A stretch of 6,653 bases of DNA from Chloroflexota bacterium (GTDB lineage Bacteria; Chloroflexota; Anaerolineae; Caldilineales; Caldilineaceae), in NCBI GenBank assembly GCA_003577005.1, contig QEUW01000413.1, positions 1 through 6,653 on the forward strand. The letters are read 5' to 3'. The translations under genes were made by a program, and so were the position numbers. Below are positions 1-6,653 of this stretch, piece by piece. Position 1 is the first letter of the stretch, and each line of letters opens with the position of its first letter. The notes under the pieces are model-generated. The model searched no databases, was not told where the DNA came from, and saw nothing but the letters and a program-made list of their open reading frames with translations.

Positions 1-678
1 CAGACTGGGGCCGGCAAGACCACGCTGACCAAGCTGCTCAATCGCACCTTTGATGCCAGCAGCGGGCGGGTCTTGATCGATGGGGTCGACGTGCGAGATT
101 GGAGCATGGACAGTCTGCGCGCCCAGATCGCCACGATTGAACAGGACATCTTTCTCTTTTCGCGCACCATCGCCGAAAACATCGCTTTTGGCGCACGCGA
201 GCCGGTCTCCCAGGCCCAGATCGAGGCCGCCGCACGCGAAGCCCAGGCACACGACTTTATCATGAGCTTCCCCCAGGGCTATGAAACGGTCATCGGCGAG
301 CGCGGCGTGATGCTCTCCGGTGGGCAGCGCCAACGGATTGCCATTGCCCGCGCCTTTCTCAGCGACCCGCGCATTCTCGTGCTGGATGACTCAACCAGCG
401 CCATCGACAGCAACACCGAAGACCAGATCCAACGGGCGATGCGCCGTATCCTCGAAGGGCGCACGACGCTGTTGATTACCCACCGGCTCTCGCAGATCCG
501 CAGCGCCGACCAGATCTTGCTCATGAAAAATGGCCGCCTGATCGCCCAGGGCGCGCACGATGAACTGATGGCAACCAGCGCCGCCTACCGCCAGATCTTC
601 GTGCCCGAGGAACGGCAGCAAGCAACCGGCGAGCGCGGCGTCCTGCAGATGGTGGATGTGCTAGAGAATTACACGTAA
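1..678 (+). CDS. ABC exporter half-transporter, C-terminal nucleotide-binding domain (5' partial)
   Basis: Seen: the frame is open from the first base, so the start and the whole transmembrane domain lie upstream; 225 codons remain. The sequence begins inside Walker A (QTGAGKTT, Lys at bases 16-18). It continues with the Q-loop Gln (142-144), a canonical LSGGQ signature (313-327), Walker [13 protein letters not shown] (373-408) and the H-loop His in LITHRLSQ (481-483). Walker B carries Asp (388-390) where the catalytic Glu normally sits. Known: this substitution is typical of the degenerate-site subunit of heterodimeric ABC exporters. Inference: with the gene that starts 13 bp downstream it forms a membrane heterodimer exporting a drug, lipid or peptide; the substrate cannot be read from the sequence. 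The C-terminal tail after the H-loop has the usual length. The family call is very secure; the substrate is unknown. Confidence 0.95.
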
Positions 679-680
679 AA

Positions 681-692
681 GGAAATTTTGTA
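681..692 (+). promoter_or_regulatory. Ribosome binding site deciding the start of the second ABC subunit
   Basis: The purine run AAAAGGAAA directly follows and overlaps the stop codon region of the first subunit gene. It lies 7-8 nt before the ATG at 692, so ribosomes ending the first gene can re-initiate on the second. This fits the near-equal amounts expected for a heterodimer. It favours the ATG at 692 over the in-frame ATG at 701. Confidence 0.6.
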
Positions 693-2506
693 TGGGCATC
701 ATGGGTGGGCTGAACGCCGAAGAATACGACCGTAGCTACAGCGACCGGGAACTGGTGCGGCGCATTGCGGTCTATTTTCGGCCTCATCTGGGCAAGGTGG
801 GGCTGGTGGCCGGGATGGTCACGCTGACCTCGTTGACCGGCACGCTGACGCCAATCGTCATTTCGCGGGCCATTGACACGCTGGAGGGCAACCCGCAGGT
901 GCAGGTGCTGATCGCGGCGGCGGCGGTCGTCACGGTGCTAGGGTCGCTCAACTGGGTTTTTAGCTTTGTCCAACAGTGGTTTTCGGCGCGCGCCGTGGCC
1001 AATGTGGTGTTGGCGCTGCGCGAAGATGCCTTTCGGGCGGTGATGCGCCGTGATCTTTCGTTCTACGACCAGCATGCCTCCGGACGCATCGTCAGCCGGG
1101 TCACGTCGGATACGCAAGACTTTGCCACCACCGTCACGCTGACCGTCGACCTGCTCAGCCAACTGGTGCTGGTCGGCGTGATCAGCATCGTGATGCTGAC
1201 GCGCAATGTGCAATTGGCGCTGATCACGCTGGCGCTTGGCCCCATCGTCGTGCTGATTGCGCTGGTCTTCCGCCGGCTGGCCCGGCACGCCATGCAACAG
1301 GCGCAGCGCGCCCAGGCCACGGTCAACGCCACCATCCAGGAGACGATCAGCGGGATCGCCGTCGCCAAAAACTTTCGCCAGGAAGCGACCATCTACAGCG
1401 ACTTTCAGGCGACCAACGAACTGGCCTATCGCATCCAACTGCGGCGGGTGGCTGTCTTTGGCAGCATCTTTCCCCTGCTCAATACGGTCTCGGGCATCGG
1501 CGTTGCCATCATCATCTATGTGGGCGGCCTGCTGGCAATCAACCGCACCCTCACGGTGGGTGAGTGGTATCTCTTTGTGCAGAGCCTGGCGATCTTTTTC
1601 TATCCTATCACCAGCATCGCCTCGTTTTGGAGCCAGTTTCAGCAGGGGCTGGCGGCCAGCGAGCGCGTCTTTGCCCTGATCGACGACGAACCGTTGGTGG
1701 TGCAAACGGCCCAGGAGCCGGTCGGGCGCTTGCGGGGCGAGATCACCTTTGAGCGGGTAACCTTCAATTACAGCACTGGGCGCAATACGGTCTTGCACGA
1801 CTTCTCGCTGACGATTCCAGCAGGTGAAACGCTGGCGATTGTCGGCCACACCGGTGCGGGCAAATCGAGCCTGGTGAAGCTGATCATGCGCTTTTACGAG
1901 TTCCAGGGTGGACGCCTCTTGATTGATGGCCGTGACATCCGCACGCTGGACCTGAGCCACTATCGCCGGCAGTTGGGGCTGGTGCCTCAAGTCCCCTTCC
2001 TCTTTTCGGGCACGGTGGCCGACAATATCCGCTATGGGCGGCCCGACGCCAGCGACGAGGAAGTGGCGGTTGCCGCTCGGCAGTTGGGTGACGGCAGTTG
2101 GCTGGATGACCTCTCCGAAGGCATCAACACCGATGTGGGCGAGCGCGGCGCCCGGCTTTCGCTGGGCCAGCGGCAACTGGTCGCCCTGGCGCGCATCCTG
2201 CTGCAAGATCCGGCGATCCTGCTGCTGGATGAGGCGACGGCCAGCATCGACCCGATCACCGAGGCGCAAGTCCAGGCCGCGCTGGCGACGGTGCTGCGCC
2301 GGCGCACCAGCATCGTCATCGCCCACCGCCTCTCGACCGTCCAGGCGGCGGACCGCATCATTGTCTTGCGCGAGGGGCAGATCATCGAAGAGGGCGATCA
2401 CGAGAGGTTGCTCGCCCGTGGCGGCCACTACGCCGAATTGTACACCACCTATTTCCGCCACCAGTCGCTAGAGTACATTGACTCGTGGCAGAAACGTGCG
2501 GCCTAA
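692..2506 (+). CDS. ABC exporter half-transporter, TMD-NBD (heterodimer partner)
   Basis: A 604-residue TMD-NBD half-transporter of normal length for type IV exporters. Six likely membrane helices lie near residues 35-60, 71-95, 153-171, 174-195, 253-283 and 290-315, with the ICL1-type motif SGRIVSRVTSDTQ at 130-142. The NBD shows A-loop Tyr360, Walker A GHTGAGKSS (385-393), Q-loop Gln433, signature LSLGQ (489-493), Walker B ILLLDEATASID with Asp513 and catalytic Glu514, and H-loop His545. The third signature position is Leu instead of Gly. This is complementary to the upstream subunit, which has a good signature but lacks the catalytic Glu. The start at 692 is supported by AAAAGGAAA (677-685), with AGGA 8 nt before the ATG; an in-frame ATG at 701 is an alternative. 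The 13-bp gap to the previous stop implies cotranscription and translational coupling. The substrate is not determinable. Confidence 0.97.
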   Translation: MGIMGGLNAEEYDRSYSDRELVRRIAVYFRPHLGKVGLVAGMVTLTSLTGTLTPIVISRAIDTLEGNPQVQVLIAAAAVVTVLGSLNWVFSFVQQWFSARAVANVVLALREDAFRAVMRRDLSFYDQHASGRIVSRVTSDTQDFATTVTLTVDLLSQLVLVGVISIVMLTRNVQLALITLALGPIVVLIALVFRRLARHAMQQAQRAQATVNATIQETISGIAVAKNFRQEATIYSDFQATNELAYRIQLRRVAVFGSIFPLLNTVSGIGVAIIIYVGGLLAINRTLTVGEWYLFVQSLAIFFYPITSIASFWSQFQQGLAASERVFALIDDEPLVVQTAQEPVGRLRGEITFERVTFNYSTGRNTVLHDFSLTIPAGETLAIVGHTGAGKSSLVKLIMRFYEFQGGRLLIDGRDIRTLDLSHYRRQLGLVPQVPFLFSGTVADNIRYGRPDASDEEVAVAARQLGDGSWLDDLSEGINTDVGERGARLSLGQRQLVALARILLQDPAILLLDEATASIDPITEAQVQAALATVLRRRTSIVIAHRLSTVQAADRIIVLREGQIIEEGDHERLLARGGHYAELYTTYFRHQSLEYIDSWQKRAA

Positions 2507-3021
2507 AGCTGTCCAAGTTGCTGCTGCGCTGTCCGTTCGGGTGCATCCGTCTGGTGTTGTAGATCCTCGCGCACGCGTATCGTCAGCGCCACGCGCGCCA
2601 TACCACATTCGATGGCCGTGCCACCCACTTCGCCATCACCCTGGACCGCATGACCATCCCCCAACGAGAGCAGTGCGCCCGAGACTTCGATCGGGAGATA
2701 GAGGGTGCTGCCGGCAACCAGCTCTTTGCAGTCCAGGTTGCCACCGGTGGCGCGTGGCGGCATGGTGCTGCGGATGCCGGGCGCAGCCGGCGCAACGCCA
2801 ATGATGCCCAGAAACGCCGTGGGCCGTGTTCTCAGTGATAGTCCAGTCGAGGCGCAGCCGGCGCAACGCCAATGATGCCCAGAAACGGGCGCAACCGCAG
2901 TTGATGACCCCCCGGGCTGGTGGCAATGCCCTGCGTCGCATCGTTCTGCCAGGGGATGAACGAATAGTCCTCGATCCCCAGCTGAAGGTGTCGAGGTTAC
3001 GCACTGTGGCACCCAAGCCAC
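2503..3021 (-). pseudogene. Acetamidase/formamidase family (FmdA/AmdA) pseudogene
   Basis: Reading the minus strand, one frame (2814 down to 2572) gives a clear central block of the acetamidase/formamidase family: FLGIIGVAPAAPG, then PRATGGNLDCKELVAGSTLY, then GDGHAVQGDGEVGGTAIEC. Members hydrolyse formamide or short amides to the acid and ammonia. The preceding part, from IEDYSFIPWQND to RLRPFLGIIGVAPAAP (2975 to about 2846), is in another frame and runs into a TGA at 2832-2834. The family usually has about 300 residues or more; here the N-terminal third is unrecognisable. The C-terminal part (normally continuing past a Pro-Arg-x-Glu-Thr-Pro-like stretch) is missing, with a stop at 2503-2505 overlapping the ABC gene's stop. 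The damage comprises a 71-bp insertion, a probable 1-base loss at 2976-2979 and a 3' deletion. The family call rests on remembered motifs. The gene is almost certainly non-functional unless the assembly is wrong. Confidence 0.75.
2780..2887. repeat. 37-bp perfect direct repeat (2780-2816 and 2851-2887) inside the amidase pseudogene
   Basis: Two identical 37-bp copies lie 71 bp apart (start to start), separated by a 34-bp unique spacer (2817-2850). On the minus strand both encode FLGIIGVAPAAP, but because 71 is not a multiple of three they fall in different frames relative to one another. Deleting 71 bp (one copy plus spacer) joins the two amidase fragments into a single open frame. The repeat is therefore the scar of an insertion or duplication that broke the gene, not a regulatory element. 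Confidence 0.9.
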
Positions 3022-3126
3022 CGCGCCGCCGAAGCGGCGGTCATGAGCCTCGCCCCGTGCCTTTGCCTATTTAATCATGTCCATGCTTCGTACAGGCAAC
3101 CCCGGCCATGGCGGCCAGGCTGACTG

Positions 3127-3161
3127 ATTCGGTCTGGTCCATTGGCCGAATTAGCATTTTT
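3127..3161 (+). terminator. Possible weak intrinsic terminator
   Basis: ATTCGGTC (3127-3134) pairs with GGCCGAAT (3144-3151), an 8-bp stem with one T-G wobble and a 9-nt loop. Five T residues follow at 3157-3161, after a 5-nt gap. It is oriented to stop + strand read-through before the secreted-protein gene. The stem is short and the gap to the T-run unfavourable, so the call is weak. Confidence 0.25.
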
Positions 3162-3190
3162 CCCCCGTTTTTCCCCCGGTTTTTATCCCG
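3157..3190. repeat. Three 11-bp tandem units, TTTTTCCCCCG-like
   Basis: TTTTTCCCCCG occurs at 3157-3167 and 3168-3178. After one extra G, a variant (TTTTTATCCCG) lies at 3180-3190. The spacing is about one helical turn. It may be slipped-strand expansion or a bent/flexible DNA element; no function is known. Confidence 0.7.
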
Positions 3191-3336
3191 CTAACCGGGT
3201 TCCTCTGCCGCTGCGGCTGTGGTTCAATCATCCTCGCAAAAAGTCAATTATCACAGAGCGGACCATCAATTATTCTCCATTGACTTGGGGTCTTCCGGTC
3301 TGACCGCGGCAGGCCGTGACCATACATGCACTATCT

Positions 3337-3360
3337 CGATGATTGTAACGATGAATGTAA
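3337..3360. repeat. 12-bp tandem repeat in the leader of the vitellogenin-like gene
   Basis: CGATGATTGTAA (3337-3348) is followed directly by CGATGAATGTAA (3349-3360), differing at one base. It lies just upstream of a strong Shine-Dalgarno (3366-3372). The position and tandem form would suit binding of a regulator to DNA or RNA, but a simple slippage duplication is equally possible. Confidence 0.7.
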
Positions 3361-3379
3361 TCAAGAAAAGGAGAACAAC

Positions 3380-3406
3380 ATGTCGTATTTTAGCAATGGG
3401 TTTTAG
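3380..3406 (+). CDS. Possible 8-residue leader peptide (mini-ORF)
   Basis: AAAAGGAG (3365-3372) is the best Shine-Dalgarno in the window. It sits 7 nt before an ATG that opens an 8-codon frame, MSYFSNGF, closed by TAG at 3404-3406. The large secreted-protein gene starts 59 nt further on, in a different frame, with its own weaker site (AGGAG, 3450-3454). A translated leader could tune expression of the downstream gene by coupling or attenuation, but no paired hairpins or codon runs (such as repeated regulatory codons) were seen. It could also be the relic of a former start. Translation is not proven. Confidence 0.3.
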   Translation: MSYFSNGF

Positions 3407-3449
3407 CGTGATTTTGTTTACAACTAGAAAAATTAGATACCAGTCTAGT

Positions 3450-3466
3450 AGGAGATCGATTTATCA
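3450..3466 (+). promoter_or_regulatory. Ribosome binding site of the vitellogenin-like gene
   Basis: AGGAG at 3450-3454 lies 11 nt before the ATG at 3466, a slightly long but workable spacing. The frame is open upstream back to a TGA at 3409-3411 but holds no ATG, GTG or TTG there, so 3466 is the first possible usual start. Confidence 0.6.
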
Positions 3467-6171
3467 TGGCTCAAGTTTTCAGACGGCTGCATCTGAAGCA
3501 GTCTACGGTCCACAAAGTATTCAATATACTCCTGGTGTTCATGTTGTTGGTGAGCTTGCTCCCTACCCCGGTGCAGGCAGCTCCCGAACAACCAGACGCC
3601 GCCAATAACAAAATCTTCTTGCCCGTTGTCACCTCGAACACTGACCAGGTGATGAGTAGTAAGGCCACGCCGAAATTGTTCGGAACTACCCCGCGCAAGT
3701 TTCACTATGAGGTCGGCAAGGTCTATCGATATGACTATTCCGTCCAGATCGACACCTCTACCGCCAAACGCGATACCCTGGGCATCCACGAGGAGGGCGG
3801 CGGGTCCACCGTTATTCACGCCATTGCCAACGTGACGATTACGGGCCAGGAAGACGATGGGACGTTTGCCGGCGAGCTTGCGCTGCAAGAGCCCTCTCTC
3901 TACCATACCGACGGCACGACCCAATCTGATCTCGAAGACGTCGAGACGCTCGATGCCCTGTCCATTCCGCTGCGTTTTAAGCAGGCCGTCAACGGGGTGA
4001 TCACCGCGGTCTCCTCGCCCGCCGATGCACCGGCGCAGGTCGTGAACATCCAAAAAGGCGTGTTGAATGCGCTACAGGTCACGCTGGTGGAGGGCCAGGA
4101 CGACTATGTCGTTCAGGAGCAGGCCGGCCAGGGTGAGGTCCAGGTTCACTATACGCTTCAAGAGCAGGGCGATGGGCTGCACATTACCAAGCACTACACG
4201 CAGGACAGTTTCACCAGGCTCATCAAGGCCGGCGACCAGGCCAACAGCATGAAACTGCAGAATGCGATTGAATTTGTTTTGGACCGCGAGAAGGGCGTGA
4301 TTTCGTCCATGGTCTACAACGAAGGCATTGCCAGCGGAGATGGCAACGCCGACTTCGACCCCTCGAACACGGGCTTCGACGGTGTCACCACCTGGTCCAC
4401 CATAAAATCAGCCGGCCGACTGGCGCTGCTGGGGGTCAATGACGCCATCGTCGGCAAAGCGGGAATAGAGTTGACCTACAGGGCTGATTCACTCGCCGCC
4501 GAGCTGACCGAGGGGTACCCCAACCAGGATGGCATCGACCTGAGCCAGGTGGACCTGGACAGCGAACTGGCCCGGCTGGAAGGCGAGCCGGACAATCCTG
4601 AGCACCACGCTCGCCTGCTTTCGCTGATCGAAGCCGATACCGCAGATCCGAACAATAACATTGATGTGTTAAAGCTGATCGCCCGGCGTTTACAGGCAAA
4701 TGCCGCCAGCGATGCCATTGCCACGGCCTATATCGACGTGTTGGGTTCCGTCGGCACAGCGCAGGCCCAGGAGATGTTGAACGCTGTGCTGGGCAATCCG
4801 CAGGTTTACCCCGAGTTGGCCCAGGCGCCCTTTGGCCCAGCCGCCAAAGACCAGGCGCTGATCATGATTGCCATGCTGCAATCGCCGACGAGCATGACCG
4901 TGGAGACAGTGAAGCCGCTGATCGACAGCGTCGATCCGGTGTTGCGCGAGACTGCTGTCACCGTGTTGGGCGCTATCGCTGACCACCTGGCCAACGAAGA
5001 CCCGGCGCAGGCGCAGCAACTTGCTGATCTGCTAGCCGCCAATCTGGCTGCGGCGCGTGAGCCGGCCGACATTGAACTCTATCTGAATGCGTTGGGCAAT
5101 GCTGGTTCGCCTGCTTCGCTGAAACTGCTCCAGTCGTACCTGCACGCCACCGTGATGATCGACAGTACTGGCGAGATTACCGATGCGCTGGAGCTGCAGA
5201 CCGCCGCGCTGGTCGGTCTGCGCAAAATCCCTGGCGCCGAAGCCGAAGCGCTGCTGGTAGAGGCGCTCAACGATAGCACACGACCCACGAGTATCCGGTT
5301 GATGGTCGCCAATGTCTTGGTGGAACGCGACGGGCTGAGCGACACAGCACAGACGGCCCTTGACCAGTTTGCCATGGACCTCACGGCGGCGCCGGGGAAC
5401 TACAATTACGCCTGGACAAAGCTGTTGGGCAACAAAAATCTGGGGGTTGAGTTTCCGGGTGGCATCAATGTCGCCAGCCCACCGGCGGCCATCGGCCTCA
5501 CCGCCTACGCCCATCAATCGACCAACGCCTGGATCTACGGGCGCTCGCTCAGTCTGGCCAAGGGCGAACTGCGTAGCTTCCGCCGGGGCGACAATCAAGT
5601 CTTTGGCGCCTACCTGAGCCTGGCTGGCAATCTCATTCGCCGCCAGTACGAGCTAGAGTTTCCCTGCGCTGTCTCCCGCACCGGGAATCTCTTCAACGGT
5701 TCGCTGCAATTTCTGAATGTGACCTATAGCGTGCCGGTCTTTGCAGTCATCACGCTCAATGTCAACGTGCGCGCCAGTGGCAGTTTTGCCCTGGACTGGA
5801 ACTATGGTGCGGATTTCTGTGGGATTACCCAGGTCACACTCAACGCTGGGATCACCCCAAAAGCTTGGGTCACGGCGAACGCCAGCGCCTATCTTGACCT
5901 GGTGGTAGTGCGTGGCGGGGCGACGCTAACCGCCACCTTATTGAAGACTGACGTGCCGGCCAAGGTCTCCGTTGTCTTGAATGGCGCCTCGTCGCCGCCG
6001 TCGCTGCAATTCTGCATCGACATCAAGGTGATCACCCAGCCGCTCAGTGGCTATCTAGACGTGTGGGCGGATGTGAGAGTCTGGTTGTATTGGCAGCGGA
6101 TTGGCTCGGCCCGAATCTGGAACTTTAGCACACCAAGCAACACCTATCCCTTGTGGGTTCAGTGCTACTAA
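3466..6171 (+). CDS. Secreted vitellogenin/MTP-like large lipid transfer protein homologue
   Basis: A 901-residue exported protein. Residues 1-38 are a signal peptide (basic start, hydrophobic core near 19-32, cleavage after VQA38). A linker with NKIFLPVV (48-55) follows. Residues about 78-310 are beta-rich and resemble the vitellogenin/lipoprotein N-terminal domain: KVYRYDYSVQID (85-96), LSIPLRFKQAVNGVI (165-179), VVNIQKGVLNALQVTL (192-207), then YVVQEQAGQGEVQVHYTLQE (214-233). Residues about 365-640 are a helical-repeat domain with family-like landmarks: YIDVLGSVGTAQAQEML (422-438), LRETAVTVLGAIADHLAN (493-510) and LNALGNAGSPASLKLL (540-555). Residues about 660-901 are beta-rich and hold all four cysteines (734, 785, 850, 900). 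Known: in animals this module binds and transfers lipids (MTP, vitellogenin, apoB). Inference: extracytoplasmic lipid binding or transfer. The overall length is close to MTP. Alternative: a generic HEAT-repeat surface protein. The CDS is near certain; the family assignment rests on motif recall without a search. Confidence 0.82.
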   Translation: MAQVFRRLHLKQSTVHKVFNILLVFMLLVSLLPTPVQAAPEQPDAANNKIFLPVVTSNTDQVMSSKATPKLFGTTPRKFHYEVGKVYRYDYSVQIDTSTAKRDTLGIHEEGGGSTVIHAIANVTITGQEDDGTFAGELALQEPSLYHTDGTTQSDLEDVETLDALSIPLRFKQAVNGVITAVSSPADAPAQVVNIQKGVLNALQVTLVEGQDDYVVQEQAGQGEVQVHYTLQEQGDGLHITKHYTQDSFTRLIKAGDQANSMKLQNAIEFVLDREKGVISSMVYNEGIASGDGNADFDPSNTGFDGVTTWSTIKSAGRLALLGVNDAIVGKAGIELTYRADSLAAELTEGYPNQDGIDLSQVDLDSELARLEGEPDNPEHHARLLSLIEADTADPNNNIDVLKLIARRLQANAASDAIATAYIDVLGSVGTAQAQEMLNAVLGNPQVYPELAQAPFGPAAKDQALIMIAMLQSPTSMTVETVKPLIDSVDPVLRETAVTVLGAIADHLANEDPAQAQQLADLLAANLAAAREPADIELYLNALGNAGSPASLKLLQSYLHATVMIDSTGEITDALELQTAALVGLRKIPGAEAEALLVEALNDSTRPTSIRLMVANVLVERDGLSDTAQTALDQFAMDLTAAPGNYNYAWTKLLGNKNLGVEFPGGINVASPPAAIGLTAYAHQSTNAWIYGRSLSLAKGELRSFRRGDNQVFGAYLSLAGNLIRRQYELEFPCAVSRTGNLFNGSLQFLNVTYSVPVFAVITLNVNVRASGSFALDWNYGADFCGITQVTLNAGITPKAWVTANASAYLDLVVVRGGATLTATLLKTDVPAKVSVVLNGASSPPSLQFCIDIKVITQPLSGYLDVWADVRVWLYWQRIGSARIWNFSTPSNTYPLWVQCY

Positions 6172-6194
6172 CCCCGAATCTGGTGGATGACTAG

Positions 6195-6227
6195 ACCTTC
6201 CCGGAAGCTCGACGCTGCCGGGAAGGT
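6195..6227 (+). terminator. Strong hairpin between the two secreted-protein genes (no clear T-run)
   Basis: ACCTTCCCGG (6195-6204) pairs perfectly with CCGGGAAGGT (6218-6227), a 10-bp GC-rich stem. The loop can add three more pairs (AGC/GCT) past one mismatch. It starts 24 nt after the stop of the vitellogenin-like gene, as a transcription terminator would. It is not followed by a T-tract, so it may instead be a partial terminator or an mRNA 3'-end stabiliser. Confidence 0.55.
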
Positions 6228-6284
6228 TGAAGCAGAGTTGTAAGCTTGCTTTCTAACCTAAAAAATATCCAAAAGGTTCATCCA

Positions 6285-6653
6285 ATGTCGAGACAATTTT
6301 TTACACAAATGGCTGTACTCACGCTTTCCTTGCTGCTGGGTAACCTGCTCGTCCAAAGCTTATATCCCCAAGCAGTTCAAGCCGAGCGGAGTAGCAGACC
6401 GATCAGAGACGCTCATCCAACAACCGCTGGGGCTGACTTTGCCATCGCCTATGTCGGCCCCAGCCGCGAGAGCCAGCAGATCCGGCTGATCAACCCCGAC
6501 GGTAGCAATGATCGCCCCCTGTGGCAAGCGCCGCCAAACACAACGCGCCAGCAAGGGATCGGCGAACTCGGTTGGCGGAGCGATGCCAGCGAACTGGCCT
6601 TTGACAGCGGGCACGACTGGCAACGCTCGATGAACATCCGTGACATCTACTCG
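6285..6653 (+). CDS. Secreted TolB-like (PD40) beta-propeller protein, 3' partial
   Basis: The frame is open from ATG 6285 to the last base, giving 123 codons; the rest lies beyond the window. AAAAGG (6271-6276) is 8 nt before the ATG. Met9 (6309) is a less likely alternative start because it lacks such a site. Residues 1-33 are a signal peptide (hydrophobic stretch about 10-24, cleavage after VQA33). After a polar linker the mature part reads FAIAYVG (52-58), IRLINPDGSN (66-75) and LGWRSDASELAFDS (95-108). This is the pattern of PD40/TolB propeller blades ('INPDGSN... W SPDG..IAF'). Known: such propellers mediate protein or ligand binding, in TolB and in many extracellular proteins. Here the Asp-Ala-Ser in place of Asp-Gly-Ser is a minor deviation. 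It lies 113 bp downstream of the vitellogenin-like gene on the same strand, so the two may be functionally linked. What follows the first blades is unknown. Confidence 0.75.
   Translation, partial: MSRQFFTQMAVLTLSLLLGNLLVQSLYPQAVQAERSSRPIRDAHPTTAGADFAIAYVGPSRESQQIRLINPDGSNDRPLWQAPPNTTRQQGIGELGWRSDASELAFDSGHDWQRSMNIRDIYS

Follow-up and report, generated by a model that had tools for sequence, protein, structure and literature searches.

Gene organization of the window

The window, that is, the whole stretch of DNA analysed here, is 6,653 nucleotides long and belongs to a Caldilineaceae contig (Chloroflexota; QEUW01000413.1). As listed in Table 1, direct reading of the sequence gave an ORF of 901 codons with an ATG start and no internal stop, on the same contig as two ABC exporter ORFs. 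The first exporter ORF is 73% identical over 134 amino acids to an exporter (12481-14064) of a related locus, L001, which stands 5.6 kb downstream of the family gene; the gene order and the intervening genes differ from those of the window. The segment 2503-3021 on the reverse strand looks decayed and by eye resembles an acetamidase/formamidase fragment, and a direct repeat lies near 2780-2890. A short downstream ORF (6279-6653, forward strand), cut by the end of the window, has a leader and, by eye, a pattern like that of TolB-type secreted propellers; its only Pfam match is a weak one (DUF4394, E=0.069). No gene resembling that of protein disulfide isomerase (PDI) was recognised beside the window's gene, and the inverted repeat after the gene was absent from the output of the terminator scan.

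Table 1. Coordinates of features in the window and of regulator genes at related loci
Feature	Position	Strand	Basis or remark
First ABC exporter ORF, cut	1-678		Pfam ABC_tran
Second ABC exporter ORF	692-2506		Pfam ABC_tran and ABC_membrane
Shine-Dalgarno-like AGGAG	3450..3454	+	11 bases to ATG; sequence read directly
Bacterial large lipid transfer protein gene, 901 aa	3466..6171	+	PF01347, lipovitellin match, model and fold search
Putative Sec-type signal peptide, residues 1-39	3466..3582	+	By eye; ends PVQAA; predicted helix 12-30
IFLPVV motif, residues 50-55, after the signal peptide	3613..3630	+	Similar motif in many alignment rows
N-terminal beta domain (barrel), residues 85-341	3718..4488	+	Model; its own profile matches lipovitellin and MTP
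Alpha-helical domain, residues 364-634	4555..5367	+	Model; lipovitellin and MTP aligned across the domain
C-terminal beta domain, residues 644-900	5395..6165	+	Model; counterpart of the MTP lipid-binding domain; all four cysteines
Inverted repeat CCTTCCCGG...CCGGGAAGG	6196..6226	+	24 bases after the stop codon; without a T run; read directly
BTAD regulator, L034	9301-12453
BTAD regulator, L066	9466-12756
BTAD regulator, L003	13566-16862
BTAD regulator, L002	6070-9360
BTAD regulator, G764:C978	14472-14930

From position 3601 onward, the blocks of the gene have a GC content of 0.55-0.63, slightly lower than in blocks 1-3000 (0.61-0.66). Eukaryotic contamination was considered and rejected, on the grounds of the Shine-Dalgarno-like site, the bacterial ABC exporter genes on the same contig, the GC content, and the presence of relatives on a 6.3-Mb contig and on a plasmid of a cultured bacterium.

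The putative signal peptide is a hydrophobic leader judged by eye. The IFLPVV motif that follows it, or the related YLPLV, was also seen close to one or the other terminus of further proteins, such as those encoded by the L001 ORF 6945-11192 (at the C-terminus) and by L003 8782-9699, and could be a widespread tag on proteins that Chloroflexota export.

Similarity to the large lipid transfer proteins

The first-pass annotation had proposed a bacterial homologue of the animal large lipid transfer proteins (LLTPs), the superfamily of microsomal triglyceride transfer protein (MTP), vitellogenin and apolipoprotein B (apoB). The ORF and the motifs quoted for it are real (residues 194-207, 494-510, and 540-551), and the likeness of the motifs goes beyond chance. 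The window protein matched Pfam PF01347 (Vitellogenin_N) in two stretches with an E-value of 2.9e-28 and a score of 99.2 bits (cut-off 24). When the single sequence was run with phmmer against 177,635 distinct PDB sequences, lipovitellin (1lsh_A) was the sole match up to E=10 (E=3.7e-9), and its two colinear stretches (query residues 162-233 and 490-588) contain the quoted motifs. The latter search weighs more, because the Pfam model might include bacterial members. PF01347 was matched by 20/20 aligned members (window included) and by 14/14 in a further set.

Two family profiles, A2 (20 members) and A3 (14 more divergent members), were then compared with the PDB. Up to E=1, profile A2 had 14 matches: lipovitellin (2.7e-17), the MTP large subunit twice (6e-4), honey bee vitellogenin (0.53), and ten artificial repeat proteins from 0.0035 upward. 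The earlier comparison with an MTP motif is borne out here, since A2 aligns MTP RETVMIITGTLVRKL with the family counterpart of RETAVTVLGAIADHL (MTP large subunit, E=6.2e-4). Profile A3 matched lipovitellin at 1.5e-29 over residues 2-506 and MTP at 9e-17, with artificial HEAT proteins ranking between them. With a profile of the helical part lacking the last repeats, lipovitellin (9e-4) and MTP (6e-3) were preceded by an artificial repeat protein (7e-6).

Could the likeness be a matter of HEAT repeats, with the motifs resembling those of LLTPs by chance and no homology at all? Besides Vitellogenin_N, the Pfam scan of the window protein found HEAT families, with HEAT_2 below its cut-off, and a weak DUF3237 match only, and many of the PF01347 matches in genomes (see below) cover the helical part only. 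This explanation was nevertheless rejected, and its probability is practically negligible: a profile of the N-terminal barrel, free of any HEAT part, matched lipovitellin (7.3e-13), MTP (9.5e-6 and 9.7e-6), and honey bee vitellogenin (0.083), with nothing beyond these four matches in the PDB up to E=1, and the fold search described below also argues against it. Thus, the profile match to the family is significant independently of the HEAT repeats.

Neither a von Willebrand D domain (VWD) nor DUF1081 was found in the Pfam scan of the window protein at a maximum E of 10, a setting at which the HMMER filters still drop most matches above about 0.1. In summary, the window protein is an MTP-sized member of the LLTP superfamily and is probably exported. 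Judging from the lack of VWD and DUF1081 matches, it appears to fall outside the vitellogenin and apoB families, and by its layout it would belong to the MTP family.

Predicted structure and cysteines

A model built from bacterial sequences places strands, helices and strands in succession (Table 1), in agreement with the order of domains behind a leader that had been read from the sequence. The helix at residues 190-202, inside the N-terminal beta domain of the model, contains most of NIQKGVLNALQ. The pTM of the model is 0.40, so the placing of the domains relative to each other is unsure. In a Foldseek search with the whole model, the first 11 matches were chains of MTP, lipovitellin, vitellogenin, and apoB, which does not fit a plain HEAT solenoid. 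The best match was MTP (E=8.9e-33, 12% identity over the fold alignment), and identities in the fold alignments with animal LLTPs range from 9 to 20%.

The first-pass annotation had also pointed to the MTP-like length of the protein. At the level of the predicted fold, the likeness reaches the C-terminal lipid-binding domain. When the last 262 residues were folded alone, the lipid-binding domain of MTP was the top Foldseek match (1.8e-7 vs 1.2e-2), and a second fold search aligned the C-terminal domain to MTP residues 613-877, tied with one short unrelated match. Thus, with the domain limits of MTP taken from PMC8304645, the MTP-type three-domain chain of about 890 residues, with the lipid-binding domain last, seems to be matched end to end by the 901-residue protein in the model. 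The C-terminal domain is amphipathic in a beta period in 40/40 alignment rows, those of the many members that lack extra domains (the majority) among them. It might instead be a membrane or pore-forming barrel that acts on the membranes of other cells, for example in predation. This seems very unlikely, as MTP leads the Foldseek ranking by nearly five orders of magnitude and the rest of the protein has the domains of a lipid carrier.

The window protein has four cysteines, at residues 734, 785, 850, and 900. In the alignment of 40 rows, which includes two identical pairs, Cys734 and Cys785 are present in all rows. Cys850 and Cys900 are both present in 28 rows, both missing in 11 and represented by a single one in 1; the loss is seen in the Herpetosiphon clade, and P0012 shows it separately. 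Two further pairs of cysteine columns co-occur in the same manner (19 rows with both and 1 row with one; 9 rows with both and 0 rows with one). Cysteines that come and go together have the look of disulfides in an exported protein, and the likely pairs are Cys734-Cys785 and Cys850-Cys900.

Distribution in Chloroflexota

The searches of the protein database, in which scoring was limited to the 7992-7996 candidates with the most words in common, recovered 21 members including that of the window, plus 4 more, two of which are named Herpetosiphon. Whole-genome searches with the family profiles found 15 full-length genes in 12/184 genomes from three Chloroflexota orders: 4/46 genomes in Caldilineales (the order of G001), 6/82 in the order containing Herpetosiphon, and 2/56 in the order of G003, a 'Chloroflexi bacterium'. 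A third genome of the last order (G763) has the C-terminal half only, and short matches to the helical part alone were seen in 4 further genomes of Herpetosiphon's order and 6 further ones of the order of G003. PF01347 was matched at E<=0.001 in 7/298 genomes sampled by class and in 16/400 sampled by phylum; both the barrel and the helical part were matched in 2 and 6 of them, respectively, and the remaining matches (5/7 and 10/16) are confined to the helical part of the profile. None of the 14 control genomes matched. No member was recognised outside the Chloroflexota by these searches, whose reach is limited and does not imply absence elsewhere: the genome searches were centred on the genomes already found, all of them Chloroflexota or in an order holding one, and two scans of genome contigs used strict peptide patterns and missed the Herpetosiphon genes that came up in later searches.

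A genome taken as that of Herpetosiphon aurantiacus DSM 785 (G392) has three paralogues, one of them on plasmid pHAU01 (CP000876.1). The latter, Haur_5045 (L036 11905-14493), carries the public label 'Lipid transport protein domain'. Integrase and transposase genes are annotated near it, and such a plasmid is a possible route of spread. Carriage by mobile or viral elements was assessed more widely: there was no match among 50,697 phage records, a single one among 72,556 plasmid records, none at E<=0.001 in the BFVD fold search, and 162 pattern matches in viral contigs of which none was confirmed as a relative. It was therefore set aside, the one plasmid record excepted.

A tree was built from 39 bacterial proteins, 37 of them distinct; some of its joins are between long branches. 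The window protein falls into a starred group of 8 with P0007 (Caldilineaceae). The orders interleave, L002 grouping with G764, and G525 with G121 and G674, which suggests ancient duplication or transfer within the Chloroflexota. Was the gene taken over from an animal fairly recently? The superfamily is described as animal in the available part of PMC1783640, and members were recognised in Chloroflexota alone, within the limited reach noted above. A late event, on the other hand, would leave close relatives of one animal group. The pairwise identity among the bacterial members goes down to 18%, near the range of the fold alignments with animal proteins, and the members are spread over three orders with long branches between clades. 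A recent takeover is thus highly improbable.

Next to the gene, a BTAD/SARP-type regulator was found in 5/7 full-length loci from two orders (Table 1), four convergent and one divergent with respect to the gene; according to the ORF lists it is not beside the gene in L001 or G764:C814. The four regulators that were scanned whole have NTPase and TPR parts, and for the one in G764:C978 the assignment also draws on the TPR end visible in L065. BTAD matches number 16-44 in each of the six genomes. A function read from the neighbours was rejected, for neither the ABC exporter nor the BTAD regulator indicates a cargo.

Discussion

What does this protein do? My best guess is that it is an extracytoplasmic lipid carrier: an exported, disulfide-held protein without VWD that shelters a lipid and carries it through the aqueous phase between a membrane and some partner outside the cytoplasm. 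I put the probability of this reading at about 0.6. It builds on the homology, the layout at fold level, the amphipathic C-terminal strands and the co-varying cysteines, with the export signal read by eye; from these I infer the disulfide pairs, a cavity, lipid binding, and a use for the lipid. In MTP and lipovitellin, the lipid is sheltered between the C-terminal sheets and the helical domain. The bacterial protein would leave the cell via Sec, be locked by its disulfides outside the cell, shelter a lipid in the same place and ferry it between membrane and partner. The lipid might be food from lysed cells or prey, or material for building the cell's own surface; transport to or from the cell surface would suit a bacterium that feeds on prey or complex organic matter, though this is a guess.

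Alternatively, the protein may be a true LLTP homologue with another job, its fold making up an adhesin, a platform for binding, or a large protein of the surface or matrix. Some members carry what would be expected of surface-binding proteins: L002 9839-13225 ends in a ricin-type lectin domain, which could tether that member to glycans, L003 9980-13369 is extended at the C-terminus by about 170 residues that match no Pfam family, and L065 979-4374 has a tail of similar length. The distribution is patchy (12/184 genomes, as above), and vitellogenin is said, in the available part of PMC8727950, to bind pathogens. However, the MTP-like lipid-binding domain is amphipathic in every row, the majority without extra domains included. 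A role other than carriage is thus somewhat unlikely, though it deserves consideration.

If the lipid carrier reading is extended, the Chloroflexota protein would be an exported lipid shuttle of the MTP type, the animal LLTPs would descend from such a protein by ancient transfer or common ancestry, and the short MTP form rather than vitellogenin would be ancestral. This extension is tentative and, taken as a whole, unlikely. If true, Chloroflexota would have their own equivalent of lipoprotein assembly. In animals, fat is loaded and transported by MTP, vitellogenin and apoB. The present family adds a bacterial branch to this machinery and, with its MTP layout, offers an outgroup for rooting the superfamily. 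The Chloroflexota are not known to have a classical outer membrane, and the protein may represent a new way for bacteria to move lipids outside the cell. For structural studies and lipid-transfer assays, it may be possible to produce the small single chain in E. coli without PDI. H. aurantiacus DSM 785, a cultured strain with three paralogues, makes lipid carriage testable.

Comparison with known lipid carriers

The MTP large subunit has 894 residues, close to the 901 of the bacterial protein, and three domains in the same order. The bacterial protein differs from it in its low identity, in having its own cysteine pairs, and in its leader, which would direct it out of the cell and not into the ER. 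While MTP is a heterodimer with protein disulfide isomerase, no PDI is known for the bacterial protein. Unlike lipovitellin and vitellogenin, it showed no VWD in the Pfam scan, and it is about half as long as honey bee vitellogenin (1770 residues). Compared with apoB, it lacks the long lipid-binding tail and the DUF1081 match, and ends at residue 901. Haur_5045 and an NCBI entry, 'lipid transporter [Herpetosiphon sp.]', are bacterial members of the same family so named in public records; they are 23-25% identical to the window protein and are without Cys850 and Cys900.

The statement that the superfamily is studied almost wholly in animals fits the literature found: the available part of PMC1783640 takes the LLT module as the superfamily marker, those of PMC3837014 and PMC9012834 add nothing on bacterial members, and no study of bacterial LLTPs was among the matches listed in literature searches that covered few subscription papers or preprints. 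The statement needs one correction, as a table in PMC4060292 (2014), a source available in part, already gives both lipovitellin superfamilies as common to Bacteria and Eukarya. That bacteria possess the domain is thus already known from tables and public records. New relative to the literature found are the layout of the MTP type, the occurrence in three orders, and the likeness of the C-terminal domain to that of MTP.
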